Shown here: positions 1-64,000 of the stretch, piece by piece | Layout of the letters: every line of letters starts with the position of its first letter | Position numbering within the stretch: position 1 is the stretch's first letter | IMG/VR virus record: IMGVR_UViG_3300028800_000010 | Location: 1 to 64,000 of that record | From: a virus | DNA: 64,000 nucleotides | Direction: 5' to 3' (one strand) | Position numbers and translations under genes: made by a program | The notes under the pieces: model-generated | What the model was told of the DNA's origin: nothing | Database searches by the model: none | The model's input: the letters and a program-made list of their open reading frames with translations, nothing else

Positions 1-28
1 GGTACCACGTATGAGGAGAAATCAGCCG

Positions 29-1969
29 ATGAAACGATTCCTGCTGATGGCAGTACTTCTGGTGTTCGCCGGCTTCGGTCGTGGCGCGCTTGCACAGAAC
101 TACGGCGCCGAGATCTACGCGGCCGGCGCCTGGGGCCCGGCGCCGTCGACCTCGACCTCAAACCCGCTCTCCTCGGTTCAGCCGATTCACCTCTACTGCT
201 ATTCCTCAGCCGTCTCGGCCTGGGTGCCGGCAGACTCGAGCTGCTTCGGTGGCGGAGGCGGTTCAGGCACCGTCAACGCAGGAACGATCGGCCAGCCCGC
301 CTACTACGCAGCCAGTGGAACGGCGGTGAGCGGGGCGCCAAATTGGCTTTACGACGTCTACGGGAATTTAACATCCACGCAATCGATCACAGCGAATTCT
401 GTTTCATCGCCCACGATTGCTCCTCTTGCTTATCGAGCCTTCGGGGATTCGATCACGACCTGCGCAACGGGGGTGACGATTGGGAGCAACTGCTATGTGA
501 TGCACTGGGCGTATGACCTCGGAACTCTTGTTTCAGGCTCTTATGCGGCGACGAATCGATCTGTTTCCGGGGATCAGTCCGGGGATGTGGTGTGGAGGAT
601 TCAGAGCGCCGACAACCCAGCGGTGTCTGGAACTCCCACGCTCTACTCTCTGCTGATCGGCACCAATGACGCCAATGTAAATGGAATCGGGCCAGGAACG
701 TGGGAGGCCAATTACGAGCTCTTCCATCAAGCGGCTATCGCGTGGTTCGCGCTGCCGACAAAGACGGCCGGATCGACCGCGGCGACGACCGGAACCTGCG
801 CAAACGACACCACCTTTGGAGCGGTTACGGGAGAGCAATGTACCGCGAACGCTTCGACGCTCACATTCTCGTCGTTCACGGCAACGACTGGTCCGGTCTA
901 CATCTTCTATCGTGTGATCTCAACGGATGCGGGAACGTGGACCTATGCCATCGACGGCGGCACGCCGGTTTCAGTCAACACCGCTCCTCCGATCAACTTC
1001 ACGACCGGGAACGGTCACACATCCTCGATGGGCGTGATTCGCGTAAGCGGAGTCGCGGCGGGATCGCACAGCATCGTCTTCACCCAGACGCACTCTGGAA
1101 CGATGTCCATCCTGGCTCTGGCAGCCATTCCCACACTGAATTACACCGCGCTACCCATCGTCGTCGTCGGTGATGTTCCAAACCAGCTGGACGGGAATCT
1201 TCTGAGCACGACACAAGCCTATTCCGCTGATGCCGACGCGGATATTCGCCTCCTGGCTGGAGACGGACTGCATGTCGCTCTGGCTCCGGTTAATGCAGGG
1301 CTGCAGGCTACGACCGCAGCGGCCGATATGTTCAACACGCTCCACCCGAACGATGTGGGGCATCTTGAACTCTACCGGGCATTCCGCGCGGCAGTAAAAG
1401 AGACCGCAGCGTATACGCCGCCGCTCTTCTACAACCCTGCCAGCAATGGAGTTCTGAGCGTAAACATTCAAACCGTGACCTTCGGAGGAACGAACAACGC
1501 TCCTGCCATCAATTACACGTTTAACGTCGGAAATTCGGCAGGCAGCGGAGGGGGCGGGGGAGCCCTTAATATCTTCGGCGGATCAGGCTCGAATGAAGTT
1601 CTTGGCTTTTACTACAACGGAACCCAGACATGGAACTGGGGCATGTATAACGGTGGCCTGTCTACCGGCAACGCCTTGCTGCTTCGTGATGCCGTGGGTG
1701 GGAAAACGATCATCAGTTTCCCCAACAATACTCTGCCGGCGACCTCGCTCACAGGGGACGCGAATGGGCTGAACTTCGGCGGGATCCATGGTGTGGTGAC
1801 GATCTATAGCGCCGCGGGCACAGCACTTCCCACCTGCAACGCAGCCGCCAAGGGCAAAGATGGTGTGGTGAGCGATGCGACGTCGCCCACCTACCTCGGC
1901 ACGTACACAAGCGGAGGCGCCACGATCGCGCCGGTCTTCTGTAACGGAACCAACTGGGTCACGCACTAA
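29..1969 (+). CDS. SGNH/GDSL hydrolase-containing fibre-like protein with signal peptide
   Basis: A 646-residue protein. Residues 1-22 form a clear Sec signal peptide ending ALA-Q. A Gly/Ser-rich linker follows near residues 73-80, then an SGNH hydrolase core: block I AFGDSITT (Ser141 the likely nucleophile), block III-like LIGTNDAN and block V HPNDVGH giving the Asp/His pair. The C-terminal third is Gly/Asn/Thr-rich and beta-like, as in fibres. I chose ATG 29 over ATG 11 because the upstream sequence AGGAGAAATC is then the ribosome site and the signal peptide starts cleanly. The family includes esterases that remove O-acetyl groups from surface glycans, so a receptor-modifying role is plausible. 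A signal peptide is unusual for a tail fibre; the protein might instead be exported. It lies at the edge of the lysis genes and is unlike any other gene in the window except in its leader (compare 63963). Confidence 0.75.
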   Translation: MKRFLLMAVLLVFAGFGRGALAQNYGAEIYAAGAWGPAPSTSTSNPLSSVQPIHLYCYSSAVSAWVPADSSCFGGGGGSGTVNAGTIGQPAYYAASGTAVSGAPNWLYDVYGNLTSTQSITANSVSSPTIAPLAYRAFGDSITTCATGVTIGSNCYVMHWAYDLGTLVSGSYAATNRSVSGDQSGDVVWRIQSADNPAVSGTPTLYSLLIGTNDANVNGIGPGTWEANYELFHQAAIAWFALPTKTAGSTAATTGTCANDTTFGAVTGEQCTANASTLTFSSFTATTGPVYIFYRVISTDAGTWTYAIDGGTPVSVNTAPPINFTTGNGHTSSMGVIRVSGVAAGSHSIVFTQTHSGTMSILALAAIPTLNYTALPIVVVGDVPNQLDGNLLSTTQAYSADADADIRLLAGDGLHVALAPVNAGLQATTAAADMFNTLHPNDVGHLELYRAFRAAVKETAAYTPPLFYNPASNGVLSVNIQTVTFGGTNNAPAINYTFNVGNSAGSGGGGGALNIFGGSGSNEVLGFYYNGTQTWNWGMYNGGLSTGNALLLRDAVGGKTIISFPNNTLPATSLTGDANGLNFGGIHGVVTIYSAAGTALPTCNAAAKGKDGVVSDATSPTYLGTYTSGGATIAPVFCNGTNWVTH

Positions 1970-2022
1970 CTGGATCACTTTCCCCTGCTTCGCCCTATTT
2001 TTGAAACGTTCAAGAGGAGCAG

Positions 2023-2262
2023 ATGGAAGAGACGGAGCTGAAGAGTGCAGTCAGGAAGATTTACACCGACATGTACACCGGGGATGGAAAGGCCAACCCG
2101 CCGGTGACGGTGCGATTGTCTGACCTTGAAAAAGGCCAATCAAGCACGGAGGAGCGCGTGGACAAAATCGAATCGAAGATCGACAAGGGCTTCTGGATCG
2201 TTCTCGGGTCGCTGGCGACCGCGTTGCTGCAGCTTGCGATCCTCGCCTTCAAACACAGCTAA
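2023..2262 (+). CDS. Small membrane protein, possible lysis accessory (XhlA-like layout)
   Basis: 79 residues. A charged N-terminal half (about residues 1-57) has heptad-like spacing, including VDKIESKIDKGF. One C-terminal transmembrane helix (GFWIVLGSLATALLQLAILAF) is followed by KHS. The start has a ribosome site (AAGAGGAGCAG). This layout, a cytoplasmic coiled coil plus one C-terminal membrane segment, matches small phage proteins of the hemolysin XhlA type that sit beside holins. Two more membrane proteins and an endolysin follow within 2 kb, so a lysis role is inferred from context only. Confidence 0.6.
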   Translation: MEETELKSAVRKIYTDMYTGDGKANPPVTVRLSDLEKGQSSTEERVDKIESKIDKGFWIVLGSLATALLQLAILAFKHS

Positions 2263-2293
2263 ACCGCGCTAGCGGAAAAACGGAGAAAGCCCT

Positions 2294-2539
2294 ATGAACA
2301 TTCTCGTCAACGTAGCAGCCAACCTGTTGCAGCGTGCCTTCGGATCAAAGCCAAACACGCTGCTCACCGTCACCGGCCTGGTCGGAGCAGCTGCAGCCGG
2401 GGTCGGCGCTTTTCCGCCCGCGGCGCTCCCGGCCAAGTATCAGCCCTGGCTGATCGGGATCGGCGGCTTCCTCGGGGCTCTGGCCGGCGTGCTCGGCCAT
2501 GGCCAGAACGCGGCTCTGCCTCCATCGGTCACCAAGTAA
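2294..2539 (+). CDS. Holin-like small membrane protein
   Basis: 81 residues with two hydrophobic segments: LLTVTGLVGAAAAGVGAF and, after KYQP, WLIGIGGFLGALAGVL. The C-terminus is short and hydrophilic. GGAGAAAGCCCT precedes the ATG. Size, Gly/Ala-rich membrane segments and position between a membrane protein and the endolysin region suggest a holin. No family signature is recognised, so the function is inferred. Confidence 0.6.
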   Translation: MNILVNVAANLLQRAFGSKPNTLLTVTGLVGAAAAGVGAFPPAALPAKYQPWLIGIGGFLGALAGVLGHGQNAALPPSVTK

Positions 2540-2863
2540 ATGCTCGATCTGCCCGACCCACTCTCAGACCTGCTCGGTGTGTTCTTCAAGCGCGCTCTCG
2601 ACTCGAAGATCGCAAAGCGCGCCGAGCTGGTGCTTGAGATGGGAATTGCTTCAACAATCGCGGGGCTCGGTGCCACGGGCGCGTCTCTCGTGGCGAACAT
2701 GCCTGTCCCCTGGTCGATCGGCGCCGGCATGGTCGCGTCCGCGATTGCGCTGCTTGCCACGTTCCAGGCTTCACCGAACTCGAAGGGTCTGGTGATCTCG
2801 CTGCAGGACGAGGTCCCGGACAAGAAACTCGACTCCAACATCACCACGATTGAGAGGAAATAA
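2540..2863 (+). CDS. Holin-like or phage membrane protein
   Basis: 107 residues, starting directly after the stop codon of the preceding gene. A polar N-terminus (MLDLPDPLSDLLGVFFKRAL) is followed by two adjacent hydrophobic stretches at about residues 35-53 and 55-74, and a charged tail (DEVPDKKLDSN). It forms a tandem pair with the preceding holin-like gene. Such pairs can be holin and antiholin, but nothing in the sequence proves which is which. Confidence 0.55.
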   Translation: MLDLPDPLSDLLGVFFKRALDSKIAKRAELVLEMGIASTIAGLGATGASLVANMPVPWSIGAGMVASAIALLATFQASPNSKGLVISLQDEVPDKKLDSNITTIERK

Positions 2864-2867
2864 CGCC

Positions 2868-3413
2868 ATGCGTAAAATCGCAGTCTTCGCCCTTGCCGTC
2901 GCTCTGGTCGCTCTGCCTGCCGTCGTCGTCGCGCAGACCGCCACGCCGCCACCTTCGACTTCGAACGGCTTCTCCGGGGCTTCTGAAGCTGTCGCGCTTC
3001 ACTACGCCGGCGAGTGGAGCCCGGCCACCGACGTGACGCAGAGCTTCGATTTTCTCGATTTCGGGAAGACCAAGACCAATCACATCTACCTCGAGGGTCA
3101 TGAGCTGATCGCGCCCACACCCGGGTTCAACATCTACGCCGGCGGCCTCAAGTTCGAGCCCGACCTCTCGAGCCTGTTCAAGAAGACCAACGTCCAGGCG
3201 GGCAGCTTCTCGGCGTTCTTCAATGGGTCGGCCGGCAACGGCGTGCCTTCAGCGGGCGGCTCGCATATCTCGTTTCTGCTGGGCGGCGGAGTGAAGTACA
3301 ACGTCACCTCGAACCTGAGCTGGCAGTCGCTCCAGGCGCAATACGGCCGCTTCGGGTCGAATCAGTTTGTGGTGATCTCGACCGGGTTGTCGTTCATTTT
3401 CGCCGGTAAGTAA
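2868..3413 (+). CDS. Secreted outer-membrane beta-barrel-like protein
   Basis: 181 residues from ATG 2868, which follows GAGAGGAAATAACGCC. Residues 1-23 form a signal peptide ending VVVAQ. The rest alternates polar and hydrophobic residues in beta-strand style with many Gly/Asn turns, and the C-terminus (VISTGLSFIFAGK) resembles the last strand of an outer-membrane barrel, although the terminal residue is Lys rather than Phe. This suggests a small porin-like protein placed in the host envelope. In a phage lysis cluster such a protein could mask a receptor or help disrupt the envelope. The fold is inferred from pattern alone. Confidence 0.6.
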   Translation: MRKIAVFALAVALVALPAVVVAQTATPPPSTSNGFSGASEAVALHYAGEWSPATDVTQSFDFLDFGKTKTNHIYLEGHELIAPTPGFNIYAGGLKFEPDLSSLFKKTNVQAGSFSAFFNGSAGNGVPSAGGSHISFLLGGGVKYNVTSNLSWQSLQAQYGRFGSNQFVVISTGLSFIFAGK

Positions 3414-3424
3414 ACCACGGCAAA

Positions 3425-3441
3425 TATGACGGGCTGTCATA
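3425..3441. promoter_or_regulatory. Operator-like 17-bp inverted repeat, site a
   Basis: TATGACGGGCTGTCATA: seven-base arms around a 3-base centre with one mismatch to the consensus TATGACA-N3-TGTCATA found at four other places in this window. It lies between the outer-membrane-like gene and the endolysin gene, so it could govern endolysin expression. Confidence 0.55.
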
Positions 3442-3553
3442 GCGGCCCTCGTCGACCTTGTGTGCGTTGGGGAAGCGTGCACAAGCCGGCAGCCGGGCCC
3501 GCGGACTCTACCGACCTCCAGAGGGTGGGCCTGGGCTGCCACAAAGGGAAAGC

Positions 3554-4006
3554 ATGACCATTCAAGATCAGGTTTTCATGGCGATCGCGGCATGGAAAGA
3601 GAACCGCGGCGGCCTCACGCCGGGCATGAAGAGCGTGATCAACGTGATCGTGAACCGGTCAACCCGGGACAAGGTGACGCCTTACACCGAAGCCACGCGC
3701 CGCCTGCAGTTCTCGTCGGTGACGGCCCCCGGCGACCCGGAGCTGGTCATCTGGGCGCTTGACCAGGACCCGCAGTGGCTGAACGCGCTCTTTATGGCCC
3801 AGCAGGCCGCGGGCGGAATTCTTGAGGACATCACCAACGGGTCGGTTGATTACTACGCACCAAAAGCCCTCACCGCAGACCGCATCGACCCCGTGCCCTA
3901 CACCCTGCCCGATGGGACATCGGTGCCGTTCCCCAAGGGCTGGAATCGCACGAAGCTGGTCTTTGAAGTTGAAATCGCCGGCCAACTCTTCTTCCGGGAG
4001 AACTGA
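3554..4006 (+). CDS. Endolysin-like cell wall hydrolase (SleB/Hydrolase_2 type)
   Basis: 150 residues. The N-terminal part (IQDQVFMAIAAWKENRGG, then INVIVNRSTRD) matches the SleB/CwlJ-type hydrolase pattern in which an acidic residue following a short helix precedes a VxNR motif; Glu16 of AWKENRGG is the probable catalytic acid. Further on come YYAP and P-x-GWN, also usual for this family. Its role would be peptidoglycan cleavage at lysis. ATG 3554 is chosen because AAAGGGAAAGC precedes it; longer readings add Arg-rich sequence unlike the family. It stands beside holin-like genes and has operator site a upstream. Confidence 0.75.
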   Translation: MTIQDQVFMAIAAWKENRGGLTPGMKSVINVIVNRSTRDKVTPYTEATRRLQFSSVTAPGDPELVIWALDQDPQWLNALFMAQQAAGGILEDITNGSVDYYAPKALTADRIDPVPYTLPDGTSVPFPKGWNRTKLVFEVEIAGQLFFREN

Positions 4007-4009
4007 CCA

Positions 4010-4198
4010 ATGGCAGGAGCGAAAGAACACTGGATGGCCGATGCCTTCAAGAAGGCCCACAAGGGGCGGCTCCATCGTGCGCTCGGGGTCGACGAGTCGA
4101 AGACCATCCCGGAAGACAAGATGCGCGCGGCGCTTCACGGTCACAAGGGCCTCGCGGTCCAGCGGATGGCCCAGGCCGCGCATAACGCCAACAAGTAA
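4010..4198 (+). CDS. Small conserved-type phage protein
   Basis: 62 residues, basic and helical: MAGAKEHWMADAFKKAHKG at the start and an Ala/His-rich end (QRMAQAAHNANK). It begins three bases after the endolysin stop, so it is co-transcribed and probably translationally coupled. Similar short proteins with a KEHWI...A..KPGALH pattern are widespread in phages. No function is assigned. Confidence 0.65.
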   Translation: MAGAKEHWMADAFKKAHKGRLHRALGVDESKTIPEDKMRAALHGHKGLAVQRMAQAAHNANK

Positions 4199-4223
4199 CC
4201 AGCCCCCAGATTGGAGAACCACC

Positions 4224-4982
4224 ATGCATGAGGTCTATACCGCAGTGAAGGGCGAGCTCGTCTCGGCCCAGCTGCCGCTCTATACGGGCGAGCGCCAGGT
4301 GCGCGCGGCCCTGATCGTCTCGGTTGGTCTCGGCCCCGTGGCCGGACAAACCCGGCTCGCCCTTGCCGGCGGCGCCCACGTCGACGTTTCGAAGAACTGG
4401 GTCCAGGCGAACCCGCCCGCGGTCGGCGCCTACTACGTGCAGGATCCTCTCGCGCAAAGCCCGGAAGTCGTGGCCGCCGATACCTTCGAGGCTGCATTCG
4501 CGCTCGAAACTGGCGGAACGTTCACGGCCGGAGCGGCAGAGAATGCAGAGAATTCGGGAGCAGGCGAGCAGGCTGGGACCGGCCACATCGTCGACGACTT
4601 CGCGAAGCTCGACGAGCACCCGGGTTTCATCGAGTGGTTCAAGGAGCTCGCGAACGCCGAGCTGCTCGGCACGAAGCTTGCGAATCTCTTCCACCGCAAC
4701 GTCTACGGCGAGGATGCCCCGACGGGAGGTCAGGCCCAGACCGTAACCGCCGCGGTGCCGGTGTCGCAGTACGAAGCCCAGATCGATCAGCTCACCCGCG
4801 AGCGCGATGGTGCAAGGGCGCGCATCACCGATCTCGAAGCGCAGTTGGCGGCAACGGCCAAGCCGGAAGTTATTCAGCCGAGCGCTGCCGATCTCGACAA
4901 GGTTGCTGAAGAACAGAAGGCTGCGAGCGATACGGCGGGCGGGGGCACCAGTGTCGAGACGGAACAAGCGCAACACGAGTAA
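4224..4982 (+). CDS. Phage structural-region protein with C-terminal coiled coil
   Basis: 252 residues. The N-terminal half is mixed alpha/beta with many Val/Ala strands. The segment at about residues 115-145 (HPGFIEWFKELANAELLG) is amphipathic. A heptad coiled coil follows at about residues 178-205 (YEAQIDQLTRERDGARARI), then an acidic Glu/Ala/Gln tail. TTGGAGAACCACC precedes the ATG. The reading overlaps the next gene by 32 bases. It could be a virion-morphogenesis or decoration factor; not recognised. Confidence 0.65.
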   Translation: MHEVYTAVKGELVSAQLPLYTGERQVRAALIVSVGLGPVAGQTRLALAGGAHVDVSKNWVQANPPAVGAYYVQDPLAQSPEVVAADTFEAAFALETGGTFTAGAAENAENSGAGEQAGTGHIVDDFAKLDEHPGFIEWFKELANAELLGTKLANLFHRNVYGEDAPTGGQAQTVTAAVPVSQYEAQIDQLTRERDGARARITDLEAQLAATAKPEVIQPSAADLDKVAEEQKAASDTAGGGTSVETEQAQHE

Positions 4983-5295
4983 CGGCGGCGCCCGGCTGCG
5001 GATCGTCTCCGCGGCCGAGCTGATGCTGATCCGCGAGCAGCTTGAGCAGGTGTCGCGCCCCGGCACGGACCCGCTCAAGCAGGCTGCGGTCCTTACGTGG
5101 GCGATGCAGTACCAGGGCGCCTACTTCCATACCCGCGGCGGCGGACTGCGCCGCGTGTTTCCAAAGGCCACCGAAATCGTGCTCTTTCAGGGCGTGCCCA
5201 CGAGCGCGAGCGGCAAGGCTTTGCTTTCCGAGTTCAGAAGCAAGGGAGAAGAAGATGCCACAGGTCAACCCCAAGCGGACGCGCTACGCGATTAA
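4951..5295 (+). CDS. Hypothetical phage protein, GTG start inside the preceding gene
   Basis: 114 residues from GTG 4951, with the purine-rich GCGGGCGGGGGC upstream. The body starts RLRIVSAAELMLIREQLEQV and contains GAYFHTRGGGLRRVFPKATEI. The composition is ordinary for this phage, whereas the other frames here are Arg/Pro-rich, so the reading is credible even though it overlaps genes at both ends (4982 and 5255). Not recognised. Confidence 0.55.
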   Translation: MSRRNKRNTSNGGARLRIVSAAELMLIREQLEQVSRPGTDPLKQAAVLTWAMQYQGAYFHTRGGGLRRVFPKATEIVLFQGVPTSASGKALLSEFRSKGEEDATGQPQADALRD

Positions 5296-5656
5296 CGGCT
5301 CAGGCGGTGCGGCGGTTGTCATCCGCCTGACCGTGTGGGCCAAGTATGTTTCGATCGACGAGGACACGACCGCGAACGCCGGCATCGCGCAAGGCCTGCA
5401 GGGTTACGCGCTCTCGCCCTTCGCGCAGTCGACCAACATCCTCGACCACGCCGAAGCCTTGCCGAGCGGTGTCTCGCACTACGACTTCGGCGACCAGTTC
5501 CATATGCAGTCGGACACCACGACGCCGCTTGGCAATCCAGGCTCAGCCGGCAACGTCGACGTGCCCGGCGGCCGGGCCACGCTCGGCACGCCTCTGGTTT
5601 CGCTTCAGTCGGCGTCCGTAACCGCAACCGCGGTCTTTGTGACGGAGTACGCCTAA
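5255..5656 (+). CDS. Hypothetical structural protein, possible decoration or head-fibre
   Basis: 133 residues from ATG 5255 after GGGAGAAGAAG. Beta-rich, with Gly/Ser/Thr/Val runs (AINGSGGAAVVIRLTVWAKY, GGRATLGTPLVSLQSASV). The reading overlaps the previous gene by 41 bases and its stop shares an A with the next start (TAATG). The composition suits a small virion surface protein just before the portal, but no homology is recognised. Confidence 0.6.
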   Translation: MPQVNPKRTRYAINGSGGAAVVIRLTVWAKYVSIDEDTTANAGIAQGLQGYALSPFAQSTNILDHAEALPSGVSHYDFGDQFHMQSDTTTPLGNPGSAGNVDVPGGRATLGTPLVSLQSASVTATAVFVTEYA

Positions 5657-5973
5657 TGTTCGGCCTCGTAAAACGCGCGCGATTGCTCGATGCCGAAAGG
5701 CGCGTAGTCGATATCCGCCTGGTCGCCCTCAGGGCCGAGCGCGCGGGCGAAGAGCTGATGCGCGAGCTTGAAATCGAGAAGAAGCTGCGCGCCTCGGCAG
5801 AGGCCGAGCGCGACCGGCTGCAACTGATTCTGACCGCCCATCCGATCGAGCCTGCGGAACTGGCGCCCGCGAAGGCGCCCGAGCCCGAGCCGGCTGAACC
5901 TATCCGCGTGCTGACCGGTCTTGAAGTCGTCGCACGCGCAACGCTGCACCGCAACGCTCACCACAAGGGTTAA
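5656..5973 (+). CDS. Small coiled-coil phage protein
   Basis: 105 residues. Residues 1-60 form a continuous charged helix (LLDAERRVVDIRLVALRAER and RELEIEKKLRASAEAERDRL). A Pro/Glu/Ala linker and a short basic end follow. The start overlaps the preceding stop (TAATG), so translation is coupled. It lies directly upstream of the portal gene. A role as a morphogenesis factor is possible but unproven. Confidence 0.6.
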   Translation: MFGLVKRARLLDAERRVVDIRLVALRAERAGEELMRELEIEKKLRASAEAERDRLQLILTAHPIEPAELAPAKAPEPEPAEPIRVLTGLEVVARATLHRNAHHKG

Positions 5974-5982
5974 CCGACACCT

Positions 5983-8565
5983 ATGCGCGCAGCTACCCCC
6001 ATCTCGGCCTTCATGGCGCCCGGCCAGGCAATGGCCAACCCCGGTCCTCAGAACCCGCAGGAGGCGACGCGCGTGAAGCGCCCGTCGAGCCCCGGCCAGC
6101 CGATCGACTACTTCTCGACCTTCGGCGTCACGGACGAAGACAAGAACAAGCTGGTCTCGATCATTGCCGACCTGCGCTCGAACTGGATGCAGGACCGCAT
6201 GGAGCGCATCCGCGTCTGGATGCTCAACGTGATGTTTGAGAAGGGCATTCAGTGGGTCGGCTGGGATCAGACCGCCAACTGCTGGTTCGACGCGCTTTCC
6301 GAGATGCGCAATAACGGCCTGGTCGAAGACGGCGAGTCGGTTGAGCTTGAGCGGTGGATGAACAACGTCACCCTGATGTTCAAGCAGATCTTCGTCGGCA
6401 ACCTGACCCGCGCGCTGCCACATTCCGTCGTCCGCCCGCAGGATGCCGAAAAGCCCGACGATACGCAGACTGCCAAGGCTTCCCAAGACCTGATTCAGAT
6501 CCTCGACCGCAAGAACCATGTGCGGAAGATGATTCGCACCATCTACGAGTACCTCTACACGTTCGGCTGCTACTTCCGCTACACCCGGCCCGTGCTCGAT
6601 GGCGTCGAGAACGGCTACGACGAAGAGGCCATCTTCGACGACCTGGAGATCCAGATGCCGGCGCGGATGAAGTGCATGCAGTGCGGCCTGGAGACCGCCG
6701 CCGACAAGCTGCCCAACGACCAGGCGATGCCGTCATGCCCCGGCTGCCAGACGCCCATGGGCCCCGAGAGCTACTACGCGGCCGGCGAAGGCAACCGGAT
6801 GAGCCTGCAGCAGACTGGGGTGACCCGGATCCCGCGCGCCTCGGTCAAGCAGACCATCCACTCGCCGCTTGAGATCGACGTCGATCCCAATGTCAAGGAA
6901 TGGTGGATGTCTGAGGTTCTCTCGTTTGACCGCGAGATCGGCTTCGGCGAATCGCTCAAGCTCTTCCCTGCCTTCCGCGATCAGATCAAGCCCGGCGCCT
7001 CGGTTGGAACTACGCCCAACGCCGACTGGGAAAAGCTGATGCGCGTCCAGTTGAAGTCGGTCACCTCGGGCTATGCTTCCGACCTCGGTTTGTCCCGGCC
7101 GACCTACTCCGAGAACTGGGTAAACCCGACCGCCTTCTGGCAAAACGCAGATGCCGAATTTGCAGGCCGCATGGAGCAGATGTTCCCCGAAGGCGTCAAG
7201 GTCTCCTTCGTCGGCTCGACGGTCGTCGATATCCGCCCCGCATGCATGCGCCGCGAGTGGTCGAGCTGCCGGCTCTACGAGGCCTACGGTCCTTACTGCC
7301 CGTCGATTGCTGAAAGAGTCGTTCCCTTCAATCAGCGGTTCAACGCGACCATGCAGATGCTCGACGACTGGATGCAGCGCAGCTCGACGGGCCTGAACGT
7401 CGTCGCCGCCGAGCGCATCGACAAGCAGAAACTCGACAAGCGTCCCCTGATTCCCGGCCACGTCTTCGAGATCCCGATGCGCATTGGCGGCGAGCGCGTG
7501 CCGATGTCGGAAGTCTTCGCGCACTTCGACCTGCCCATGAACGAGGCGGCCTGGAACTACCCGCAGATGCTTTTGACCTTCTGTCAGCTGATTGCAGGCT
7601 TGCCGCCGCAGACCGCCGGAGTGGGAACCATGCCCGGCGTCGACACAGCCACCGGCCAGCAGCAGATGCTCGGCCAGGCGACCGAAGCGCTCCAGCCCTA
7701 CTGGGAGAACGTCAAGGACGAGTGCGCGCAGGCAGCCTGGAACGCGATTATCTGCGCCAAGCGCCTGATGGAAGTGGGCGCCATGCAGAAGCTCCACCAG
7801 TCGGAAGAAGCCAAGGGCGCGGGCTGGCGCAACAAGACCGTCACCTCGAACCAGATGCAGGGCGAGATCGAAGTGTTCTCCGATCAAGACCAGGGCCTGC
7901 CCGTGTCGCCCGACGAGTTGCGGAAGACCTTCACCATGATGTTCAAGGAGCTCTCGAGTAACAACCCCGCCGCCCAGGAGTGGTTCAAGGTGCCGGCCAA
8001 CCAGGACATGGTGCTTTCGACCATGATCCCCGGATCGGTCTCGCCCGTCGCCGCGCAGATCACCAAGACCCAGATGGATATTCAGATTCTGGTGTCGAAG
8101 CCCGCGCAGACCATCCTCGACCAGAATGGCAAGCCGGTGTCGAAGCTCCCGATCGAGCCGGACAAGAACGTCGAAGACTTCCCGACCGCGAAGGAATGTC
8201 TGCGCATGTACATGCTCGAAGAGTGCGACCTCCGGTTCTCGGACCCCGAGGCCTGGGACCGGCTCAATCAGTACGCCGACATGCTCGAGGATCTCGACTC
8301 GCAGATTGCTGCCGAGCGCGCGGAGCGGCAGATGAAAGTCAACCAGGCCGGCCAGCCGCCGGCGCCGCCTGCTGATCCCGGCCAGCAGGCCATCTTGCAG
8401 GAAGTCCAGTCGCTCGGCACGCAAATGCTTGCTCGGCTCGGCCAGCTCGCGATGCTCCCGCCGCTGCCCAAAGGCACGAGCGTAGCCGCGCAGGTCTCAG
8501 CCGCAAACGACGTCGCCAAAACCGCCACCGATATCGCCAAGATGGCAGCGGCCGGCAAAAAGTAG
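5983..8565 (+). CDS. Portal protein
   Basis: 860 residues. Length, position upstream of scaffold-like and capsid genes, and the pattern of long helices with Trp/Tyr-rich segments (IRVWMLNVMFEKGIQWVGW; ERIDKQKLDKRPLIPGHVFE) fit a large podovirus-type portal, which would form the dodecameric DNA channel at one vertex. The C-terminal part is helical and Gln/Ala-rich (about residues 740-860), as expected for a barrel extension. Odd feature: residues about 230-257 carry a four-cysteine zinc ribbon (CMQCG ... CPGCQ), not usual in portals. The same kind of ribbon is found in the protein at 13047. No portal signature can be checked without a profile search, so the call rests on context and size. Confidence 0.75.
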   Translation: MRAATPISAFMAPGQAMANPGPQNPQEATRVKRPSSPGQPIDYFSTFGVTDEDKNKLVSIIADLRSNWMQDRMERIRVWMLNVMFEKGIQWVGWDQTANCWFDALSEMRNNGLVEDGESVELERWMNNVTLMFKQIFVGNLTRALPHSVVRPQDAEKPDDTQTAKASQDLIQILDRKNHVRKMIRTIYEYLYTFGCYFRYTRPVLDGVENGYDEEAIFDDLEIQMPARMKCMQCGLETAADKLPNDQAMPSCPGCQTPMGPESYYAAGEGNRMSLQQTGVTRIPRASVKQTIHSPLEIDVDPNVKEWWMSEVLSFDREIGFGESLKLFPAFRDQIKPGASVGTTPNADWEKLMRVQLKSVTSGYASDLGLSRPTYSENWVNPTAFWQNADAEFAGRMEQMFPEGVKVSFVGSTVVDIRPACMRREWSSCRLYEAYGPYCPSIAERVVPFNQRFNATMQMLDDWMQRSSTGLNVVAAERIDKQKLDKRPLIPGHVFEIPMRIGGERVPMSEVFAHFDLPMNEAAWNYPQMLLTFCQLIAGLPPQTAGVGTMPGVDTATGQQQMLGQATEALQPYWENVKDECAQAAWNAIICAKRLMEVGAMQKLHQSEEAKGAGWRNKTVTSNQMQGEIEVFSDQDQGLPVSPDELRKTFTMMFKELSSNNPAAQEWFKVPANQDMVLSTMIPGSVSPVAAQITKTQMDIQILVSKPAQTILDQNGKPVSKLPIEPDKNVEDFPTAKECLRMYMLEECDLRFSDPEAWDRLNQYADMLEDLDSQIAAERAERQMKVNQAGQPPAPPADPGQQAILQEVQSLGTQMLARLGQLAMLPPLPKGTSVAAQVSAANDVAKTATDIAKMAAAGKK

Positions 8566-8600
8566 TTACCACCCGTAACGCAAAAGGAGAGTAGCGCCCC

Positions 8601-10319
8601 ATGTTTCTCGACCTCGTAACGCCCCTCGCCGCCGCCGGAACAATGCCCGGTGGCGGAGCCCCGCCTGCAGCTCCCGCGGCCCCGGCCGCACCCGCAGCGC
8701 CTGCCCCTCCCCCAGCGCCAGCTCCGCCTGCACCGGCACCTCCCGCGCCATCTCCGGCGCCTGAAGCGCCCGCTGCACCCGCGGCTCCCGAAGCCCCGGC
8801 CGCTCCCCAAGGGCCGCCCAAGAACACCGATTTCCCGCAGACTGAAGAGGGCATCGAGCAGTTCATCGAAGCCAGCGAGAAGTGGAAGCAGGAGCACCCG
8901 GACGAGGCCGACAAGGCCGCCGAAGAGCAGCGCGCTGCGGACGCTGCCCGCCAGCCCGGTGCGCAACCGCCCGAGGAAGCACCGAAACCGCCTGAGGCGC
9001 CGAAGCCTCCGGAAGGCGCTCAACCGCCGGCAGCAGAGCAGGCAACGCCGAAGGCTCTCGATGAGCTGTTTAATTCAAAGCCCGCCCTCAAGGCAGCGTT
9101 CGATGCCGACCCCGAAGCCAAAGCCGTCCTGATGGAAACCGCGCGCGCCGCCGAAGCCGCGCGGCCCATTCTCGATTTGGTCCCGACCGTCGAAGAGGCG
9201 CGCTATGCGGTTGAAGGCGCCGGATGGTTGCTCAATGTCGAGCACGGCTTCGCCATGGCCGCCGAGAATCCGGAAGCGGGCGAGCGGGCCTTTAACCAGC
9301 TCATCGATCGCTTCAAGTTGCGCGACGACAAGGGCCAGCCCGTCATGCAGGATGGCCAGCCGGTCATGGCCGAGAGCTTCGACTTTCTGACCCAGCGGCT
9401 GACCACGGGCGCGATCGCCGGCCAGGTCGGCGAGACCAAGAAGCAGTTGAACGCCCTGAACGAGAAGCTCAAGGGCGTTTACCCGTCTGAGGCTGCGAAG
9501 GAAGCCGATCGCGCCGCCGCGGTCGATCTCGACTATCGCATCAAGGCCTTCGAGTATGTCGCCGAAATGCTCAAACAAGAAGACCAGCTGCCCGAGCTGC
9601 CGGCCCTTCCCGAGGACGCAACCCAGGCCCAGCGCGAGTTTCAGGCGCGGCTTGAAAAGGAACGGAAGGAACTCGGCGACACGCGCACCCAAGGGAAGAA
9701 GGCCGAGAGGATCCAGGCGCGGCAGCGGCTCGAAAACGAAGTCAACGGAGCCTTTGGTCAGGGCGTGGGCGACTACGTCGAAAACGAGATCAAGAGCCGG
9801 CGCGAGCGGGGCGAAGCGATTCCCGACTTCGTGCTCGAGCGCAAGTGGGTCAATCCTGCGACCAACCAGGAGACCAGCTATCCGGACTTCGCGGTCCGGA
9901 TCATGAACCGGTTCACGGCCAAGATCAACGCGATTCCGACGGTCGCAAAAAAGCTGCGCGACCTCGAAATGCAGGGCGCCCCAGCCAAGCAAGCCAGGCT
10001 CGATTACTTTGCCGAGCTCAGGACGAAGTATCTGCCTTCGATCGTGAACGGGGAGTTCGACGAGATTTACCGGGGCATCAAGCAGATGTCCTCGCAGAGC
10101 CGGGAACGCCAGCAGGAGGTAGCCAAAGTCGCGCGCGTTGAGCCATCGACCGGCGGCACCTCGGCTCCAGCGGCCGGCGCAGCACTTTCGGGGGAGGCTC
10201 TCGAAGCCAAGGCTTTAGAGAATCTCCAGACTAACCCCGAGTTTCAAACCGCCGGGCGGGTCGACCGCATGGAAATGCTCATGGTGGAAAAGGAGCGTCT
10301 CCGCGGCGGAGGCAAGTAG
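8601..10319 (+). CDS. Scaffold-like capsid assembly protein
   Basis: 572 residues. Residues 14-75 are almost pure Ala/Pro and residues 95-150 are Pro/Glu/Ala-rich. The rest is long charged helix (about residues 190-480; EFQARLEKERKELGD, RIQARQRLENEVNGAFG). The end is amphipathic (VDRMEMLMVEKERLRGGGK). A disordered front plus helical body located between portal and major capsid genes is the usual arrangement of scaffold proteins, which fill the procapsid and then leave. AAAGGAGAGTAGCGCCCC precedes the ATG. The Ala/Pro repeat may be unstable by slippage. Confidence 0.65.
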   Translation: MFLDLVTPLAAAGTMPGGGAPPAAPAAPAAPAAPAPPPAPAPPAPAPPAPSPAPEAPAAPAAPEAPAAPQGPPKNTDFPQTEEGIEQFIEASEKWKQEHPDEADKAAEEQRAADAARQPGAQPPEEAPKPPEAPKPPEGAQPPAAEQATPKALDELFNSKPALKAAFDADPEAKAVLMETARAAEAARPILDLVPTVEEARYAVEGAGWLLNVEHGFAMAAENPEAGERAFNQLIDRFKLRDDKGQPVMQDGQPVMAESFDFLTQRLTTGAIAGQVGETKKQLNALNEKLKGVYPSEAAKEADRAAAVDLDYRIKAFEYVAEMLKQEDQLPELPALPEDATQAQREFQARLEKERKELGDTRTQGKKAERIQARQRLENEVNGAFGQGVGDYVENEIKSRRERGEAIPDFVLERKWVNPATNQETSYPDFAVRIMNRFTAKINAIPTVAKKLRDLEMQGAPAKQARLDYFAELRTKYLPSIVNGEFDEIYRGIKQMSSQSRERQQEVAKVARVEPSTGGTSAPAAGAALSGEALEAKALENLQTNPEFQTAGRVDRMEMLMVEKERLRGGGK

Positions 10320-10336
10320 CTAGGTAGGGAATAGCC

Positions 10337-10361
10337 GGCGTGGCCCTCCATGGGCCCCGCC
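10337..10361 (+). promoter_or_regulatory. Hairpin between scaffold and capsid genes
   Basis: GGCGTGGCCC and GGGCCCCGCC pair as a ten-base stem with one mismatch around a TCCAT loop, in the 105-base gap before the capsid gene. There is no T-run, so it is more likely an mRNA-stabilising or processing hairpin raising capsid output than a terminator. Confidence 0.45.
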
Positions 10362-10424
10362 GCGACGTGAAGTAGCGCCCAAGGGCTGCCGGCAGGACTC
10401 GCGAGGCCGGCGGAGAAACCAACC

Positions 10425-11717
10425 ATGGCACCTCCCAACAATTCAACCGCGCAGGCTCAGATCGCCCTGATGATCCAGGTCATCGACGAGAACATCGAGA
10501 CCGCGCAAAACCTCGACCAGGGCATCGACCGCCGCTTCCAGATGGCGACCGCCCGCGACATGGGCAAGGAGAAGTACCGTCACCCCATCGAATTCGACGT
10601 AGGTGGCCAGTTCGCCTTCTACGATCCGGACGGCGGCCCCTACATCCAGGGCAACGGCCCGGGTTACAACCAGTTCATCGTCGTGCCTGTAGCCGGCATC
10701 ATGGGCGTCGCGAAGACCGAACTCCTGTCGCGCATTGAAGGCGCCGGCACGGATCGGCTCCTGATTGCGAAGCCCATCGCGCGCATGCTCGCGAAGATGA
10801 AGGACAAGTTTGCGCATACCAGGAACGCGCTCGCCCAGGGATACAACCAGGGCCTGCTCGGGACGGTCGACGCAAGCTACGCCGGCGGCACCGTGGTGCA
10901 GATGTCGAACGTGCCTTATGGCAATCGCCTGCTCGACATCAATAACCAGTACCAGATCACCGACGCGAACTTCAACGTGCTCGGCGTGGTCACGATCCTC
11001 CAGAAGTCGCTCTCGACCGGCGGCGGCGTCGATACGATCACCATCGACCAGCTTCCGATCGGCGGCATCGCCGCAGGCTACCAGTTCATCCCCATGAACG
11101 CGGCCTCCGGTGCTCCGCTCGGGCCTCAGGGTCTTCAGTACCTGATCTCGAACTCGCAGAACGGTGACAACTGCGGCATCGCGCGCACCATCCCCTACGT
11201 CCAGGCCCCGAGCGTCAACGCGAGCTCGACCCTGAACCTCGGCATCATCACCGTCATGAACCAGCGGCAGAATCAGGCCCTCGGTTCCGACCAGGACGAT
11301 CAGAAGCGCTTCTACTACACGCACTACGTGCAGCAGGCGACCGCTGATCTTCTGGGCTTCGCGAAGGTGATGCTGGTGTCGGACAACGGCAAGCAGAACC
11401 GGTTCGATATCGCGCCGGCGAAGAATCTGCCCTGGATGATCGGCAACCAGGAAGTGCTCACCGACTCGATGGCCGGTGTCGACAAGCTCTACGACATCGC
11501 GCAGGGCCAGCTGAGGAAGGTGCGCTACCCCGGTTCGCAGAAGATGATCCCCGGCATCCTCGAGGGCATCTGGTGGCCGCGGTATCAGGGCGGCCAGGCG
11601 ACGTCCGAGTCCGACGCTCTGTTCCAGGATGCGTACAACTTCTACACCAAACTCCCCTGGGCGCACGTGTATGCCTACAACATCTACGTGAACCCCGTCA
11701 TGGCGGCCGGCGTCTAA
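10425..11717 (+). CDS. Major capsid protein
   Basis: 430 residues, directly after the scaffold-like gene. It has an N-terminal helix (QIALMIQVIDENIETAQNL), an E-loop-like extended region (YRHPIEFDVGGQFAFYDPDG), and long beta/alpha stretches ending in a Tyr/Trp-rich segment (FYTKLPWAHVYAYNIYVNP). This fits an HK97-fold shell protein. GGCGGAGAAACCAACC precedes the ATG. The gene is followed by the strongest terminator in the window (11739), consistent with heavy separate expression. The call rests on order, size and strand pattern rather than a diagnostic motif. Confidence 0.75.
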   Translation: MAPPNNSTAQAQIALMIQVIDENIETAQNLDQGIDRRFQMATARDMGKEKYRHPIEFDVGGQFAFYDPDGGPYIQGNGPGYNQFIVVPVAGIMGVAKTELLSRIEGAGTDRLLIAKPIARMLAKMKDKFAHTRNALAQGYNQGLLGTVDASYAGGTVVQMSNVPYGNRLLDINNQYQITDANFNVLGVVTILQKSLSTGGGVDTITIDQLPIGGIAAGYQFIPMNAASGAPLGPQGLQYLISNSQNGDNCGIARTIPYVQAPSVNASSTLNLGIITVMNQRQNQALGSDQDDQKRFYYTHYVQQATADLLGFAKVMLVSDNGKQNRFDIAPAKNLPWMIGNQEVLTDSMAGVDKLYDIAQGQLRKVRYPGSQKMIPGILEGIWWPRYQGGQATSESDALFQDAYNFYTKLPWAHVYAYNIYVNPVMAAGV

Positions 11718-11738
11718 AAACGCCCCGCTTGAATCTGC

Positions 11739-11764
11739 CGCCCGGGTCATTTCTGACCCGGGCG
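11739..11764 (+). terminator. Rho-independent terminator after the capsid gene
   Basis: A perfect 11-base stem, CGCCCGGGTCA and TGACCCGGGCG, around loop TTTC, followed by TACTTTTG. The strong GC stem plus a T-rich tail make an intrinsic terminator, probably partial, between the capsid gene and the next unit. Confidence 0.75.
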
Positions 11765-11819
11765 TACTTTTGTTCCCCGGTAACGACCCAAGAAACAAAT
11801 TGGGAGGAGAGAAAGCCCC

Positions 11820-12338
11820 ATGAAGCGATTTGCCATTCTGTTGATCTGTTCCCTGATCGTCGGCGTCGGCTGCCATGCGCAGGTACCCCCGGCGACGAGC
11901 CACGTTGTTGATCTCGTCTGGACGGCGCCGACCGCGAACTCGACCTGGACCGGCTGCACGACCTCGGCGCCCTGTACCTATGCCATCTATCGCGCACCCA
12001 CTTCGGCGGGATCCTGTCCCGCTTCGACCAACTCTGGCTATGTCGAGGTGACAAACCCCGGCTCGCGCCCGAGTGGCACGACCTTCGTCGACACGACTGC
12101 CGGCGGCTTGACGGTCTGCTATATCGCCGAGACGGTGCAAGGCTCGTCGAATAGCGGCCCATCGAATACAACCGCCGCGATCACCGTGCCCGGAACTCCG
12201 ACTGCCCCGGCGCTCGGCAATCCCACGGCCGCCGCGAACCAGGGACTTCCGCTGCCGATGGTCAGGCCGTTGCCTGAGGTCGCAAGCGCGAGCGCACCTG
12301 CCGAGATTCATCTGACGGCACGGGTTGTCGGCCGGTAA
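11820..12338 (+). CDS. Secreted fibronectin type III-like protein
   Basis: 172 residues. A signal peptide (about residues 1-21, KRFAILLICSLIVGVGCHAQ) contains a Cys at residue 18 that could be a weak lipobox. The rest is one Fn3-like beta sandwich: VVDLVWTAP strand, YAIYRAPTS strand, TTFVDTTAG, then LTVCYIAETV and SGPSNTTAAITV, with Cys pairs that may form disulfides in the periplasm. A Pro/Ala tail follows. GGGAGGAGAGAAAGCCCC gives a very strong ribosome site. Ig/Fn3 proteins beside capsid genes are often capsid decorations, but a signal peptide does not fit cytoplasmic assembly. It may instead be an exported conversion or surface protein. Confidence 0.65.
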   Translation: MKRFAILLICSLIVGVGCHAQVPPATSHVVDLVWTAPTANSTWTGCTTSAPCTYAIYRAPTSAGSCPASTNSGYVEVTNPGSRPSGTTFVDTTAGGLTVCYIAETVQGSSNSGPSNTTAAITVPGTPTAPALGNPTAAANQGLPLPMVRPLPEVASASAPAEIHLTARVVGR

Positions 12339-13009
12339 TGTACGGGGACGACGCTGATCTGAAAACCCCGTGGCTGATCCGGACGATGCTGCGCGACTAT
12401 GGCGGCGTGACTCCGACCGGTCTGCCCATGTGGCGGCTGGTCAGAGCCGGAGACTGCACGATTCTCTGCCAGGGCGTCATGCATCACTGGCCGAGAAAGG
12501 GAAGAGCCTCGCGGCCGGACCGGATCACTGCCGGCCGCATGCTCCAACCGCGGTATCGCGACATCCCCAAGGACAGCTGGATCCTGCAGAAATGGTTTCC
12601 GCCCAAGCTCTGGGGGTCCGCAATCCAGTGGAAAGAGCAGCGCGGCGAGGATATCGACACGCGCCTGTTCATCCAGGAGTTTCCAGAAAACGGCGACTAC
12701 TTCATGCTCGCCGGCCCCTGGGCGACGATCGACGAGGCCGGGGACCTGAGGCACGCCATTCATCTCTATCTCACGCGCGAGATGAAGAAGCCCCGCGACG
12801 CCGAGCAGTACATCAGGCTCCTGATGAGCGAGGAACACGCGCGGCGGGAGAAGGACCTCGAGTCGCTCGCCCGCGAGATCGACCGGGCCGAAACGCAGAT
12901 GCAGTTGACGCTCAAGACTGTTGGAAAAGACGCGCAGATGGTGCGCGACCGTATCGCCGCCGAGGCCGGCATTGAAGGCCACCTGGGCGCCAGTGAAGCC
13001 TGGGGCTAA
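12338..13009 (+). CDS. Hypothetical head or neck region protein
   Basis: 223 residues; the ATG overlaps the previous stop (TAATG). The N-terminal half is rich in Trp/Arg/Pro (GLPMWRLVRAGDC, WILQKWFPPKLWGSAIQW) and the C-terminal third is a long charged helix (RREKDLESLAREIDRAETQM). Located in the capsid-to-tail interval, it is probably a structural or assembly protein. No family recognised. Confidence 0.6.
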   Translation: MYGDDADLKTPWLIRTMLRDYGGVTPTGLPMWRLVRAGDCTILCQGVMHHWPRKGRASRPDRITAGRMLQPRYRDIPKDSWILQKWFPPKLWGSAIQWKEQRGEDIDTRLFIQEFPENGDYFMLAGPWATIDEAGDLRHAIHLYLTREMKKPRDAEQYIRLLMSEEHARREKDLESLAREIDRAETQMQLTLKTVGKDAQMVRDRIAAEAGIEGHLGASEAWG

Positions 13010-13046
13010 AACTAGCCCCTAACTATAGCCGAGGAGAACCGCCGCA

Positions 13047-14306
13047 ATGCCCGAAGTTCAGATCAGTGCCGAACAATCAGCGCCCGCAATGCCCACCCGC
13101 GACGACGTCGCGCGCAGCTGGGGAGAGGTATCCTCAGGCCGGTCCCCGGGCCGCTCCGCCAAGAAACGCCAGCAGCAGGTGCAGAACCTGGTCCGCCGCA
13201 TGCAGGCCGAGACACGCAAGGAGTCCGACGGGAAGATCATCGGGCCGCTCCGGCCCTGCACGGTCGTCAACTTCAACCCCGTCGAGCTCGTCGTCGAGGG
13301 CCAGCTCCGCATCACCGTGCCGAAGCCCGGCACGACCTCGCACCATCAGATCAAAATGCCCTACCGCGGGCGCATGGTGCAGGGGCACTACTGCTATATC
13401 GCGAGCCCCATGGTCGGCGAGCGCAAGTCGGACAAGGAGCCAATCTACTACACGGTCGTGACCGGCCACGAAGTCGATTCCGTTCTACCGATCGACGTGC
13501 CCACGGTCAACGCCCGCGTCTTCTCGCCGCACTCGATTGCCTGCGAGCTCTGGAGCCAGTACAACTCGCCGACCTTCAAGCTGATGGGCGGCATCCTGAT
13601 GTTCGATCAGGGCCCGCATGTGCTCGCGGCGCAAAACCTCGCCAAAACCGGCGATCGCATCTTCGTGCCCGAGCGGCTGCAGATGGAGGACGAAGGCCTC
13701 TACACCTATCAGCTGCGCGAGACGCTGCTCGACGACGAGCTCGACAGGATTTTTGATACCCAGCGCCAGTACTGCGACGTGGTGATTCAGCAGGCGCACA
13801 CCCTCTGGGCCGAGCAGGATGTGGCCTCGCGCAAGATGGTCACCGACACCCACCGCGAGTGGGCGCGCTGGGCAAAAGCGATGGGCTATCTGGAGCAGCT
13901 GCCCGAGTGGGTGAACGCGAAGCTGATCTTGGGCGACTCGATTGCCGAACTCCGCGTTTGCCGCTATTGCGGCACCCAGCAGAGCTCGGCCATCGTGTTC
14001 TTCTGCCCCAAGTGCAACGCGCCCTATGACCCCTACAAAGCCTTCATGGCGGGCCTTCACGTGCCGCAGGGGTTCCTTGAAACGCTCGAGGGCGAGGAGC
14101 TCGAAGCCGTGCTGCGCACCATGCAGGAACGCAAATCCCGCTTCGCGACGCTCGGACCGCAAGAGCCGCCTACACCGCCCGCAGCAATGGCGCCGGCTAT
14201 CGGCACGGAGCCAAAGCCGAAAACTGAAGCCCAGATCAAGCGGGAACAGGCCAAGGCCGCCAAGAATCAGCAGAGCGAAAAGCCCGCTGAGGGAGAAACG
14301 AAGTAA
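13047..14306 (+). CDS. Phage protein with C-terminal zinc ribbon
   Basis: 419 residues. A basic helical N-terminus (residues about 30-60, SAKKRQQQVQNLVRRMQAE), a central beta-rich region and a long helix come first. A zinc ribbon at about residues 309-332 (CRYCGTQ ... FFCPKCNAP) follows, and the protein ends in a Pro/Ala/Lys tail. GAGGAGAACCGCCGCA precedes the ATG. It sits between head genes and the putative adaptor. The ribbon resembles that in the portal, suggesting contact with nucleic acid or with the portal. Function unknown. Confidence 0.65.
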   Translation: MPEVQISAEQSAPAMPTRDDVARSWGEVSSGRSPGRSAKKRQQQVQNLVRRMQAETRKESDGKIIGPLRPCTVVNFNPVELVVEGQLRITVPKPGTTSHHQIKMPYRGRMVQGHYCYIASPMVGERKSDKEPIYYTVVTGHEVDSVLPIDVPTVNARVFSPHSIACELWSQYNSPTFKLMGGILMFDQGPHVLAAQNLAKTGDRIFVPERLQMEDEGLYTYQLRETLLDDELDRIFDTQRQYCDVVIQQAHTLWAEQDVASRKMVTDTHREWARWAKAMGYLEQLPEWVNAKLILGDSIAELRVCRYCGTQQSSAIVFFCPKCNAPYDPYKAFMAGLHVPQGFLETLEGEELEAVLRTMQERKSRFATLGPQEPPTPPAAMAPAIGTEPKPKTEAQIKREQAKAAKNQQSEKPAEGETK

Positions 14307-14309
14307 CCC

Positions 14310-15062
14310 ATGCGAACCGTTGCGGACGCGATCGGCTACATCCAGGCTCTGCTCGGAGACCCCAGGGGGACATGGGTCAAGCGCAACTACGTGTTGCCCC
14401 TGATGAATGTCTCCTGCGGGGATATCCTGCTCAACCTCAAAAACGGGTCGAGCATGAATCTGGCCGCGGTCGTTCCGATCCTCGGCGTCAAGGCCGGCAC
14501 CTCGAGCCTTTACCCGTGGCAGGGCGCAACGCTTGCCGCGGGCGCCGATCCGAACAAAGCCAACCCCGTACCCGTGCTCGCCGGACTCACCGACCCCTTA
14601 CAGGTGTATGTGAAGCCGGCCGGCTCGGGCGCGGAAAACTACGCGCGAATCCCCCAGCGCTCAACCTTGCCGCACATCAACCCCAACCTGAACACGACGA
14701 ATGCTTTTAGTTCTTCGATGTGCTGGGCCTGGATCGGCAATCAGCTGGTCGTGACGCCGACCAACATCGATCTCGACATCGAAGTCACCGGCCGATTCTC
14801 CGCGGCGCCTTTGATCCGGGATGACCAGTTCATCCCCGGCGGCGAGGACCTCTGGATTCCGCTGGTCTTCGACACCGCATCGATTGTCGGCGTCGAGCGC
14901 TCGAATCCGCAGGTCCTCGAAGGCTACGCAACGCGCTCTCTGCGCTCGCAGGACAACCTGCTGGCCGACATCATCCGCCAGGGCCAGGGCGCCCCGGCAC
15001 GTTTTCAAAAAGCTTCCCGCGACAGCGGGAACGGCTACATCGCCTGGTTCTGGGGGCTGTAA
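14310..15062 (+). CDS. Putative head-tail adaptor protein
   Basis: 250 residues. The first 35 residues (VADAIGYIQALLGDPRGTWV then NYVLPLMNVSCGDIL) follow the helical N-terminal pattern of phage adaptor or connector proteins, in which a repeated LGD...W segment packs under the portal. The remainder is beta-rich and ends in WFWGL. Its place between capsid genes and the very large tail protein supports the call. The function is inferred from this short match and from context. Confidence 0.55.
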   Translation: MRTVADAIGYIQALLGDPRGTWVKRNYVLPLMNVSCGDILLNLKNGSSMNLAAVVPILGVKAGTSSLYPWQGATLAAGADPNKANPVPVLAGLTDPLQVYVKPAGSGAENYARIPQRSTLPHINPNLNTTNAFSSSMCWAWIGNQLVVTPTNIDLDIEVTGRFSAAPLIRDDQFIPGGEDLWIPLVFDTASIVGVERSNPQVLEGYATRSLRSQDNLLADIIRQGQGAPARFQKASRDSGNGYIAWFWGL

Positions 15063-15091
15063 CCGAATTCACTCCCAAGGAGAAAAGCAAA

Positions 15092-15532
15092 ATGGCACTC
15101 TCAGCACAAGTGGTCGGAGTGAGTCCGGCCTCGAATCCCGACTCGGTCGATTTCTTTGTCGCGTTCTCGGGCAACTACGGCGTCAATGGCACAGGCGACG
15201 TCCTGAACCTCGCGCCCTACGATGCAGTCAACAATCCCACCGGCGCGAAGAACCCCCAAAACATCGCTCTGCCTGAGATGCCGGTCTTGCTCGAGCAGGC
15301 GCCCGCCGTGCTTTCTGAAGACATCGGCGGCTACTACGTCAATCCGCATCCACTGCTGCCCGGCGCGGCTTCTGAAGGCGTGGCCAGCGGCCTGAACTTG
15401 AAGACGGGTCTCTTCCTGCGCCAGTACGCGCCAGGCGGTGGCGAGCTGGCAACCAACGCTGCGTATAACGGCGCGGTGACTGCAGCCGGGGCCGGCGTGA
15501 TCGTCCGGATGGTCCTGCCCAAGGATCAGTAG
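15092..15532 (+). CDS. Small structural protein, possible neck or tail component
   Basis: 146 residues after CCCAAGGAGAAAAGCAAA, a strong ribosome site. Beta-rich with many Asn/Gly/Pro turns (FFVAFSGNYGVNGTGDVLN; AYNGAVTAAGAGVIVRMVLP). A single compact domain located between the putative adaptor and the 1057-residue tail protein. No family recognised. Confidence 0.6.
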   Translation: MALSAQVVGVSPASNPDSVDFFVAFSGNYGVNGTGDVLNLAPYDAVNNPTGAKNPQNIALPEMPVLLEQAPAVLSEDIGGYYVNPHPLLPGAASEGVASGLNLKTGLFLRQYAPGGGELATNAAYNGAVTAAGAGVIVRMVLPKDQ

Positions 15533-15533
15533 A

Positions 15534-15749
15534 ATGCCGGCGGCTTACCTGCGCGCTCCCGGGTACAACGGGGGCGCGCGGCCCATCTGCCGCAAAGCCG
15601 GATACGAATCGCGACGGCTGGCCCAGCGAGCGTTGAAGTCGCTGAATCTGCCGGGCATGGGCGGTCTGCGTATCTACAAATGCCCCATCTGCGTCGAGAC
15701 GTGGCACCACGGCCACCCTCCACGGACACGCCAGGAAAGAAATCGATAG
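15534..15749 (+). CDS. Small zinc-binding protein
   Basis: 71 residues. One cysteine near residue 19 (PICRKAGYES), a basic helix (RRLAQRALKSLN), then YKCPICVETWHHGH, which supplies two Cys and two or three His. This C-x(n)-YxCxxC-x-WHxGH pattern belongs to a family of short proteins common in bacteria and phages and probably binds one zinc ion. It begins just after the preceding stop and abuts the next gene. Function unknown. Confidence 0.65.
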   Translation: MPAAYLRAPGYNGGARPICRKAGYESRRLAQRALKSLNLPGMGGLRIYKCPICVETWHHGHPPRTRQERNR

Positions 15750-18700
15750 ATGCAATGGTTCGGCAAGCCGGTCAACTTCAACCGATTCCTCGGGCAAGTT
15801 GATCAAGATGACCCAACGAATACGCCCATCGGCCTCGCAGCTCTCTGCGAGAACACCGACTTCACGCGCGATTCGCCCGGAATCACCTCGGCCAATACGC
15901 GCGCCGGCGTGAACCTCGCCATGCAACTGGTCGGCCTCGATGGCCAGGCCGCCAAGGACCCGGCGACCGGCGGCATCTTCTTTCAGTACGAGCCCGAGCT
16001 TCCAACCGACGCAGCTCTGTTTCCTCCGGCCGGCTACTTCTCGATGCCCATTCTGTTCGAAGGTGGAGGGTGCCTGCAGCGCGAGAATCCGGTCGGTACC
16101 GGACGCTGCCAGAGGCTTCCCGCGAGCGCTCTCTTCACTCCGCCTGCCGGCGCGCACATGCTCGGCTGCTCGGCCGGGAACAAAGCCTTCGCGGCCTTCT
16201 CCGATTTGAAGACCCCTCTTTCGGGTGGCGCTTCGATCGACCCCAAAGCCATCCTGACGAAGGCAGCCAATGCCGTCTCCCCGCTCGGCATGAAGCCCTT
16301 CGGCTGGCTATGGCAGCCGAACACGCCCGTGCTTGAGGGCGAGGTCTGCTGCCCGCCCACACCCTCGACCGGCAACGGCCACACCTACGTGGCCCAGAAC
16401 GCGGGAACGACAGCAGGAGCCGTAGGAGCGTCGTATTTTCCCCTGGGCGAAGGTGCAACGTTTGTAGACAACGGCATCACGTGGAAAGAGCAGACGATGG
16501 TGCTCGCAAACCGTCTGCCCGCACCTGCTGCACCCGTCCTGACGCGCGAGGCTGGCCTTGGCACCTTTGCGGCCGGGCTCGATGTCTATGTCGTCCTGAC
16601 CCTCGTGAATCCGCAAGGCGAGACCGAAGCCAGCCTCGTGGCCATCCTTTCAAACACCGCGCTCAATGACGCGGTCCAGGTCGCGATTCCCGCGCTTGCC
16701 GCGATGGCCGGATGGATCCAGACGCTTGGGCCCCAGTACGTGCCCGAGGGCGCGAATGTCTACGTGGCCACGGTTGCCCATGGCGCTTCGGCCCCACCGC
16801 TCTCGGCGTACTTGAAATACGGCTCGATGGCCGCACTTGGGTCGAATGTCCTGGTCACGACCGCAGGAACCGGCGCGGCGCCGCCCACGGGCTCGACGGC
16901 GCGCGTGGTGCCCGGGCAGCTTCCCACTCCGACCGACACCCCCGAGATTCAGCGCGTGCCCGCAGGCGGGACTTTCCCGGCCGGCCGCGACGTCTACTTC
17001 CGCCAGACGTATAACAATGCAACGGGAGAGACCAAACCCAGCCCGGCTTCAGTGATCGTGAACACCGTGCTCAACGATGCGGTGCAGGCGACGATCTCTG
17101 TCCCGGAAGACGATCAGGGTGTCGCCCTTTACGCGATCGGCTCGGTTGGGTTGTATGAGGCCGATGTTCCGACCGGCACGCCGGCGCCGCCTCCGGAGGC
17201 CTTCAGCCTGGTGGGCTACTATCAGGCCGGTGCGACACCGACTGTCACCGACTCAGCTTCAGGCGCCAATCCCCCGACCTCGAACACCACGGGCCCGGGC
17301 GGGAACATCGAGCGCGATACCCCGACCGGAGGGCCGAACGGGACCCAAGGGTACCGCTACGCGAGTCTTCTCTTTGTCAACCAGAACGAAACCTTCTCCG
17401 GGTTCACGATCGCAAGCTGCGTACCCTACATCGTCGACGAGGACGGCTGGGAGCTCGCCGTCTTTAACATCGCAACCGGTCCCGGCAATGTGGTCGCGCG
17501 TTGCGTGATCTTCACCGGAGCGGATTCATCCCAGGACGGCCCCTACGACTGGATTGGCACCCTCAACCTGATCCTGCCGAGCGCCAACGTGGTCTATCCC
17601 GCGTCGACCCCGTCGGACGGCGTCGACCAGTCGGCAACCTGCATCTTCGACAACGTCACGACCCAGGCCATCTTCAACTTCACCGACACGTTTCTTGAGA
17701 ACGAAAACAACGCCGACGACCGCACCGATATCCTGCCGCCCTTCCAGGCCTGCCGGATTGACTATCTCAAGACCGTGAACTCGCTTGCTTACTCCGGAGT
17801 ACTCGGCTCAACCGGCGGCGGACTGATCTCGATTCCCGGCGACTACGAGAGCGTTTACGCGGACCTCGGGACAATTCCGTTCCCGGCCGACGGCAAGAAG
17901 TGCTTTGGGTTCTCGGACGCCTATAAGAGCGTGATCTTCGCTTTGCGCGAGGACGGCGGCTACGCGATTCAGCCGAACTCGGGCGCCGCGGGCGGATGGA
18001 CCCCGGTGCAGCGCTGGTCTGAAGTCGGTCCCTGCGGCTTTCGGGCCTGGGCGGCGATCGGCAAATTCATCTTCTTCGTGCATCGGTCAGGAGCTTACAA
18101 ATACGACGAGAGCGACCCGGACATGATGTCGAAGGAGGTCCCGCGGCGCTGGGAAACGATCAACTGGGACGCGGCCGAGCAGATTGCGGTCACGATCGAC
18201 GAGGACACGCACACGGTCCGGATCCACGCGCCCACGTACGATTCGAAGGTCAACAGCGAAGAATTCGTGCTGAGCTACCTCGAGGGCTGGCAGAACCCGA
18301 CGCACTTTTCGACCTACTCGGGCAAGGAAATCTCGATGGACGCGGCCAGGCGCTGGAGCTTCAATAACGTCGCCGCCAACTTCTCGATGCGCATGGACCG
18401 CCAGCTGCCTCCGGGCCCGGCGTTCTTGAATGGCCCGAACTGGGAGACTCTCTCGGGCGCCTCGGCCTACCGGAACTCGCAGTTGCTGTTCTTCTCTTCG
18501 GCCCCCGACGGCACGGTGCACGCGCGGACTCCGGGGGTCTATTCAGACAACGGCCGCGGCATTCCCTGGAAGTGGGAGTCGGTGTGCGCGGGCCTGATGC
18601 AGGCCGTGACCAAGCCCGAGGGGATCAATCTCAACGTATCGGGCGAAGGCCGCATCTACGCGAGCGTCATCGCGGCGCGCGTCCAGGATGACGACGACAA

Positions 18701-18923
18701 GGCCGGCGACTCCGATACCGAGGACTTCATTCTCCCGCTGGGCCTGGGCTACTTCGATCTCGTCACCTCACAGCGCAAGGGCATCACGCTCAAGTGCGAA
18801 CCCGCGATCAACGAGTTCTGGCGCGTGCACTTTGACAACGGCGCCGAGCCCGGAGCCAATGCTTCCCTGAAGCAGATGACCTTCTATCTGATTCCGTTCA
18901 CCGCCGGAAGGGACTCAAGCTAA
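15750..18923 (+). CDS. Very large tail or neck structural protein
   Basis: 1057 residues. Residues about 230-520 contain two or more similar beta-sandwich repeats (compare LDVYVVLTLVNPQGETEASL with RDVYFRQTYNNATGETKPSP; both are followed by NDAVQ), like Fn3/Ig modules. The C-terminal 500 residues are propeller-like: FGFSDAYKSVIFALREDGGY, FIFFVHRSGAYKYDES and similar Gly/Asp-turn strands. In short-tailed phages a protein of this size after the adaptor is usually the tail nozzle or stopper (tail tubular protein B position). The gene starts immediately after the previous one. GAAAGAAATCGATAG lies upstream. Confidence 0.65.
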   Translation: MQWFGKPVNFNRFLGQVDQDDPTNTPIGLAALCENTDFTRDSPGITSANTRAGVNLAMQLVGLDGQAAKDPATGGIFFQYEPELPTDAALFPPAGYFSMPILFEGGGCLQRENPVGTGRCQRLPASALFTPPAGAHMLGCSAGNKAFAAFSDLKTPLSGGASIDPKAILTKAANAVSPLGMKPFGWLWQPNTPVLEGEVCCPPTPSTGNGHTYVAQNAGTTAGAVGASYFPLGEGATFVDNGITWKEQTMVLANRLPAPAAPVLTREAGLGTFAAGLDVYVVLTLVNPQGETEASLVAILSNTALNDAVQVAIPALAAMAGWIQTLGPQYVPEGANVYVATVAHGASAPPLSAYLKYGSMAALGSNVLVTTAGTGAAPPTGSTARVVPGQLPTPTDTPEIQRVPAGGTFPAGRDVYFRQTYNNATGETKPSPASVIVNTVLNDAVQATISVPEDDQGVALYAIGSVGLYEADVPTGTPAPPPEAFSLVGYYQAGATPTVTDSASGANPPTSNTTGPGGNIERDTPTGGPNGTQGYRYASLLFVNQNETFSGFTIASCVPYIVDEDGWELAVFNIATGPGNVVARCVIFTGADSSQDGPYDWIGTLNLILPSANVVYPASTPSDGVDQSATCIFDNVTTQAIFNFTDTFLENENNADDRTDILPPFQACRIDYLKTVNSLAYSGVLGSTGGGLISIPGDYESVYADLGTIPFPADGKKCFGFSDAYKSVIFALREDGGYAIQPNSGAAGGWTPVQRWSEVGPCGFRAWAAIGKFIFFVHRSGAYKYDESDPDMMSKEVPRRWETINWDAAEQIAVTIDEDTHTVRIHAPTYDSKVNSEEFVLSYLEGWQNPTHFSTYSGKEISMDAARRWSFNNVAANFSMRMDRQLPPGPAFLNGPNWETLSGASAYRNSQLLFFSSAPDGTVHARTPGVYSDNGRGIPWKWESVCAGLMQAVTKPEGINLNVSGEGRIYASVIAARVQDDDDKAGDSDTEDFILPLGLGYFDLVTSQRKGITLKCEPAINEFWRVHFDNGAEPGANASLKQMTFYLIPFTAGRDSS

Positions 18924-20018
18924 ATGGGAAACCTTGTCGGTACGAATCGATTTCAGGTGCTGGTCGAGTCCGTGTGTCGCTCGCTCGACCAGGGCAAGAT
19001 GCCGCAGACCGAGGATTTTCGTCAACTGATGACGCAGATCCAGACCAACGTCGAGGCTGCATTGCCCGGCGGAAACTGGGTCGTGCCCGGCGGCACGAAG
19101 GCCACCGGCGCCAATTACCCGGCCGGCGTGGGCTTCGCGGTCACCGGCGCAAACGGCGCCTTCACATTGCAGGCAACGCCACCGACGACCCTCCAGGGCA
19201 AAACCGTCTGGTACGAGTTCAGCTATTGCGCGCTGCGCAGCTTCACCCAGTCGGTGACGACGCTGCCCTGGACCACCACGCCGAAGATGGTCGAGAACCT
19301 GCCCAATCAAAGCCTCTTCTGGCGCATGCGCGTTTCCTTCGATCAGACCAACTGGTCCCCGTATCAGCTGGCCAGCTCAAGCGCCATCACCTCGGGGCTG
19401 GTCTCGAGCTCGGCGACGTCCGACGCCGGCGCCTTCAATCAGACCAACTATGGCGTGGTGACCTCGGTCGCGGTCGGCTCGACGGCAGAGGTGCAGATTC
19501 AGGGCGCGAACGGGCCTTACACCTCGATGGTGGCGCAGAAGGGCCCCACCCAGTCTTCGCTTCCCGGGGCGACCATTGTGGGGGTTACGCCCGGCTCCGA
19601 TCAGTTTGTCGGCTTCAACGGTTCGAAATACATCCTCAGGAGCACGCTCGCCGACCTGCTCTCTGACGATGCGGTGACGCCGATCGGCAAGGTCAGCGTG
19701 GTCGGAACCGGCGCACCGACCCTGCCGACGATTGTTCCCATCATCTCGGGCGGCCACATCATCGGCTACAACGTCACCTTCGGCGGCAATGGAGCGAGCG
19801 CGCCCTATAACTTGACCATCACCGACGGGCCCGGCTCGGGCGCGACCACCGGGCAGCAGACGATTGTTGCCGGCGTGCTGATTGCGGTCGCCCCTGGAAA
19901 CCCGGGAGACAGCTACGACGGGTCGACGGTTGTCACGCCCAGCGGCGGAATCTTTCCCGGCGTTGAGGGCGGGGGCACCGCGATCGGCGGCAACGGGGGG
20001 AGGCTGACAGCCGTATGA
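18924..20018 (+). CDS. Tail structural protein, Gly/Thr-rich C-terminus
   Basis: 364 residues, starting right after the preceding stop. The N-terminus is helical (FQVLVESVCRSLDQGKM); the middle (about residues 60-160) is a beta domain with WYEFSYCALR and LFWRMRVSFDQTNWSP. The last 120 residues are almost all Gly/Thr/Val/Pro (GGHIIGYNVTFGGNGASAPY), typical of fibre stalks. Probably a tail-associated or adaptor fibre protein acting with the 1057-residue protein. It overlaps the next small gene by four bases (ATGA). Confidence 0.6.
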   Translation: MGNLVGTNRFQVLVESVCRSLDQGKMPQTEDFRQLMTQIQTNVEAALPGGNWVVPGGTKATGANYPAGVGFAVTGANGAFTLQATPPTTLQGKTVWYEFSYCALRSFTQSVTTLPWTTTPKMVENLPNQSLFWRMRVSFDQTNWSPYQLASSSAITSGLVSSSATSDAGAFNQTNYGVVTSVAVGSTAEVQIQGANGPYTSMVAQKGPTQSSLPGATIVGVTPGSDQFVGFNGSKYILRSTLADLLSDDAVTPIGKVSVVGTGAPTLPTIVPIISGGHIIGYNVTFGGNGASAPYNLTITDGPGSGATTGQQTIVAGVLIAVAPGNPGDSYDGSTVVTPSGGIFPGVEGGGTAIGGNGGRLTAV

Positions 20019-20179
20019 AGTGGCTCAGGCAGCTTTTTTGTAAACACAGCTTTCAGTTCGACCGGAACCTCTACGGCGACCAGATCCAGTACGCGGGCGG
20101 CGCGCGCTCCGTCTGGGTCTGCACCAAATGTGACAAGGTCGAATTTCGCTCGGAACTCCACTTCGAGGGATTCGTATGA
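20015..20179 (+). CDS. Tiny zinc-ribbon protein
   Basis: 54 residues starting at ATG 20015 in an ATGA overlap and ending in another ATGA overlap, so it is coupled at both ends. The sequence has LFCKHSFQF near the start and VWVCTKCDKVEFRSEL, giving Cys/His pairs for one zinc. This resembles the small C-x-H...C-x-x-C proteins often found among phage tail genes. Function unknown. Confidence 0.6.
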   Translation: MKWLRQLFCKHSFQFDRNLYGDQIQYAGGARSVWVCTKCDKVEFRSELHFEGFV

Positions 20180-20370
20180 TCTCGCCCGGCCCGTGTCACT
20201 TCAGCTCGTCCTGCTGGCCGTTCACCTGTTCGGAGTACCTCGAGGAAAAGCCCGCGGACTCTCTGATGATGGTGGTCCAGCAGTACCCGATCTTCGAGCA
20301 CCCGCGCAAGCAGTTGTGCGAAACCTGCGGCAAAAAATTCCTATTCTCCGAGGAGCAACAAGGGCAGTGA
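20176..20370 (+). CDS. Tiny cysteine-rich protein
   Basis: 64 residues, overlapping both neighbours by four bases. Cysteines at CHFSSSC, FTCSEY and LCETCGKKF; the last pair with the first could bind zinc. It ends EEQQGQ. It is the second small zinc-type protein in a row ahead of the glycosyltransferase-like gene. Not recognised. Confidence 0.55.
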   Translation: MISPGPCHFSSSCWPFTCSEYLEEKPADSLMMVVQQYPIFEHPRKQLCETCGKKFLFSEEQQGQ

Positions 20371-21296
20371 ATACCAATCTCTACATCGTTACCGCCATCT
20401 TCAATCCATTCAATTTCCGCTCCCGGTACCGGCTCTATGAGGCTTTCAAAAAGCACATGGCCGACTCGGGAGTTGTGCTGTTTACGGTCGAAGCCGCCTT
20501 TGGCGATGCGCCCTTCCGCGTCACCGAGGCCGGCAATCCCTTCAACCTGCAACTGCGCACCAATCAGATCCTCTGGCACAAGGAGCGGCTGATCAATCTC
20601 GCGATTCCGCGTCTTCTGCATGAGGTTCCCGACGCGCGCTTTCTCGGCTGGTACGACGCCGACATCACCTTCGCGCATCCCGAGTGGGCTGATCTCGTGC
20701 GTCACAAGCTGAGTCACCTTTTGGTCATTCAGCCGTTTGCGACCGCCGTCAACCTGAACTCGGCCGACGACTACATGTGGCACTGCCCGTCGTCGATGCG
20801 CTCTTTCATCGAAGGCCGCGGCTACCATCAGGAGCCGCCCCTGCCGGTGAGCTACACCTACAAGGGCCATCCGGGTCTCGCGTGGAACATTACCCGCGAG
20901 GCCTGGGAGAAGCTCGGCGGACTCTACGACCGCTGTGTCGCGGGCTCGGCCGACACCGTCATGTCGAACGCCTTCAAGGGTGACTTCACCGTGTACCTGC
21001 CTGGGTCGCCCTCTGAATCGATGAAGAATTCGATGCGCGGCTGGCAGGAAAAATGCGAGCGCCACGTGCGCGGAGCGATCGGGTTCGTCCCGGGCTGCGT
21101 ACTGCACCACTGGCACGGGGCAAGCGAACAGCGCGGCTACGAGAAGCGCTGGGACATTCTCTCGTTTCACAAGTTCGATCCCCTGGTCGACCTGCGCACC
21201 GAGCCGAACGGCATGCTGCGCTGGGCCGGCACGAAGCCTCGGCTCGAAGATGACATCCGCCTTTCGCTCAGCGCGCGCAATGAGGATCAGGTGTGA
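20367..21296 (+). CDS. Glycosyltransferase-like protein
   Basis: 309 residues from GTG 20367, overlapping the previous stop (GTGA) after GAGGAGCAACAAGGGCA. It begins LYIVTAIFNPFNFRSRYRLY, the Rossmann-like start of GT-A enzymes, and has WYDADITF at about residues 97-104, a D-x-D metal/nucleotide-sugar motif. Then GHPGLAWNITREAWEKLGG and a DT motif (AGSADTVMSNAF) follow, with HHWHG near the C-terminus, as in family-2-type transferases. It could glycosylate host surface sugar (superinfection exclusion) or virion proteins. Its place inside the late tail cluster favours a virion or receptor link. Confidence 0.7.
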   Translation: MNTNLYIVTAIFNPFNFRSRYRLYEAFKKHMADSGVVLFTVEAAFGDAPFRVTEAGNPFNLQLRTNQILWHKERLINLAIPRLLHEVPDARFLGWYDADITFAHPEWADLVRHKLSHLLVIQPFATAVNLNSADDYMWHCPSSMRSFIEGRGYHQEPPLPVSYTYKGHPGLAWNITREAWEKLGGLYDRCVAGSADTVMSNAFKGDFTVYLPGSPSESMKNSMRGWQEKCERHVRGAIGFVPGCVLHHWHGASEQRGYEKRWDILSFHKFDPLVDLRTEPNGMLRWAGTKPRLEDDIRLSLSARNEDQV

Positions 21297-21457
21297 TCGA
21301 GGCGGTGCGCGGTCTGCTTGAGTCGCTCAAGCTGTTCCTGCTGTTGATGGCGGGCGCGTTTTTGCTGCTGGGCGGCCTGGGGATTGTCATGCTTTCGGCG
21401 TGGCTCGAGCTGAGGAAATGGAAGAGGAGCGGGAATGGCGTGGGAAATCGAAAGTGA
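21293..21457 (+). CDS. Small single-pass membrane protein
   Basis: 54 residues from GTG 21293, overlapping the preceding stop. One strong transmembrane helix (about residues 13-37, LFLLLMAGAFLLLGGLGIV) is followed by a basic tail (RKWKRSGNG). It overlaps the next gene by 23 bases. Role unknown; in tail clusters such proteins may be spanin-like or envelope-targeting. Confidence 0.5.
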   Translation: MIEAVRGLLESLKLFLLLMAGAFLLLGGLGIVMLSAWLELRKWKRSGNGVGNRK

Positions 21458-21734
21458 GCATCTGGATCTGGCGGAGATGGAGCACGTGACGGTCTTCGTC
21501 GAGCGCAACGTGACGACCCGCTCGGGCGAGCCGCAGCGGCATTTGCTGCAGATACGCCTCGGAGACCATCTCGATTTGACCGAGAAGGGCGAGATCGTCG
21601 ACGCCGATGGAAAACCGTATGACCACCGGGCCAAGCAGCAGGAAGTCCTCGCCGAGCTTACGCGCCGGCACAAGAACGCGCGCCAGTTTGCGCAGCGGCA
21701 CAACGTACGCATTCTGAAAGGGCGCGAGAAGTGA
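21435..21734 (+). CDS. Hypothetical phage protein
   Basis: 99 residues. An acidic front (MAWEIESEHLDLAEMEHVTV), a beta stretch (RHLLQIRLGDHLDL), and a basic helical tail (ELTRRHKNARQFAQRHNVRI). AAGAGGAGCGGGA precedes the ATG. It overlaps both neighbours and is co-translated with the acetyltransferase-like gene. Not recognised. Confidence 0.6.
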   Translation: MAWEIESEHLDLAEMEHVTVFVERNVTTRSGEPQRHLLQIRLGDHLDLTEKGEIVDADGKPYDHRAKQQEVLAELTRRHKNARQFAQRHNVRILKGREK

Positions 21735-22180
21735 TTCTTTCTGAAGCAAACCAGGCCGCGATGCAGATGGTGCGACCGGCCGATGTGCCGGAGATTTGGG
21801 AGCTCGCGCGCCAGCAGAACGAGGCGGACGGGACCGACATTCTGGTGCCGCGCATCTTTGGCGACGACGGGCAGCAGTTGAAATCGATTCCGCTCGCGCT
21901 CAAGCAGGTCGCGCGAGGCCGGATCGTGCAGGCACACATTTTTGAGTGCCAGCCGGAGCTGATCACGGTCGGCATCAGCGCCCGCGGCACGGCGCTCTCG
22001 ATGCGCCAGCTGCCGGCGGCGATGTGGTTTTTAGAGCAGATGGGATACCAGGGGTTTCACGCTCTGGCGCCGGTCGCGCGACTGGCCGCCTGGGAGCGGA
22101 CCCTGGGGAAGCGCCTGAACCTGGTGCGCGATGATGCGCGGGTCGCCCACTACTACAGAGACTTTGCGAGGCTCAGATGA
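21731..22180 (+). CDS. GNAT acetyltransferase-like protein
   Basis: 149 residues from GTG 21731 (GTGA overlap). MVRPADVPEIWELARQQNEA matches the start of GNAT enzymes; the later helix (AAMWFLEQMGYQGFHALAPV) resembles the last third, with YxxxGF-like features. A typical acetyl-CoA pyrophosphate loop (Q/RxxGxG/A) is not visible, so the enzyme may be degenerate or divergent. Phages commonly carry such proteins near internal virion genes. Its last 28 bases overlap the endonuclease reading on the other strand. Confidence 0.5.
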   Translation: MILSEANQAAMQMVRPADVPEIWELARQQNEADGTDILVPRIFGDDGQQLKSIPLALKQVARGRIVQAHIFECQPELITVGISARGTALSMRQLPAAMWFLEQMGYQGFHALAPVARLAAWERTLGKRLNLVRDDARVAHYYRDFARLR

Positions 22181-23058
22181 GCGATCCTATCTCGATGTCG
22201 CTTCAAAGCCCATGGCTTGATTTCGACACCCGCAAATCGCATCCACTTCTCATATTTGCGTTGCCCGCGAACCTCGGGGTTCGTTGCTCGATAGAGCCAT
22301 TCGCCGATGGTAACGGCGTCGATGTGCGAGTAGTCGAGAGTGAAGATAGGCCGGCAGTTGGATGCTCTCTCGCGGCCTGCGAAAACAGCAGGCCCTTTCT
22401 CGCACCGACAAATGATGCGACGAGCCACCGGGCATTGGGCAAAAATCGCGCGTTCAAGAGCTTCGACAAACTCTCCGGCGATCGAGCTGAACATGAACTT
22501 CATCAGATGCGTCTGTCGGCCCCCGCACTGATACCAGCCCCCATCGCTATCGAGCAACCCGCGGACGAAGTGCCTAACCAGGGTCGCGTCGAGATCTGGC
22601 CACTTCAGTTGCGGCCCCTTGTTTTCATCCAACCCGAACTCGGAGCGGAGCAACTGGTTGAAACTCTTGCTGCAAACGACGAGCCTCTTGCACCCTTCAG
22701 CCTGATAAATCCGAGATCGCCCACCGATGATCTTTTGCGCTTTGAGAAGAATGTCTTCGTCGTGGTTGTCTCTTGTGATGGAGCAGACGCTGCCCCTCGC
22801 ATCGATACTGCCATCGGCGAAGAGAAGACCCAGCACCCACGCTCGCTCGGCGTTAAGCTTTCCCCACGCCGTGTGGTTTCGCCGCGCGTCGACCGCCGCT
22901 GCTTCTTTCCAGTTGCGCAGAATCCCGGCCTTGAGAGCCTGGTACCGAGCCGCGCTCTGACTGCAGCCGACCGTAACGCTGATTGTTCTAACCCCCATGC
23001 CACCGCGATAGAGATCGAGGATTGTCTGCCTCGTGTTCTGAGAAAGCAACATAGCCAT
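22153..23058 (-). CDS. LAGLIDADG homing endonuclease
   Basis: 301 residues from ATG 23058 (a TTG at 23064 would add two). Residues about 8-45 form a resolvase-type helix-turn-helix (TILDLYRGGMGVRTISVTVG). Two LAGLIDADG helices follow: WVLGLLFADGSID and HFVRGLLDSDGGWY, each with its metal-binding Asp. Then FMFSSIAGEFVEALERAIF and KYEKWMRF appear, usual in the single-chain endonucleases. The enzyme would cut a long site in an allele lacking it and copy itself in. It is the only leftward gene in 28 kb of rightward late genes and is somewhat AT-richer than them. The last residues (from about WALKRH) read into the host gene on the other strand, suggesting the original end lies near 22205. See the insertion feature. 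Confidence 0.85.
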   Translation of the reverse strand: MAMLLSQNTRQTILDLYRGGMGVRTISVTVGCSQSAARYQALKAGILRNWKEAAAVDARRNHTAWGKLNAERAWVLGLLFADGSIDARGSVCSITRDNHDEDILLKAQKIIGGRSRIYQAEGCKRLVVCSKSFNQLLRSEFGLDENKGPQLKWPDLDATLVRHFVRGLLDSDGGWYQCGGRQTHLMKFMFSSIAGEFVEALERAIFAQCPVARRIICRCEKGPAVFAGRERASNCRPIFTLDYSHIDAVTIGEWLYRATNPEVRGQRKYEKWMRFAGVEIKPWALKRHRDRIAHLSLAKSL

Positions 23059-23121
23059 GACCAAAAGTGTACGTCACTTTAGGTCATAGAAAAGAGGTGT
23101 GTTATTACAAAATCTCAAAGC
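22210..23121. mobile_element. Homing-endonuclease gene insertion in the Hint-protein gene
   Basis: The acetyltransferase stop overlaps an ATG at 22177 (ATGA, the usual coupling here) that reads M-S-D-P-I-S-M-S-L-Q-S. The 7-base string TCAAAGC occurs at 22203-22209 and again at 23115-23121, in the same codon phase (CAA AGC both times). Removing 22210-23121 (912 bases, a multiple of three) joins L-Q-S to A-Q-T-F-N-T and restores a normal start for the Hint-protein gene. The interval is nearly filled by the endonuclease gene, leaving no room outside it for an intron ribozyme. Boundaries are inferred. Confidence 0.5.
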
Positions 23122-24120
23122 GCGCAAACGTTCAATACGGCATCGGGGCAGCAAGCGACCACGTCGGGTAATGCCCAGTCGAGCTACGCCGCCGCGCAAG
23201 GCGACATCGGCGACTATAAAACCGCTCTCTCGAAATATGCCGCAGAGAACCCCTACGTTCAAGGTGGGCAATATCAGACTGCGGCTAATCAGCAGCTCGC
23301 CGACACGGCCGCTGGTGGCGCTCAGCAAGCCCAGCAGGCGATTACCGGCTCGATGGTCAGGAGCGGGCTGAATCCGACCGCGGCCGTTGCTGCCGGCGAA
23401 CAGGTGGCAGAAAAGAACGCCCAGACACAAATGGACTCCGAGGCTAAAGCCAATCAGTCGCGGCTGCAGGGTCTGGCCGGCTACCAGGGCAACGTGCTCG
23501 ACGCGAGCGCCAAGCCCGAGCAGATGGAGCAGGGCCTCACCCAGACAGAGATGGGCGGCGCCGATAGCGCATTGGGGACCGAGAACCAGGCGGCACAGAC
23601 TCCAAGCTTCTGGCAGGAGCTCGGCCAGGGCGCGATCAGCGGTGCAGGACAATTTGCCGCCAATAAGTGGTGCCCGGCTGAAGGGTCGCTCTACTTACTA
23701 GCAGACGGCCGCGAAACCCCGGTCGAACACCTCAAGGTCGGCGATGAGTTGATGGGAATTGACGGCGACGCTCAGAAGATCGAGTCCATCGAATCAGCAC
23801 TTGCTCGGATCCTCCTAGTGCGTTCCGATCAGGGGCACAAACTCCGCAATTCTTGGACACATGCGTATGCCCTGCCGGGCGGGGGCTTCACCGTTGCAGC
23901 GCGCTCGATGGGCAAAAAGCTCGTTGCCGACCGCGGTCCGGCTCGCGTGATCAGCGTCCAAGATGGCGGCGTAGCCCGTGTCTTCAATGTGATCACCGGT
24001 GGGTCGCACACGTACCGGGCCGATGGAGTCTGGGCCCTAGGCGTTGGCGAAGCTGAGCGCTACGTGAGTATGGATGAATGGCAGCGAATCGGTGATCAGC
24101 TCATGCAGGAGGTGGTCTAA
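23104..24120 (+). CDS. Ejection-type protein ending in a Hint auto-processing domain; probable AUU start
   Basis: 338 residues if started at ATT 23104. The frame is open from 23083 and plainly coding well before the first ATG (23353): the segment from SQSAQTFNTASG through QQLADTAAGGAQQAQ is Gln/Ala-rich like the later part. No ATG, GTG or TTG exists in that frame upstream of 23353, but AAGAGGTG (23092-23099) sits 4-6 bases before ATT, making AUU initiation likely. Residues 1-189 are helical and Gln/Ala-rich like internal virion proteins. Residue 190 is Cys, starting a Hint domain: CPAEGSLYLLADG, PVEHLKVGDELMGIDGD, SWTHAYALPGGG (block B Thr/His), and RVFNVITGGSHTYRADGV (block F). The usual terminal His-Asn is absent. 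Expected chemistry is an acyl shift at Cys190 and release of the N-terminal part. The stop overlaps the next ATG (TAATG). Confidence 0.8.
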   Translation: MTKSQSAQTFNTASGQQATTSGNAQSSYAAAQGDIGDYKTALSKYAAENPYVQGGQYQTAANQQLADTAAGGAQQAQQAITGSMVRSGLNPTAAVAAGEQVAEKNAQTQMDSEAKANQSRLQGLAGYQGNVLDASAKPEQMEQGLTQTEMGGADSALGTENQAAQTPSFWQELGQGAISGAGQFAANKWCPAEGSLYLLADGRETPVEHLKVGDELMGIDGDAQKIESIESALARILLVRSDQGHKLRNSWTHAYALPGGGFTVAARSMGKKLVADRGPARVISVQDGGVARVFNVITGGSHTYRADGVWALGVGEAERYVSMDEWQRIGDQLMQEVV

Positions 24121-25769
24121 TGGCCGGCGACTGGAATACACTTGGGGATCCTTCACAGTTTCAGGGCCTTCCTTTTCCGGCCTCACCGATCACCGCCTCG
24201 GGCGAGGACCCCGATGAGGTGCGCGAACGGCTTGCCGCCCAGGCGCAGATGGGCAACGGCCATGCGGGGAGCGTCGTGCCCGGAACCCCGACCGCCACGC
24301 CTGTACAGCAGGTACAGCCGAAGCTGCCAAACGTCGAGTCCCCGGGCTTCAATGCCGATACGGCACGCCAGTCGATGACCGGCCAGCTCGCCTCGGGCCG
24401 CGACCTGACCCGAACCGCCGACCAGATGCAGCCCGACCCTCAAATTGCCGAACTCGAGCAGAAGAAGATGCAGGACGAGGCCGCGACGCCAAACGCGGCA
24501 AACTACAAGCCCGGCTTCGGCACGCGCCTGCTCCGTGGTTTGAAGGGCGCCGGTCTCGGACTCGCCGAAGGCGGCATCTTCGGGATGGGTGTGGGCGCGA
24601 TCGACCCGGGCCTGGTTCGCGGTGGAACTTCGTACGGCGACCCGACGGACGCTTACGATGCGGCGCTCAACAAGAACAAGCAGCTGGTCGCCCAGGACAC
24701 CGAATCCCTCTCGAATGCCCAGGCCAACTTCAAGCAGGCGCAGGAGCTGAGAGAAAAGCAGCTCGGCGGCTACAAGGACTCTGGCGAAGCCTTCAGGGGC
24801 GCCGGCACGACGGCGACCACTCAGGAGGAAAATGAGACCAAAGGGGCCCAGCTTCCGATCGACCAGGAGAAAGCCGACACGGAGCGAGACAAGGCAAACA
24901 ATGTTCCTGAGCCGAAAACGTACGAGGAGATGGTGCTGCGCGCCCAGACCGAGAAGGATCCACAAAAGCGCGCGCAATATTGGAAAGCTGCAACCGACAT
25001 TCAGAAGGCTGAGGTGCGCAGATTCCAGGCCGGTGCTAACGCCAACGGTCCCGTCGACATCGGAAATACGAAGCTCAGTGGCGATGCGTACCTGCAAACT
25101 TTGCCGGCCGGCATGGGCCCAACCATCAAGGCGATCGCCGAGGGTCGCATGGCGCCCCCTTCGCCGGGCAACCGCAGCAAGCAGGCGCAGGCGCTGCTGA
25201 ACGCATTGAACATCTATGCCCCCGGCTACGATGCCACGAAATATCCGACCTACGCTGCTACGCGGAAGGAGTTCACAGAAGGCAAAATCGGGCAGTCGAT
25301 CAACTCCTTCAACACGTCCCTGAATCACCTCGATCGGCTCGAACAGAACATCCCGGATAACGGATACTTCGAAACTCTCAATGCACTTCGTAACGCAGCC
25401 AGCCCCTCGGGATCGGAGCGGTCACAGAAGCTTGCGGCCTTCGACGCGGACGCCACTGCGGTCGCCAATGAGGTAAGCAAAGCCTACAAGGGCGGTGTGA
25501 TCAGCGAGGGCGAATACAACCACATGAACAGCCTGCTCAGCCGAAGCGCTGCGCCCGCGAAGATGAAGGCCAACATCGCGGAATTCCGCGAACTGCTACA
25601 GGGAAAACTCGAGAATTTCCAGAAGCAGTGGGAATCTGGCATGCCTCCCGGCGCTGTCAGCCCGCTTCAGACGATCCAGGGCTCGGTAACGGGAACCGGG
25701 GGGGGCGGCGGCGGATCGAGCAGTGGGGCTGGTGACGACTGGTTTAAGCAGCATCCGGAGGCCAACTAG
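24120..25769 (+). CDS. Putative ejection (internal virion) protein
   Basis: 549 residues, TAATG-coupled to the Hint protein. The N-terminal 110 residues are Pro/Gln-rich and disordered. Residues about 140-170 are a Gly-rich hydrophobic stretch (RLLRGLKGAGLGLAEGGIF) like the membrane-active segments of ejection proteins. A long helical region rich in Gln/Ala/Lys/Glu follows (SLSNAQANFKQAQELREKQL), then a globular helical part (residues 380-500) and a Gly/Ser tail with nine Gly in eleven residues. Position before a second, larger protein of the same type fits the set of internal proteins that form the DNA-ejection tube in short-tailed phages. Role inferred. Confidence 0.6.
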   Translation: MAGDWNTLGDPSQFQGLPFPASPITASGEDPDEVRERLAAQAQMGNGHAGSVVPGTPTATPVQQVQPKLPNVESPGFNADTARQSMTGQLASGRDLTRTADQMQPDPQIAELEQKKMQDEAATPNAANYKPGFGTRLLRGLKGAGLGLAEGGIFGMGVGAIDPGLVRGGTSYGDPTDAYDAALNKNKQLVAQDTESLSNAQANFKQAQELREKQLGGYKDSGEAFRGAGTTATTQEENETKGAQLPIDQEKADTERDKANNVPEPKTYEEMVLRAQTEKDPQKRAQYWKAATDIQKAEVRRFQAGANANGPVDIGNTKLSGDAYLQTLPAGMGPTIKAIAEGRMAPPSPGNRSKQAQALLNALNIYAPGYDATKYPTYAATRKEFTEGKIGQSINSFNTSLNHLDRLEQNIPDNGYFETLNALRNAASPSGSERSQKLAAFDADATAVANEVSKAYKGGVISEGEYNHMNSLLSRSAAPAKMKANIAEFRELLQGKLENFQKQWESGMPPGAVSPLQTIQGSVTGTGGGGGGSSSGAGDDWFKQHPEAN

Positions 25770-28742
25770 ATGGCTGGTCCAGCCAACGGCGTACCGATTC
25801 TAGCCCCTGATGGGAAGGTCTATATGGTGCCTCCCGAACAGGTTGCCGAGGCCCACCTGCACGGCGGAAAGACGGCGCTGCGCATCGCCGCACCCGGCGG
25901 AAGCCAGCACTGGGTCCCCGTCGATCAAGCCGAGGAGGCGCTGTCGCACGGAGGCACGGTTGTGCGACAGGATGGGCGGCCCTACGCCCCCGGACAGGCC
26001 CCGGTGATCGTCGGCCGCAATAGCGCAGGGCAGCCGATGTGGGGCAATGCTCCGGACGCAAAGAAAGAGGGTTTTCTTGGTTCGGTGGGCAGCGCCCTAG
26101 AGGGAGCTGTAAAGGGCGTCGCAGGGATGCTCGATCCTCGGTCGAGCGAAGACGAAAAGCGACGCGGGTTAACGAGCCCTTATGATGCAGCGCTCGCGCC
26201 GATCGAGCGCCTGGTCACGCCGCAGGTGGCTGAAGGTGAACGGGCCGTGCAGGAGGGCCGTGCTGGCCACATCCCCGAGGCTATAGGTCACGGGCTCGCG
26301 GCGATCACGCCGATGGTCGGACCGTGGGCAGCTTCGACCGGAGAGAAAGTAGGGACGCAGGTAGGCGAAGGAGATCTGGCCGGCGCCGCCGGCACGCTGG
26401 CCGGAAACGCAGTGGTGGCTGCCGCCCCTGAGGTCCTGCCAAGGGCCGCACGGGCTGGAATTGAGACTACTCGCGGACGCCTGCAGGAGATCATCAATCC
26501 CCGCAAAACACTCGATACCCCGGTTGCACCCGGCGATCTCACCCCAAAAGAAAGGTGGGAAGCCGCCAACCGAATGGGTGTGAATCTGGATCGTGCCCAG
26601 GCAACCAACGCTCCCGTGCCGAAGATGGCGAAACGGATCACTGAGCAAAGCCTGCTGGGTAACCGCGCATTCGAGGCAAACAACGCTGCCAACGTGGAAG
26701 CTCTGCACGCGCATGCTGCCAATGTGCTCGACGACGCTGCGCCGCATATGACGAGAGAGGACTTCGGAAATCACGCCAAAGCTAAGCTCACTGCGCACCG
26801 AGCCAAGTTAGCCGACGAGCCAGGGCAGCGGGCGCAGGCGGATGCCTTGCTTAACAGCGCCGACCCTCGCTCTATGAGCAGGGAAGAATTCGGCAATGCG
26901 GCGAGTGAGGCACTCGAAAATCACCGCCTGGCCACCGACGATAAGATCAACGGCCTTTATCACGACCTGGACGGGCGCCTCGGCGATCTCCACCCCGATA
27001 TGAAGGGTGTCAAAGAGAAGGCGGGGGCCATCTACAGCCAGAACAAGCGGTTCTATGAGAATCACCCTGATCTGTTGAAAGGCGCGGACGCGCGCGCATG
27101 GGCGATCATCAAAGACTTTGCGGGCATCGACGACAAAGCCCCTCGCGGTTCCAGCTCGGCCGCAACGAAGGCACCGGTCGATACATGGGCCGACCTCCAG
27201 AGGGCGCGTAGTCATCTGCTCGACTTGACGCGCGGCCCAGATTTTCTGGGTGAGTTGTCGACGGGATGGATCAAGCAGATGACGGGCGCTATCGACGACG
27301 CCATGACCTCCGCCGAGAAGACGCCGGGGCTCAAAGCGAAAGATGTGCAGCAGTTCCGTCAGGCTAATTCTCTCTACAAGGGGTTGAAAGAAACTTATGA
27401 CAACCCGCAAAGCCCGTTCTATTGGGCTTCGCGCCAAGAGGGTTTGAAGGTTGCCGACCGGCTGAACAGTCTCGGTCCGGAGGACGCGCGTAAGTTTCGC
27501 GAGGTCATGAATCAGGGAGATAGGCCGGATCTGGTTGGTCAGCAGCAGCGGCAGTTTATGCAACGGCTGCTCGATCCGGCGGGCAACGGAGCGGCCGATC
27601 TCGCCGGTCTCAAGGCCCGCTGGACGAAGCTGCCGAAGGAGCAGACAGAGAGCCTGCTTGAGCCTGCGCACATGAAGGGGCTCAATGATCTGGCGGAAAA
27701 GTCGGCGACCGAAACGCCCTACGATGCTGCTGGTTCGCGATTGGCCCAGGTGATCAATGCGCCGGATGGGACAGCCGCAAGTCGTGCGATGTTTACCGAC
27801 AGTGGTGCTTTGCGCTTAACACCGGAAGAAGTCCGGCAGATGGAACAGGCCGACCCCACACTCCTGCCGCAACTCAGGCGCCAAGCTATGCATCGCCTGT
27901 TCGATCCCTCGGATAACGGCGCTACGGATCTCCGCAACTTCAGCGCCCGCTGGAATCGCGCCCAGAAAGAGCCGCTCGCTGGAGTGCTGACCCCTGATCA
28001 GATGCAGGACCTTGACGATATGTCTAGCGTCGCGAGGACCGTAAACCTGCCCGCTAATCCGAGTGGTACCGCTGTAGTCTTACAGCCGGCTGAAGAGGGC
28101 GGCCGGCTGGTCCGCTCAGCAGTAGGGGCGTTGCCAGAGATGCTCGGCGCAGGCGCGGGTGCCGTTGCGGGTGGACCGATCGGTGCGGGGGTAGGCGCCG
28201 CTGCGGGTGCAGCTGCAGACACGGTTGGGAGGGGTGTTTTGGCCCGTCGATTGGTGAATCCGGAAGCGACTGCGGCCGCCATGGAACATACACTACCGGT
28301 CCCACTCGCCGCGGCTGTAAAGAAGGCTGCCGGTGATGTTGATCTCGGCCGCGGAACCGCAGTGGCCAGCGGCGCGGAAGCCGGCAATCCCGATTCTGCT
28401 GAGCAACGATGGAAAGAGGTGAATGCCGGGCGGCCGCCTCAGCCTTCGCCCTCCGCGACGCCGGGCACTGTGCAGCCTGCGTTGCAGCTGAACCCTGCCG
28501 CTGGCGCGGCGGTGCCCGCCTCAGCCCCGAAACCCGCGCTCAAGGCGCCGGTTCCGCCGGCCATGAAGGATGCGGCTCGACTTTCAGTCGCGAACGATCA
28601 AATCAGTGACGCGCTCGCGAACCCGCCGGCCCCGCCACAGCCTCCGGCACCCGATGGAGCCACGCACGAGGTTGTTGATGCTGATGGAAAGACGGTTCTC
28701 GGTCACATGGTGGACGGAGCTTATGTTCCGCTAACACAATGA
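25770..28742 (+). CDS. Large putative ejection (internal virion) protein
   Basis: 990 residues, starting immediately after the preceding stop. The first 75 residues contain two copies of a beta motif (VYMVPPEQVAEAHLHGGK and HWVPVDQAEEALSHGGTV). Long Ala/Glu/Lys helices follow through residue 750, then a Gly/Ala membrane-like segment at about residues 785-825 (GAGAGAVAGGPIGAGVGAAA). The Pro/Ala-rich tail ends in a small beta hairpin (VVDADGKTVLGHMVDGAYVP). Size, a helix-rich body and a late glycine zipper are typical of the largest internal virion proteins that line the ejection channel. No transglycosylase motif is obvious. Confidence 0.65.
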   Translation: MAGPANGVPILAPDGKVYMVPPEQVAEAHLHGGKTALRIAAPGGSQHWVPVDQAEEALSHGGTVVRQDGRPYAPGQAPVIVGRNSAGQPMWGNAPDAKKEGFLGSVGSALEGAVKGVAGMLDPRSSEDEKRRGLTSPYDAALAPIERLVTPQVAEGERAVQEGRAGHIPEAIGHGLAAITPMVGPWAASTGEKVGTQVGEGDLAGAAGTLAGNAVVAAAPEVLPRAARAGIETTRGRLQEIINPRKTLDTPVAPGDLTPKERWEAANRMGVNLDRAQATNAPVPKMAKRITEQSLLGNRAFEANNAANVEALHAHAANVLDDAAPHMTREDFGNHAKAKLTAHRAKLADEPGQRAQADALLNSADPRSMSREEFGNAASEALENHRLATDDKINGLYHDLDGRLGDLHPDMKGVKEKAGAIYSQNKRFYENHPDLLKGADARAWAIIKDFAGIDDKAPRGSSSAATKAPVDTWADLQRARSHLLDLTRGPDFLGELSTGWIKQMTGAIDDAMTSAEKTPGLKAKDVQQFRQANSLYKGLKETYDNPQSPFYWASRQEGLKVADRLNSLGPEDARKFREVMNQGDRPDLVGQQQRQFMQRLLDPAGNGAADLAGLKARWTKLPKEQTESLLEPAHMKGLNDLAEKSATETPYDAAGSRLAQVINAPDGTAASRAMFTDSGALRLTPEEVRQMEQADPTLLPQLRRQAMHRLFDPSDNGATDLRNFSARWNRAQKEPLAGVLTPDQMQDLDDMSSVARTVNLPANPSGTAVVLQPAEEGGRLVRSAVGALPEMLGAGAGAVAGGPIGAGVGAAAGAAADTVGRGVLARRLVNPEATAAAMEHTLPVPLAAAVKKAAGDVDLGRGTAVASGAEAGNPDSAEQRWKEVNAGRPPQPSPSATPGTVQPALQLNPAAGAAVPASAPKPALKAPVPPAMKDAARLSVANDQISDALANPPAPPQPPAPDGATHEVVDADGKTVLGHMVDGAYVPLTQ

Positions 28743-28753
28743 AAGTATTGCCC

Positions 28754-29539
28754 TTAGTTAAGCGACATCAGGGTATCAATCAAACGGCTCACATCTTTGT
28801 AGTCACGATTCGATGTTGAGCAAAATGAGCAGTCCGCGGTCGCTTCAATTGGCCCGGAAGTGCTTTGTCTCAGATATTGTGTGTTTGCTAGCAGGTTCCT
28901 TGTTTCTCCATTAAAAAGCATTCGGAGAACTGTTTCTGCACCATTGGAATAGTTCGTTGTAACCGTGATCTCAACGTAACAAATATCGGAGTCGTCACTG
29001 TGGTTCGCCGTAGCTATCTTTACATTGGGGGTGAGCAGCTCTTTCCTCGTGATGTCATCCACGTAGCTATCAGTCAGAGCTCTCTCAAGAGATGAACAGC
29101 TTGGCGCATTTTGCCGGTTGGCTTTTTTCGACGTATCCAAGTCTAGGGAGGACCCTACAAGCTCATAGGAAGACTTGCGACCTCCGCGCGTTACTTGGTA
29201 TTTCTTTCCATCGAAATACAAAGATACCTGCTCGCCAGGAACGGCTTTTTTCATCACATCGTTTCCGCTTGGCCTTAGGACGTAAACGTACTTTCCAGCC
29301 TCCACTGTGTACTGCCGTGTCTCGATATCACTGCAACTACTGCTTACAGAGGAGACCTGAGAAGGCGGTTTTGAAGTATCCCAAGAGGGTGCATACGAAG
29401 GTGTCGCGGAACAAGCTGAGGCGTCGGAAACAGTTCGAAAACTTACCAACCGGCCCTTCTGCAAGTCTGTAGGTTGAGCTACCGCAGCAAGTCCGCAAAT
29501 GAACAAAAAACACGTTGTAATGCGAGATTCAATCATCAT
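28754..29539 (-). CDS. Secreted Acidobacteriota-type protein (moron)
   Basis: 261 residues (ATG 29536 also possible). The signal peptide is TTCFLFICGLAAVAQ. The following region has YTVEAGKYVYVLRPSG and VPGEQVSLYFDGKKYQVTRG, a small beta domain I associate with secreted proteins of Acidobacteriota. Cysteines in CSFCSTS and CSSLE may form disulfides. The gene is leftward within a rightward region and is visibly AT-richer than its neighbours, so it looks like a late-acquired, independently expressed gene acting in the lysogen envelope. Function unknown. Confidence 0.65.
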   Translation of the reverse strand: MMIESRITTCFLFICGLAAVAQPTDLQKGRLVSFRTVSDASACSATPSYAPSWDTSKPPSQVSSVSSSCSDIETRQYTVEAGKYVYVLRPSGNDVMKKAVPGEQVSLYFDGKKYQVTRGGRKSSYELVGSSLDLDTSKKANRQNAPSCSSLERALTDSYVDDITRKELLTPNVKIATANHSDDSDICYVEITVTTNYSNGAETVLRMLFNGETRNLLANTQYLRQSTSGPIEATADCSFCSTSNRDYKDVSRLIDTLMSLN

Positions 29540-29591
29540 GAGCGAATGCCCTTTTCTGAGGCAGTCAGTCTAGCACCGGAAACCAAGCAGA

Positions 29592-32288
29592 ATGTCTACA
29601 ACTTCCGTGTCACCGAGTTCGAAAGTACCCTTGCGGCCACCCGCTGGTGCCCTACTCCGGCCGCTCTCCCCGGCGGGCGGCCTGCCGCCGGGCGCATTGT
29701 TGCGGCCACTCGCTGGGCGCATAAGTCATAGATATGACGAGGTGTCAGACGGCGAAAAAGCCAACGTAGTTCCACGTGGAACAGAAAGACAGCGTGCCGA
29801 GGAGTTTCCGCCTATCGGTGAAACCGAAGCCGAGACCGGACGGCCCGTATTGCAGCAGTCTCCCCGGCCCGAGGTGAACCAGGCCGCGGCGACTGCCGAG
29901 CACCCGGCAATTCTCAAAAAACTCCGGGATCTCGTGTCCCCCATCCGGGGCGCGGTCTTGGCCGGCAACCGGGACGAGAAAGATGAAGACCGCCTCGAAG
30001 AGAAGATGGCCGCCGAAGACCAATCGCCGCGCACGGTGCGCGACTATTCGGGCTTCCGCATCGCTGTTGACTCGCCAGCCGCCCACGACGCTGTGGCTGA
30101 TCGACTCCGGCAGCGCTTTGAGGTGCCGAACGAGCAGGATGAGTTTGAGACCGGCGACCCAGAAACCGGCTTCCACGGGCACACGCTCCAGGTGCGCGAA
30201 CCCGGATCGCCGGTCTCGCACGAGGTGCAGGTGCTGCCGCGCGAAGTGGCCGAAGCGGCCGACGATCGCCATGCGCTTTATGAGAAGGCGCGCGAGGGAG
30301 ACGCAGACGCCGCTGCCCAGTTGAAGCAGGCCAACGAAGCCGACTGGCAGAAGTTTCAAGCGCGCAACGCGCAGAACCCGGAAGGAGGCGCCAATGACCG
30401 ACTAACCCAGACCGAGCAACCAACCAAAAAGGCAGCCGAGGGGGCCGAGCCGAAGTTCAAGTTCGGCTCCACTCAGGCCAGCATTCCCGAGGACTCGGAC
30501 GCCGCCGCAGCGCTCAAAACCGCGCGCGAGAAGATTGCGCCCGAGGACCGTGCCGGCGATGTGAATGACGCCAAGGGCGGCCTGGTCGAAGATCCCCACG
30601 TCACGGTGCGCTACGGGATCAAGGGCGACGATGTTGAGGGGATCAAGAAGTTCCTCGAGTCGCAAGCTCCTTTCGAGGCGACGCTGGGCAAGACCGACAA
30701 GTTCCCGGCGAGCGAGCACTCCGACGGTGCCGCGCCCATCATTGCGCCGATCGATGCGCCCGAGATGCACCGCATCCAGGCGGAACTCGAGCAGCATGGC
30801 GAATTCGCGCCGTCGAGTTTCCCGGAATATAAACCCCACGCCACCCTCGGCTATGTGAAGCCTGAGGCCGCCGAGAAGTACGTCGGCATGGGCGATACCG
30901 AAGGCAAGAAGTTCACTGTCAACTCGATCGCCATCTCCGATCGCAATGGCAACCTGACGGAGGTCCCGCTCAAAAGCAAAAAGTCTGAAGGAAACTCTCA
31001 AGAATCTGATAGAACCTCTCAAACACGGAAAGCCCCGGTCCCACCGGACCGCAGGCCGAAGCCTGAGAAATGGAGCAAAGGCGACTGGTTCCTGGTCCGA
31101 GAGCAGGCCCGCGGCAACTATCGCGCGGGTGAAGTCACCTATTTTAACGAAGGTGTCAATGGAGCCAAGCCTGGTGGACGGTCCCGCGTCGGCGAGACGA
31201 AGCTCGATGAGATCCCGCGCGGGGCGCTCCGCATCCTTGGCGCGGACAGAAAAATCAACCCCGTGACCGATCTGCCCGCGGAGGACGCCATCATCGAGCG
31301 GACCGGGAAGAAGCTGCCCGAACTCACTGCGCAACTGATCGAGAAGAATACAGAAGACGGCGTGACCACGCTCGCGACCGATGCAGCCAAGGGGATGTTC
31401 CCGGAATTCAAAGCTGATCCAGTGAAGAATGACCGGCTCGTCTGCGCTTCTGCCAAGGCGGTGCGTGATGCGGCTCTCGAGACGGTACTGGCCGCGCCCG
31501 TTGACCCGAAGCGGTCCGAGGTGCTCATTGGCACGGCATCGCCGGGCTCGGGAAAGACGGCCGGTCTGGTGGGCAGCGGAAACCTGCCGGGAGTAGGCAT
31601 CAAAATCGAGGCTATCGCCGATGACTACAACGAATTCTCTAAGCTGATCCAGGACATCGTTGCTTCTGGCCGTAAGCCCGTGGTGCAGTGGGTTTACGTT
31701 GACGACCCCGCCAAGACGGTCCGCCGCATGTTCCTCCGGGCGGCTGGTCACGAGGGGAGGCCGGGCATCGGGCGGACGGTGCAGCTGAAGTACATGGCCG
31801 ACGCCTATACTGCTATCCCCAGCGTTCTCGAACAGATTCGAGAGCACTTCGGGAGCAAGGTTAAGATACTGGCCGTCGACAACTCGGGGCCTGCGGGTAC
31901 TGCTAAGGTTACTTCAGATATCAACCCGATGCTTGCCGCCCTCCGCCAAAAGTCCTATAATCAAGTGTTCGAGGAGATGACCAATGAAACCCGCAAGCTC
32001 CAGTCTGAAGGGCACTTCGACAGCGACCGCGGAAAGGCCATCCTTGAAGCCGCCCAGACCAGTGACCCGCCCACAAGCGACGAAGCCCAAGGAGGATCCG
32101 CTGGTCGCGGAGCTTCAGGCGGGGTGGGATCGGGCCGCGGAAAAAATGAAGGACCCGAATTGGCAGGTTCCGTACTAAACAGAATTCCTACAAACGACAG
32201 CGCACGGCAAACGGCCGCTCCCAGGAGCGGCCGTTCTGTTGCGTTGGAAAATTTCAAGGAAGCGGCCCGGCGAAAGGGAGTGCGCTAG
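29592..32288 (+). CDS. Polyvalent protein: RelA/SpoT-like + 2H phosphoesterase-like + zeta-kinase-like domains
   Basis: 898 residues. After a low-complexity front (1-100), residues about 130-232 match the RelA/SpoT nucleotidyltransferase pattern: VRDYSGFRIAV (Asp151 a probable metal ligand), HEVQVLP (Glu211, second acidic ligand) and DDRHALYEKA. Residues 335-460 fit a 2H phosphoesterase: PHVTV (His336) and KPHATLGYV (His416). Residues 640-770 carry a P-loop, GTASPGSGKT (Lys655), then IEAIADDYNEF and VVQWVYVDDP with an Arg-rich stretch (VRRMFLRAAGHEGR), matching zeta-toxin-type kinases. Such mixtures of effector domains define phage and plasmid polyvalent proteins, thought to be injected with DNA and to act early on host metabolism. 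The true start may be later (GTG near 29741), since the first 50 residues come from a repeat. A second small gene overlaps its end. Confidence 0.75.
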   Translation: MSTTSVSPSSKVPLRPPAGALLRPLSPAGGLPPGALLRPLAGRISHRYDEVSDGEKANVVPRGTERQRAEEFPPIGETEAETGRPVLQQSPRPEVNQAAATAEHPAILKKLRDLVSPIRGAVLAGNRDEKDEDRLEEKMAAEDQSPRTVRDYSGFRIAVDSPAAHDAVADRLRQRFEVPNEQDEFETGDPETGFHGHTLQVREPGSPVSHEVQVLPREVAEAADDRHALYEKAREGDADAAAQLKQANEADWQKFQARNAQNPEGGANDRLTQTEQPTKKAAEGAEPKFKFGSTQASIPEDSDAAAALKTAREKIAPEDRAGDVNDAKGGLVEDPHVTVRYGIKGDDVEGIKKFLESQAPFEATLGKTDKFPASEHSDGAAPIIAPIDAPEMHRIQAELEQHGEFAPSSFPEYKPHATLGYVKPEAAEKYVGMGDTEGKKFTVNSIAISDRNGNLTEVPLKSKKSEGNSQESDRTSQTRKAPVPPDRRPKPEKWSKGDWFLVREQARGNYRAGEVTYFNEGVNGAKPGGRSRVGETKLDEIPRGALRILGADRKINPVTDLPAEDAIIERTGKKLPELTAQLIEKNTEDGVTTLATDAAKGMFPEFKADPVKNDRLVCASAKAVRDAALETVLAAPVDPKRSEVLIGTASPGSGKTAGLVGSGNLPGVGIKIEAIADDYNEFSKLIQDIVASGRKPVVQWVYVDDPAKTVRRMFLRAAGHEGRPGIGRTVQLKYMADAYTAIPSVLEQIREHFGSKVKILAVDNSGPAGTAKVTSDINPMLAALRQKSYNQVFEEMTNETRKLQSEGHFDSDRGKAILEAAQTSDPPTSDEAQGGSAGRGASGGVGSGRGKNEGPELAGSVLNRIPTNDSARQTAAPRSGRSVALENFKEAARRKGVR
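31984..32178 (+). CDS. Small overlapping gene inside the end of the polyvalent gene
   Basis: 64 residues in a different frame. ATG 31984 has a strong ribosome site, GAGGAG, seven bases upstream. The N-terminal half is Thr/Ser/Pro/Lys-rich and the C-terminal half looks like a real domain (EDPLVAELQAGWDRAAEKMK then DPNWQVPY). In contrast, the polyvalent frame over the same bases is Gly/Ser filler. A hairpin terminator candidate begins 31 bases after the stop. Either both frames are used or the polyvalent frame runs on past its useful end. Confidence 0.45.
   Translation: MKPASSSLKGTSTATAERPSLKPPRPVTRPQATKPKEDPLVAELQAGWDRAAEKMKDPNWQVPY
32210..32235. terminator. Hairpin between convergent units
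   Basis: AACGGCCGCTC and GAGCGGCCGTT form a perfect 11-base stem around CCAG. The hairpin lies just before convergent stop codons (32288 rightward, 32285 leftward). The right side continues CTGTTGCG, so the T-run is weak. Probably a bidirectional terminator for the late genes and the small leftward genes. Confidence 0.6.
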
Positions 32289-32488
32289 CGCCGCGCCTCT
32301 GGGCTTGCGCGCGGCGGCGTCATCGGTGAGTAGAGCGCCTTGAAGGCTGCGATGCTGGCTGCGCGAAGGGCTGTGGTGCGCTGGAAGTGGACGCCCTGGA
32401 GCCTTTCCCCCTGCTTGCCGGTACAGGGACGGCCGACGCCGGCGCGGCAGAAGGGGCAGGCGATCTGATAGTTGCGACGGGGTCTCAT
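32285..32488 (-). CDS. Small zinc-finger protein
   Basis: 67 residues, very basic. IACPFCRAGVGRPC gives three cysteines and GVHFQRT the His, the pattern of a common short phage family (CPxCxAxxGxPC ... HxxR). Probably binds zinc and nucleic acid. It is the last gene of a three-gene leftward group and converges on the polyvalent gene, overlapping it by four bases. Confidence 0.6.
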   Translation of the reverse strand: MRPRRNYQIACPFCRAGVGRPCTGKQGERLQGVHFQRTTALRAASIAAFKALYSPMTPPRASPEARR

Positions 32489-32492
32489 AGGG

Positions 32493-32792
32493 CTAGGCGG
32501 CCCGGCGGGCCTTCATAAACCAGACGGGAGCCTCGTCCTCAAGGAAATTCCTAACAGCGCGCCGAACCCACGTTTTTGGTGGCCAGCCCGTTTCGGCGGC
32601 GAGATCGGCGATGCGAAGGCGCTGGCTCCGGGTCAGGATGGCCAGTTCGATGTCGCCAAACGCGGGCATCGGTTTGAGGCTGTTGGTGAAGTTGTAGATT
32701 GCGGCGGCGACTTTGAGAGCGGCCCTGCGGTCACGAGCGGCCTTGTTGTTGCGGCGGTTGGATTTGCGGGTGGTACGCTTAACTGTAGCCAT
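32493..32792 (-). CDS. Ribbon-helix-helix-like DNA-binding protein
   Basis: 99 residues with a strongly basic N-terminus (KRTTRKSNRRNNKAARDRR). GGAGGGGCAACCAA precedes the ATG. The C-terminal 36 residues (WVRRAVRNFLEDEAPVWF) align with the end of the small protein at 54329 (VDRAVKNMLETEAPVWRR), so the two are paralogues sharing an A-V-x-N-x-L-E-x-E-A-P-V-W signature. By analogy it is a small DNA-binding regulator. Next to the MerR-like gene it may be part of the immunity or lysis-lysogeny switch. Confidence 0.55.
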   Translation of the reverse strand: MATVKRTTRKSNRRNNKAARDRRAALKVAAAIYNFTNSLKPMPAFGDIELAILTRSQRLRIADLAAETGWPPKTWVRRAVRNFLEDEAPVWFMKARRAA

Positions 32793-32873
32793 TTGGTTGC
32801 CCCTCCTAACAGGGCGGCTTCTTGGTTAGGGTTCCGTTCGGTGTTCAAGCACCGGGCGGAGCCCGTTTGAGTT

Positions 32874-33080
32874 TCAGGAGCGTTTGCGGTAGTTCTGCTC
32901 CTTGTAGGCCTTGACGAAATCGGCTTCTTCCTGGGACCACAGCCGATGGCTGATCCCGCTGATTTTCAAGTTGTTCTCAGGCTCCGGAATCTCCTTGGCG
33001 TAAAGCCAGCGGAGCAAGGTCGATTTATTTACCCCGGCAGCCTCTGCAACTTGAGATGTGGAGTAAATCTTCATAAACAT
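32874..33080 (-). CDS. MerR/excisionase-type helix-turn-helix regulator
   Basis: 68 residues from ATG 33080, or 66 from ATG 33074. IYSTSQVAEAAGVNKSTLLRW is a classic MerR-type recognition helix with KST.LRW, then the wing region (ISHRLWSQEEADFVKAY). It lacks an effector domain, like phage Cox or Xis and small repressors. The promoter (33082-33110) ends so close to the start that the message would be leaderless or nearly so. It diverges from the terminase unit across a repeat-bearing gap, so it may bind there. Confidence 0.65.
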   Translation of the reverse strand: MFMKIYSTSQVAEAAGVNKSTLLRWLYAKEIPEPENNLKISGISHRLWSQEEADFVKAYKEQNYRKRS

Positions 33081-33081
33081 G

Positions 33082-33110
33082 ACTGTAGGCGTTAACAATG
33101 TATTTGTCAA
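33082..33110 (-). promoter_or_regulatory. Strong sigma70-type promoter for the MerR-like gene
   Basis: On the minus strand TTGACA (33110-33105), a 17-base spacer and TACAGT (33087-33082). Transcription would begin at about 33075, on top of the start codons at 33080 and 33074, so the message may be leaderless. Confidence 0.6.
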
Positions 33111-33505
33111 GGTAATTATTGATTTTTGTTAATTTCTTCCGTGTAACTTAAGTTGCATCACATTGCACCAGGTTTCACCATGTTGGTTGCACCGTGTTGC
33201 AGCATGTAACGCCCCGTGACGGGAGGACCGCGGCGCCGTGGCCCAGAAATGAGGATCAGTCAGACGGCCGCCTCCATCAGGGGTACCTTTCCGGGGAGGC
33301 GCCCAGCTTTGCAACGTTGACAGCGGGCCGCCCTTTACGGGTTGCTGTGCGTAGCCGGGTCCCTTGCTGCGTGAGTGGGGCGGACTCTACCATTCCCAGA
33401 CTATTCTTGAGCCGCGAGACCGTCTGACCAAACCTGCAACTTAAGTTACACCATGTTTCACAGTGTTGAACCGCGTAACGCGAGATTCGCCCGAGGTGCC
33501 CCGTA
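33111..33505. repeat. Divergent control region with inverted 17-bp repeats, no gene
   Basis: No coding sequence is convincing. GTGTAACTTAAGTTGCA at 33141-33157 recurs exactly, inverted, at 33435-33451. Each copy contains the palindrome AACTTAAGTT. Next to each copy lie related strings: CACCATGTTGGTTGCACC, then GTGTTGCAGCATGTAACGC on the left, and CACCATGTTTCACAGTGTTG then CCGCGTAACGC on the right. The arrangement suggests multi-site binding by one regulator, with looping, controlling the leftward MerR-like gene and the rightward terminase genes, or else a replication or packaging site. The middle (33240-33420) is GC-rich with no clear signal. Confidence 0.6.
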
Positions 33506-34189
33506 ATGCCCCCCAGGAAAGATGTGCCGCTCACCGTGCACGAGCAGCGCTTTGTCATTCACTACATTCGCGAAGGAGCCGCTCCCGAAGTCGCCTATAT
33601 CGCCGAGCGCAAGGCGCGCTTGAAGAAGGGCGAGGGCGAGAAGATGCTCCGCCGGCGTCACGTGCAGGAAGAGATCCACCGCCGGAAGATTCTGGTCGAG
33701 TACGAGGAAAACCGCCTCATCGCGAAAGACAACGTCGCGACCGTCCAGCGCGACGACGAGCGCGACCTGGTGACGCTCCATAAGATCGAGTCGGCCCTCG
33801 ACAAGGTCATCGCGCTCGACGCCGAAAAGCACGGGACAACGGTCCTGAAGGCGATCGAGCTGGGGTTGATCTACACCGGATCGATTCGCGACGGCAACAA
33901 GGTCAAGCTCTCGACCATCGACCCGCTCGGCACGGACAAAAACACGAAGCCCGACGACGGGGAGATGAAGCCGCGCGAGGACGGGTTCTATACCTCGATC
34001 TTCGCCAACATGAAGGCCGATGGCGCGGCGGCGCCGCCCGCCGAGCCGGTTGAGCCGGCCGAGCTGATGCCGGCCGAAGACCCGAAGCCCCTGCCGACGG
34101 TCCCCGTGGTCGCGGCCACGCCCCCGAAGCCCGCGCCCAAACCTGCTGCTAAGAAAGAAATCAAGCCGCCTCAGATCGAAATCACGTAG
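33506..34189 (+). CDS. Terminase small subunit
   Basis: 227 residues. LTVHEQRFVIHYIREGAAPE at residues 9-28 is the conserved N-terminal helix-turn-helix start of phage small terminases (LTxxExxFxxxY). A Lys/Arg-rich DNA-binding stretch (AERKARLKKGEGEKMLRRRH) and long helices for oligomerisation follow. The tail from residue 170 is Pro/Ala-rich and ends PPQIEIT. The subunit would recognise the packaging site. The last residues nearly match the end of the next gene product (PPQEIEIT). Confidence 0.75.
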   Translation: MPPRKDVPLTVHEQRFVIHYIREGAAPEVAYIAERKARLKKGEGEKMLRRRHVQEEIHRRKILVEYEENRLIAKDNVATVQRDDERDLVTLHKIESALDKVIALDAEKHGTTVLKAIELGLIYTGSIRDGNKVKLSTIDPLGTDKNTKPDDGEMKPREDGFYTSIFANMKADGAAAPPAEPVEPAELMPAEDPKPLPTVPVVAATPPKPAPKPAAKKEIKPPQIEIT

Positions 34190-34223
34190 TCTTTGTACCA
34201 TCTGTACCCCGAGGGAAGAACCC

Positions 34224-34496
34224 ATGTTGAAGGTACTGAATCTGCGCAATGTGCCCGAAGAACTGATGCGCGAACTGAAGGCTGCGGCGGCTCTGGCTGA
34301 TGAGCCGTTTCACCCGTTTTGTGTTGCCCTGATCAAAGCTGGCCTGCTGCACTGGCGCGTCTCCCAGCCAGGCTATCCGTTTATCCCGCTCGAAGACCAC
34401 GTGGCGCCGACCTATGGCGGCATCCAGAGAACCGCAGCGCCTGAATCCCCCGCATCGCCCACCCCTGAACCGCCTCAAGAAATCGAAATCACCTAA
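34224..34496 (+). CDS. Small ribbon-helix-helix-like protein between terminase genes
   Basis: 90 residues. LNLRNVPEELMRELKAAAAL is the strand plus first helix of a ribbon-helix-helix protein; the second helix is HPFCVALIKAGLLHW. The C-terminus is a Pro/Glu linker ending EPPQEIEIT, almost the same tail as the small terminase. GAGGGAAGAACCC precedes the ATG. Sandwiched between the terminase subunits with a shared tail, it may be a packaging cofactor or a regulator. Inference only. Confidence 0.6.
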   Translation: MLKVLNLRNVPEELMRELKAAAALADEPFHPFCVALIKAGLLHWRVSQPGYPFIPLEDHVAPTYGGIQRTAAPESPASPTPEPPQEIEIT

Positions 34497-34499
34497 CGC

Positions 34500-36272
34500 A
34501 TGTCCACGAAATCCGCAGTGACCGCGGCGGTCCTCTCCGCAGCGCTCACCGGCTGGCTCGCCGACGCGGCCCTGAAGGCCCACGTCGACTGGGGCGCCGA
34601 GTTTGCGCGCATGCGCGAGCTCGCTCCGCTGCCCTTCCCGCAGCTGCAGCCGCCTCCCTTCGATCTCCATCCCCCTGGTTGGGAGCCGATCTGGTGGCCG
34701 ATCAATTCGGCCCAGCAGATGGCCATCAACTGCCGCGCCGAGCTGCTGCTCTTTGGCGGCCAGTCGGGCGGCGGCAAGACGTCGTTCCTCGCGGCCGATG
34801 CCATGCAGGAGTACAAGAATCCCTACCTGCGCTCCCTGATTCTCCGCACCACCAAGACAGAGATGGGCGAAATCTCGGATCAGATGCGGAAGATGTACGA
34901 GCCGCTCGGCGCCAAGTGGAAGCGGCCCAACAAGTTTGAAGACTACGCCTGGGTGTTCCCGAACGGCGGGTCAATCACCCCGGGCTACATCCGCAACGAG
35001 AAGGATCTCAACCGCTACCAGGGCAACCCGAAGTCGCACGTGGGTCTGGACGAGAGCGGCCAGCATCCGGAGAAGCTCATTCGCCGGCTGCTCGGCTGGC
35101 TCGCGGCACCCAGGCGCTCGGGCCTCTTTGTGCGCGCGCGCTTCGGATCGAACCCCGGCGGCCCCGGCCACGGCTGGCAGTCCTCGGTGTTCCTCCGAGG
35201 ACGCTGCCCGGTGCACTACCCGGCCGATCATGCGGATCTGAGCCCGAGCGAGACCAGCGCCTTCCCGGGGCGGGTCTACAAGGGCGCCCGCTGGCCGTCT
35301 GACGGCTCGCCGGTCTACAAGACCACCGCCTTCATTCCGGCCCGCCTGATCGACAACCCGCTCTATGACCGGGTGAAGCTTGAGTCCCTGCTCACCCAGA
35401 CCGCAGATATCCGGGAACAGTTGCTTTGGGGCTGCTGGTGCAACGCCGAAGGCCTCTACTTCCCCTTCCTCCGCCCCGAGTATCAGGTGCCGTTCCAGAC
35501 CATCGACCGCCAGTGGTGGTGGGGGCACTTCATCTCGATCGATTACGGCTACGGCAACTCGGCCGCGGCAGCCGGCCTCTACGCGATCGCGCCCTCGGGC
35601 GTCGTCTACAAGGTCGGGGAGCGCATCGAGAAGAAGATGCAGTCCAAAGAGTTCGCGCGGCGTCTCGTGAAAGATGGGTTCCCGGAAACGCATAACCCGC
35701 GGCAGGGCCCCATGCAGGCCTGGACCCGGAAGCTGCGGCCCCGGGATCCGGAAGGGCCGCGCATCCTCTGGGCCATGTTCGACCCGGCCAACGATCAGCA
35801 CACCGGCACCGGCAAATCGAACTATGAGCAGATGGGCGAAGTCTTTCACGAGGCCGGGATTCCGACGATGCTCGGCGCGCACGACCCGATGGGCAACGCC
35901 CAGAACCTTTACTCCGGCCTGGTCAACCGCGAGCTCGTGACGACGACCGCCTGCCCGTACACCTACAACACGCTGATTTCGCGCGTGGTCGACGATCGCA
36001 AGGCCGTGAAGAAGGAGAAGGGCAACCCCCAGGACGATTGCTATGACGAGACATCGTATGCCTGGAACACGTACAAGCAGGAGAGCGTGAAGCCGGAGCT
36101 GGTGAGCCTGGAACAGGAGATCGACCAGATGCGCAAGGATGGGGTCGACGAGACCTCGATCGCGCGCTACAGCTGGCGCCGGCAGCAGGAAATCCGCGCC
36201 GCTGCGCAGCAGGCCGAACGGGGAATCGCGCTCACCGGGAAACGCATCGGCCGGCGGATCACCCGGCGTTAG
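34500..36272 (+). CDS. Terminase large subunit
   Basis: 590 residues. ATPase: Walker A LLFGGQSGGGKTSF (about residues 80-93), an RTTK adenine-region motif and Walker B-like HVGLDESGQ at about residues 180-188. The C-terminal RNase H-type nuclease starts at SIDYGYGNSAA (about residue 346, first metal Asp), followed by WAMFDPAND and then QDDCYDETSYAWN near residue 510. It translocates DNA into the procapsid and cuts it. The N-terminus (residues 1-75) is a Pro/Leu-rich extension. The start is three bases after the preceding stop. Confidence 0.9.
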   Translation: MSTKSAVTAAVLSAALTGWLADAALKAHVDWGAEFARMRELAPLPFPQLQPPPFDLHPPGWEPIWWPINSAQQMAINCRAELLLFGGQSGGGKTSFLAADAMQEYKNPYLRSLILRTTKTEMGEISDQMRKMYEPLGAKWKRPNKFEDYAWVFPNGGSITPGYIRNEKDLNRYQGNPKSHVGLDESGQHPEKLIRRLLGWLAAPRRSGLFVRARFGSNPGGPGHGWQSSVFLRGRCPVHYPADHADLSPSETSAFPGRVYKGARWPSDGSPVYKTTAFIPARLIDNPLYDRVKLESLLTQTADIREQLLWGCWCNAEGLYFPFLRPEYQVPFQTIDRQWWWGHFISIDYGYGNSAAAAGLYAIAPSGVVYKVGERIEKKMQSKEFARRLVKDGFPETHNPRQGPMQAWTRKLRPRDPEGPRILWAMFDPANDQHTGTGKSNYEQMGEVFHEAGIPTMLGAHDPMGNAQNLYSGLVNRELVTTTACPYTYNTLISRVVDDRKAVKKEKGNPQDDCYDETSYAWNTYKQESVKPELVSLEQEIDQMRKDGVDETSIARYSWRRQQEIRAAAQQAERGIALTGKRIGRRITRR

Positions 36273-36457
36273 GTCAGTTCTTCGAGATGTTGGGAGAGGG
36301 GCCAGCGTGGGTCGCGCGACGCATACGCCGGATGGTCCACATAGGCGGACTCGATCAGGGCTTCGATGTCCTTCTGGGGAGCCAGGGAGTCGAGCTCGTC
36401 CTTCGAGACGGCGCCGCGCCAGCCTTCGACCTGAATGGGATATTGGGGATTCCGCAT
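36269..36457 (-). CDS. Small hypothetical protein, last gene of the leftward operon
   Basis: 62 residues from ATG 36457, preceded (minus strand) by GTAGGAGCGACC. Charged, with VEGWRGAVSKDELDSLAPQK and a C-terminal SQHLEELT. It converges on the large terminase and overlaps its end by four bases. A reading 22 residues longer is possible but lacks a ribosome site. Not recognised. Confidence 0.55.
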   Translation of the reverse strand: MRNPQYPIQVEGWRGAVSKDELDSLAPQKDIEALIESAYVDHPAYASRDPRWPLSQHLEELT

Positions 36458-36625
36458 GGTCGCTCCTACCGGTACGGCTGTACCGGATTCCATAAAGCGT
36501 ATCATGATTTTCACAAAAATCAATGTAAGTATATTTACGAGGGCCGGTCATGACCCGGCCCCCTGTTCAAGAAGCTTCTCTTCCGGTTCGGATATTCCTC
36601 CTTTTTCTAGGATTTAGCTGCAAAA

Positions 36626-37261
36626 CTACGCTTGTACCTCGCGCAGCGCTTCCTCGCGCGCCTGGTTCAATTCCTGCATGGCGGCCTCGCTTCCGCCCCT
36701 GTCCGGATGGCATTCTTTAGCCCGATCTCGATAACACTCTTCGATCAGAACGCGGGATGGGACGGGACGGCTCACACCCAGCACTATTCTCCAGGGTCGA
36801 TGCGAGCCCGACGGCAACGCCGCGAAGCCGCGGAAGCTGCGCTCCTGCACCTGGGCGCCGCCGTGGCGCTCGATGGCGCGCAGGGCCTCGACGGCCGCCG
36901 CCACCGCACAGAGGTTATCGGCGACGGTCCGGTAGATGTCGATCGCCATGCACTGCATGGGCGCCTCCTGGCTTTTGCGCCAGTAGACGGCGACGCCATG
37001 GTCCCGCGGCTCCGTCTGGTCGCTCCTGGGCAGCCCGTCGAGCCGGGTGGGGATATTGGTTGAAATCAGCACGTCGTCGCGCTTGACGCCCATCAGGGCG
37101 AGCTCAGAGAGGATCCGGTTGATCCCGTCGATCACGCTGACCCGCTTGCCGTAGCTTTTGAACTGGGCGCTCTTCATGCTGCCGTCGTCGCGCGTCCGCT
37201 TCCAGCCGTCCGGCCAGCAGAGCGGATATTGCGAGAGTTTGTATTTGCGGTCCTCGTCCAT
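36626..37261 (-). CDS. J-domain (DnaJ-like) phage protein
   Basis: 211 residues. The first 140 residues (YPLCWPDGWKRT, then VSVIDGINRILSELALMGVK and AVYWRKSQEAPMQCMAIDIY) belong to a phage family that ends in a J domain. Here the J domain is residues about 160-211, with RAKECHPDRGGS holding the HPD tripeptide that stimulates Hsp70 ATPase. Together with phage GroEL/GroES in the same operon it suggests a chaperone toolkit. Such genes usually sit near replication genes; its partner would be host DnaK. Confidence 0.8.
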   Translation of the reverse strand: MDEDRKYKLSQYPLCWPDGWKRTRDDGSMKSAQFKSYGKRVSVIDGINRILSELALMGVKRDDVLISTNIPTRLDGLPRSDQTEPRDHGVAVYWRKSQEAPMQCMAIDIYRTVADNLCAVAAAVEALRAIERHGGAQVQERSFRGFAALPSGSHRPWRIVLGVSRPVPSRVLIEECYRDRAKECHPDRGGSEAAMQELNQAREEALREVQA

Positions 37262-37282
37262 CAGATTCTCCCTTTCAGAAAG

Positions 37283-38460
37283 CTACGGCTGTACACCTTG
37301 GAACAGAGGGCCTGGGTTCAGGCAGTGCGGCGAGAACCAGACCCTTTCCTTCTTTGCGTTTGCCCGTCCCCTGGTCTGGCCAGATTGGTTTCCATATCCG
37401 CCGTTGGCCTTCCAGGCGACACATTCCCAACTGGCCGGCATCTCGTGCTCACCGTCGTAGCCGCAGAGCGCAATCCGCAACTCAGGGTTCTCTCCATTCT
37501 CGATGGCCCATATCCTCACGTCGTGGGCCACGTCGAAGCTTTCCTCGTTATAGACCGTTCCCCGATCGGCGGCGTAGGGCGGGTCGAGAAACACGGCGGT
37601 CGTTCCAATCGCAGTAGTCGGCGACGGTCCGAGGATCCGCTTCCAGTCGCCACAGCAGACCCGGACTCGCCGCATGCGCTCAGCCAAAACGTTCATATAG
37701 GCCTCGAGGTCGCTTGCGTATTGGGCGAAGACGCCGCGCCCGGAAGCACCGCTGTCACCGCTGATATCCGGCAATTGCCCCCCCCCCCGACTCTGGCTTG
37801 CATGTCCGCTGCGGCTACGCCAAGGCCTCCTCGTTTAATCTGCGGTCGCTTCATAGGCAGTTTTTGCAGGCTCTCGCGGTGGACACCGCGAGAGCCACCC
37901 CTCCCCACTGCGGGCAGCTTCCGGTGGACTCCGTTCGAATTGAGGTTGGGCCTGGTCTTCCATAGCGTGCCGTTTATGGGAAGGTGTCTACTCACATCCG
38001 CGCGGTGCACTCCGCGCGGATGGCGTTCACAGGCATGCCGGCCGCGCCACTCGGGCCGGGTGCACCATCCTGAGCCAATCCATTGTGAGATGCCCCAGAC
38101 CCACCAGCCCGCGATCTTCGCGTCGTAGTAATCAGGATCAGACTTCATCCGCTCCTGGAACGCGGCCTGATTCACGAGCCACAGATGACGAGCATGAAGA
38201 TCCGCCTCGTTGACGGGCCAGTCGGCGTACTTCGTCACTTCGGCCGGCGCGGCCTGGAGTGCCCGCCAAAAGTTCGCGAGATAGCAATCCTTGTCGTTCA
38301 CAGTCTCATTCACTGGGTCATGAGGCCGCGCGAGTAAGACCGCGCCGGACCCGAAGAAGGGTTCCACGTAGTTGACCACGTCCCCGAAGCGCGGCCAGAC
38401 GAAATCGGCAACTCGAGATTTTCCGCCGAACCAGGGGAACGGCGCCTTGAGCGTATTCAA
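37283..38460 (-). pseudogene. Dam-type DNA adenine methylase, frame broken at an 11-G tract
   Basis: Two overlapping frames together make one D12-class N6-adenine methylase of about 392 residues. Frame one starts at TTG 38460: FPWFGGKSRVADFVWPRF (SAM-binding front) and VEPFFGSGAVLL (motif I). Frame two holds AVFLDPPYAADRGTVY (catalytic motif IV) and runs to 37283. The break is at 37778-37788, eleven C on the plus strand (G on the coding strand). One extra base would join R-V-G-G-G-G to Q-L-P-D-I-S and restore the enzyme. This is either a sequencing error or a true slippage switch. The middle contains three GVHR repeats, common in phage Dam enzymes. It would protect phage DNA or change gene control. 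Confidence 0.75.
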
Positions 38461-38690
38461 AGATGCACCTCGCGGCCCCGGTCGTCACATCCTCTGGCAA
38501 CGAAGTCGTCGAGCTTGTCACCCTTGTGCTGGCGGTGCCACTCGACGCGCGCGCGTACTGTGCGCAGCGGTTCAGACTTGGCGCCGCATTCGCACACGGC
38601 CGGCCTCGGCACATAGCGACCGTGCGGGCCGCCAATCCGACCATGGGCAAGCGCGTGCCCGGCAACCTTGGCCTTGTACGGGTCACCCAT
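38457..38690 (-). CDS. Small zinc-type phage protein
   Basis: 77 residues from ATG 38690. AVCECGAKSEPL gives a Cys pair; RARVEWHRQHKGDKL and ARGCDDRG supply more His/Cys, a pattern seen in short phage proteins of unknown role. It overlaps the methylase start by four bases and the upstream gene by eight. Confidence 0.6.
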   Translation of the reverse strand: MGDPYKAKVAGHALAHGRIGGPHGRYVPRPAVCECGAKSEPLRTVRARVEWHRQHKGDKLDDFVARGCDDRGREVHL

Positions 38691-39654
38691 GGGCGACCCC
38701 CGGAAATTCGCGCACGCGCAGCTCATGCGGCCACTCGTGCCAGTCGCCGCCCTTCTTGTCGCGCTTCCGATGGCGCTCCCCATCCTGGATGATATGCGCG
38801 CCCAGCTGCTTCACGAAGCAGGCTACGCCGGCATCGCGGCATTGCTCGACAAGGCTCGCCGCCCACTCCGTCCGAAAGGGTCGCGACCCGGGGCCGCTCT
38901 CACCGCCTACGATGACCCAGTCGAGCTTCCGCCAGTCGCCATTGTCGGAGTAGCCCCGCAGAGCATTGATGTAGAGCGGCGCAGTCCCCGCGACTGCGTA
39001 ATAGCCTTCGCGAGACGGGTTGAGGACGTGGCTCAAAACGATCTCATCGAGCAGGGGCTCGGCTGAGATGAACCGCACGGCCGCCGGCGTTTCCAGCAGA
39101 AGCGGAATGCGCTCATCAGCATACTTCTGGTTCTCGACGCTCACCCCCAGCCAGACGTTCGGCAGGGGCAGGCCGGGCCACTCGGCGACCGGCTCCCCGG
39201 TCAGAGCCAGATGCCGTTTGCCGATGTGCTGGCCGATGAAGGCGCCGCGCACGTCGAGGTGAGCGTACTTGAGGAAATAGTCGAGCATGCGCTCGGGCCG
39301 CTTGGTGAGGATCTGGAACGTGTGCTGCGGGCAGGCCGCCATGACCGCGAAAATCTCGTCAATCCACTCTTCGGCCACGTTCTCGTGAAACAGGTCGGAC
39401 ATCGAATTGACGAAGACGCGGCGCGGCGCCCGCCAGTGGAGCGGATCCTCAAGGTGATTGGTTGCGAAATCAACTTTGCCCGTCCATGCCGGATGCCCGT
39501 TGGCGATGTGCACGAGGCCTTCGTAAGCTCCCAGCGGGCCGCTCTGCCGGATGGCTTGGCGTTCGGCATAGCAGTTCATGCACCCCGGCGAAACCCGCGA
39601 ACAGCCGCGCACCGGATTCCAGGTTTCGTCCGTCCATTCGATATTCGTGCTCAT
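38683..39654 (-). CDS. Gp37/Gp68-family (DUF5131) phage protein
   Basis: 323 residues from ATG 39654. IEWTDETWNPVRGCSRVSPG and CMNCYAERQA form the hallmark front of this family, with a Cys cluster (C-x(6)-C-x2-C) like an iron-sulfur or radical-SAM-related site. Later motifs are VFVNSMSDLFHE, FQILTKRPERM, WLGVSVENQ, RFISAEPLL and WVIVGGESGPG, then a C-terminal CFVKQLGA. All family landmarks are present, so the gene looks intact. Its biochemical function is not established; a TIM-barrel metal enzyme is often suggested. Confidence 0.85.
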   Translation of the reverse strand: MSTNIEWTDETWNPVRGCSRVSPGCMNCYAERQAIRQSGPLGAYEGLVHIANGHPAWTGKVDFATNHLEDPLHWRAPRRVFVNSMSDLFHENVAEEWIDEIFAVMAACPQHTFQILTKRPERMLDYFLKYAHLDVRGAFIGQHIGKRHLALTGEPVAEWPGLPLPNVWLGVSVENQKYADERIPLLLETPAAVRFISAEPLLDEIVLSHVLNPSREGYYAVAGTAPLYINALRGYSDNGDWRKLDWVIVGGESGPGSRPFRTEWAASLVEQCRDAGVACFVKQLGAHIIQDGERHRKRDKKGGDWHEWPHELRVREFPGVAHG

Positions 39655-39668
39655 GAGTGACCTCTCCT

Positions 39669-40055
39669 CTACGCCGGCGCAAGCACCATCGGTGCGACGG
39701 TCTTCTTCGGGCCGCGCTTGCGGGCGGCCATGGTCTTGATGCGGTCGAGCAGCTCGGCGCGACTGATCGCAGCCCCGACCGCCGCATCGGCGCCTGAGCC
39801 GTAGAACTGAGCCCAAGGGCCTTCGGTGACGACGACCAGGGGAACGTGCGGCAGAACTGCTTTGATGGCCGCGCACCAGGCCGGATCCGGGGGATCGTAG
39901 ACGAGGACCAGGTCAACCGTCGCGAGGCTCTTTTCCGGTCCGCCCGGTGCGGCGGCGTCGAAGACGGCGTAGGCGTGGGTCAAAAGCACGAAGCGCGTCA
40001 CCTCGCGGCGCTCCTCATTGGGGTCGATCAGGACTATCACTTTCTTCGGTCGCAT
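39669..40055 (-). CDS. Orphan receiver-like (CheY-fold) protein
   Basis: 128 residues. VIVLIDPNEERREVTRFVLL is the receiver first strand and helix, with only one Asp where two acidic residues are usual. DLVLVYDPPDPAW holds the Asp at the phosphoacceptor position, and PLVVVTEGPWAQF is the fourth strand with Thr. The invariant Lys-Pro after strand five is missing (AISRAELLDRIK). It is probably a degenerate receiver acting through protein contact. A separate OmpR-type winged-helix protein without a receiver lies at 48580. Confidence 0.55.
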   Translation of the reverse strand: MRPKKVIVLIDPNEERREVTRFVLLTHAYAVFDAAAPGGPEKSLATVDLVLVYDPPDPAWCAAIKAVLPHVPLVVVTEGPWAQFYGSGADAAVGAAISRAELLDRIKTMAARKRGPKKTVAPMVLAPA

Positions 40056-40266
40056 GGGTCTCCTGTTGTGGGGATTCGTCGAGCGTCGATTGCTTGGGCT
40101 GGGCCGCGCGAATCAGCACGCGGATGGTGGGGTTCTGGCAGTCGTCGTGCAGGATGTAGCAGCCTTCGACGTGCCACTTGTCTTTCTGGCCAATGGGCCG
40201 CCGGCACGCGAAGCAGATGCGCTTCTGCGCGCCAAACGGCCGATGGCAGGTGGGGCAGGTGTTCAC
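40015..40266 (-). CDS. Zinc-ribbon protein
   Basis: 83 residues. NTCPTCHRPFGAQKRICFAC gives two CxxC knuckles, then WHVEGCYILHDDC supplies another set, so two zinc sites are likely. A Gln/Glu/Ser tail follows. It overlaps the downstream receiver-like gene by 41 bases and the upstream gene by four. It may bind nucleic acid or act as an adaptor. Not recognised further. Confidence 0.6.
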   Translation of the reverse strand: MNTCPTCHRPFGAQKRICFACRRPIGQKDKWHVEGCYILHDDCQNPTIRVLIRAAQPKQSTLDESPQQETHATEESDSPDRPQ

Positions 40267-40544
40267 TTGGCCGCGAGTTCCTTCTCGGCGGCATTCGACT
40301 TGTCCGCCTCGGTTTCGAGGGTTCTGATCCGTTCGGCCACACCTTCCGCATGGCGAGCCGTGAGGGTGTCGGTACCGTAGGGCCTCAGAACCAACTTGTT
40401 CGGGCTGATGTCGACGACGGTGAAGTGCGTGTCCTTGATGGTCACTTTTTCACCGATGGCGAAGACCTTCCAGCCTTTTCCGAAGGCCTCTTTGACCGCG
40501 TCGTCGGTGTCCAACTGTTCAAAGCGATGTGTGTCTGGATTCAT
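40263..40544 (-). CDS. Small hypothetical phage protein
   Basis: 93 residues from ATG 40544. EAFGKGWKVFAIGEKVTIKD then HFTVVDISPNKLVLRP read as a small beta barrel; the C-terminal 30 residues form a charged helix (RIRTLETEADKSNAAEKE). The preceding minus-strand sequence AGGTCAAGTGGGC is a weak ribosome site. Not recognised. Confidence 0.6.
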   Translation of the reverse strand: MNPDTHRFEQLDTDDAVKEAFGKGWKVFAIGEKVTIKDTHFTVVDISPNKLVLRPYGTDTLTARHAEGVAERIRTLETEADKSNAAEKELAAK

Positions 40545-40584
40545 GCCCACTTGACCTTCTAATCTGCGACCACTCCGTCGCCGG

Positions 40585-41916
40585 TTATAGGACGAGCTCC
40601 TCTTCCCGTTCACGGGTTTTGAGCAGGAGCACCTGGGCGGCGGCAATGGTCGGCTGCGGCCCCAGGGATTCGAGGAACTCATCCTCGTCGATCAGGGAAT
40701 GACCAAGCGCCTTGGCGCGCCCGTAGAAGCGCAGGATCTCCGGCTCTTTGGCGTAGTCGATGTGCCAGCGGCGATCGACCCGGCCGGGCCGGACAAGAGC
40801 GATGTCGAGGTTCTGCGGGTAGTTGGTGGTCATGATGAGCAGACGCCCCTCAGAGGCCACGATCCCGTCGATCTGATTGAGCAGGTCACCCGGGGTCAGC
40901 CGGTCGCTTGCCGTGGGCGCCGGGGCTTGCACCTTGGCCTGCTGCTCTGATCCCGGCACCGTCCCCGCCGCATTGGCGCCCTCCGGCTGATTCATGCGCG
41001 CCACGGCGGCGGAGATACAGTCGATGTCCTCAATCAGCACGATCGAGCCAGGCCGGACTGAGTCGAGCAGGTTGGCCAGGTCTTCGCGCGAGCGGATGGC
41101 GGCGAGCGAAAGATAGTAGAGAGGCAGGCCGAGCTCGGTCGCGAGCACATGGACGAGCGTCGTCTTGCCCGTTCCCGGCGGCCCGTAGAACAGATACCCG
41201 CGGCGCCACGGAATGCCGAGCTCCTCGAACATGCGCTGGTTTTGAAGGAACTGGCGAGCGTCGTCGGCAATCTCTTCGAAGGTGCCGTGGGGCAGATAGA
41301 TGGTGTCCGCGGTGCGCCGGCCGAGGGGCTTTGAATTCCAGTAGCTGTAGCGGTGGTAGTAGTACTGCTGAATCGTCGGGTGCGAGGCCTCCCACGCCCG
41401 GCGCGCCTCTTCAAGGACCTCGAGCAGTAGGCTCCGGTCGCGGGTTCCCCAGATGGTCAGCTCGACGTGCCGGCGCGGTCCGAACAGGGAGCTGCGGTTT
41501 GAGTCCGGTGCCTGCGCTTCGTTCTTCTCGCCGCTGTCGAAGGCGAGGAAGTAGCGCTTCCAGAGGAAGGGATAGAAGCCATAGGCGGGCACGAGCTCAT
41601 AGTCGCTCGTGGGGTACGCGGGGTCACACGGCCCGTCCAGGTTCGAGTGCTGCGTTTGTTTCCTGCGCAGTTGCAGGAGGGCAATGCGCCGTGCGGCGAG
41701 TTTGAGTTCGACCCAGTGCGAGAGCCAGAGAAACGCTTCGGCGTGGTCGGTCTCTTCGATCCGGACCGAGACGCGGACGCGCTGCGTAATCTGGCCGACG
41801 GTGTGACCATAGAGCCACGTCCAGAAGTTGCGGACCCAGCCGAGGGCAGCTCCGCCGATGACCAGAAGCCATACGGGGAACTGCCCCAAGCCCGGATTGG
41901 TGAGTGATGGAAGCAA
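40585..41916 (-). CDS. BCS1-type AAA+ ATPase with N-terminal membrane segment
   Basis: 443 residues. A transmembrane helix at about residues 14-29 (PVWLLVIGGAALGWV) is followed by a BCS1-specific domain (about 30-235: AFLWLSHWVELK, DRSLLLEVLEEARRAW, and WNSKPLGRRTADTIYLP, which matches the family pattern near TV.L). The AAA module follows: Walker A GPPGTGKT (245-252), Walker B VLIEDID (293-299), sensor TTN (363-365) and arginine finger RPGRVD (376-381). A Pro/Ala/Gln insertion lies at 310-340. BCS1 proteins move folded substrates through membranes in mitochondria. Bacterial relatives are linked to defence islands. Phage role unknown. Confidence 0.8.
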   Translation of the reverse strand: MLPSLTNPGLGQFPVWLLVIGGAALGWVRNFWTWLYGHTVGQITQRVRVSVRIEETDHAEAFLWLSHWVELKLAARRIALLQLRRKQTQHSNLDGPCDPAYPTSDYELVPAYGFYPFLWKRYFLAFDSGEKNEAQAPDSNRSSLFGPRRHVELTIWGTRDRSLLLEVLEEARRAWEASHPTIQQYYYHRYSYWNSKPLGRRTADTIYLPHGTFEEIADDARQFLQNQRMFEELGIPWRRGYLFYGPPGTGKTTLVHVLATELGLPLYYLSLAAIRSREDLANLLDSVRPGSIVLIEDIDCISAAVARMNQPEGANAAGTVPGSEQQAKVQAPAPTASDRLTPGDLLNQIDGIVASEGRLLIMTTNYPQNLDIALVRPGRVDRRWHIDYAKEPEILRFYGRAKALGHSLIDEDEFLESLGPQPTIAAAQVLLLKTREREEELVL

Positions 41917-41925
41917 CGCGGTTCC

Positions 41926-42693
41926 TCAGGCGAGAATCTGCCAGCCCTCGAGCTGACCAGCCAGATAAGACTTGATGGCCTGCATGTTTTCGCCCTGCCA
42001 CTTGGTGCCGTCGACCGCATAGAGCGCGATCGCCGGGGTCTGGTCCTGTGTCTGGCGAAGCCGGATCAGGAACTCCCGCTCGACCGGTGCGGCTTCGTCG
42101 AACGTGGTCCGGGGGAGCAGCTTCACCCGGGGCTTCAGGTTGTGCTCGAGCGTCTTCACTTCGCCGGCCTTGATTTTTACCACCTGGTTGATCCCGTCGT
42201 CGGCCATGTTCACCTCCGAGCCGGCGGTGAGATTCGAGGCGAGCTTCAAGAGGTAGGCGCCGTCCGGGTCGTTGATGTGAAACGCGACCTGGAAGGCGAT
42301 GATGAACTTCTGGGGATCGGTGTAGAACTGATCGAAAAGGAAAGCGTTGATCGGTTGATACTTCGCGACCAGCAGGGTGTCGCGTTTGCCGAAGTCGTCG
42401 CACATCGCGCTTTTGACGGCCACGGTGAGGTAGTCCTCGATGTGGATGATCTTGCCTTCGGTTTCGCCGAGCACGCCGCCCTTGATGGCGTCGATGAAGC
42501 CGGTGAGGGTCGAGACTTCGAGCTTCGCCGGCCGGAAGGGCTCAATCACGGCGCCGATCTTGCGGCCGTGTTCGGTGATGTCGATCTTGTGCTGGTAAGT
42601 CTTGTCGTTGGGGTAGGAGACACCTTCGATCAGTGGCTTGTCGACGGTGCGCAGGGTGAGATTCTGAACTTCCTGAAGAGCTTCTGCGATCAT
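41926..42693 (-). CDS. Hypothetical phage protein, possibly DUF2303/YfdQ-like
   Basis: 255 residues. VSTLTGFIDAIKGGVLG and HIEDYLTVAVKSAMCDDFGK, then YQPINAFLFDQFYTDPQKFI and ELLIR-like strands (REFLIRLRQTQDQTPAIALY) resemble the outline of the DUF2303 family of phage early proteins, but the match is weak. AGAGAGAGACCCACC precedes the ATG on the minus strand. Co-transcribed with the AAA ATPase. Confidence 0.5.
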   Translation of the reverse strand: MIAEALQEVQNLTLRTVDKPLIEGVSYPNDKTYQHKIDITEHGRKIGAVIEPFRPAKLEVSTLTGFIDAIKGGVLGETEGKIIHIEDYLTVAVKSAMCDDFGKRDTLLVAKYQPINAFLFDQFYTDPQKFIIAFQVAFHINDPDGAYLLKLASNLTAGSEVNMADDGINQVVKIKAGEVKTLEHNLKPRVKLLPRTTFDEAAPVEREFLIRLRQTQDQTPAIALYAVDGTKWQGENMQAIKSYLAGQLEGWQILA

Positions 42694-42738
42694 GGTGGGT
42701 CTCTCTCTTTCGGGTTGAAGTCGAGGTTGCGCCTATCC

Positions 42739-43110
42739 CTAGGCGTTCTCGCCGGCTTTGAAGTCGAGCAGGTTGTCGGCCTGTTTCGGAGCTTCAAAGA
42801 GCACATCCTGACGCGGATCCTGATCGAATGCGAGCACGTGGTTATCGGTGTCCTTGCCGAGGAACACCTTGGACGCATGATCGTTGGCGCCAGCCAGAGT
42901 GGTTTTAGCCGAGGTCGTCACGTGGATGGTCCGCCGGTCCCCCTCTGGTTTGAACTTGAACGTGATGGTGATGGCCCGGCCCGATTCGGCCGGCGTGTCG
43001 GTATCGGCGATGTTCTGAACCACCTGGTTGAGGCACTTCTCGAACAGCTCAAGCGCGGCACCGCGCGCGATCGAGCCAAGGTTAAGCGGGATCAGTTCCG
43101 GTCTGGGCAT
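42739..43110 (-). CDS. Hypothetical phage protein (early operon)
   Basis: 123 residues. LGSIARGAALELFEKCLNQV, then a beta region (RAITITFKFKPEGDRRTIHV) and an acidic end (NLLDFKAGENA). It has the general look of single-domain phage proteins that accompany DUF2303-type genes. It overlaps the upstream gene by 29 bases. No function is assigned. Confidence 0.6.
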   Translation of the reverse strand: MPRPELIPLNLGSIARGAALELFEKCLNQVVQNIADTDTPAESGRAITITFKFKPEGDRRTIHVTTSAKTTLAGANDHASKVFLGKDTDNHVLAFDQDPRQDVLFEAPKQADNLLDFKAGENA

Positions 43111-43420
43111 GCTCGGGGTTCTCCGTCAGGGGTTGGGGCGGCCCGAAGGTCCGCAGTTGTTCGCCAATCTGGGCGATGTTCGGTGGAGCTTCGAGGATGC
43201 GATTCAGCCGCGCCTGCATGATGCTGGCGAGGATATTGGCCCGCAACTGGGGCTCAATCTCGGTGATGATGGCCAGGGCAAGCTCGTCGGCGTCGGCCTG
43301 GTGAAGCAGGTGGTCGATGCCGTCAAGGGTGATGGTGTTCTCAAAGCCGAATTCCTGCGGCGCGTCCTCCGCGGGCTCGCGCTCCTTCCGCTTCGTGCGG
43401 TCGTACACGCCCCTCGGCAT
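43082..43420 (-). CDS. Hypothetical phage protein with basic start
   Basis: 112 residues. PRGVYDRTKRKEREP is a common N-terminal tag of small DNA-binding phage proteins (PRGVYxR/PRGxY). A helical middle follows (LLHQADADELALAIITEIEP, RANILASIMQARLNRIL). It ends in a Pro/Gln/Thr tail and overlaps the next gene. Function unknown. Confidence 0.6.
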   Translation of the reverse strand: MPRGVYDRTKRKEREPAEDAPQEFGFENTITLDGIDHLLHQADADELALAIITEIEPQLRANILASIMQARLNRILEAPPNIAQIGEQLRTFGPPQPLTENPEHAQTGTDPA

Positions 43421-43594
43421 CTAACGCAGCCCCGCATAGACGACCAGCGCCCAGAGGCCGACCAGCAGGGCGGCGAGAACGGTGCAGTAGAGCCTCTCCC
43501 CGACCTTGCGCCACACGGGCACGAGGCGGTCGTGCTCGGACTGGTTGAACCGGGCGAGCATGGTGTCTTCGGGTCTGTGGAATCGGATTCTCAC
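43421..43594 (-). CDS. Small C-terminally anchored membrane protein
   Basis: 57 residues from GTG 43594, which overlaps the upstream stop (GTGA). A polar front (RFNQSEHDRLVPVWRKVGE) and one C-terminal transmembrane helix (LYCTVLAALLVGLWALVVY). A longer reading is Arg/Val-rich and lacks a ribosome site. Role unknown. Confidence 0.5.
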   Translation of the reverse strand: MRIRFHRPEDTMLARFNQSEHDRLVPVWRKVGERLYCTVLAALLVGLWALVVYAGLR

Positions 43595-43779
43595 CCTTTG
43601 CCTCCCTTCGACTGGCTGTCGATCCACTGGTCGATCAGCGACTTCTTGAAGCGCCATCGATTGCCTAACTTGAAGCCGGGAAGCCTGCCTTCCGCGGCGT
43701 ATTTATAGAGCGTGTCCGGCGAGATACCGAGATACTTCGCGCATTGATCGATGTTCATGATCTCGGCGTGTTCCGCCAC
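43591..43779 (-). CDS. Excisionase-type helix-turn-helix protein
   Basis: 62 residues. MNIDQCAKYLGISPDTLYKY then GRLPGFKLGNRWRFKKSLID is the full excisionase/MerR-like fold (HTH_17): helix-turn-helix, then a basic wing, then W-R-F. Such proteins act as directionality factors for integrases or as regulators. It is in the chaperonin operon, far from either integrase. The start overlaps the cold-shock-like gene. Confidence 0.8.
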   Translation of the reverse strand: MAEHAEIMNIDQCAKYLGISPDTLYKYAAEGRLPGFKLGNRWRFKKSLIDQWIDSQSKGGKG

Positions 43780-44066
43780 TACGACGCTCTTTCCTGCTCA
43801 GCTTCCGGTTCGGCTTCGTTCTGGTTGCGCGGGAGGATATCGACCGCCCGCATGTTGGTGCCTTTAGACCGGGGCGGCGCCGGCGTGAACTCGAGCAGCG
43901 ACCCCTCAAACCAGTGCTCGGCCGGGACGGCAAACTTCGAAACGTAGTACTGCGGCGTGTTCGGCCCGGTCGAGAGAAACGCAAAGCCCTTGCCCGCATT
44001 GTGGAACTCGATGATCCGGCCGACCAGCCGGCCGCGCAGATAACCGCGAGAATTGCTACTAGCCAC
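43779..44066 (-). CDS. Cold-shock-domain-like protein
   Basis: 95 residues from GTG 44066, preceded by GGGAGGTCCCC. RLVGRIIEFHNAGKGFAFLS, YYVSKFAVPAEHWFEG and FTPAPPRSKGTNMRAVDI follow the OB-fold plan of cold-shock proteins (GxIxxFNxxKGFGFI...V.F......A..V). The RNP1 core is altered (KGFAFL). It would bind single-stranded RNA or DNA. The tail is acidic. It overlaps the GroEL stop by eight bases, so the operon is tightly packed. Confidence 0.65.
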   Translation of the reverse strand: MASSNSRGYLRGRLVGRIIEFHNAGKGFAFLSTGPNTPQYYVSKFAVPAEHWFEGSLLEFTPAPPRSKGTNMRAVDILPRNQNEAEPEAEQERAS

Positions 44067-45831
44067 GGGGACCTCCCGGAAGTTGCGGCAACTGGATGAT
44101 GGGCGCGCCCTTGTTGGCGGCCGGGTCGAAGTAGACCAGGCAGGAGCTCGTGAGCATGAGCGCGGCGATCGAGGCTGCCTTCTCAAGAGCCACGCGCACC
44201 ACCTTGGCAGGGTCGACGATGCCGGCCTTGACGAGGTCCTCGAATTCGCCGGTTGCAGCGTTGAAGCCGAAGGGCGCAAGCCCCTGCCGTGTTCCCCCGG
44301 ATGCGATCCAAAGATCGTTGATCTCAGCCGCGACCTGGTCCGGATCCTCGCCGGCGTTCGCGGCAATCAGGCGGAGCGGCGCGCGCATAGCCTCGGCGAG
44401 GATGCGGGCTCCGCGGGCGACTTCGGGGAACATCTCGGCCGCGGTCGATTCAAGCTGCCGCGCCAGAATGTAGAGGCACAGGCCCCCACCCGGAACGATG
44501 CCCTCGGCGACCGCGCACCGGACTGCGAGAACAGCATCCTCGGCGGCATCGCGCAGGGCCTTCGCTTCCGATTCCGTCTGGGCGCCAACCTTGAGGACCG
44601 CCACCTGGCCGGCGAGCCGCGCCGCCCGCTCGAGCATGTGCTCCCGGGTCATCGGGTCGGGATGCTCCTTCGACTGCTCGCGCAGGCCCTCGGCGAAGCG
44701 CTTGACGAGCTCCGGGTCATGCCGGTCGCCGGTGCAGCCCTCGAGGATGGTGCGGCGGTTCGAGATGACGACGCGCTTGGCGCTGCCAAGATTTTCGTTG
44801 GTCCAGGCGCCGCGCTTGTCGACGACCCAGCGGGAGAGTGTGTCGCCGCCGTCGAGCTTGAGCACGCGGCCCCCGGTGGCCATGGCCAGATCCTCAAGGA
44901 CCCCGCGCTTCAGGTCCCCGTAGCCCGGCGCGCGCACGATGCAGATTTGAAGATGCCTCTGCGCATGGTTGACCAGGAAGGACTGCGCGGCGTCGGAGCC
45001 GGCGAGAACGTCGTCGGCGACAATCAGCAGAGGCCTCGGGGTGCGCTCACGCTTGCTGCCCTCGAAGTTCAGGCCCGCGCAGTAGGTGAGCAGCGGCCCC
45101 GGATCGTGCAGCGTCGGGTTCTGCGCGACGCCTTGCGAGAGCTGCCGCTCGGTGATCAGGATGTAGGGATTCTCAAGCACAGCGAGACCGTGTTCGCGGT
45201 CGGTGATGAACTCGGGAAAGAGGAACCCGGAATCCATCTGGAACCCCTCGCGGATCTCAACCGACATTTCGGGCTTGCTCGCGTCGTCGATCGTGAACAG
45301 GCCATCCCGGCCGACCTTCTTGATGGCTTCGAGGATGAGTTGGCCAAAGGCCTGGTTCCCGTTGGTGGCGATGGTCGCGACCTGGGCAATCTGCTCGTCG
45401 GTCGGCTCCTGCGCCATGTGCCGGATGCCCACGGCGACCAGCTGCACGGCAGCCTGGATAGCGCGCTGAAGCTGCACGGCACCGTCGCCCGCCTTGACGC
45501 GCTCTAAACCAGCCTTCAGGATGGCGTGCGAGAGGACCGTGGCTGTAGTCGTGCCGTCGCCGGCTTCTTCGACCGTCGCCCGGGCCACGGCCTGGATCAT
45601 CTTCACGGCGGAATTCAACACCGGGTCGGTGAGCTGGATGTTGCGCGCCACGGTGACGCCGTCCTTGGTGACCTGGGGAACGTCGCCGGCGCGATCGATG
45701 ATGACGTTGCAGCCGCGCGGCCCGAGGGTTGACCCGACGGCGAGCGCGATCTGTTCGACGCCCTCGAGCATCTGCTCGTGCAGGTTCTGCTCCTCGCGAA
45801 AGTTCGAAGCGTAAAGAAGTGCCTTACTCAT
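44059..45831 (-). CDS. groEL: Phage-encoded GroEL chaperonin
   Basis: 590 residues, longer than the usual 540-550. The landmarks are present: VGSTLGPRGCNVIID, TKDGVTVARNI, GDGTTTATVLSHAI with the catalytic Asp, IVRAPGYGDLKRGVLEDLA, then EDAVLAVRCAVAEGIVPGGG with the second Asp region, and GFNAATGEFEDLVKAGIVDP. ATP-binding parts are intact while the apical domain is divergent. The usual Gly-Gly-Met tail is absent (it ends PGGPRG). It overlaps GroES by eight bases. It likely folds phage proteins such as the capsid, alone or with its own GroES. Overlap with the cold-shock-like gene shows operon translation. Confidence 0.92.
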   Translation of the reverse strand: MSKALLYASNFREEQNLHEQMLEGVEQIALAVGSTLGPRGCNVIIDRAGDVPQVTKDGVTVARNIQLTDPVLNSAVKMIQAVARATVEEAGDGTTTATVLSHAILKAGLERVKAGDGAVQLQRAIQAAVQLVAVGIRHMAQEPTDEQIAQVATIATNGNQAFGQLILEAIKKVGRDGLFTIDDASKPEMSVEIREGFQMDSGFLFPEFITDREHGLAVLENPYILITERQLSQGVAQNPTLHDPGPLLTYCAGLNFEGSKRERTPRPLLIVADDVLAGSDAAQSFLVNHAQRHLQICIVRAPGYGDLKRGVLEDLAMATGGRVLKLDGGDTLSRWVVDKRGAWTNENLGSAKRVVISNRRTILEGCTGDRHDPELVKRFAEGLREQSKEHPDPMTREHMLERAARLAGQVAVLKVGAQTESEAKALRDAAEDAVLAVRCAVAEGIVPGGGLCLYILARQLESTAAEMFPEVARGARILAEAMRAPLRLIAANAGEDPDQVAAEINDLWIASGGTRQGLAPFGFNAATGEFEDLVKAGIVDPAKVVRVALEKAASIAALMLTSSCLVYFDPAANKGAPIIQLPQLPGGPRG

Positions 45832-46309
45832 GGGGTGTGATTCGTCCTTCGTCGGTGGGGCAGTCAGTGCCCTGGTGTGCAACGCCGCAGCAGCAAACCT
45901 TAGGAGCATCTGCGGGGCCGTAGTTGATGTGGACCTCATCTTGGCGGACGATGAGATAGGCGCCTGGAGGGAAGCCGCGCGGGTCGATGATCTCCTTGCC
46001 GGCGTAGGACGGGAAGCTGATCAGGTCGCCGACCGAAACTTCGGGCGGGACGCGCACCCCGAACTCGGTCATCCGGCCGGGGCCCGCCATGCGCACGATG
46101 CCCTCGGTCGGCCGCTCGGCCTGCGAGCCGGGCCGGGCCATGCCGCGGACCATGTCGTCGACTTCAAGAGGCTCGACGAGGAGCCGGTCGGTGATGGCGG
46201 CGGGAAATGTTTTCGGCGCGCGTTGGAGACCGTCAAAGACTACGTCCGACAACTTTGCACTGTTTGCTGGCGGAAGGTCTTCAGAGTGCTTGTCCATGGG
46301 GTAGGGCAT
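45824..46309 (-). CDS. groES: Phage-encoded GroES-like co-chaperonin with Cys-rich tail
   Basis: 161 residues (ATG 46297 possible). A 35-residue extension precedes the GroES fold: ITDRLLVEPLEVDD, a mobile-loop region (RPTEGIVRMAGPGR), VPPEVSVGDLISFPSYAGKE, then AYLIVRQDEVHINYG. Normal GroES is about 97 residues. A C-terminal extension follows with CCCG and DCPTDEG, four cysteines in about fifteen residues, that may bind metal. Directly upstream of, and overlapping, phage groEL. Confidence 0.88.
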   Translation of the reverse strand: MPYPMDKHSEDLPPANSAKLSDVVFDGLQRAPKTFPAAITDRLLVEPLEVDDMVRGMARPGSQAERPTEGIVRMAGPGRMTEFGVRVPPEVSVGDLISFPSYAGKEIIDPRGFPPGAYLIVRQDEVHINYGPADAPKVCCCGVAHQGTDCPTDEGRITPHE

Positions 46310-46311
46310 GG

Positions 46312-46689
46312 CTACTTTTTGGCCTCCGGCGCCGGCTTCTTCTCCGCCGGTTTGGCGACGGGTACGGCGACCAGGCCGCCCGCCTGCGGGTTCCAGACGT
46401 AGCCGGGATGCTCGCGCTCGATCTGCTGGACGATCATGCCGTACTGCTGCTGGAGTTCCTGCCTGCGCTGGGGCAGGCTCAGCTCTTCCTGCTGAAGCAG
46501 CGCCATGCGGAGCTGGATGTTCTCAAGCTTCGTACGCTCGAGCTCGGTAGGCTCGGCCGGGGCTGCGGGGGTGGCGGCGGCGGGAGGCGGTGTTGGGGGC
46601 TTCAGGGCCGGGGTCGGCTTCTGGCCGTGAGCGAGACTCAAAAAGCAGAGGGCGAGGCCCATGAAAAGCAAAAACAAGCGTGAACGCAC
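46312..46689 (-). CDS. Secreted coiled-coil protein
   Basis: 125 residues from GTG 46689, overlapping the upstream stop. A signal peptide (LFLLFMGLALCFLSLAHGQ) is followed by a Pro/Ala segment (about residues 25-45), a charged coiled coil (ERTKLENIQLRMALLQQEEL, RRQELQQQYGMIVQQIE) and a Pro/Lys tail. A periplasmic coiled-coil protein with a Pro-rich front resembles spanin-like or envelope scaffold proteins, but this is not a recognised family. Confidence 0.6.
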   Translation of the reverse strand: MRSRLFLLFMGLALCFLSLAHGQKPTPALKPPTPPPAAATPAAPAEPTELERTKLENIQLRMALLQQEELSLPQRRQELQQQYGMIVQQIEREHPGYVWNPQAGGLVAVPVAKPAEKKPAPEAKK

Positions 46690-46925
46690 TAGCGGATCTC
46701 CTGTTCGATGAAGTCGATGCAGCTGCAGATGGGCATGTTGCAGTGGCGGGTATGGCAGACGGTGGTGCGGGTGCGCTGGTCGGCCGGCCACATGTCTTCC
46801 TTGTGGTAGCCGTGCGGGACGTTGCCCTTGCAATGATCGGAAGGCGGATGGTCGCAGCGCCGGCAGGGCTGATCGGGGGAGGACTTCGATTGCGTGTGGA
46901 CAAGCTCGGGCGAGCAGGTAGCCAT
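46689..46925 (-). CDS. Cysteine/histidine-rich small protein, first gene of the chaperonin operon
   Basis: 78 residues. CRRCDHPPSDHC, VPHGYHKED and VCHTRHCNMPICSC supply ten or so Cys/His, enough for two or three zinc ions. It is the first gene after the promoter at 47010-47038 and may be a small zinc regulator. The ATG follows ATAGAGGTGTTCTG. Confidence 0.6.
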   Translation of the reverse strand: MATCSPELVHTQSKSSPDQPCRRCDHPPSDHCKGNVPHGYHKEDMWPADQRTRTTVCHTRHCNMPICSCIDFIEQEIR

Positions 46926-47009
46926 CAGAACACCTCTATCCTGCGGTCGAGCTCGTGAGGCGCCCAGGCAGGAGCAATCAGAAAAATGACAACGGGGAAA
47001 GTCAAACGG

Positions 47010-47047
47010 AGATTAAGAGACCGCGGGAAATATGTCAAGGTGTCATA
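47010..47047 (-). promoter_or_regulatory. Promoter of the chaperonin operon with overlapping operator, site b
   Basis: On the minus strand TTGACA (47038-47033), a 17-base spacer and TAATCT (47015-47010). The 17-bp element TATGACACCTTGACATA (47047-47031) contains the -35 box inside its second arm, so a bound regulator would block polymerase. The site also covers the last codons of the HD gene. Confidence 0.7.
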
Positions 47048-47565
47048 GCTGTTGAAAACGTGATGACCCGCGTTTCGCCCAATGCTGACAGGGCGAGTTC
47101 GTATTTAAGTTTTTGCGCGGCGACCCAACCGAGTCCCTGGAGCAGGACCGCACGATCGAGCCGGCGTTGATCGAGGTTGTCCGAGATGTCGGCGATTTTA
47201 ACGAGCTTGGCGCGGGGGCGCCGCTCGATGCGCCCGAGGTACTCCGCGTAGGTTTCCTCACCTTTGCGGTGGGTGAGCGCATCGAGATCGGCGATGAACT
47301 CGGCATCGGCGTTGAATTCCATAGCCACGTCTGCAAGGGTCGCCGAGGTGTCTTCGACCACGTCGTGTAGGATCCCGAGGATCGCGGCGTCAACGTCTGG
47401 AAGCAGCCGCATGCCGACGCGCAAGGGATGCCAGAGGTACGGCTCGCCGCCGCGGTCGACCTGGCCGGCGTGGTTCACCGCGGCGTAGGCGATCGCCGCT
47501 TGCAGGGCCTTTTGCTGGATGCGCATCAGGTTGCGCGCGCTTTCAGAATTGCTGAGTGTTCCCAT
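47035..47565 (-). CDS. HD-domain protein like small ppGpp hydrolases (MESH1/SpoT type)
   Basis: 176 residues. NHAGQVDRGGEPYLWHPLRV (His32, His46), GILHDVVEDT (His67-Asp68) and KIADISDNLD (Asp126) are the metal ligands and spacing of the (p)ppGpp hydrolase HD fold. Between them VAMEFNADAEFIADLDALTH fits the family helix (F/FG..V..lV..lT). Residues of the SpoT synthetase domain are absent, so it would be a hydrolase only. It could remove starvation alarmones during infection. It is the last gene of its leftward group and overlaps site b. Confidence 0.82.
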   Translation of the reverse strand: MGTLSNSESARNLMRIQQKALQAAIAYAAVNHAGQVDRGGEPYLWHPLRVGMRLLPDVDAAILGILHDVVEDTSATLADVAMEFNADAEFIADLDALTHRKGEETYAEYLGRIERRPRAKLVKIADISDNLDQRRLDRAVLLQGLGWVAAQKLKYELALSALGETRVITFSTAMTP

Positions 47566-47569
47566 TTAG

Positions 47570-48187
47570 TTAGACCTCCTCGATTCGAATCTTGTGAAAC
47601 CAGAGCATCAGCTTCTTTTTGACCTTGTACACGTCGGTCCTCATGCCCTTGGCGTCCTCGACGTGCAGGACCCCGCGTTCGTCGTTGTAGACGAAGTCTG
47701 CCCGGTAAGAACAAGCTCGTTCGAGGAGCTTGACCTTGATCATCCCTTCGGCGGGTGGCGCGTATTGACCCTCCCAGGCTGGTGCGTATTGTGCGGGGAT
47801 CAGCTCGTAGTCGACCTGTTCGCGAAGATTAGAGATCAGCCCGGCGGCCTGGAGCGTCTGGAGGTACTGTGCTCGGCGTGTTTCTTTGTTCGAGGCGCGG
47901 CCGGTGCCCTTCTGGTTCGAGAACTTGTTCGGAGCGCAGGCCCGGCAGCGGGGATGCTTCTTCTTGAGTTGGCCCTTCGAGAACTGTGTCGCGGCGTCGA
48001 GCGAGTCGGCGCAGACCGAGCAGATCACCTTGAACCCCTCAGGCAGCGGTGGTGCCTTCGGTCGGAGTGGCTGAGCGACAACAGGCGCCACCGTGATCGG
48101 CGCCGCGAGCGCAGGACCGCAGTTCATCGTGCAGTAGCCGTCAACGCAGTCACCGCAAGGCTGGCTGCGCTTGCCGAAAAGCATCAA
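47570..48187 (-). CDS. DUF1064-type nuclease-like protein with N-terminal zinc ribbon
   Basis: 205 residues. Cys-rich front: CGDCVDGYCTMNC, then a zinc ribbon CSVCADSL ... CRACAP. The C-terminal part has QYLQTLQAAGLISNLREQV, CSYRADFVYNDERGVLHVED and AKGMRTDVYKVKKKLMLWFH, the DUF1064 pattern with ADF, VEDxKG and KxK. That arrangement (E, D, ExK) resembles restriction-endonuclease-fold nucleases, so a DNA nuclease or resolvase role is likely. Confidence 0.75.
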   Translation of the reverse strand: MMLFGKRSQPCGDCVDGYCTMNCGPALAAPITVAPVVAQPLRPKAPPLPEGFKVICSVCADSLDAATQFSKGQLKKKHPRCRACAPNKFSNQKGTGRASNKETRRAQYLQTLQAAGLISNLREQVDYELIPAQYAPAWEGQYAPPAEGMIKVKLLERACSYRADFVYNDERGVLHVEDAKGMRTDVYKVKKKLMLWFHKIRIEEV

Positions 48188-48354
48188 CGCTGGCTCCGGT
48201 CGATGTGCAGGCAGATCAGGCAGAACACCGCGATCCCGCCGCTCTTGATCGACGCAAAGGTTGCGCCGTGTGCGAATTCGATGGCCATCAGCACGAGCAG
48301 CACGAGAGCGAGGATAAAGAACGCGCTACGCCACAAAAAGCTAAAGAGCACCAT
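48184..48354 (-). CDS. Small membrane protein
   Basis: 56 residues from ATG 48354. Two hydrophobic stretches (WRSAFFILALVLLVLMAIEF and GGIAVFCLICLHI). A longer reading adds a polar 13-residue front and overlaps the upstream gene more. Co-transcribed with zinc and DUF1064 genes. Role unknown. Confidence 0.45.
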   Translation of the reverse strand: MVLFSFLWRSAFFILALVLLVLMAIEFAHGATFASIKSGGIAVFCLICLHIDRSQR

Positions 48355-48583
48355 AGAGTTTTTGCCTCCGTTTCTTCCAACTTCGTAATTCAAACCACGC
48401 GCGCAACCGTTCGAGCAGAGTGACCGGGCGGCGCCACCAGACCCAGGTGTAGCCGCCGCATTCCGGACAGCAGTGCCCCTGAACCCAGATCCGAATCTCG
48501 CCCGGCTGGATGACGCGCCCGCAGGTGCAGATGCGCACCAGGCGATGCGTGCCGGCGGGGAGCGGCTTCGGGTCTGGTCTCAT
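48341..48583 (-). CDS. Small zinc-ribbon protein
   Basis: 80 residues. RICTCGRVIQPGEIRIWVQG and HCCPECGGYTWVWWRRP give four to five Cys for one zinc ribbon. The C-terminal third is basic and aromatic (LRAWFELRSWKKRRQK), so nucleic-acid contact is plausible. Overlaps both neighbours. Not recognised. Confidence 0.55.
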   Translation of the reverse strand: MRPDPKPLPAGTHRLVRICTCGRVIQPGEIRIWVQGHCCPECGGYTWVWWRRPVTLLERLRAWFELRSWKKRRQKLYGAL

Positions 48584-49026
48584 GCCGGCTCCAACTTCGC
48601 GATGGTGTAGCCCTGGGCGCGCGCGCCGTGACCACCGCCGCGCACGACTTTCACAAGCTCGCCAGCCGGTCCGAGCGCCTTGCGCAGGTGGTGCATGACC
48701 ACGGGCAGCATGTTCGACTTAGGCATCTCGTCCGGCCGCCAGAGGCTGCTCGAAAGCGCCTCGGGGGTAAGGACCTCGCCCTGGTGAAGCATCAGCTGCT
48801 CGAGCAGGGTGAAGGCCGTGGGCGTGAGCGCGACCGGCTCGTCAAAGCTCCACACTTCCCGGGTGATGCGGTTGAGGACGATCGTCTCGCCGTGGGCCTT
48901 GAGCGTCAGTCCCTGGATGAACCGATCCTGCGTCTCAGACAGCGCTTGCCACTTGTCAAGCTCTTGGGCGAGAGCGCGGTTCTCACGCACGAGGGCTGCG
49001 TAGCTCTTCTTTTTTGCTTTGGTCAC
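48580..49026 (-). CDS. OmpR/PhoB-type winged-helix regulator without receiver
   Basis: 148 residues from GTG 49026. A short coiled-coil front (YAALVRENRALAQELDKWQA) is followed by a beta platform (GETIVLNRITREVWSFDEPV) and ALTPTAFTLLEQLMLHQGEV, LTPEALSSSLW, then NMLPVVMHHLRKALGPAG and RGGGHGARAQGYTI. That is the complete trans-regulatory C-terminal domain of response regulators, with recognition helix and GxGY wing. A receiver is missing. It is a candidate for binding the repeated 17-bp operator, though nothing shows this directly. Confidence 0.75.
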   Translation of the reverse strand: MTKAKKKSYAALVRENRALAQELDKWQALSETQDRFIQGLTLKAHGETIVLNRITREVWSFDEPVALTPTAFTLLEQLMLHQGEVLTPEALSSSLWRPDEMPKSNMLPVVMHHLRKALGPAGELVKVVRGGGHGARAQGYTIAKLEPA

Positions 49027-49313
49027 TGGCTTACCTCGACGAGGGCGCGCATCTCTGCTGCGTCTTCCCGGCTGATGTGTTCTTTCGGCCCTCGCACGGC
49101 GAGCGCGGCAGGTAGAGTGAGCATGAACATGCTGTTGCCGCCCCACAGAGGCCCGGTGCGCTCGACCGCATCGCCCTGGGCAACCATCGCCTTCCACTCC
49201 GCGTAGTCGTCGCAACCCGGGCCGGTACAGAAGCGGTTGCGATAAGAGGTATTCCGTTTGTTTGGAAAGCCGAGAGCGTGGCGCGCCAACATGATCTGCT
49301 TTTCTGTCATCAC
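49023..49313 (-). CDS. Conserved-type small phage protein
   Basis: 96 residues. A helical front (TEKQIMLARHALGFPNKRNT), CTGPGCDDYAEWKAMVAQGD, and PLWGGNSMFMLTLPAALAV at the end form a pattern seen repeatedly in small phage early proteins (FxxTxxGxxxx...). First gene of a leftward group; operator site c lies about 50 bases upstream. Role unknown. Confidence 0.65.
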   Translation of the reverse strand: MMTEKQIMLARHALGFPNKRNTSYRNRFCTGPGCDDYAEWKAMVAQGDAVERTGPLWGGNSMFMLTLPAALAVRGPKEHISREDAAEMRALVEVSQ

Positions 49314-49714
49314 AGTATTAATCTAGATCAATTATTACGAGGAAGCAATAACGAATTATCGATTATGACACCCTGTCATATTCCGAGGTAACTGAGGGCG
49401 GCGGTGAGAGAGGTAAGAATGTATGTATATAAATACCCGTAGTAGTCGTTCTCCGTGGAAAAGCAGGAAATCTTGGCCGTTTTGGTGGCCAGGCATAAGA
49501 TATCGCGCGACTTAGATGCCGGAAAAGATGTCCACATTCGAGGGCAGCGGAAAGTGGGAAACCCGGAACTCTGTGGAAAGTCGCCTGAATTACAGCCGCG
49601 ATTTCCATCGTTTTTGACCGGTGTGGATAAAGCCATGTGGAAAAGGGCGGTTTATGTGGAGAACGCTCGGAAGGCTTTTCAAATCAGTCTCTACTTCTGA
49701 GCGGATTTGCACAT
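49314..49714. promoter_or_regulatory. 400-base control region: operator c, promoter and DnaA-box cluster, no gene
   Basis: No coding sequence is convincing. The left part is AT-rich and carries TATGACACCCTGTCATA (perfect operator c, 49364-49380) plus a possible minus-strand promoter TTGCTT, 17-base spacer, TAGATT. The right part has DnaA-box-like strings on the plus strand: CGTGGAAAA (49454), TGTGGAAAG (49572), TGTGGATAA (49622, an exact inverse DnaA box), TGTGGAAAA (49636) and TGTGGAGAA (49655). This may be a replication origin between divergent units. Confidence 0.55.
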
Positions 49715-50290
49715 TTAGTCCCAGTAGGGTTCAGCCGCCTTGGTCGGCGTTTTGCCCTGGGCGCGCTCGAGATACTCGCGGTAATGGGCGGTCGAGGCGG
49801 CGATTGAGATCCCGTCCGAGGTGAAGCAGCGGGGATTGAGTCCGAATGCGGCGTGGAGCTCGCGCGCCGCGGCCGTGCGCTTCTCCGGGGTGAGCAGCTT
49901 CTCGACTGAAGGCAGGAGAGCGATGTGGATCCAGCCCCAGGCGGTGCCCCGGCCGCCGGTGACCGAGTAACGGAAGCCCCGCTCGGCGAGCGCTCGCTTG
50001 ATGCGGCCGATCACGACGTTCCGGTCCCACTCGTCAGCCTTGCGTGCGGCCCGGCACTTCTCGCGGAAGGCGCGCTCGGAGCGCAGCCCATCGAGCCAGC
50101 GGCGCATCACGGTTTCGATCTCCGACTGGGTGGTCTTGACGACGTGCACGTCGGGCCTGGTCTTGCGCCCGCGGTAGCCGATCGCGGCCGGCTGCCCCTT
50201 GTGGGTGTAGAGGTAGATGGTGCCGAGCCGGTCCTTGTCCATGATGACGACGGCGCCTGCGGGGCGGTAGCGGGGTCGGGGTTTCTTCAT
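49715..50290 (-). CDS. Hypothetical phage protein
   Basis: 191 residues from ATG 50290. A basic start (KKPRPRYRPAGAVVIMDKDR), KTTQSEIETVMRRWLDGLRS, then ALAERGFRYSVTGGRGTAWG and WIHIALLPSVEKLL, and HYREYLERAQGK at the end. The middle (GFRYSVTGG...GWIHI) resembles a small alpha/beta unit seen in phage proteins attached to larger effectors. Not firmly recognised. Its ATG overlaps the stop of the tiny upstream gene. Confidence 0.55.
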   Translation of the reverse strand: MKKPRPRYRPAGAVVIMDKDRLGTIYLYTHKGQPAAIGYRGRKTRPDVHVVKTTQSEIETVMRRWLDGLRSERAFREKCRAARKADEWDRNVVIGRIKRALAERGFRYSVTGGRGTAWGWIHIALLPSVEKLLTPEKRTAAARELHAAFGLNPRCFTSDGISIAASTAHYREYLERAQGKTPTKAAEPYWD

Positions 50291-50376
50291 CGGTCTGCCT
50301 TTCTGCGCAGCGAGGAGATCAGGAGCGCCACGGCGAGGAAGCCAAAAAACCCGGTGGGGAATAGGATCGCGGTCAT
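50287..50376 (-). CDS. Very small membrane protein (29 residues)
   Basis: ATG 50376 follows GGGAGTCCCCG and overlaps the stop of the upstream gene; its own stop overlaps the next ATG. The sequence is one hydrophobic helix (TAILFPTGFFGFLAVALLIS) with a basic end (SLRRKADR). Double coupling and a clean helix make it a probable real gene. Role unknown. Confidence 0.5.
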   Translation of the reverse strand: MTAILFPTGFFGFLAVALLISSLRRKADR

Positions 50377-50687
50377 CGGGGACTCCCGTCTGCCTTGGCG
50401 ATCGCCGCACGAGCTCTTTCGAAGGCTGTATCCATCGCACCTTCGGGGTCGTCGGCTCTGTAGTTGTTGGGATCATCGGCGTCTAAGTGTCCTTTGATGA
50501 CGAGCAGAGCCTCGTACATCTCGGTTGCCGCCCTGATCAGTTGGCGATTTGCTTCGGCCTTATCGGGATAGTCCCCGAAGTACATGGTCCCTTCGAGGGT
50601 AGCCTCGAGCACTGTGTAGTCGCCCTCGGCGTAGAGACGATTGTTGTCCGACTCCCAAGTCCACGGTCCAAGGGTGAAGTTAGCCAA
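50373..50687 (-). CDS. Conserved-type phage protein (GPW...N..L..A family)
   Basis: 104 residues. TLGPWTWESDNNRLYAEGDY, YFGDYPDKAEANRQLIRAAT and EMYEALLVIKGHLDADD follow the common phage pattern 'GPW ... EAxANAxLIAxAPExxxAL'. Such proteins are frequent in early operons but have no known function. Next to the DUF6927-like gene. Confidence 0.65.
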   Translation of the reverse strand: MANFTLGPWTWESDNNRLYAEGDYTVLEATLEGTMYFGDYPDKAEANRQLIRAATEMYEALLVIKGHLDADDPNNYRADDPEGAMDTAFERARAAIAKADGSPR

Positions 50688-51030
50688 TGGCGACCTCCTT
50701 CGCGTTGCGGGCGCGGACCTGAGCGCGCCAGTTAGCGCACCACTCGCCCTCAGGCTGGGGGACGTGGTCGAGCCACTCGACCGGGCAGCCGTAGTAGTGT
50801 GGCCCTACGCACTCTTCCATCTCTTTGTGGTACTTCCCGTCCCAGATCATCACGCCGATGAAGCGTTCTTTGGCGGCGCCGGTCGAGGTACGCACCTCAT
50901 AGAGGAACCAATCCTCATTGCCGCTGCGGTGGGTCTTGATGGCGACCACCGTGAAACCGTTGACCGTCTCCCAGCGGCTCTGCCGGGCGACTACCCGTTC
51001 CCGGTTCCCGTCTCCACTTGTCCAGCCCAT
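50680..51030 (-). CDS. DUF6927-like phage protein
   Basis: 116 residues. It starts MGWTS, with WFLYEVRTSTGAAKERFIGV, VMIWDGKYHKEMEECVGPHY and YGCPVEWLDHVPQPEGEWCA NWR in order, the pattern of a widespread phage family (MGW..., GYK.M.E..GP..., CP...L). The Cys positions may be structural. Function not known. Confidence 0.7.
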   Translation of the reverse strand: MGWTSGDGNRERVVARQSRWETVNGFTVVAIKTHRSGNEDWFLYEVRTSTGAAKERFIGVMIWDGKYHKEMEECVGPHYYGCPVEWLDHVPQPEGEWCANWRAQVRARNAKEVAIG

Positions 51031-51079
51031 TCGAGTCTCCTTTCTCGTTTAGAGGTGTGTGTAAAGCCCGTCGTGTGGC

Positions 51080-51274
51080 TCATCTGTTGACCCGCATGCG
51101 TTCAGTTTCGATCCATAGTTCTGTGCAGGTCGCCTCAAACCAAGTGATCGTGCCATCGGTGGCGTTCGTAGCGCTACGTTCTTTTTGCTCACGATAATCG
51201 GCGTCATCGAAGTAGCGAATTACCTGTTTGGCAAGCTCATAGATGCGCTCTTGCTGCTTATTTTGGAAGGTCAT
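51080..51274 (-). CDS. Small hypothetical protein
   Basis: 64 residues, all helical and charged: FQNKQQERIYELAKQVIRYF, ATDGTITWFEATCTELWIE, RMRVNR. It is the first gene of its leftward group, diverging from the integrase across the promoter/operator region 51340-51386. Position suggests a regulator or early protein. Not recognised. Confidence 0.5.
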   Translation of the reverse strand: MTFQNKQQERIYELAKQVIRYFDDADYREQKERSATNATDGTITWFEATCTELWIETERMRVNR

Positions 51275-51339
51275 CTGTGCTTCTCTTTCTGTGCCGCTGC
51301 CATGCGGCTCCCTTAGAACTCTTTAATGTAGTGTAATTA

Positions 51340-51386
51340 TTGACAAAAAGCAATAACATATTCTAGAAATATGACACGTCGTCATA
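51340..51386 (+). promoter_or_regulatory. Integrase promoter with operator site d
   Basis: TTGACA (51340-51345), an 18-base spacer and TAGAAA (51364-51369), followed directly by TATGACACGTCGTCATA (51370-51386), one mismatch from the consensus operator. The operator would cover the transcription start. Surrounding sequence resembles that at site c (AAGCAATAAC before, TCATATTCC after). Confidence 0.6.
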
Positions 51387-51423
51387 TTCCCGAAGTAACG
51401 AAACACATGGAGAGGTTCTCGAA

Positions 51424-52698
51424 ATGGCTGAAGGGCCGAGAGATGTGGAGGGGCGTGCTCGAGCCGCTATCCTTCTTGGGCGGAGGACGGCATTGGCGCG
51501 GCGCAGGTATCAGGCGGGGCAGCTGATCAAGGACGGCGATCGGTGGGTGGGCCGGTGGCGCGAGGACGTGCGCATGCCCGACGACACGGTCAAGCGCCTG
51601 CGCCGCTGGAAGGTGCTGGCCGCGGTTGAGACGACCACCAAACGCATGGCCCAGCGGCTGCTCGACGAGCACCTGCGCGCCATCAATCGCGAGGACTACC
51701 GGCCGGAGTGGGTTGGCCTGTTCTCGGTTTTCGCCGATCGCTGGGAGAAGACGGTCGCCGTCCAGCATAAGCCCAGCTCGCTCGCGAGCGAGAAGAGCGT
51801 CCTGAAAGTTCATCTCATCCCGGCCTGGGGCGACCGCCGGCTGCGCGAGATCACGACCGAGGAGCTGCAGGCATGGGTCGCGGCCGAGACGGGGCGCCTG
51901 GCGCCGAAGACCATTCGCAATGTGATGAAGACACTGAGTTCGATGTGGGCGACAGCCAAGGCCTGGAAGTACGTTGATCACGATCCGCTCGAGGGGCTGG
52001 TGCTGCCGCCGATCGTCAAGGGGCACGTCTACTACTTCACCGTCGACGAGGCCCGGCAGATCATCGAGCGCGCGCCGGCGAAGTGGCGGCTCTTCTTCCG
52101 GATCCTCGCTGAGACCGGCATGCGCCCGGGCGAGCTCGCCGGCTTGACGCGCGCCAACTGCGGCCTGCGCTCGATCGCCGTTACTCAGTCCGTGTGGGCG
52201 CGCAAGGTGCAGACCCCGAAGTCGAAGGCCGCGAGCCGCAAGTTCGCCATCAGCGAAGAGCTGGGCGAAGCGATTCAGACCTTCATCGCGCTCTCAAGCC
52301 CGAACGCCTACGACCTGGTGTTCGTCACCGACACGTGGAGGGTCCAGGCAAACGCCGCAGGGAAGAAGATGCGGCTCAACCAGCACGCGGGAGGCAAGCC
52401 CCTGTCGATGGATACGTTCCGCCAGCGTGTGCTCGACCCGATCCTCGACGAGCTCGGGATCCGGGCGAAGGTGAAGGCGCTCGGGCTGCGCTGCGGAAAC
52501 TACGCCTTCCGCCACTTGAACGCGACCCAGATGGACCAGTGGGGAACGCCGCTCAAGACCCGGCAGAAGCGGCTCGGCCATTCCGATCCGTCGGTCACGC
52601 TCGAGCACTACACCGAGGCGCTCGACGCGGCCGACCTCGAGGTGGCTGACCGTTTTGGGGAATTGCTCAAACCCGGCCCAGGGGTGACTGTACAGTAG
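51424..52698 (+). CDS. int: Tyrosine-type integrase beside attP
   Basis: 424 residues from ATG 51424, but TTG 51493 has a much better ribosome site (GGAGG six bases before) and starts where the family-like sequence begins (RRYQAGQLIKDGDRWVGRW). A core-binding domain is at about residues 100-180. The catalytic domain has TGMRPGELAGL with the first Arg, FRHLNATQMDQW where HxxR reads Tyr-x-x-Arg, and RLGHSDPSVTLEHYTE with the His and the nucleophilic Tyr. The enzyme inserts phage DNA at a tRNA gene. Its attachment site follows within 600 bases. Operator d is at its promoter. Confidence 0.88.
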   Translation: MAEGPRDVEGRARAAILLGRRTALARRRYQAGQLIKDGDRWVGRWREDVRMPDDTVKRLRRWKVLAAVETTTKRMAQRLLDEHLRAINREDYRPEWVGLFSVFADRWEKTVAVQHKPSSLASEKSVLKVHLIPAWGDRRLREITTEELQAWVAAETGRLAPKTIRNVMKTLSSMWATAKAWKYVDHDPLEGLVLPPIVKGHVYYFTVDEARQIIERAPAKWRLFFRILAETGMRPGELAGLTRANCGLRSIAVTQSVWARKVQTPKSKAASRKFAISEELGEAIQTFIALSSPNAYDLVFVTDTWRVQANAAGKKMRLNQHAGGKPLSMDTFRQRVLDPILDELGIRAKVKALGLRCGNYAFRHLNATQMDQWGTPLKTRQKRLGHSDPSVTLEHYTEALDAADLEVADRFGELLKPGPGVTVQ

Positions 52699-52710
52699 GA
52701 GGATCGTGTG

Positions 52711-53133
52711 ATGGTTCGGAATCGTGCTGCTGCTGTGGCTCTAAACTTGCTGCTTCTGATGGTTTTCTCAGGGTCCGTCTATGCGTCAAAGCCCGACGCC
52801 AACTGGCAGACGGCGAAGCTTATCTCGTTCAATCAGCAGGACGTGACCGAGTCCGGCACGGCCCAGACAACGGGTACCCTGAACAGCGACGGCAGCTATT
52901 CGGCGCATACGGTCGCCCAGGACCGGGACTACGTCGATTGCACCGTGGTGATCGACGACGGGAAGATGCTCTATTACGGCCAGGAGACGCTCCGGTTCGC
53001 CTGGTCGCACACGCCCCAGTTCACCGAAAATGAGACGGTGAAGTACACGCTCAAGGGCGATCACCTCACCGTGATCGACGATGTGGGCAAGGAGATCAAG
53101 CTGAAGCTGGTCAAGCGCCGCATCAAAGAATGA
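52711..53133 (+). CDS. Secreted Acidobacteriota-type protein, probable lysogenic conversion gene
   Basis: 140 residues from ATG 52711; GTG 52708 is equally possible after TAGGAGGATC. A signal peptide (VALNLLLLMVFSGSVYA) is followed by a small beta domain: WQTAKLISFNQQD, DYVDCTVVIDDGKMLYYGQE, ENETVKYTLKGDHLTVID and VGKEIKLKLVKRRIKE. The end pattern (D.GKE.K..++VK+) is one I associate with secreted Acidobacteriota proteins. It sits between integrase and attP, a usual place for conversion genes active in the lysogen. Confidence 0.65.
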   Translation: MVRNRAAAVALNLLLLMVFSGSVYASKPDANWQTAKLISFNQQDVTESGTAQTTGTLNSDGSYSAHTVAQDRDYVDCTVVIDDGKMLYYGQETLRFAWSHTPQFTENETVKYTLKGDHLTVIDDVGKEIKLKLVKRRIKE

Positions 53134-53138
53134 GGGTT

Positions 53139-53425
53139 TTGGACGGACATTGGACGGAAAATGACATTTTAAATTATGTAAGTTATTGATTTTATGGTTG
53201 CGGGGGCTGGATTTGAACCAGCGACCTTTGGGTTATGAGCCCAACGCAATCCTAAGCTAACCATTTTGTTTTCAGATGTCAATTACAATTGACACACCAC
53301 CATAAAGGGTTAAGTTTGGACGGCAGTTGGACAGAGCGAAGTCTAAACGGCTGAGTCGGTTCAAAATGCCACGGCACCTTTCTTCGGAACGCACTCCCGC
53401 CCATTCTGGACGGGAAGTTGGACGT
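53139..53425. repeat. Integrase arm-type repeats around attP
   Basis: Pairs of TTGGACGG-like octamers spaced 11-12 bases: 53139 and 53150 (both exact), 53316 (exact) and 53327 (TTGGACAG), 53406 (CTGGACGG) and 53418 (TTGGACGT). One pair lies left of the tRNA core and two right, all in the same direction. This is the layout of arm-binding sites for a tyrosine integrase. Confidence 0.65.
53195..53246 (-). other. attP core: 3' half of a tRNA-Met gene
   Basis: On the minus strand the sequence gives, in order, anticodon stem TTGGG, loop CTCATAA (anticodon CAT), stem CCCAA, variable AGGTC, T stem GCTGG, loop TTCAAAT, stem CCAGC, acceptor CCCCGCA, then A and CCA. All pairs are exact. The 5' half (acceptor and D arm) is missing: the bases upstream do not pair. 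This is what remains when a phage carries the tRNA 3' end as its attachment core. The host site would be a methionine tRNA gene. Confidence 0.85.
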
Positions 53426-53431
53426 GAAAGT
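53247..53431. other. Right part of the attachment region, no gene
   Basis: 185 bases holding four of the arm-type octamers and the AT-rich string AATTACAATTGACACACC. No reading frame is convincing. Probably binding sites for integrase and bending proteins. Confidence 0.5.
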
Positions 53432-54169
53432 TTAGCTGTCTTTTCCCTTCCCCGGCTCGTTGCGCGGGCGGCCCAGTTTGGGCATGAACCCGTCAGGAAT
53501 AGGGGTCCTCTCGGCGCTCACGGTGCCGGAGATGGCGCGCAGCTGCATGACGTAGCCCACGCCCTTCTTGAGCCAGGCGCGCTGGTCGGCCGAGGAGTCG
53601 AGCTTCGCTTCGCGCAGGAGGCGCCTGGTGGTGATGACGAAGACCCGGAGGGCGTCATCGTTGTCGAGTTGGAGCGATACCCGTTTGCGGCGCTTCGATC
53701 GCCGGCTGCGCAGCTCCTCAGAGACCTTGTTGCGCCACGGGTCGAGGACCTTCTTGTCGGCCGACTTCGGCGCCGGCAGGGCTTTGAGGACCGGCACGAG
53801 CTCCTTCGGCTGGAGCGTGTTGTTCACGCCGGCGAGGCCTTCCTGGGCGAGGTAGAGGATGGCGGGCTCGGACGCCATGCCCCTGAGCTCTTTGTAGGAA
53901 GCGAGCCACCGGTAGGCTGTCCGTTCGCTTGACCCGAAGCAGGTCCGGACCCAGTTGGTGAAGGTCATGGACTTGCCTTCGAGAAATGCCTGGATCTGGG
54001 CCAGCTCGGCGCAGCAGAGAATGGCCTTCAACCCACTTTCCCGGTAGTTGTTCAGGGCATTCGACGTGTGCTCCTGAAGCCACTCCCGGTCGTTTGCGGC
54101 GAGCGCGACCCACCCCGGTGTATGGGGGAGCTGCTCGACGAAGATTTCAATTTCCTTGCCTGTTGCCAT
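53432..54169 (-). CDS. Hypothetical DNA-binding-like phage protein
   Basis: 245 residues from ATG 54169, preceded (minus strand) by TTCGAAGGAGCACC. The N-terminal part is mostly helical (EWLQEHTSNALNNYRESGL); FTNWVRTCFGSSERTAYRWL looks like a helix-turn-helix. A basic middle (RSRRSKRRKRVSLQL) follows, and the end KLGRPRNEPGKG contains an AT-hook-like GRP core. Beside attP it could be a repressor, partition or recombination accessory factor. Function not recognised. Confidence 0.6.
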   Translation of the reverse strand: MATGKEIEIFVEQLPHTPGWVALAANDREWLQEHTSNALNNYRESGLKAILCCAELAQIQAFLEGKSMTFTNWVRTCFGSSERTAYRWLASYKELRGMASEPAILYLAQEGLAGVNNTLQPKELVPVLKALPAPKSADKKVLDPWRNKVSEELRSRRSKRRKRVSLQLDNDDALRVFVITTRRLLREAKLDSSADQRAWLKKGVGYVMQLRAISGTVSAERTPIPDGFMPKLGRPRNEPGKGKDS

Positions 54170-54261
54170 GGTGCTCCTTCGAAAGTTGTAATCCCAGAGG
54201 TGCTTACTATGATCTAACATAGTTTTCCACAAAAATCCCACAAATCCGCGGTTTTGGAGAA

Positions 54262-54291
54262 TTGACACAGGATCGTGTTGATTAGTAAATT
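54262..54291 (+). promoter_or_regulatory. Promoter for the ribbon-helix-helix gene
   Basis: TTGACA (54262-54267), an 18-base spacer and TAAATT (54286-54291), 38 bases before the GTG start of the next gene. The surrounding 100 bases are AT-rich, typical of a divergent control region opposite the DNA-binding-like gene. Confidence 0.55.
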
Positions 54292-54328
54292 ATGTGGTAT
54301 TTTGTAAATAACTCGGAGGGTATTAACC

Positions 54329-54514
54329 GTGACCGAACGTCGAGTAAACGTAGGGATCCGCGAGTCGTACCACAAGCAGTTATTGGAGTTGGGGGAGGTC
54401 ACGGGTCACAAGGTGACGGCCCTGGTCGACCGCGCCGTCAAGAACATGCTCGAAACGGAGGCCCCGGTGTGGCGCCGGGCCGCCAAGGAACTTGAGAAGA
54501 AACGCCGCAGCTAG
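54329..54514 (+). CDS. CopG-type ribbon-helix-helix protein
   Basis: 61 residues from GTG 54329, with CGGAGGGTATTAACC upstream. RRVNVGIRESYHKQLLELGE is the beta strand and first helix; KVTALVDRAVKNMLETEAPV the second helix. The tail is basic (RRAAKELEKKRRS). The AV-x-N-x-LE-x-EAPVW signature is shared with the protein at 32493-32792 (minus), so they are paralogues. A likely dimeric repressor, possibly of its own promoter. Confidence 0.75.
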   Translation: MTERRVNVGIRESYHKQLLELGEVTGHKVTALVDRAVKNMLETEAPVWRRAAKELEKKRRS

Positions 54515-54617
54515 GCTTCCCCGCCCCGCTCTCACATTCAAACTTCCCCTACTCCAGGCCTCGGAGTTTCCCCGATACGGCCAGCCGAGAGCAGAACCCT
54601 GCCTAAGCCCCAAGCCA

Positions 54618-54634
54618 TCTGACACCTTGTCATA
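54618..54634. promoter_or_regulatory. Operator-like 17-bp inverted repeat, site e
   Basis: TCTGACACCTTGTCATA, matching the consensus except at the second base and showing the same CC-T centre as site b. It lies just after the stop of the cytosine-methylase-like gene on the other strand and 100 bases after the ribbon-helix-helix gene, so it is not in an obvious promoter. Confidence 0.45.
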
Positions 54635-54636
54635 TT

Positions 54637-55176
54637 TCAGCAGTAGATGTTCGCGATGTGTTCGGCGAGCGCCGGCGGGATCGCGGCGCGCAGGTCCTTC
54701 TGTTTCGAGCCGTATGACTCTTTCTTTCGGAACCGCTCCGGCTGGAAGGGCGGCATAAGGATGGGGACCGCGTCACCCCAGAGATAGAACGGTCCGAAGT
54801 GCCAGCGGGCGGGTCCATGCCACTTCTGGGCGCTCTGGATATTCTCTAGCAGAAGAGGCGCTCCCGCCTCTTCTGCTAGACGCTCGCATTGATGCCAGAG
54901 TTCGAGGTTTGGTTCGGGCGGGTTCTTTGCGCGCGTCCACGGCATTGTGAACCGCGCGTATTCGTCGCATGGCGGAGATGCCAGCACGATGCGCGTGCGT
55001 CCTCGGAACTGCCGTCCGTCGACCTGACAGATGTCCTCGAGCCGATGGTCGACGCCGGCCGGTACTCGCGCATGCCGATAGAGGTCGAAGCCCACAACCC
55101 GGTACCCGCGTTCGAGCCAGGGAAGTGACCAGCTGCACGTTCCGCAGCAGAGATCGAGGACGGTATCGGCGCTCAT
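54637..55176 (-). CDS. Small cytosine-5 DNA methylase-like protein
   Basis: 179 residues. VLDLCCGTCSWSLPWLERGY (motif I, SAM binding), VVGFDLYR (motif II), RIVLASPPCDEYARF (motif IV with the catalytic Cys) and PLLLENIQSAQKWHG (motif VI, E-N) in order. The large target-recognition domain of normal enzymes (300+ residues) is missing, so it is a mini or degenerate methylase, a type known in phages. Part of it (54845-54880) is a perfect inverted repeat. Divergent from the Fis-type gene. Confidence 0.7.
   Translation of the reverse strand: MSADTVLDLCCGTCSWSLPWLERGYRVVGFDLYRHARVPAGVDHRLEDICQVDGRQFRGRTRIVLASPPCDEYARFTMPWTRAKNPPEPNLELWHQCERLAEEAGAPLLLENIQSAQKWHGPARWHFGPFYLWGDAVPILMPPFQPERFRKKESYGSKQKDLRAAIPPALAEHIANIYC
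54845..54880. repeat. Perfect 16-bp inverted repeat inside a gene
   Basis: Arms 54845-54860 (TCTAGCAGAAGAGGCG) and 54865-54880 are exact reverse complements around CTCC. It falls in the methylase-like gene, in codons for a helix before motif VI. Such a perfect hairpin is far above what coding constraint would keep. Confidence 0.85.
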
Positions 55177-55313
55177 GAACCAAAATCATAACTCAATTAT
55201 TTTCAATACGCGGGAATTTTCCATACCTAGACACACCCGGTTATTGACACGGCGTGTTATATTTCCATTTGAATTTTCCCCGAAACAAATTGGTGTACAC
55301 GGAGGGAATGCCG

Positions 55314-55634
55314 ATGACGACCACGGAAGCCGCCAGCCGCGCCATGGCCGAGGCGGTTCAAATCTGCCGCAGGGAAGGCCTTTCGTTCGATGACACGGTT
55401 GATCTCGCGCGCCACCACGGCATCGAGCTCGCCCTGCGCCAGAATCGCGAGAACCAGTGCAAGGCCGCAGCCGAGCTGCACATGCACAGGAACACGCTCG
55501 GCCGGCTGATGCAGCAGCTGGGCGTGCCCAAGCACACGATGAGCAGGGGCCGCACGCGGAAACAAGCCGCGGCCGAGAAGCTCCAGTCAATTGACCAGTA
55601 TCTGCACGGGCCGCAGAAGCAGGCGCAAGGATGA
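55314..55634 (+). CDS. Fis-type helix-turn-helix protein
   Basis: 106 residues from ATG 55314; GGAGGG seven bases upstream rules in this start over ATG 55308. The middle IELALRQNRENQCKAAAELH then MHRNTLGRLMQQLGV fits the Fis recognition region (ALxxxxxNQxxAAxxLxxxRxTLxxxL). The tail is basic. TTGACA at 55244-55249 may be its -35 box. First gene of the rightward early operon, so a likely transcription activator or nucleoid-type regulator. Confidence 0.75.
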   Translation: MTTTEAASRAMAEAVQICRREGLSFDDTVDLARHHGIELALRQNRENQCKAAAELHMHRNTLGRLMQQLGVPKHTMSRGRTRKQAAAEKLQSIDQYLHGPQKQAQG

Positions 55635-55918
55635 AGATCAAGCGTTGGGTTGATATCGATGCGCGCATTGGCGACGGGCGCACCGTCCGCCTGCAAGAAG
55701 AGATCGAGTTCGAAATCTCGGGCGCAGAGGCGATGATGAGCGTTTTTGCCGATAGCGAAGGGCGGGAGGTGACCGAGCGGAATCTCAAGGCTCTGCTGAA
55801 CAACTTCGCAGCGTTCATCAAAAACGTCCCCGACGCTGAAATCGCAAGGCTCTCGCCTGAGCTCCGGCTGATGGTCGTTGGTTTCCTCGAGGGAAGTGCG
55901 AAGAGGTTCCAGCCTTGA
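55631..55918 (+). CDS. Small hypothetical protein
   Basis: 95 residues, ATGA overlap with the Fis-type gene. IKRWVDIDARIGDGRTVRLQ, then EEIEFEISGAEAMMSVFADS and NLKALLNNFAAFIKNVPDAE. The front is beta-like, the rest helical, and the end is VVGFLEGSAKRFQP. Not recognised. Co-translated with the regulator, so possibly its partner. Confidence 0.6.
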   Translation: MKIKRWVDIDARIGDGRTVRLQEEIEFEISGAEAMMSVFADSEGREVTERNLKALLNNFAAFIKNVPDAEIARLSPELRLMVVGFLEGSAKRFQP

Positions 55919-56019
55919 AGCTGACCCGCAATCCCTGGGCGATCGCAGCCATTCTTTGGTGCCTGATTGGTATTGGGCTTTCCGCCTATGCGTTTTGGAG
56001 TGGGTGGGCGCATCTATGA
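55915..56019 (+). CDS. Very small membrane protein (34 residues)
   Basis: TTG 55915 overlaps the preceding stop and the stop overlaps the integrase ATG. One transmembrane helix, AIAAILWCLIGIGLSAYAFW, after a short basic start (KLTRNPW). Coupled at both ends, so probably translated. Role unknown. Confidence 0.5.
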   Translation: MKLTRNPWAIAAILWCLIGIGLSAYAFWSGWAHL

Positions 56020-57167
56020 AGCTGACCGAGAGCCGCGTCGCGAGCCTGCGCGCCAAGCGCAAGCGCTTTGCCGTCTCTGCCGGCGGAGGCCTCCAGTTGG
56101 TTGTGATGCCGAGCGGGCGGAAGTCCTGGATCTTCCGGTACCGGCTGGCCCGGCAGAACCGGAGCATCAAGCTCGGCACCTGGCCGGCGATGAAACTCGC
56201 AAAAGCTCGCGCCCTCGCGGCGACGGCAAAGGCTGAAGCCGAGGTCGGGATCGTCCCCTCGTTCAATGGCCTGCATCACATCCCCGTCACGGTGAAGGCC
56301 TTCGGCGAGCGCTGGCTCAAGGACGTCGTCGACAAGGTACGCAAGAACCCGCGGCCCGTCGAGCGGCAGCTTGAGCGCGCGGTCTATCCCGCCTTCGGCC
56401 GCTGGCCCATTCGTCGCGTGGGCGTCGAGCATGTGCGGAACCTGATCTTCGCGCTGCGCGATCGCGGGCTGCCCGAAGCCGCGGCTTCGCTTCGCCACAC
56501 GCTGAAGCGGCTGTTTGATTACGCTGTGGCCTGCGAGGCGACCGAGGGCAACCCGGTGCGCGCGATTCCGCTCAAGTTTGTGACCGTGCACCGGGCGCGC
56601 AACCGGGCGCTGTCGGAGCGCGAGCTGAAGCAGTTTCTGCATCGGTTGCGCGATCCGAAGCTGAAGCACCTGGGCTGGGCTCTTGATCTGATGCTCCTGA
56701 CGCTCTGCCGCAAGAGCGAGCTGCGGCTCGCGCGCTGGGAGCACATCGACTTCGACAAGCACATCTGGGAGATCCCGGCCGAGAACTCGAAGACCGGCGT
56801 GCCGCACATCGTTTACCTGAGCCACCAGGCCGAGGTCCTCTTCCGGTGTCTCAAAGGCGCCGCCGGTCGCGCCGAGTACGTGCTGCCGAAGCGCGATGCG
56901 ATCAAGGTGCCGATCGACGCAGCCACGCTCAACAAGGCTGTAACTCGGGTGAAGTGGGGCATCCCGCACTGGGTACCCCATGACCTGCGGAGGACCGCGT
57001 CGACGCTCTTGAATGAGCAGGGCTACAACCGCGACGTGATCGAGAAGGCTTTGAACCACGGCATGGCTGGCGTGCGGGGAACCTACAACCGTGCCGAGTA
57101 TCGCGAGGAGCGCACGCGCATGCTCGAGGCGTGGGCCGATTACCTGGAGGGACTGAAAGATGCGTGA
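56016..57167 (+). CDS. Second tyrosine integrase, P4/DUF4102 type
   Basis: 383 residues. The front (LTESRVASLRAKRKRFAVS, then GGLQLVVMPSGRKSWIFRYR and KLGTWPAMKLAKARALAATA) is the DUF4102 arm-binding domain of P4-type integrases. The catalytic domain has LCRKSELRLARWEHID (Arg), VPHDLRRTASTLLNE (HxxR), KALNHG where family members have H, and TYNRAEYREE with the Tyr. No attachment site is visible beside it. Possibly used for another site, a remnant of a mobile element or an invertase-like enzyme. Within the early operon. Confidence 0.85.
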   Translation: MKLTESRVASLRAKRKRFAVSAGGGLQLVVMPSGRKSWIFRYRLARQNRSIKLGTWPAMKLAKARALAATAKAEAEVGIVPSFNGLHHIPVTVKAFGERWLKDVVDKVRKNPRPVERQLERAVYPAFGRWPIRRVGVEHVRNLIFALRDRGLPEAAASLRHTLKRLFDYAVACEATEGNPVRAIPLKFVTVHRARNRALSERELKQFLHRLRDPKLKHLGWALDLMLLTLCRKSELRLARWEHIDFDKHIWEIPAENSKTGVPHIVYLSHQAEVLFRCLKGAAGRAEYVLPKRDAIKVPIDAATLNKAVTRVKWGIPHWVPHDLRRTASTLLNEQGYNRDVIEKALNHGMAGVRGTYNRAEYREERTRMLEAWADYLEGLKDA

Positions 57168-57585
57168 ACCGACAAGCGAGGCGATTCTGCAGTCTATTCC
57201 ATGGCGATGCTTTCATTGCGACTTCATCACCATGGACCGAGAGGCCGCAGCGGCCCATTTTGGAGATCGCGATGACGCCGAGGAATTCAAGCCGGTCTGT
57301 AAGTGGTGGGCTCGCATGGATGATCACGAGCGGTTGGAAACGTTGCAGGACACTCTTCGAGAGCTGAACAAAGGCGCCGAGGAGAACATGCGATTGCTCA
57401 CTCGGATTGAAGGGTTGGAGCATCAGGTTCATTCGCAGCAGAGTGCGGTACAGGGCTATAAGCCGTTTCGCGAGTGCCGCTCCATTTACGACGTGTTCTG
57501 TCTCTACGACAGCATGGAAGGGCGGGCCCTGGCTGCTGAAGAAAGGCTCGCCGAGAGAGAGGACCGCACCAATGTGGGCACTTAG
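57160..57585 (+). CDS. Phage protein with C2H2-like zinc finger
   Basis: 141 residues. WRCFHCDFITMDREAAAAHF supplies CxxC and His; the later HFGDRDDAEEFKPVCKWW continues a family pattern of phage early proteins (CF.CDE.F.....A..HFG....). A coiled coil follows (LETLQDTLRELNKGAEENMR). Overlaps the integrase by eight bases and the ASCH gene by fourteen. Function unknown. Confidence 0.65.
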   Translation: MREPTSEAILQSIPWRCFHCDFITMDREAAAAHFGDRDDAEEFKPVCKWWARMDDHERLETLQDTLRELNKGAEENMRLLTRIEGLEHQVHSQQSAVQGYKPFRECRSIYDVFCLYDSMEGRALAAEERLAEREDRTNVGT

Positions 57586-58027
57586 TCTCTGGGAACCGCA
57601 TGCGACGGCGATCGCCGCGGGGATCAAGAAATACGAGACGCGCGGCTGGAGCCTTGAAGCGCAGTACATCGGCGTGCCGATTGCGATTCACGGCTCGAAG
57701 AAGGAGTTCCGCGAGCGCGACGTGGGCTTCGAGTACTTCAAGGAAGCGCGCGAGCGGCTGCGCGCGGCGGGCGTGCCCTTGAGCCGGCTGAGTTATGGCC
57801 GCGTGGTCTGCATCGTGACGTTCACGGCGAGCCTGCGCACGCACACCGTTCGGCAGGTAGAGAGGGATTTGTTCTGGGGCGACTTCCGCGATGTGGGCGA
57901 CGACGGCCGGCAACGGTTCGCCTTCAAGATCGACGACGTGCGCAACATCCCGTTTGAGCAGCGCCCGGCGATTGTCGGCCGGCAGAAGTTTTTTCAGGTG
58001 CCCAACGAGATTGGGCTGTGGGGGTAG
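57572..58027 (+). CDS. ASCH-domain protein
   Basis: 151 residues from ATG 57572, after GAGAGAGAGGACCGCACCA. LSLWEPHATAIAAGIKKYET with RGWSLEAQYIGVPIAIHGSK is the ASCH signature (SL..P.A..i..G.K..E.R.w.....G....iHas). Later YGRVVCIVTFTASLRTHT and GDDGRQRFAFKIDDV. The fold binds RNA or modified bases, and some members are ribonucleases or amidohydrolases. A role in translation control or base modification is possible. Confidence 0.8.
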   Translation: MWALSLWEPHATAIAAGIKKYETRGWSLEAQYIGVPIAIHGSKKEFRERDVGFEYFKEARERLRAAGVPLSRLSYGRVVCIVTFTASLRTHTVRQVERDLFWGDFRDVGDDGRQRFAFKIDDVRNIPFEQRPAIVGRQKFFQVPNEIGLWG

Positions 58028-58029
58028 GG

Positions 58030-58569
58030 ATGGAACACGCAAAGGATTTTCCGGACAACCTTCTTCACATTCGTGCTCGCATCGAACAGGCGATGGGCAC
58101 AGCCTGGATGGAAAGTCGAAGGATACTGACCACGGCCGCACTGTTCGATCAGTTCATTGAGGCTCCGAGGACGCGCGGCGGGCGGTGCTGGAATCTGGAG
58201 CTGCCAGCGCCCTCAACGAAGAAGTACTGGCTGAACTACTCGGACCTGATTGCGGCCTTTGCCGCGGGCCTCCTGCGTTCGCATCGCTGGCGCCGCGGCG
58301 TGCGGCTATGCCCGTACTACGAAGAGCGCGTGAACTTGTTCGCCCAAGAGGTCATGGCGATATGGCCGCCGGCAATCAGTGCTGAAGTATCGCTGATCGA
58401 GGTCGAACTCGGCCACTTTAACGAATTCGTGGAACACTTCTTGAAGACCCGCTGCCCCGACTGGGGATACGTGACAGGGCCGAACTTCGATCTCGACGGG
58501 ACGAGGTTGGACGTCCTTCAGGAGCTGCGGCGCAACATCGAGCAATTCGAGGGAAAACCATGCCCATGA
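58030..58569 (+). CDS. Hypothetical phage protein
   Basis: 179 residues. FPDNLLHIRARIEQAMGTAW, RGGRCWNLELPAPSTKKYWL, then NYSDLIAAFAAGLLRSHRWR and PYYEERVNLFAQEVMAIWPP. Mostly helical, with aromatic residues. The ATG lies three bases after the ASCH stop. Not recognised. Confidence 0.55.
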   Translation: MEHAKDFPDNLLHIRARIEQAMGTAWMESRRILTTAALFDQFIEAPRTRGGRCWNLELPAPSTKKYWLNYSDLIAAFAAGLLRSHRWRRGVRLCPYYEERVNLFAQEVMAIWPPAISAEVSLIEVELGHFNEFVEHFLKTRCPDWGYVTGPNFDLDGTRLDVLQELRRNIEQFEGKPCP

Positions 58570-58811
58570 CACACACGCACACTTACGTGACGTTGGAAAT
58601 CAGCGAAGCCGCTTACGAAGAGATTCGCGCGAAGTTGTTCGCGGCCGAATCGGATATAGGCTTTCTATCGCGAACTCGCAGAGGTGACAAAGGAACGGGG
58701 CCGATTGACATGAGCGGCATCGCGGTGATTCCTGCCGGGCCTCCACCGCCGACGAATGGGCCGGGGCCTGCAGAGCCGCCGAGACCTCCGCGTGATCGAG
58801 GGGTGCGCTGA
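58560..58811 (+). CDS. Small phage protein with Pro-rich tail
   Basis: 83 residues. HTYVTLEISEAAYEEIRAKL is a beta strand plus helix seen in many phage early proteins (YvtLeVs..ay.eI...L..a). A disordered Pro/Gly/Arg tail follows. Overlaps the preceding gene by ten bases and shares an A with the next start (TGATG). Confidence 0.6.
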   Translation: MPMTHTHTYVTLEISEAAYEEIRAKLFAAESDIGFLSRTRRGDKGTGPIDMSGIAVIPAGPPPPTNGPGPAEPPRPPRDRGVR

Positions 58812-58993
58812 TGGCAAGACACGAAGTACAGTGGGTGAAGATCGGCGACAAGGAAATTCCGGCCTACAAGGTCATTTGCCTGGAGTGCAACAAGCTGCAA
58901 CTGGCGACCGATTTCCGGACCGATGTGATGCCCTGGATTGCGACCTGCCCGCTGGGTCACGTGTTTGAAGTCGATCCGCGCGAGGATGCCTGA
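58811..58993 (+). CDS. Small zinc-ribbon protein
   Basis: 60 residues. VQWVKIGDKEIPAYKVICLE then CNKLQLATDFRTDVMPWIAT and CPLGHVFEVD. The cysteines (CLEC and one further Cys) and a His make a small ribbon. Coupled to both neighbours through single-base overlaps. Function unknown. Confidence 0.6.
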   Translation: MARHEVQWVKIGDKEIPAYKVICLECNKLQLATDFRTDVMPWIATCPLGHVFEVDPREDA

Positions 58994-59391
58994 TGGCCGA
59001 GATCATCAAAACGTGGCCGAGCGTGGTCTCGGCGAAGACCACGGCGCAGATCTTCTCGCCGACCGCGCCGCCCTTCTCGCGCTACTACTTTTCGCTCGGG
59101 CGCGGCAAGCCGAAGCAGCCGATCGCGTGGATGTGGTTTACCTACGGCGGCCGGATCCTCGGGCGCATGGAGATCGAAGAGGTTGTTTGTAACGATGGCA
59201 CGCTTCCGAAGCTCAGCCGGCTCGATGGCGGCGAAAGCGGGTGGCAGATTACGAAAGACGCATGGGTCGCCATCTGCGCGCCCCCTTGCCTGCGCATCAA
59301 GGAGCGTGTGTTTCATGAGAGTTTTCGCGGCTGGCGCTACTTCGATTTTGTTGCGTACTGCCAGAATCCGGCGTCGCGGCACAGGCTGTAA
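58993..59391 (+). CDS. Hypothetical protein, PUA/ASCH-like outline
   Basis: 132 residues. Beta-rich: IAWMWFTYGGRILGRMEIEE, QITKDAWVAICAPPCLRIKE, FRGWRYFDFVAY. The pattern 'aWmWFtY.G.IlGr..I.EV' followed by a strand-rich middle and GWRYFDF is like ASCH/PUA-type domains, but weaker than in 57572. Last gene before a 475-base gap. Confidence 0.5.
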   Translation: MAEIIKTWPSVVSAKTTAQIFSPTAPPFSRYYFSLGRGKPKQPIAWMWFTYGGRILGRMEIEEVVCNDGTLPKLSRLDGGESGWQITKDAWVAICAPPCLRIKERVFHESFRGWRYFDFVAYCQNPASRHRL

Positions 59392-59413
59392 GTAGCGCTT
59401 CGAAGGGGTTTTG

Positions 59414-59590
59414 GTGAATAACCCGGTGTTTGATCAAGAGGGCCTCGACCAGATGAATCACACCCGGAAAGAACAGCGACTGCACGCTATGAAGTTAGCG
59501 CGAATTCAGGTTTTATGCTTGAGCGGGATTTGTACCCTTTGTACACAGGAAAATCACAGGGCGGGAAAAGGTTACTTGACTTTCGAATGA
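59414..59590 (+). CDS. Possible small protein
   Basis: 58 residues from GTG 59414, after TCGAAGGGGTTTTG. A charged front (NNPVFDQEGLDQMNHTRKEQ), then ARIQVLCLSGICTLCTQ with three cysteines, and RAGKGYLTFE at the end. Weak evidence: composition is acceptable and the ribosome site fair, but an overlapping frame is also open. Confidence 0.3.
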   Translation: MNNPVFDQEGLDQMNHTRKEQRLHAMKLARIQVLCLSGICTLCTQENHRAGKGYLTFE

Positions 59591-59867
59591 CGTCGAAGTA
59601 TTCGTATAGCGGGGGAAACCTGTGGGGGGAAGGGGGCTTTGAGTTCAAGCCTCTCTTCGAAGTAAGTCTGTTTTCCTTCTTTGATCCCAGGCTGGCCCGG
59701 CCAGCAACCCCGTTCTGCTGCCGTTTGCGCCCAGTGCGCGTGTACCGTTCGACAAGTTGGGGTAGCGCAGAAGCGGGGAACCAGGCCGAGGCGTGCCGGG
59801 TTCCAGTCGCGCCAGGGGTCGGCCAAAGTGGACCCTCAAAACGCCAATCGGAAGCCGTAGGCATCTC
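59591..59867. other. Stretch with no clear gene
   Basis: 277 bases between small early genes. Open frames exist on both strands but are low in plausibility (Cys/Pro/Arg-rich, no ribosome sites). The GGGGG and GGCC/CCGG strings give several possible hairpins (for example CTGGCCCGGCCAG at about 59691). It could hold a small RNA or a decayed gene. Confidence 0.35.
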
Positions 59868-60170
59868 TTGAGCCAGGTGAAGAAGCAGAAGCCGCGGGTA
59901 TGTGTGCTGGTCAAGCGCCAGGAGTATGAGCCGGTGCTTCCGGGCCGCGAGTGTGCGAGCCGCATGCACGGTCACATGACCTACGAGAAGGCCGACGAGC
60001 TGGTCGACCAGGGGTTAGCCGAATGGATCAAGATCGAAAAGATTTCGCGCTCGGGCAAGGTGACGCAGGCGCAGGTAAACGGGATTCGGCTGATTCCGCG
60101 GCGGAACTGGCGGGCGAAAGCCTCCCGGTACGCTGGCCGAAGTGTGAAGGTGATGCAGCTGGTGCATTGA
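59868..60170 (+). CDS. Small basic hypothetical protein
   Basis: 100 residues from TTG 59868 or 97 from GTG 59877. QKPRVCVLVKRQEYEPVLPG, then MHGHMTYEKADELVDQGLAE and WIKIEKISRSGKVTQAQVN. The middle (YEKADELV..G.A.WI) is a motif common in phage early proteins with a winged or alpha/beta fold. Its stop overlaps the next TTG. Confidence 0.55.
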   Translation: MSQVKKQKPRVCVLVKRQEYEPVLPGRECASRMHGHMTYEKADELVDQGLAEWIKIEKISRSGKVTQAQVNGIRLIPRRNWRAKASRYAGRSVKVMQLVH

Positions 60171-60277
60171 GGGTGCGGGTCAGGGTGTTTGTGCAGATGC
60201 CGAGCGACCGCGGCCCCTGGATGACGCGCAGCAAAGGGCCGGTGTTTACGACGTCGTGGAGGGCACGCAAACTGTGA
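60167..60277 (+). CDS. Very small basic protein (36 residues)
   Basis: TTG 60167 overlaps the previous stop; the end overlaps the next GTG. Sequence: VRVRVFVQMPSDRGPWMTRS then GPVFTTSWRARKL, basic with Val/Arg alternation. Supported mainly by double overlap. Function unknown. Confidence 0.35.
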   Translation: MRVRVRVFVQMPSDRGPWMTRSKGPVFTTSWRARKL

Positions 60278-60495
60278 CGATGTACGGCATCCGCGCACCG
60301 AAGTTCTTCAATACCCGCAAGGGCCGGAATGCGGATGTGATCGTGCGAGGCCGCGGCGTCGTTGGGATGAAGCTTTTGCCGGGGACGGGCAATATGGCCG
60401 ATAGCCTGGTGTCGTGGAAGTGCCGGCAGCAGAAGCACGGGGAATGCACGAAGCTGGGATGCCCTTGCCTATGCGGCCATCCGGAGAAGCAATGA
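60274..60495 (+). CDS. Small cysteine-rich protein
   Basis: 73 residues from GTG 60274, with GGAGGG ten bases upstream. TMYGIRAPKFFNTRKGRNAD, then a Gly/Val stretch, and SWKCRQQKHGECTKLGCPCL then CGHPEKQ at the end: five Cys and two His for zinc. Overlaps neighbours by four bases on each side. Confidence 0.55.
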   Translation: MTMYGIRAPKFFNTRKGRNADVIVRGRGVVGMKLLPGTGNMADSLVSWKCRQQKHGECTKLGCPCLCGHPEKQ

Positions 60496-60911
60496 TCCAG
60501 ATCGACAGCGCGAAAGTGAAGGGCGAGCCGGGTACCGGCTATGAGGCCTCGGACGGCAAGGGCCCATTCGCGTGTTCTAACTGCAACTACTTCCGTCCCG
60601 GCGACCAGATAGTGTACACAGGGCCCGGCGGTCAGGATCCGCAGACGCCGAACATGGCCGAGAAGGGCATGGGCAGTTGCGGCCAGCAGACCATGGTGCA
60701 GGTATCGAAGCAGCCGAAGACGCCCGATGGCCGGGTCGAAGTCGATCCCGAGGGCTGCTGCGAATACGTCGAGCGCAAGGGCTCGGCCAAGAAGGACGCA
60801 TTCAAGGCCGCGACCGATGCGCGGCAGAATTCAAAGGCGCCGTTCAATGGCGGAAGCAGCGCACCCGCCCCGGGGGCCGGCTCTGGTGGCTCTGCTCCCG
60901 GATCGTTCTGA
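60492..60911 (+). CDS. Phage protein with four-cysteine cluster
   Basis: 139 residues, ATG 60492. GKGPFACSNCNYFRPGDQIV, GMGSCGQQTMVQVSKQPK and VEVDPEGCCEYVERKG give C-x2-C, C and C-C. The layout resembles small HiPIP-like or zinc proteins of phages (CgNCrff...C.......GwC.Yw). The tail is Gly/Pro/Ser-rich. Coupled to the preceding gene. Confidence 0.6.
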   Translation: MIQIDSAKVKGEPGTGYEASDGKGPFACSNCNYFRPGDQIVYTGPGGQDPQTPNMAEKGMGSCGQQTMVQVSKQPKTPDGRVEVDPEGCCEYVERKGSAKKDAFKAATDARQNSKAPFNGGSSAPAPGAGSGGSAPGSF

Positions 60912-60938
60912 CCTGGGATCGTTTCTGAAGAGGTGACT

Positions 60939-61163
60939 ATGGTCTTTGTCTACCTTTACCTGATTGCGGCGCTTGCGACGTTTGCCTGCTACGCACTTCC
61001 GCCCACCAAGTACGCGCAGTCGGTGCAGAAGAAGATGTTTCACGTCTTCGCAGGGCGCCTCGTGTGGATGTGGTTTCTGATTGTGTTTTGCTCGATGCTC
61101 TGGCCGGTCGTGGTGTACTTCATCCTGTTCGATCCGGCAATCGGGCTCGAGAGTTACGAATAA
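60939..61163 (+). CDS. Two-pass membrane protein
   Basis: 74 residues from ATG 60939, with GAAGAGGTGACT upstream. Hydrophobic segments VYLYLIAALATFACYAL and WMWFLIVFCSMLWPVVVYFI, with a basic stretch between (KYAQSVQKKMFH). Common early-phage membrane proteins have this form. Role unknown. Confidence 0.6.
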   Translation: MVFVYLYLIAALATFACYALPPTKYAQSVQKKMFHVFAGRLVWMWFLIVFCSMLWPVVVYFILFDPAIGLESYE

Positions 61164-61313
61164 GTTTGCGGTCAGATGGTGGCCAGACGGCAAGGCTCAC
61201 GGCGACTAGGATCGCCGCAGTCCCTGGGACACTGACCGCAATTCGATCTACATACAACCCACAATGACGCAGTGAAGCCGGCGGTCGCGAAACGATTTCC
61301 GGCGAGGCATGAG

Positions 61314-61339
61314 AAGGGCAGCCCTGACCGGCTGCCCTT
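61314..61339 (+). terminator. Hairpin ahead of the 61360 gene
   Basis: AAGGGCAGCC and GGCTGCCCTT form a perfect ten-base stem around CTGACC, in a 196-base gap between genes. It is followed by AGCCTTTG, so T-rich only in part. An intrinsic terminator or attenuator. Confidence 0.55.
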
Positions 61340-61359
61340 AGCCTTTGAAGCGAAACAAT

Positions 61360-61650
61360 ATGACGAGCCGCCTCGAGCTCTACCACCATCCGCAAGCCGA
61401 CGTGTACGAGTGCCTGGGATGCGGGCAGTATCTCGAGACCCCGCGCTGGGCGGTTTTAAAGAACGGCCAGCCGGCGGTAGTGATCAAGAACAACCAGGAG
61501 AATCGCCTGGTGTGGCTTGAGCTGATGGAGATGGACCACGCCGCCTGTGGTCTGTTCAAGGATGCGCGTATGGCGGAGGAAGCGCGGCGTTTCCGGACGC
61601 CTAGGGTTCATCGTGGGAGCCATCGCTACCCGGCGCCGGCGGCGTCTTGA
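61360..61650 (+). CDS. Small phage protein with zinc-like cluster
   Basis: 96 residues from ATG 61360. LELYHHPQADVYECLGCGQY supplies His and CxxC; then QPAVVIKNNQENRLVWLELM and the Arg-rich tail. Similar proteins are frequent in phages near early promoters. Its start lies 20 bases after the hairpin. Function unknown. Confidence 0.5.
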   Translation: MTSRLELYHHPQADVYECLGCGQYLETPRWAVLKNGQPAVVIKNNQENRLVWLELMEMDHAACGLFKDARMAEEARRFRTPRVHRGSHRYPAPAAS

Positions 61651-61705
61651 GCATAAGGAAGAGCTGAGAAACCGCGGCATTCAGCCGGCTCGGATTCACC
61701 GCGTC

Positions 61706-62059
61706 ATGGGCGTGCGCATCACGGCGATTCTGATGCCGGACTGGGCGCGGGCTCGAAGCATCGAGGGGCTGAGCGTTTCCGATTCCTTCGGCTGGTTCCG
61801 TCCGAGTGACGCGCGGTTTCTGATGCGCCTCGACCGGGAAGCCGGCGGGGAACCGCGAAGCGCCGAAGCCGAGTACCGGCGTTGCGAAGTATGTGGCCGG
61901 CCTCTGATCGGCGAGGCGGCCAGGATGCGCAGAGAGTTAGACGAGTCGTGCCGTACGGGCCGCCAGTTGCCGTGCGGCCAGGAATGCCTGGACGCAGCGC
62001 GAGACGGACGCTGGAGGGCCCCAGATGCCCAACGTCGAAGAGGGCGAACCGGCATTTAA
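61706..62059 (+). CDS. Zinc-ribbon hypothetical protein
   Basis: 117 residues from ATG 61706; upstream in-frame sequence (from 61653) has no usual start. VRITAILMPDWARARSIEGL, then SDSFGWFRPSDARFLMRLDR, CEVCGRPLIGEAARMRREL and LPCGQECLDAARDGRW, four Cys in two pairs. The tail overlaps the next gene. Function unknown. Confidence 0.5.
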   Translation: MGVRITAILMPDWARARSIEGLSVSDSFGWFRPSDARFLMRLDREAGGEPRSAEAEYRRCEVCGRPLIGEAARMRRELDESCRTGRQLPCGQECLDAARDGRWRAPDAQRRRGRTGI

Positions 62060-62234
62060 GCCGGGCGACCTGGTCGAGCATCGCACCGGGTTCTTTGAAG
62101 GCAAGGGAGAGGTTTTGAAGAACGTGCATACACGGCATGGATGGTTTACGCAGGTGATTCACCGGGGAGCGGGCGGCGAGATGCTGATTACGCCGTGCAC
62201 GCCCTCGAACCTCAAGAAGGAGCCTCGATGCTGA
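62025..62234 (+). CDS. Small KOW/SH3-like beta protein
   Basis: 69 residues. FKPGDLVEHRTGFFEGKGEV then KNVHTRHGWFTQVIHRGAGG follows a small beta barrel pattern with GDLV at its front, as in KOW/SH3-like proteins. It overlaps the next fibre-like gene by seven bases. Probable nucleic acid or protein binding; inferred. Confidence 0.5.
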   Translation: MPNVEEGEPAFKPGDLVEHRTGFFEGKGEVLKNVHTRHGWFTQVIHRGAGGEMLITPCTPSNLKKEPRC

Positions 62235-63826
62235 AGCGTTTACTGCTCGCGGCTCTATGCCTCATTCCGTTCCACGCCCTCGCTCAGTACACGGCGCCCT
62301 ATGTGGGGCTGACCGGGACGCTCTCTTCCTCGAACGGCATGCCCGCCTCGGGCTACATCCTCACGCTGGTCCCCTCGCAGCCGATGTACGTGGGCGGGAC
62401 TTCGATCGTGGTCTCGAATGCCAATTGCGGCACGGACTCAAACGGCGCGATTGTGGGCACACCGAACCCGGTCGGCCCCGCAGTGCTCGCGGCGAACCCG
62501 GGAACCGGCACGCTGCCGCCCGCGAACTACTACGTCGTCATCACCTGGTACGACTCTTACAGCCATCAGACGCTGGCCTCTCCTGAACGCATGGTCCAGT
62601 TGACCTTGGCCGGCAACATCGCGGTATCGCCACCGGTCGCAGGCGCACCGCTGTCAGCCACGGGCATGAACGTTTATATCGGCACGAGCTCCGGCGCCGA
62701 GACCTATCAGGGGCACACCACGAACCCCGCTTCGACCTACACGCAATCGATTCCGCTGGTCGCAGGCGCGGCGTTGCCGACGTTTAATAACACCGTCTGC
62801 ATCACGGTCGCCAACGATGCCGCGTGGCCGATCGGCGGCTATCAGCTGAACTTCACGACGCAGGCCGGCAATAACGTGCCCGGCTACCCGCAGCAGGTCC
62901 AGTTCATCGGGCCGGGATCCGCCTTCAATCTCTCGAATGGCCTTCCGCTCTGGAACGGCCGCGTGACCTTCCCGGTCCCGATCGTCACCCTGCCTTACAA
63001 TCACAACGCGCAATCGATCTCAGGACCCCTGTCCTTTGTCGGGTACAACATCTACTCGATTGGTCATGTGGGCGTCGGCACTGCGTTGCCCGCCTGGGGC
63101 GTCGATGTTGAAGGCACGGGCGCTGCAGCGGCGATCAACGCGAATCAAGGGTATCTGGTCAACGGCAACGGTGGCACGGTGAATCAGGGCCTCTGCTCGG
63201 ACGGGACCTATTTTGACCAGGCCTGCACGTTCGTTACGACCCTGCCGACGCTTTACTACCAGACGGTGCTCGACGGGCCGCACGGAACCGATGCACTTGC
63301 GCAGACCAGTTATCTGGCCGCGGGCGCGGGCACGGGTCTCGACGCGACCAATCAGGCCGCGGGCGGCGGCGGCATCGTTGCGCGTACGCAGCTGAGCGTG
63401 CACACGCCGGCCTCGATCGGGACCTATCCGAACGTGGTGATGTCGGCGGGCTCAGAGACCTTGAACCGCTTCGCCTGCTGGGCCGGGCCCGGAGCGATCG
63501 TCGATTCGACAGCGCCTTGCGCAAGTTCAGGCGTCAACCAGTGGGTGACGTTCACCTCCTGCGTGCCGCCGACCGATGGCGACAACCAGGTCTGCCAGGG
63601 TGGCCCGATAAGCTGGCCGGTGGCTTTTGCCGATTCGAGTTATCACCTCGACTCCTGCATGGTTGACGACTCGAGCACTTCCTCTGCTTCTCCGCCGCCG
63701 ACTGCATTTGTGCAGACCCATGGGCAGAGCGCATCCGGTTTCAGTTACTCGCTGACCGCGGTCAAGGGATCTTCGGGGCCTTACCCCTATTCCTGGCCGG
63801 TCACCTGTCACGCATTTCACCCTTAG
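62228..63826 (+). CDS. Secreted fibre-like beta protein
   Basis: 532 residues from ATG 62228. A signal peptide (LKRLLLAALCLIPFHALAQ) is followed by beta modules rich in Gly/Thr/Pro (ANYYVVITWYDSYSHQTLAS, SATGMNVYIGTSSGAETYQG), then Gly/Ala stalk-like repeats (YLAAGAGTGLDATNQAAGGG) and a Cys-bearing C-terminus. The region AGAPLSATGMNVYIGTS matches modules also used in the 15750 protein. Like gene 29, a virion-type protein with an export signal. It could be a fibre on the outside or a secreted adhesin. The next gene (63963) begins similarly. Confidence 0.65.
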   Translation: MLKRLLLAALCLIPFHALAQYTAPYVGLTGTLSSSNGMPASGYILTLVPSQPMYVGGTSIVVSNANCGTDSNGAIVGTPNPVGPAVLAANPGTGTLPPANYYVVITWYDSYSHQTLASPERMVQLTLAGNIAVSPPVAGAPLSATGMNVYIGTSSGAETYQGHTTNPASTYTQSIPLVAGAALPTFNNTVCITVANDAAWPIGGYQLNFTTQAGNNVPGYPQQVQFIGPGSAFNLSNGLPLWNGRVTFPVPIVTLPYNHNAQSISGPLSFVGYNIYSIGHVGVGTALPAWGVDVEGTGAAAAINANQGYLVNGNGGTVNQGLCSDGTYFDQACTFVTTLPTLYYQTVLDGPHGTDALAQTSYLAAGAGTGLDATNQAAGGGGIVARTQLSVHTPASIGTYPNVVMSAGSETLNRFACWAGPGAIVDSTAPCASSGVNQWVTFTSCVPPTDGDNQVCQGGPISWPVAFADSSYHLDSCMVDDSSTSSASPPPTAFVQTHGQSASGFSYSLTAVKGSSGPYPYSWPVTCHAFHP

Positions 63827-63926
63827 AAGTTTCCGAGCGCCCGCGACCCCTACCCGCGGCGATGCGCGCCCGTTTCGCCCCATCCCGCCTGAGCCGGTGC
63901 TCGAGCGGCCGACAAACTTTCTAGCC

Positions 63927-63946
63927 GGCACGACTTCAGTTGTGCC
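63927..63946 (+). promoter_or_regulatory. Hairpin upstream of the last gene
   Basis: GGCACGACT and AGTTGTGCC pair with one mismatch around TC, directly before ATGAGGAGAAATC. It may control access to the ribosome site of the partial gene at 63963. Confidence 0.4.
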
Positions 63947-63962
63947 ATGAGGAGAAATCGCA

Positions 63963-64000
63963 ATGCGAAAGGCTCTTGCCCTTCTTGCGCTCCTGTTCGC
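63963..64000 (+). CDS. Start of a signal-peptide protein, cut by the window end
   Basis: ATG 63963 after AGGAGAAATCGCA. Only the first 12 codons are present: RKALALLALLF, the hydrophobic core of a signal peptide. The 13 bases ATGAGGAGAAATC before it (63947-63959) also occur at 11-23 before the first gene, so both genes share a leader and are likely relatives or co-regulated. Confidence 0.55.
   Translation, partial: MRKALALLALLF

What the first reader, a model, noticed from the sequence alone, without database searches (positions are those of the whole stretch)
29592..32288. Three-domain polyvalent effector: RelA/SpoT-like, 2H phosphoesterase-like and zeta-like kinase
Within one 898-residue protein I see RelA/SpoT landmarks (VRDYSGFRIAV; HEVQV; DDRHALYE), two H-x-T motifs of 2H phosphoesterases (His336, His416) and a P-loop kinase resembling zeta toxins (GTASPGSGKT). 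Polyvalent proteins of phages combine such domains and are thought to enter with DNA. This set targets nucleotide signalling, cyclic or RNA phosphates and a small-molecule kinase substrate at once, and follows three ejection-type genes. That points to an injected host-takeover or counter-defence weapon.
Basis: partly seen in the sequence, partly recalled or inferred. Interest (0 to 1): 0.85.

Follow-up and report, generated by a model that had tools for sequence, protein, structure and literature searches.

The report
Three-enzyme phage polyvalent protein
A virus of bacteria carries one protein made of three linked enzymes (an alarm-nucleotide maker, an alarm-nucleotide cutter and a cell-wall-precursor kinase); it is a short relative of giant phage proteins thought to be shot into the host with the DNA, a known class in which this combination and the exact kinase subtype look new.

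Summary
Window 29592-32288 encodes 898 aa with three catalytic domains. (1) RelA/SpoT-like (res ~80-262): AF2/Foldseek matches small alarmone synthetases; donor-site R127, K130, K138, D151, E211 are invariant in 13 homologues, but the acceptor Tyr is Phe194. (2) 2H phosphoesterase (~283-470): HxT 336/416 invariant in 26 homologues; best solved relative by sequence is anti-CBASS Acb1. (3) A P-loop kinase (~561-824) of the rewired gonococcal ng_zeta1 subclass (profile vs PDB E=5e-13; Foldseek 2e-12), keeping catalytic Asp D597, K600, P-loop K655 and R728. At the same locus, upstream of the terminase genes, related phages encode ~3,600-aa proteins with RelA-like, zeta and (G001) 2H domains plus ddrB-ParB. 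In 15 of 28 close 2H loci a RelA-like domain sits in the same protein, in either order, and the domain trees disagree, so modules are reshuffled. Iyer et al. 2017 already listed 2H, RelA/SpoT and zeta-like domains in polyvalent proteins, so this is a new variant of a known class. Injection and the three activities are inferred, not shown. Best reading: a virion-carried early-infection effector that removes cyclic-nucleotide alarms and perturbs alarmone and cell-wall-precursor pools.

The parts
29592..32288 (+). 898-aa polyvalent protein (RelA-like, 2H, small domain, ng_zeta1-like kinase, Gly/Ser-rich C-terminal tail)
   Evidence: ORF; homologues at the same locus; domain HMMs
29829..30377 (+). 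RelA/SpoT-like pyrophosphotransferase domain (res 80-262); R127, K130, K138, D151, E211 conserved, acceptor Tyr replaced by F194
   Evidence: PF04607 in 12 of 13 homologous domains; PDB profile hits are mostly GTP pyrophosphokinases; AF2 + Foldseek small alarmone synthetases; invariant columns; numbering
30438..31001 (+). 2H phosphoesterase domain (res 283-470); HxT H336/T338 and H416/T418, aromatic F371 and F410
   Evidence: PF13563 1.3e-11; Acb1 9q2g best PDB profile hit 3.8e-6; invariants in 26 sequences; fold
31032..31259 (+). small domain next to the kinase (res 481-556), KOW/SH3-like by eye only; low-confidence model
   Evidence: conserved with G001, G003; pLDDT <50
31272..32063 (+). ng_zeta1-type P-loop kinase (res 561-824): catalytic D597, K600, P-loop 647-656 (K655), R716, R728
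   Evidence: residue roles from PMC5923241
32064..32285 (+). Gly/Ser-rich C-terminal tail; the giant homologues continue here for another ~1,800 aa that the window lacks
   Evidence: tblastn of the giants against the window finds nothing further
33506..34189 (+). terminase small subunit-like gene downstream (context)
   Evidence: PF03592 E=2.2e-5
34500..36272 (+). terminase large subunit (context; used to find related phages)
   Evidence: phrog_979 E=2.9e-26
24120..25769 (+). 549-aa gene upstream, homologue of the gene directly before the giant in G001/G003 (context)

Best explanation
The gene encodes a compact member of the phage polyvalent-protein class. Most likely the protein is packaged in the virion and enters the cell with the DNA (inferred from class and gene position). 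Inside, the 2H domain, through its two HxT motifs and stacking aromatics, hydrolyses host cyclic oligonucleotide alarm signals and so blunts CBASS-type defence (inferred from Acb1 similarity). The RelA-like domain moves pyrophosphate from ATP to a nucleotide or RNA acceptor (donor site shown conserved; acceptor unknown). The ng_zeta1-like kinase phosphorylates UDP-sugars and disturbs peptidoglycan precursor supply, which could ease DNA entry or later lysis (inferred). Shown here: three folds, conserved catalytic residues, locus conservation, modular reshuffling. Not shown: packaging, activities, targets.
For: Folds: AF2 pLDDT 89.8 for res 80-473 and Foldseek to small alarmone synthetases (TMt up to 0.74) and 2H enzymes including Acb1; kinase model to ng_zeta1, then classical zeta and AvrRxo1. 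Residues: RelA donor site Arg, Lys, Lys, Asp, Glu invariant in 13; 2H H/T/H/T plus two Phe invariant in 26; zeta D56, K59, K115, R181 equivalents kept. The Acb1 model is hit by 26/26 2H homologues, best 2.6e-9. Class: giant homologues at the same locus with ddrB-ParB; AAA_34/Helicase_C_4 or SNF2 + methylase domains in other homologues; Tunturi_5 homologue with ART-PolyVal. Iyer et al. 2017 (PMC5512222) define the class and predict entry with DNA.
Against: The window 2H scores higher against the general 2_5_RNA_ligase2 model than against Acb1, and is below Acb1's gathering score; the Glu that contacts adenine in Acb1 (E141) has no obvious counterpart. The RelA acceptor Tyr is Phe. Asn75 of ng_zeta1 is Asp/Glu here, so substrate preference may differ. 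The window protein itself has no ddrB-ParB, helicase or peptidase domain. No proteomics; host unknown.
Confidence: 0.45

Rival explanations
1. The 2H domain is an RNA-end or tRNA-repair enzyme: it opens 2',3'-cyclic phosphates made by host anticodon nucleases, and does not touch defence signals.
For: PF13563 (2'-5' RNA ligase superfamily) matches all 26 homologues and is the best match for the window domain; fold hits include LigT, Usb1, CPDase; PHROG 'RNA ligase'.
Against: The closest solved chains by profile are Acb1, YjcG and a poxvirus cGAMP PDE, not LigT; FPEYKPHxT resembles Acb1 around F107-H113; no RNA ligase or polynucleotide kinase seen in the fusions scanned.
Confidence: 0.25
2. The RelA-like domain is not an alarmone synthetase but a tRNA CCA-end pyrophosphorylase (toxSAS-like) or an acceptor-dead nucleotide binder; the protein acts mainly as a host-shutoff toxin.
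For: Donor residues are invariant but the acceptor Tyr is Phe194 in the window and absent at that place in the second clade; Y-to-F is an established crippling change in RSH enzymes and tRNA-modifying relatives exist (PMC11782079). The toxin Tas1 is among the fold matches beside the small alarmone synthetases.
Against: The other five members of the window's own clade keep the Tyr; surface charge could not be tested.
Confidence: 0.3
3. The window protein is a decayed remnant of a giant polyvalent protein and only some domains still work.
For: It lacks ddrB-ParB and about 1,800 C-terminal residues present in G001/G003; Phe194.
Against: The active sites are otherwise intact, the frame is open, and its RelA domain belongs to a different clade from the syntenic one, which points to module exchange rather than decay; compact 665-704 aa 2H-RelA proteins also exist (L029, L031, L036).
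Confidence: 0.15
4. It is a virion structural or morphogenesis protein expressed late; the enzyme folds serve assembly.
For: Sits between the virion block and the terminase genes.
Against: Catalytic residues would not need to be conserved; the domain set varies freely between relatives.
Confidence: 0.07

Closest known systems
Polyvalent proteins (Iyer et al. 2017, PMC5512222), phage type
   Same: Several unrelated enzyme domains in one phage protein next to virion/packaging genes; homologues at the same locus carry ddrB-ParB; 2H, RelA/SpoT and zeta-like domains were all listed there
   Different: The window protein lacks ddrB-ParB, helicase and peptidase; RelA + 2H + zeta in one chain was not found described; zeta domains there were reported for conjugative elements and MuF fusions
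ng_zeta1 toxin of Neisseria gonorrhoeae (6epg/6eph/6epi, PMC5923241)
   Same: Rewired order with catalytic Asp and Lys before the P-loop; D56, K59, K115, R181 equivalents; fold E=2e-12
   Different: No OB-fold domain seen after the kinase, Asn75 is Asp/Glu, part of a multidomain phage protein rather than a toxin-antitoxin pair
Acb1 anti-CBASS nuclease (PMC9117128)
   Same: HxT/HxT tetrad, FPEYKPHxT resembling YPDYRPHIT, an aromatic near the W74 place; best profile match among solved structures
   Different: No clear E141 equivalent, fused domain rather than a ~150-aa free protein, below the Acb1 gathering score
Small alarmone synthetases RelP/RelQ and toxSAS/Tas1
   Same: Fold; donor-site Arg, Lys, Lys, Asp, Glu
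   Different: Acceptor Tyr replaced by Phe194; Ser84 and Arg91 of RelP not kept in the window domain; fused in a phage protein
Tunturiibacter phage Tunturi_5 gp321
   Same: Same 2H subfamily (37% identity) inside a 1,362-aa protein among virion genes
   Different: Partners are ART-PolyVal, SprT-like and GNAT domains; no RelA or zeta found

Membership tests
Polyvalent proteins (phage type) | two or more unrelated catalytic domains in one polypeptide | tested here: met
Polyvalent proteins (phage type) | domain types from the described repertoire (2H, RelA/SpoT, zeta-like kinase; ddrB-ParB in homologues) | tested here: met
Polyvalent proteins (phage type) | delivered with DNA during entry | not testable with these tools
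   needs virion proteomics; only genomic position is known
RelA/SpoT synthetase domain | synthetase fold | tested here: met
RelA/SpoT synthetase domain | ATP-donor and Mg residues (Arg, Lys, Lys, Asp, Glu) | tested here: met
   invariant in 13 sequences; numbering; roles
RelA/SpoT synthetase domain | G-loop Tyr that stacks on the acceptor base | tested here: not met
   Phe194 in the window; Tyr in the other 5 clade members; absent at that place in the other clade
RelA/SpoT synthetase domain | Pfam PF04607 gathering score | tested here: not met
   21.2 bits against 27 for the window domain
2H phosphoesterases | two HxT motifs in the 2H fold | tested here: met
Acb1 | Pfam Acb1 gathering score | tested here: not met
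   24.5 bits against 27 for the window domain
Acb1 | base-stacking aromatics F107 and W74 | tested here: inconclusive
   F410 and F371 align there by sequence; no complex modelled
Acb1 | cleavage of cyclic oligonucleotides | not testable with these tools
   biochemistry needed
ng_zeta1 subclass of zeta kinases | catalytic Asp N-terminal to the P-loop (rewired order) | tested here: met
   D597 before K655
ng_zeta1 subclass of zeta kinases | substrate residues Lys59, Asn75, Arg175, Arg181 | tested here: inconclusive
   K600 and R728 kept; R175 alignment is ambiguous (R716 nearby); Asn75 is D614 (Glu in G001/G003)
zeta toxin-antitoxin systems | adjacent epsilon antitoxin | not tested
   no epsilon search was made; the flanking ORFs are a 261-aa reverse-strand gene and short reverse-strand ORFs

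The most novel reading that the evidence does not exclude
RelA-like and Acb1-like 2H domains (with GGDEF in some relatives) form a recurrent, independently reassembled signal-rewriting cassette carried in phage particles: one domain erases the host's cyclic-nucleotide alarm while the other writes a different pyrophosphorylated signal or blocks tRNA, so that nucleotide-based defences are already countered as the DNA enters.
Probability: 0.2. Interest if true: 0.8.

Novelty: new variant of a known kind. Interest (0 to 1): 0.5.

Why it matters
The anti-CBASS nuclease Acb1 is a separate small phage protein; an Acb1-like domain built into a protein that arrives with the DNA would act before any phage gene is expressed. 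The repeated pairing of RelA-like and 2H domains in shuffled order points to a joint role that can be tested with small purified domains. The ng_zeta1-type kinase in phage proteins extends a toxin subclass described from proteobacterial toxin-antitoxin operons.

Tried and rejected
Single-sequence scans of viral and genome contigs with the whole protein found nothing; plasmids gave no match. RelA and zeta domains alone gave no real hit in cultured phages (the Arthrobacter and Microviridae hits at E>=1 were dismissed). A genome scan with the zeta alignment gave one 23-residue archaeal hit, rejected as chance. PADLOC: nothing. I tested whether the rest of the giant protein is hidden elsewhere in the window: no. 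Glucosyltransferase hits in the kinase fold search (prob <0.6, rmsd >20) were rejected as noise. Promoter and terminator scans were uninformative. The host could not be identified; the Tunturi_5 link only hints at Acidobacteriota.

Full report
1. Observation. The ORF 29592-32288 (+) encodes 898 aa. Pfam finds 2_5_RNA_ligase2 (E=1.3e-11), with weak Acb1 (9e-4) and RelA_SpoT (0.0046) matches. phmmer against the PDB finds the gonococcal Zeta_1 toxin (E=1.2e-5, res 585-786). The record is a 66,636-bp IMG/VR virus contig.

2. Relatives at the same locus. Using the terminase large subunit I reached related phages. Upstream of their terminase genes lies a giant ORF: 3,603 aa in G003; in G001 it appears to be cut by the contig end into 1,686- and 1,855-aa pieces, which were analysed separately. 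The window protein aligns to G001 over res 84-468 (39%) and 480-849 (42%), and to G003 over the RelA part (29%) and the kinase part (42%). The giants carry a ddrB-ParB domain upstream of the kinase (E=1.9e-20 and 1.1e-19). Virion genes upstream are syntenic. The window lacks the rest of the giant.

3. RelA-like domain. Thirteen homologous domains share R127, K130, K138, D151, E211 (P0001 numbering), matching donor and Mg residues of small alarmone synthetases (roles from PMC5794853). 12 of 13 hit PF04607; a profile hits GTP pyrophosphokinases in the PDB (best 0.0011); the model matches B. subtilis SAS1 and SAS2, RelP and Tas1. The acceptor Tyr is Phe194; the other five members of its clade have Tyr there, the other clade has none at that position. 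Tyr-to-Phe is a known crippling change (PMC11782079).

4. 2H domain. Across 26 sequences H58, T60, G64, F93, F132, Y135, P137, H138, T140 and Y143 are invariant (alignment numbering; P0001 H336, T338, G342, F371, F410, Y413, P415, H416, T418, Y421). All 26 hit both 2_5_RNA_ligase2 and Acb1. The profile's best solved relatives are Acb1 (9q2g, 3.8e-6), YjcG, Acb1 7t26 and penguinpox cGAMP PDE. F410 falls where Acb1 has F107 and F371 near W74, both stacking residues (PMC9117128); this mapping is by sequence only.

5. Kinase domain. A profile of three homologues finds only ng_zeta1 among solved structures with significance (E=5.2e-13); Foldseek agrees (2e-12), then classical zeta and AvrRxo1. In ng_zeta1 two sequence blocks are swapped compared with other zeta toxins (PMC5923241), and Asp56 and Lys59 precede the P-loop Lys115. 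The window protein has D597 and K600 before K655, in the same order. R181 corresponds to R728; R175 is ambiguous; N75 is D614.

6. Modularity. The loci were picked by peptide patterns that lie in or just beside the 2H domain, not in the RelA domain. Of 28 places with a strong 2H hit (E<1e-20, window included), 15 also hold the RelA-like domain in the same protein: RelA-2H, RelA-(gap)-2H, or 2H-RelA (a few loci are near-duplicates). GGDEF lies in five of these proteins, with a degenerate xGDEF motif. The RelA tree puts the window with L029/L031/L036/L039/L042 (99/99) and its syntenic neighbours G001/G003 in the other clade, while the 2H of L029/L036 groups with L040 (99/95), whose RelA is in the opposite clade. 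Modules are therefore re-paired repeatedly. The window's RelA branch is long (1.43), so its exact place within its clade is unsure.

7. Known background. Iyer et al. 2017 list 2H, RelA/SpoT and DdrB-ParB as phage-type polyvalent domains, predict that 2H counters nucleotide signalling, and mention zeta-like kinases in conjugative elements and MuF fusions. So the kind is known; the combination, the ng_zeta1 subclass and the RelA-2H pairing pattern are the new parts. A text search found no paper that joins them; the library holds open-licence papers only.

8. Mechanism. The committed reading is in Best explanation. Shown: folds, residues, locus, shuffling. Inferred: delivery, substrates, benefit.

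Noticed in passing
window 44059-45939 (-): Phage-encoded GroEL (phrog_5725 E=1.6e-115), conserved in G001 (59%) and L040 (40%).
   Followed up: partly
L007/L017 and L006, L008-L010 terminase ORFs: TerL of relatives is ~923 aa against 590 in the window, with a ~330-aa insertion near the Walker A motif, possibly an intein; the window copy lacks it.
   Followed up: partly
window 23353-24120 (+): Virion-block gene whose first 62 residues are conserved in G001/G003, followed by a Hint-type domain (Hom_end_hint E=2.1e-5), possibly a self-processing element or remnant.
   Followed up: no
window 28754-29539 (-): 261-aa gene on the opposite strand just before the polyvalent gene, with a hydrophobic signal-like N-terminus; no PHROG match; looks like a moron.
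   Followed up: partly
L024, L026, L037, L039, L041: GGDEF-like domains (H/K/S-GDEF motif) beside 2H and, in L026 and L039, RelA domains in large phage proteins; related GGDEF proteins occur in Pseudomonas and Bordetella phages.
   Followed up: partly
L047:3371-20263: A 5,630-aa ORF with a 2H domain and an HELTH zinc motif, the longest seen here.
   Followed up: no
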